This document shows, in pieces, positions 1-5,107 of a stretch of 5,107 nt of DNA. Both the position numbers and the translations under genes were made by a program. Under the pieces are notes generated by a model. It saw nothing but the letters and a program-made list of their open reading frames with translations. It was not told the origin of the DNA and ran no database searches. Each line of letters opens with the position of its first letter. Position 1 is the stretch's first letter. The DNA is from Deltaproteobacteria bacterium. GTDB taxonomy: Bacteria > Myxococcota > XYA12-FULL-58-9 > JAUUZB01. Where the stretch lies: contig JAUUZB010000419.1 in the NCBI GenBank assembly GCA_030590185.1, positions 1 through 5,107 on the forward strand, written 5' to 3'.

Positions 1-1
1 C

Positions 2-1093
2 AGCCTCGCCTCCGAGGCGCTGCTGTTGGTCAACTCCTGCCCCACCCAGAGCACCCTGCCGGACAATACCCAAACCCTACAGACGGTCTTCTCCGCAGCC
101 ACTGGCCTGTTGTTCGGTTTCCTCAGCGATGATGTCGCGGATCGCCCAGTGCTCTCGCTCAAGGTTGACGGACCGAGCGGACCGAGCGGCGGCAGCGGAC
201 CGAGCGGGCCCTGGGGACCGTGCGGCGATACGACTCTGGGGCTCTCCGGGACCAGCGGCTCGATCAGCGAGGTTCCCTACATCGGCGCCGCCGGTACGCC
301 GGACAACAAGGCGGCCTTCGTGGGCATCGACAGCATGGCCATCTTCAGCGACACCCTGGGCTGGCGCCTCTTTGTCGCCAACAACGGCGGCATCGCCGCC
401 ACCACCGACGTGCCGCCCACCGGCGACACCATCTGGGAGGACGTGCGTCACGATTATCTCGGTGTCGAGGGCTCGCCTGCCGCGGACCAGTGGTGGGACA
501 CTGGCGAGATCACCCTCGAGGCAACACACCTCGGGCCCGTTCGGCCCGGCGAAAAGGGCATCCCGTTCATGGTGGAGTGGATCGACCACCTGTTCGTGGC
601 GCGCAACCTGAGCGGTGGCGGGGCCGAGCTTTGGCGCTACAGCTCCCTCGGAGCTTGGGACCGAGTGGTCCAAACCGCCGACCCGGCCAACGACATGAAC
701 ACCAACAACCACGCCATCTCCCTGCTGATGGCCGCCGGGGGCCGGCTGTGGATTGGTTTTGACAATGACGTCACGGGCGCCGAGCTGTGGCGCACCACCG
801 AGGGTACCGACAGCGGAACCTTTGGTAGCCACCTGCAGATCGAGCGAATCGGCTCCCCGGGGCTCGGTCCGGTTGGCGTGACCAACTTGGCACAAAACGC
901 TCACCTGCTCGACTCCGCGGTCATCCTCGGCGAGGACGGGCGCGACGTGCTGTTCATCACCGTCGGCTGCGAGGTCAACCGCTTGGATGACGGGCCCTGC
1001 GATCGCGATCCAATCCCCGGCCAAACCGACTTTGGGCCGCGGCTGTTCCGGCAGGTCGCGCCGCTGGTCGGGTGGGTCGAGCCGATCGAGTAG
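2..1093 (+). CDS. Secreted-type beta-propeller-like repeat protein, 3' part (5' end outside window)
   Basis: The frame is open from the left edge (first full codon at 2) to TAG at 1091-1093, giving 363 visible residues. A TTG at 26 lies inside this open frame and is not a convincing start. The protein has about four related units with a hydrophobic strand such as LFVARN or LWIGF, often followed by GAELWR. The strands lie near residues 121-127, 196-202, 248-252 and 316-319; GAELWR occurs at 207-212 and 259-264. Such strand-turn repeats with conserved Trp are typical of beta-propeller-like surface or secreted proteins. Residues 57-75 form a short collagen-like Gly-X-Y tract, perhaps a linker between an N-terminal region and the propeller. 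No enzymatic motif is visible, and any signal peptide lies outside the window. The gene converges on the radical SAM gene with 15 nt between stop codons. Function unknown; secretion is inferred from the repeat type. Confidence 0.75.
   Translation, partial: SLASEALLLVNSCPTQSTLPDNTQTLQTVFSAATGLLFGFLSDDVADRPVLSLKVDGPSGPSGGSGPSGPWGPCGDTTLGLSGTSGSISEVPYIGAAGTPDNKAAFVGIDSMAIFSDTLGWRLFVANNGGIAATTDVPPTGDTIWEDVRHDYLGVEGSPAADQWWDTGEITLEATHLGPVRPGEKGIPFMVEWIDHLFVARNLSGGGAELWRYSSLGAWDRVVQTADPANDMNTNNHAISLLMAAGGRLWIGFDNDVTGAELWRTTEGTDSGTFGSHLQIERIGSPGLGPVGVTNLAQNAHLLDSAVILGEDGRDVLFITVGCEVNRLDDGPCDRDPIPGQTDFGPRLFRQVAPLVGWVEPIE
170..226 (+). repeat. Short collagen-like Gly-X-Y coding repeat
   Basis: Nineteen codons encode six Gly-X-Y triplets plus a closing Gly (GPS, GPS, GGS, GPS, GPW, GPC, G). 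At DNA level the 9-bp unit ggaccgagc recurs in frame, so the tract probably grew by slippage. It is too short to form a stable collagen triple helix alone and may be a flexible linker. Confidence 0.6.
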
Positions 1094-1111
1094 GTCGAGT
1101 AGGTCGAGTCA
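1076..1111. repeat. Four tandem 9-bp units (rtcgagnnn) across the convergent gene ends
   Basis: The units start at 1076, 1085, 1094 and 1103. Each contains gtcgag or atcgag followed by a variable triplet (ccg, tag, tag, tca). The second unit provides the TAG stop of the plus-strand propeller gene. The last provides the TGA stop, read as tca on the plus strand, of the minus-strand radical SAM gene. No stem-loop with a T-tract is visible here, so no intrinsic terminator is called. Confidence 0.65.
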
Positions 1112-2233
1112 CCCCAAATCCGAGAAGAACGAGAAGCTCGGGTCGTAGAACTTCTTCTCAAAGACCCGGTTCTTCTCCTGGTGAAGCGTCGCACCGATCC
1201 GGTCGACGATCGGAAACAGCATCTGTTCGTGGGCACAACTGAAGGCGGACATCTCATTGAGCTTGCCGGTGGTGCGGTAGTTGATGCAGCCGCACCAGTT
1301 GACGCAGCGGCCGTTCAGGGCGCACTCGCTGCAACGCTCTGACGGGGCGTTCGACTCGGCGATGACCGCGGCGCGCGCCGGGCGGTCCCAGCCGTCGTTC
1401 ACGTGGCCGATCGCCTTGTCCTTGGTTTTGACGCTCTCGGCGTTGATGAACTGCACGCAGGGGAACAGGGTGCCGTCCGGCGCGATGGAGATTTCGGCCT
1501 CACCTAGTTGGCAGGCGGTGCGCGGGCGATCGCCGCGCACCCGCGAGAAGATGCGATCGTCGACGGAGCCGATGAAGACTTGGAGATCGCGGCGGTGCAG
1601 GTCGATGTAGGTGTCGGCCAGATCGTTGTAGGCGCGCTTGAGACGCTTGAAGCTGGCGTCGTCCCAGGCGGCGGAGCGCTCCACGGTCGGGCGAATCAGG
1701 CGCACCCCGCGCTCGACGAGATAGAGGACCGAGTCACGCAGGTGATCGACGTTCTCCGGCGTGATCACCGAGATGACGATGACGTAGGGGTTGATGCGCA
1801 GGAAGGTCGCGAGGTTGCGCTCGACCACCGCGAAGGACCCTTCATCGTTGGGGAAGCGCCGGTGGGCATCGTGGGCGGCGGCGATGCCGTCGACGCTGAG
1901 GATCAACTCGAAGCGCTGCTCGCGCAAAAAGTCGGCGATCTCCTCGCTGAGGATCGTGGCATTGGTGTTGACCGCGAAGCGTACCGACACACCCGGATGG
2001 GCCGCCGCCTTTTGCTGCGCGTAGGGCACCACGGCGCGGATCATCGGGAAGGCGAGCAGCGGCTCGCCACCGAAGAAGGTCAGGGAGAGGTCGTCGCCGG
2101 TGAGCTGATCGAAGAGAAAGTCGATGGCGGTCCGGGCGGTGTCGGCCGACATGACGTTGTCGCTCTGGGCGCCGGCGTAGCAATAGCTACAGGCCAGATT
2201 GCAGGTCTGGGTGAGGTGGAGGGTGGCGCGCAC
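1109..2233 (-). CDS. Radical SAM/SPASM peptide- or protein-modifying maturase
   Basis: This 374-residue protein starts at GTG 2233, 7 nt after the stop of the lipoprotein gene. Farther upstream the frame only runs as low-complexity shadow through that gene. The radical SAM cluster motif CxxxCxxC is Cys11, Cys15 and Cys18. GGEP follows at 55-58 and an SVDG strand at 113-116, both typical of the SAM-binding barrel. The C-terminal SPASM motif is complete: Cys241-x12-Gly-x4-Cys259, then Cys301-x2-Cys304-x5-Cys310-x3-Cys314-x18-Cys333, plus Cys316, enough for two auxiliary 4Fe-4S clusters. Enzymes of this class cleave SAM reductively and install C-C, C-S or similar links, or oxidise residues, in a peptide or protein substrate in the cytoplasm. 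Length is normal for the class. There is no N-terminal room for a PqqD-like recognition domain. No strong Shine-Dalgarno is visible, so translation is probably coupled to the upstream gene. The likely substrate is the neighbouring lipoprotein; the reaction is unknown. Confidence 0.9.
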   Translation of the reverse strand: MRATLHLTQTCNLACSYCYAGAQSDNVMSADTARTAIDFLFDQLTGDDLSLTFFGGEPLLAFPMIRAVVPYAQQKAAAHPGVSVRFAVNTNATILSEEIADFLREQRFELILSVDGIAAAHDAHRRFPNDEGSFAVVERNLATFLRINPYVIVISVITPENVDHLRDSVLYLVERGVRLIRPTVERSAAWDDASFKRLKRAYNDLADTYIDLHRRDLQVFIGSVDDRIFSRVRGDRPRTACQLGEAEISIAPDGTLFPCVQFINAESVKTKDKAIGHVNDGWDRPARAAVIAESNAPSERCSECALNGRCVNWCGCINYRTTGKLNEMSAFSCAHEQMLFPIVDRIGATLHQEKNRVFEKKFYDPSFSFFSDLG

Positions 2234-2240
2234 CGGAGGA

Positions 2241-2816
2241 CTATATCGCGCCCTGGTCGGCGAGGGAGGTGAAGAATGCCTCGACCTGGACGCGCAGCTC
2301 GTCGAGGGCGCTGGCCTCGTCGCTCCCGTAGCCGTCGCAGTCGTAGGTGGCCTCGTCGAGGATGAGGAAGAACGGGCCGTCCCCCTGGTTCCACTGCCAG
2401 AGCTGCTCCTCGACGGCGAAGTCGAGGCTGTCGCCTTCGGAGTGGGCCTGGTACTCGAAGCCAACGGTGGCGACCTTGTCAAAGCCGTCCGCCTCAAAGC
2501 TCAGCGCGCCCGTGCCGATGGGGTAGTCCTCGTTGATCTGATAGCCGCGCTGCTCGAACGCCTCGAGGAGCACGGCGCGAGCTGTGGTGTCGGTGACCAC
2601 GCAGCTCTCGAGGTACGGGGACGGCGCGTCGCCCATCAACATCGAGCCACCGAAACAACCGGCGGTGGTGAGCGATGCGCCGCTGCCGATCAAGGCAAGG
2701 GCGATGGCGCGCTTGAGCGAGGCTGACATGCCGGCGGCCGGTACCCGGTGGTCACAGAGCTCCGGATAGGCGGGCTCGGGGTAACGGGACAGGGGCTTGC
2801 GGGCGAAATCGGCCAT
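2241..2816 (-). CDS. Predicted lipoprotein, likely substrate or partner of the radical SAM enzyme
   Basis: This 191-residue protein does not match a family I recognise. The start at 2816 is chosen because GAGAGGA lies 7 nt upstream. An ATG at 2843 lacks such a site and falls at the predicted transcription start. Residues 1-29 are a soluble Pro/Tyr-containing extension (RYPEPAYPELCDHR at 11-24). Met30 to Ala52 resembles a lipoprotein signal peptide: basic n-region, hydrophobic stretch 37-49, then TAGC with Cys54 as the lipidation site. The mature part is acidic and has Cys72 and Cys160, a Trp pair at 140 and 142, and an aromatic/Gly-rich stretch around 147-164. It heads an operon with the radical SAM gene, with 7 nt between them, the usual arrangement of a precursor and its maturase. 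Internal Met30 is an alternative start that would give a conventional lipoprotein signal, but no ribosome binding site precedes it. Modification by the neighbour is inferred. Confidence 0.8.
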   Translation of the reverse strand: MADFARKPLSRYPEPAYPELCDHRVPAAGMSASLKRAIALALIGSGASLTTAGCFGGSMLMGDAPSPYLESCVVTDTTARAVLLEAFEQRGYQINEDYPIGTGALSFEADGFDKVATVGFEYQAHSEGDSLDFAVEEQLWQWNQGDGPFFLILDEATYDCDGYGSDEASALDELRVQVEAFFTSLADQGAI

Positions 2817-2823
2817 GGAATGT

Positions 2824-2830
2824 TCCTCTC
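2824..2830 (-). promoter_or_regulatory. Shine-Dalgarno site fixing the lipoprotein start
   Basis: The minus strand reads GAGAGGA, then 7 nt, then ATG at 2816. This is the best ribosome binding site near either ATG candidate and supports 2816 over 2843. Confidence 0.7.
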
Positions 2831-2853
2831 GATTCGCAGACATAGGAGCTTAC

Positions 2854-2870
2854 TGCACGCCCTGTGCCAA
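2854..2870 (-). promoter_or_regulatory. Candidate sigma-54 (-24/-12) promoter of the lipoprotein-radical SAM operon
   Basis: The minus strand reads TTGGCAC-AGGGC-GTGCA. Against the consensus TGGCAC-N5-TTGCA it has one mismatch, with the diagnostic GG-N10-GC spacing. The predicted start is near 2843, giving a leader of about 27 nt that contains the Shine-Dalgarno site at 2824-2830. The minus strand just upstream (about 2871-2890) is T-rich. If real, the operon would need an enhancer-binding activator, for which no convincing site is visible. This is a sequence match only. Confidence 0.5.
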
Positions 2871-2942
2871 GGAAAAGACCAATAAAAACAGCACAACCAT
2901 GTGTGTCGGTATCGAGACATGCCCTGTCCAGGTGCTCCTAGG

Positions 2943-2971
2943 TTGAGCAGCGGGACCGAATGCGCTCTAAT
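2943..2971 (+). promoter_or_regulatory. Candidate sigma-70-type promoter for the STAS-like gene
   Basis: A -35-like TTGAGC (2943-2948, 4 of 6 matches) and a -10-like TCTAAT (2966-2971, 5 of 6 matches) are separated by exactly 17 nt. The predicted start falls at about 2978-2981, on or beside the ATG at 2981. The mRNA would be leaderless or nearly so, which fits the absence of a ribosome binding site. Confidence 0.45.
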
Positions 2972-2977
2972 TCGGTC
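2954..2977. promoter_or_regulatory. Perfect 8-bp inverted repeat overlapping the -10 region (candidate operator)
   Basis: GACCGAAT at 2954-2961 is mirrored by ATTCGGTC at 2970-2977 with an 8-nt centre. The element covers the end of the promoter spacer and the whole proposed -10 hexamer, and it ends 3 nt before ATG 2981. This is where a dimeric repressor could block transcription. If the mRNA started farther upstream, the same sequence could form a hairpin at the start codon. Confidence 0.45.
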
Positions 2978-2980
2978 TGG

Positions 2981-3433
2981 ATGGCGTATCGCTCTTTTCT
3001 TGTCGACGAGCTCTTCTTCGTGCGCTGGATCGCGGGCGTGCCGGACGACCTCGACGTGATCACCGAGGCGGTGGTGGCGCGGCGGGCGGCGCTCGGTCGG
3101 CCGTTGATCTACGTGTCGATTCAAGACGACGCGACCAAGACCCCGGACGAAGCCTTTGCCAAGCGGATGCTCAACCGGGTCCCAGAGTTCTTCGACCAGC
3201 TCGAGCGGATCTATTTGGTGGTCGCGGTGCATGGCTGGGGTGGCAACGTGCAAAAACGCGTGCTGCGGGCCGCCTTGGCCACGGCGCGCACCATCGACCC
3301 GGAGCGCACCGGCAAGGTGAGCTTGATCGAGTCGATGGGGGAGCTGTTCGCGGCGCTCGGGGTCGACCCCCAGCGGCGCGCGGTGTTGGAACGCGAGCTG
3401 GCCGAGCACCGCTTGCTGCCTGACGAAGCGTGA
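2981..3433 (+). CDS. Small alpha/beta protein, possibly STAS-like; function unknown
   Basis: This 150-residue soluble protein has no signal peptide or membrane segment. Predicted elements alternate: strand 6-18, helix 24-38, strand 41-48, helix 55-75, strand 76-84, helix 89-104, strand 112-117, helix 119-126, then a charged helical tail. This order and size resemble STAS / anti-anti-sigma-like domains in which a one-residue switch controls a partner, but I see no certain phosphoacceptor, so the assignment is tentative. The ATG at 2981 is preferred over the in-frame ATG at 2960 because a promoter-like -10 sits at 2966-2971, downstream of 2960, and the residues added by 2960 look unrelated to the fold. 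It is transcribed away from the lipoprotein-radical SAM operon, with a 164-bp spacer between them. No partner kinase, phosphatase or sigma factor lies in the window. Confidence 0.75.
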   Translation: MAYRSFLVDELFFVRWIAGVPDDLDVITEAVVARRAALGRPLIYVSIQDDATKTPDEAFAKRMLNRVPEFFDQLERIYLVVAVHGWGGNVQKRVLRAALATARTIDPERTGKVSLIESMGELFAALGVDPQRRAVLERELAEHRLLPDEA

Positions 3434-3450
3434 GCGCCATCGGCACCTGA

Positions 3451-3605
3451 AGGCCCGACCGGACCGGGCCCGACCCGACCCGACGCGATTCGACCCGACG
3501 CGATTCGACCCGACGCGATTCGACCCGACGCGATTCGACCCGACGCGATTCGACCCGACTAGCCTCGACCGGCTCCGACGCTCGCCTCGCCTCGACTCGA
3601 CCGAT
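3451..3605. repeat. Pentanucleotide-phased repeat array with five perfect 15-bp copies
   Basis: From 3451 to about 3605 the sequence divides in one unbroken phase into 31 pentamers, mostly cgacc, cgacg, cgatt, ctcgc and ctcga. The core is five identical copies of cgacccgacgcgatt (3476-3550) and a partial sixth (3551-3559). Copies decay into related pentamers on both sides. The array fills most of the 195-bp spacer between the STAS-like gene and the membrane sulfatase-fold gene and ends 24 nt before the latter's start codon. The 15-bp unit is three pentamers, or about one and a half helical turns. Because 15 is divisible by 3, the opposite strand stays open in more than one frame; I do not regard those frames as genes. 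Confidence 0.85.
3452..3470 (+). terminator. Weak GC hairpin after the STAS-like gene, no T-tract
   Basis: GGCCCG (3452-3457) and CGGGCC (3465-3470) can pair around a 7-nt loop, 18 nt after the stop codon. No T-run follows and the stem lies in the edge of the repeat array, so it may be a by-product of the repeats rather than a terminator. Confidence 0.2.
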
Positions 3606-3628
3606 AGAAACGTGCATTCGTAGCGAAC

Positions 3629-5107
3629 GTGAAGCAACGCATCCGAGAGTTGGGGCAACGCCTCTACCACGACCGTTGGCGACGACGTCTCCTGATCGCC
3701 TGGTGGTCGCTCGCGATCCTCGAGATCCTGCTGTTCGCCTCTGACTTCCGCCGCTTCTCCACCGGCACCTGGGCCGCCGAGCTGCTCGGCTTGGTCATCA
3801 TCGGACTGGTGCACGCGGCGCTGGCGCCCGAGGATTGGCGAGGCTCCGCCGCCTGGCCCGGTACCGCCGCCACCGTGCTCGGCCTCATCCACCTGGCGGG
3901 CGACCTGTTCACCCTCGCCTTTGCGCCGGCCACGGTGGCGCTGCCGTTGATCGCCATCGGCCTCGCCGCGATCGCCTATCTCGCGGTGCGGCTGCTCGAC
4001 CGCCTGTTGTGGCGTCACATCCCCGCGGTGCTGCTCACCCTCACCGGCCCCCTGTTGCTGCGCATGGCGCTGATCGGCCCCGGCCAGGTGGTGCAGCCGT
4101 TCCTCCCGGCCCCGTCGCCTACCTCCGATGGCCCGCCCCTGGTGGTAATCACCGTCGACACCCTGCGCGCCGACTTTGCCAGCGACATGGAGAGCTGGCG
4201 TTACCTGGCCGAGCGCGGCGCGACCTGGCCCCGCGCCATGTCCGCCTCCTGTTGGACCTGGCCGGCCCTGGTTACTCTGTGGTCCGGCCTCGCCGGCGAG
4301 AAGCATGGCTCCGGTCGCGAGCCGGGCATGAAACAAACCATGCGCGATTGGGGCGCCGACCTGCCGATGCTACCCACCGAGCTTCAGGAGGCGGGCTACG
4401 TCACCGCGGCGCTGACCACCAACCCGGTGGTCGCCTTGATGCCCCTGTCACGCCACTTCCAAACCTGGCGCCACGGCAGCGTGGTCGGGCCGCCCATGAC
4501 CTTGCTGGGTTTCCCCGGACCCTCCTCGGACGCCGGCGACGCCCGCGACGTGGTGGACGCCGCCATCGCCTGGATCGAAGACGCACCGGACAACGGTTAT
4601 CTCCTCTGGGTGCACCTCTCCGAGCCTCACCTTCCCTACCGCCACTCCACCGGCGAGATCTGGGATTACAACCTGCTGCGCAACGTTCGCTCGGGCGATT
4701 GGTTCATGGGAGCCGAGGAACGAGCCGCGGTCCTTCGCGCCCATCGCGAGGAGGTCGCCTACGCCGACCGCCACGTCCTGCGCCTGCTGCGCGTTTTGGA
4801 GAGCCGTGGTATCTTCGAGCGCGGCGCGGTCCTGTTCACCTCCGACCACGGCGAGGAGTTCTGGGAGCACGGCGGGTTCGAGCACGGGCACTCCCACCAC
4901 GGCGAGGTGGTCGATGTGCCGCTGGCGCTGGTGGCCGCCGGGGTCGCGCCGGGTGAGCGCGCCGGCCTCGCCTCGTTACAAGACATCGCCCCGACGCTTC
5001 GCGCCATCGCTGGGATGACGGCCGAGGGCTTGGATCTGCGCGAGCCGCTCCCCGCGGATCGGGTGGCCCGCGCCTGGGGCAACGCCTACTTCCGGCCGAT
5101 GCACAGC
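3629..5107 (+). CDS. Membrane-anchored sulfatase/alkaline-phosphatase-fold protein with Thr nucleophile (3' end outside window)
   Basis: The frame runs from GTG 3629 to the right edge with no stop (493 codons visible). An in-frame TAG at 3605-3607 limits the start; no strong ribosome binding site is seen. Residues 1-20 are basic, followed by about five hydrophobic helices (21-37, 49-66, 80-98, 101-123, 132-150). From 170 a sulfatase-type domain begins: VDTLRAD at 176-182 (metal ligand Asp177), CWTWPA at 208-213, HLSEPHLPY at 329-337, SDHGEEF at 405-411 (Asp406 and His407 metal ligands) and HG at 419-420. Thr210 aligns with the catalytic residue and there is no CxPxR, so formylglycine maturation is not expected. 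Five helices plus an outer domain with catalytic Thr is the architecture of LtaS- and EptA-type phosphotransferases. It may act on lipid or polysaccharide head groups at the outer face of the membrane. Substrate and reaction (transferase, phosphodiesterase or sulfatase) cannot be read from sequence. Confidence 0.88.
   Translation, partial: MKQRIRELGQRLYHDRWRRRLLIAWWSLAILEILLFASDFRRFSTGTWAAELLGLVIIGLVHAALAPEDWRGSAAWPGTAATVLGLIHLAGDLFTLAFAPATVALPLIAIGLAAIAYLAVRLLDRLLWRHIPAVLLTLTGPLLLRMALIGPGQVVQPFLPAPSPTSDGPPLVVITVDTLRADFASDMESWRYLAERGATWPRAMSASCWTWPALVTLWSGLAGEKHGSGREPGMKQTMRDWGADLPMLPTELQEAGYVTAALTTNPVVALMPLSRHFQTWRHGSVVGPPMTLLGFPGPSSDAGDARDVVDAAIAWIEDAPDNGYLLWVHLSEPHLPYRHSTGEIWDYNLLRNVRSGDWFMGAEERAAVLRAHREEVAYADRHVLRLLRVLESRGIFERGAVLFTSDHGEEFWEHGGFEHGHSHHGEVVDVPLALVAAGVAPGERAGLASLQDIAPTLRAIAGMTAEGLDLREPLPADRVARAWGNAYFRPMHS

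Follow-up and report, generated by a model that had tools for sequence, protein, structure and literature searches.

The named enzymes nearest to the one described here are the PapB ranthipeptide maturases (NF047865), which combine a radical SAM core with a SPASM region and act in a leader-dependent manner on a substrate encoded beside their own gene. PapB connects Cys to Asp or Glu and tolerates varied spacing and sequence, according to the available part of PMC9413430. Among solved structures, the top sequence relative is the thioether maturase CteB (5wgg), matched at E 2.3e-31 over residues 4-336 of our enzyme. CteB acts on SCIFF peptides and its chain is 453 aa long, with about 100 residues preceding the matched part that are missing from our enzyme. 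A third arrangement is the radical SAM/lipoprotein pair of TIGR04134, where a lipoprotein gene directly precedes a radical SAM gene and a G-x-P segment lies shortly past the lipobox (ALYGTPSADF in the member that we call L154), as is the case at the locus studied here. The last group consists of substrates of MNIO enzymes. Few bacterial RiPP precursors are said to have signal peptides, the bufferins and other MNIO substrates being the exception (PMC12452194, available part). MNIO-made RiPP-lipoprotein hybrids (DAG-RiPPs, DybA/DybH) have also been reported, and the accessible portion of that preprint (PMC12636315) considers that such RiPPs most likely arise from short, leader-independent pathways. 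The hybrids and bufferins resemble the system proposed for our locus in that a cytosolic metalloenzyme modifies a signal-bearing precursor, lipidated in some cases (PMC12636315 and PMC12452194, available parts).

The gene pair that we analyse here shares traits with each of these systems. The pairing is real and recurrent across genomes and apparently unnamed: no description of a YP-leader enzyme/lipoprotein system appeared among the matches listed in searches of the open-licence PMC literature.

The gene pair

The window (the whole stretch of 5,107 nucleotides that was analysed) contains a minus-strand pair in which the lipoprotein gene (2816-2241) comes first and the enzyme gene (2233-1109) second, with a gap of 7 nt (2234-2240):

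2241..2816, minus strand: predicted lipoprotein, the proposed substrate; 191 aa, ATG at 2816 to TAG at 2241; homologous to enzyme-adjacent partners
1109..2233, minus strand: radical SAM/SPASM enzyme; 374 aa, GTG start at 2233, stop at 1109

The ORF coordinates bear out the original prediction, made from the letters of the window, that only 7 nt separate a lipoprotein gene from the complete radical SAM/SPASM gene downstream of it. GAGAGGA sits directly 5' of the lipoprotein ATG, as seen by eye, and GC at codon positions 1/2/3 (0.66/0.46/0.90 for the lipoprotein, 0.61/0.44/0.89 for the enzyme) resembles that of three other window genes checked. The lipoprotein has further in-frame ATGs, one at 2843 and one at residue 30; conservation of the leader described below disfavours the second. 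A tRNA search and Rfam (gathering cut-offs) gave no matches in the window, and Foldseek against the PDB nothing at E<=0.001.

A sulfatase-fold gene (Pfam Sulfatase, 61.6 bits) lies at 3629, 0.8 kb past the lipoprotein start. It raises the question of whether this neighbour is the target and the enzyme its anaerobic sulfatase maturase, and the corresponding model does match the enzyme with 93.8 bits. However, the cut-off of that model is 349.45 bits, the sulfatase-like gene is on the opposite strand, and the portion of its product encoded in the window contains no [CS]-x-P-[SAT]-R. We rejected sulfatase maturation and regard it as extremely improbable.

The enzyme and its relatives

Three regions of the enzyme are relevant here:

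2180..2203, minus strand: CX3CX2C radical SAM cluster motif, residues 11-18 (C11, C15, C18)
1235..1513, minus strand: SPASM region with Cys 241, 259, 301, 304, 310, 314, 316 and 333, invariant in 15 aligned relatives
1112..1234, minus strand: conserved C-terminal extension, residues 334-374, past the end of the PapB profile; helical

The enzyme (AF2 pLDDT 89.7) opens with the radical SAM core, which begins at residue 2. With C11, C15 and C18 and, by the usual SPASM pattern, the full seven cysteines of that region (C241, C259, C301, C304, C310, C314 and C333, with C316 in addition), it is as complete as predicted originally, with ligands for three cluster sites. In Pfam, Radical_SAM scores 48.8 bits (cut-off 29.5) and SPASM 15.8 bits, under its cut-off of 21.5. 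The top NCBIfam model is PapB with 226.7 bits, the second-best model reaching 166.4, and PapB matches all 15 members of the enzyme alignment (A1; best E 3.9e-74), one of which, P0006, is truncated ahead of the first Cys motif. TIGR04133, the enzyme model that is paired with TIGR04134, is absent from the best 25 of the 77 NCBIfam models that match. The enzyme differs from PapB in several respects: the score falls short of the PapB cut-off of 340 bits, the proposed substrate is an exported protein rather than a small Cys-rich peptide, and the family has conserved extra C-terminal helices (residues 334-374), a possible dock for the leader.

The protein search returned at least 1736 relatives at E<=0.001 (scoring was confined to the 7995 candidates with the most words in common), including five full-length ones at 46-54% identity, with P0004-P0008 the nearest, and a genome scan gave at least 80 loci at 27-39%, a scan that may miss closer ones. 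Among 377 genomes of the phylum Myxococcota, 23 contained a relative at E<=1e-50; for a single class within that phylum, with 317 genomes searched, 20 contained one at E<=1e-70. Plasmids (234 records with a match, every one below 60% identity) and viral contigs (41 loci) contained distant radical SAM genes only. In a quick enzyme tree the window grouped with P0004-P0008 (SH-aLRT 99), the deep forks being weak.

A leader shared by many proteins next to the enzyme

Many relatives of the enzyme adjoin exported proteins that carry, N-terminal to the signal peptide, a leader of the approximate form [KR]Px[RK]YxxPxYP. These leaders are basic and rich in Pro and Tyr, and a hydrophobic signal-like segment follows them (MKARPVERYETPAYPTR, MKIEPIRTYQMPEYPTA, MLERKKVTGYKVPKYPA). 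The leader of the window protein is spelled Y12-P-E-P15-A-Y17-P18 (YPEPAYP), and what follows predicts a lipoprotein with a signal peptide, albeit with a non-canonical Thr at position -3 of the lipobox. The parts of this protein are:

2763..2798, minus strand: leader motif KPLSRYPEPAYP, residues 7-18, N-terminal to the signal; pattern Y..P.YP
2658..2723, minus strand: hydrophobic signal segment, residues 32-53, from the sequence; the AF2 model has a helix at 32-44
2655..2666, minus strand: lipobox-like T-A-G-C54, from the sequence; -3 residue unusual
2616..2639, minus strand: candidate modification motif LMGDAPSP, residues 60-67; fits the motif enriched in other partners
2589..2603, minus strand: Cys72-x3-Asp76, alternative PapB-like cross-link site, from the sequence; pattern from the available part of PMC9413430
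2244..2606, minus strand: folded domain, residues 71-191

We quantified the pairing with a strict test, a YP followed by a hydrophobic segment in an ORF at most 150 nt from the enzyme, applied to 96 loci after removal of near-copies. It was passed by 38 of the 96 loci, 30 with the partner upstream and 8 downstream (37 without L151, which proved false on inspection), whereas random positions within these loci passed at a rate of 1.9% (174 of 9264). For other radical SAM genes, 27 loci on viral contigs were tested and none passed, the random rate there being lower too (8/3536). This test superseded a first adjacency count based on greedy ORF choice (a signal-bearing ORF next to the enzyme in 45/96 loci, with YP in 20 of them; YP in 19/244 non-adjacent ones), which missed obvious partners in GC-rich loci. 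The full pattern Y..P.YP occurs in 16 of the 62 collected partners versus 2 of 4139 other ORFs of loci L001-L121, and both of these (in L010 and L023) are themselves partners.

Many of the 58 loci that failed were recovered by inspection, which revealed variant leaders (Y-A, Y-I, Y-N and F-P), truncated contigs or wider spacing. Partners were added in this way at L009 (Y-N), L010, L011, L014, L023, L031, L041, L131, L139 and L140; L012 and L027 are contig ends retaining just the C-terminus of the partner, and L158 is among the loci cut close to the enzyme. Eleven Clostridia loci have the Y-A or Y-I variant (MKIEPRHDYKKPLYI...GTAC) and a set of Myxococcota-phylum loci the F-P variant (PEFPTR in L168). 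Inspection found no leader partner at L133, L156, L159, L005/L165 (36-38% identity) and others. On the tree, enzymes with leader partners are scattered across the ingroup (53 of 109 loci labelled, in a labelling that predates the counting of L023 and of the Y-A/F-P variants), and the trait clusters, requiring 20 changes on this quick tree versus 39.6 in shuffles, with 0 of 500 as low.

These data bear on the possibility that the lipoprotein is a chaperone, an anchor or a redox partner of an enzyme whose substrate is something else. Several relatives of the enzyme have no such neighbour, as such a role would allow. Yet the partners are exported and highly variable past the leader, they occur as tandem genes (L002, L013, L022, L024, L025, L031, L032, L036 and L037), and some carry repeated motifs (L073, L043 and L166), all of which makes them look like substrates. 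Moreover, no other neighbour family recurs as widely: the most frequent one, group 1, is found at 12 of 73 loci and the runner-up at 6, in a count where ORF picking was poor in GC-rich loci. A non-substrate role is, in our opinion, improbable, and the two genes of the window probably form an enzyme-substrate pair. As in RiPP systems, a precursor with an N-terminal leader adjoins a presumed modifying enzyme, and we infer, with fair confidence, that the enzyme recognizes this leader. Many RiPP systems, though not all, bind the leader through an RRE domain; the enzyme here starts with its radical SAM core at residue 2.

The partner family

The original prediction called the lipoprotein unfamiliar, and it is: no Pfam model matches it, its best NCBIfam match has an E of 0.74 with none close to cut-off, and a single-sequence search gave no homologue at E<=1 among 462 candidates. 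An orphan of this kind could be a mere chance neighbour, unrelated to the adjacent enzyme. However, besides sharing the leader, its domain is homologous to those of enzyme-adjacent partners. A profile built from the partners of other loci, the window excluded, matched the mature part of the window protein at E=1.5e-5, against 0.14 for the best among 1000 shuffles, and the L144 partner, picked by eye, aligned with it at 38.9 bits (17 of 43 residues identical; E=1e-8 as a one-sequence comparison). The shared features extend to the last residues (LR.QV..F...L..QG.I in alignment A3). Chance adjacency appears very improbable.

A search with the partner profile found 119 relatives in addition to the window protein, and Pfam recognizes a domain in none of them. 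Their readable names are 'hypothetical protein', with the exception of P0199 ('adenylate kinase family enzyme'). YP lies inside the first 45 residues in 106 of the 107 relatives of at least 240 aa, the lone exception looking N-terminally truncated; this count is not independent, as the search profile included the leader. When 56 partners were compared with NCBIfam and Pfam, only scattered matches appeared (LysM, Tat signal and similar, in one or two members each), and nine further partners had no covering NCBIfam family model. Identity with TIGR04134 was rejected: none of the 56 partners, window included, matched that model at E<=0.01, and the lipoprotein of its genuine member L154, unlike ours, has no YP leader. 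The folded domain (71-191) may adopt a nuclease-like fold and has no conserved catalytic Lys. Where the PD-(D/E)XK catalytic motif demands D...(D/E)-x-K, the window protein reads D110...E121-x-Q123, the third position is V, I, P, M or A in its relatives, and even the Glu is missing in some, for example L008 (A3).

The converse scan, starting from the partner profile, covered 306 genomes of the Myxococcota class searched above, 8 of which gave matches, and 295 genomes of a Bacteroidetes class, that of genome G398, with 1 giving a match. Three of the eight (G337, G451 and G492) had weak matches only (E 2e-6 to 7e-6), at loci with neither a leader ORF nor the enzyme, which G337 has elsewhere in its genome. 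The remaining six contain 13 confident partner genes (E<=1.1e-7), 9 clustered with the enzyme and 4 unlinked, and the enzyme is present in all six. The unlinked partners, L174, L182, L184 and L185, would need to be modified in trans; the leader is present in L182 and L184, and L174 and L185 have no leader ORF. In these two class-wide scans, homologues of the lipoprotein do not routinely occur without the radical SAM gene, a pattern that would have spoken against the pair. The recurrent pairing, the place of the window protein in the partner family and the want of a covering model among the partners scanned favour the earlier idea of a probable maturase beside an exported substrate, apparently undescribed.

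Candidate modification sites

Many partners have, after the anchor, a Gly-centred motif, LxG[DE][VIMA] or, more broadly, hydrophobic-x-G-[DEKMG]-[IVMAP] (e.g. LAGDVSVV, LMGDVPNIE, LEGDVPSPA and LAGDVEQPD). The pattern was written by eye after viewing a first set of partners and later applied unchanged. In 20 short partners it has 28 sites, spread over 15 of them, versus 5.5 in shuffles (maximum 13 of 500). The later-found Clostridia partners (12 loci, of which L060 yielded no partner, with L076 and L077 near-copies) have 26 sites in 10 of 11 proteins, versus a shuffled mean of 2.8 and a maximum of 10 in 1000 shuffles; the L073 partner alone has seven copies. De novo motif discovery by EM was discarded, having returned proline runs only. 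The window protein has a single copy, LMGDAPSP (L60-P67), starting six residues past Cys54, which is not significant alone: 23% of shuffles have one anywhere and 2.7% near the start. In 29 group 1/2 partners, the domain relatives of the window protein, the motif is not above chance (10 sites vs 11.7 expected). Instead, group 1 has F.HG.G.G..GC just ahead of the folded domain, each residue at 96-100% of 107 sequences. That the Gly motif is the modification site of the window protein is a tentative proposal, with the odds somewhat against it.

The most concrete alternative is a PapB-like thioether maturase that joins Cys72 to Asp76, as PapB does at CX3D in PapA. Besides the PapB model being the top one (226.7 bits, next 166.4), Cys72-V-V-T-Asp76 is an exact CX3D, a site well within the spacing and sequence tolerance of PapB (PMC9413430, available part), and a Cys located in this region is near-invariant among the group 1 partners (0.98 of 107). 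On the other hand, the enzyme is under the PapB cut-off, a PapB substrate is expected to have repeated Cys-x3-Asp/Glu, and a lone CX3D (72-76) is unremarkable in a protein with two mature cysteines. Of 60 partners, 20, about a third, have no Cys after the lipobox, and L001, a domain relative of the window protein, has none after its signal; a thioether cannot therefore be the family-wide chemistry. We consider this cross-link unlikely as the reaction of the window enzyme.

The original prediction had proposed several sites, Cys72 among them. Trp140, Trp142 and Cys160 are not conserved (A3), and from the proposed stretch 147-164 only Tyr158-Asp159 stands out, aligned with the near-invariant Y-D of the VFYDP of the family; Tyr158 may be either a modification site or a structural feature. 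Cys72 is a candidate site because Cys72-x3-Asp76 fits the PapB cross-link pattern.

A model for the pathway

Recurrent pairing, a shared leader, homology between the window protein and the partners, complete cluster ligands and an enriched motif in other partners are what was computed. The best reading, which we hold to be somewhat better than an even bet, is a radical SAM system that depends on a leader and acts on exported proteins while they are still unsecreted. (i), the cytosolic enzyme would bind the lipoprotein precursor through leader residues 7-18, KPLSRYPEPAYP, ahead of the signal peptide. (ii), before export, 5'-deoxyadenosyl radical chemistry, together with the SPASM auxiliary clusters, would modify the short linker that joins lipid anchor and folded domain, with the Gly-centred L60-M-G-D-A-P-S-P67 as the likeliest place. 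(iii), after export, a single cleavage at the lipobox would remove leader and signal, Cys54 would receive its lipid and the modified linker would be displayed together with the globular domain 71-191. It is tempting to speculate, though we give it rather less than an even chance, that this is a general and widespread pathway in which a pre-signal tag singles out exported proteins, lipoproteins as well as other signal-bearing proteins whose domains are unrelated, and a radical SAM enzyme modifies their Gly-centred linker motif ahead of secretion. The chemistry would be an undescribed one, given that roughly one in three of the partners examined lacks a post-lipobox Cys and that no aromatic residue is fixed in the motif.

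If true, a single radical SAM family would modify envelope proteins, beyond making secreted natural products, with a spread that spans Myxococcota, gut Clostridia and Akkermansia. Relative to the MNIO RiPP-lipoprotein hybrids, the system would then be the leader-dependent equivalent; the authors who described those hybrids, in the available part of their preprint, expected lipidated RiPPs mainly via leader-independent pathways (PMC12636315). The two differ in enzyme superfamily and in recognition, DybH reading a C-terminal motif whereas a pre-signal leader is proposed here. MNIO models were absent from the matches listed for the five window ORFs scanned, and the enzyme is a radical SAM protein. 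Both leader and motif yield predictions that are open to direct test.

Some members of the enzyme family have other neighbours: in a clade comprising L039, L042, L046, L030, L056, L062 and L064, a small signal-less protein replaces the leader partner, with a shared GG-x-x-x-[PSA]-H-x-H-like segment. The partners of L022, L036, L037 and L052 may resemble FliL. Across the partners, the most widely shared feature is the pre-signal leader, which the original prediction had missed, followed in many by the Gly-centred motif.

Partner proteins of the enzyme relatives

The YP leader, the proline/tyrosine-rich N-terminal tag proposed to be recognised by the radical SAM/SPASM enzyme, is attached to unrelated domains, because the YP-leader partner encoded at 5002-5505 of locus L031 bears a LysM domain (Pfam E 5.7e-17, one member). 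YP-leader partner genes were also seen at two loci without the enzyme (L182 and L184), the genomes of which (G002 and G403) encode it at another place, and their products are candidate in-trans substrates. The genome copy of the enzyme relative of L037/L125, which adjoins three tandem YP-leader genes, carries a single in-frame TGA.

At seven archaeal, Chlorobi, Bacteroidetes and Chloroflexi loci (L039, L042, L046, L030, L056, L062 and L064), the enzyme relative is adjoined by a small partner that lacks a signal and conserves a GG...PHLHYKGE-like segment. The enzymes and partners of this group may form a cytosolic variant of the YP-leader system.

At L154 (1468-2984), a radical SAM gene is overlapped by the gene for a genuine member of TIGR04134, the lipoprotein family of another, already named pair. 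Genome G398 contains both L154 and the YP-leader pair L028, and the two kinds of system coexist in a single genome.

Other genes and repeats in the window

Further features of the window are:

2-1093, plus strand: a long protein's C-terminal region, in which ELWxxDGT-like repeats match weakly (E 0.09)
1066-1109: 9-bp repeat GGTCGAGTA, 4.9 copies
2960-3433, plus strand: ORF of 157 aa whose codon-position GC is good
3476-3559: perfect 15-bp tandem repeat CGACCCGACGCGATT, 5.6 copies
3629-5107, plus strand: membrane-anchored sulfatase-fold protein, its gene cut by the window end

The long protein, probably exported, contains a GPSGPSGGSGPSGP stretch whose coding DNA is itself a 9-bp repeat (169-225), and the 9-bp repeat at 1066-1109 sits where the ends of its gene and of the enzyme gene (1109-2233, minus strand) converge. 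The 157-aa ORF had no Pfam match and a best NCBIfam E of 0.13; the 15-bp repeat separates it from the sulfatase-like gene. The motif [CS]-x-P-[SAT]-R is absent from the part of the sulfatase-fold protein inside the window, and SCWTWPALVTLWSG is found at the expected position of the nucleophile loop, where Thr, we would guess, acts as the nucleophile.
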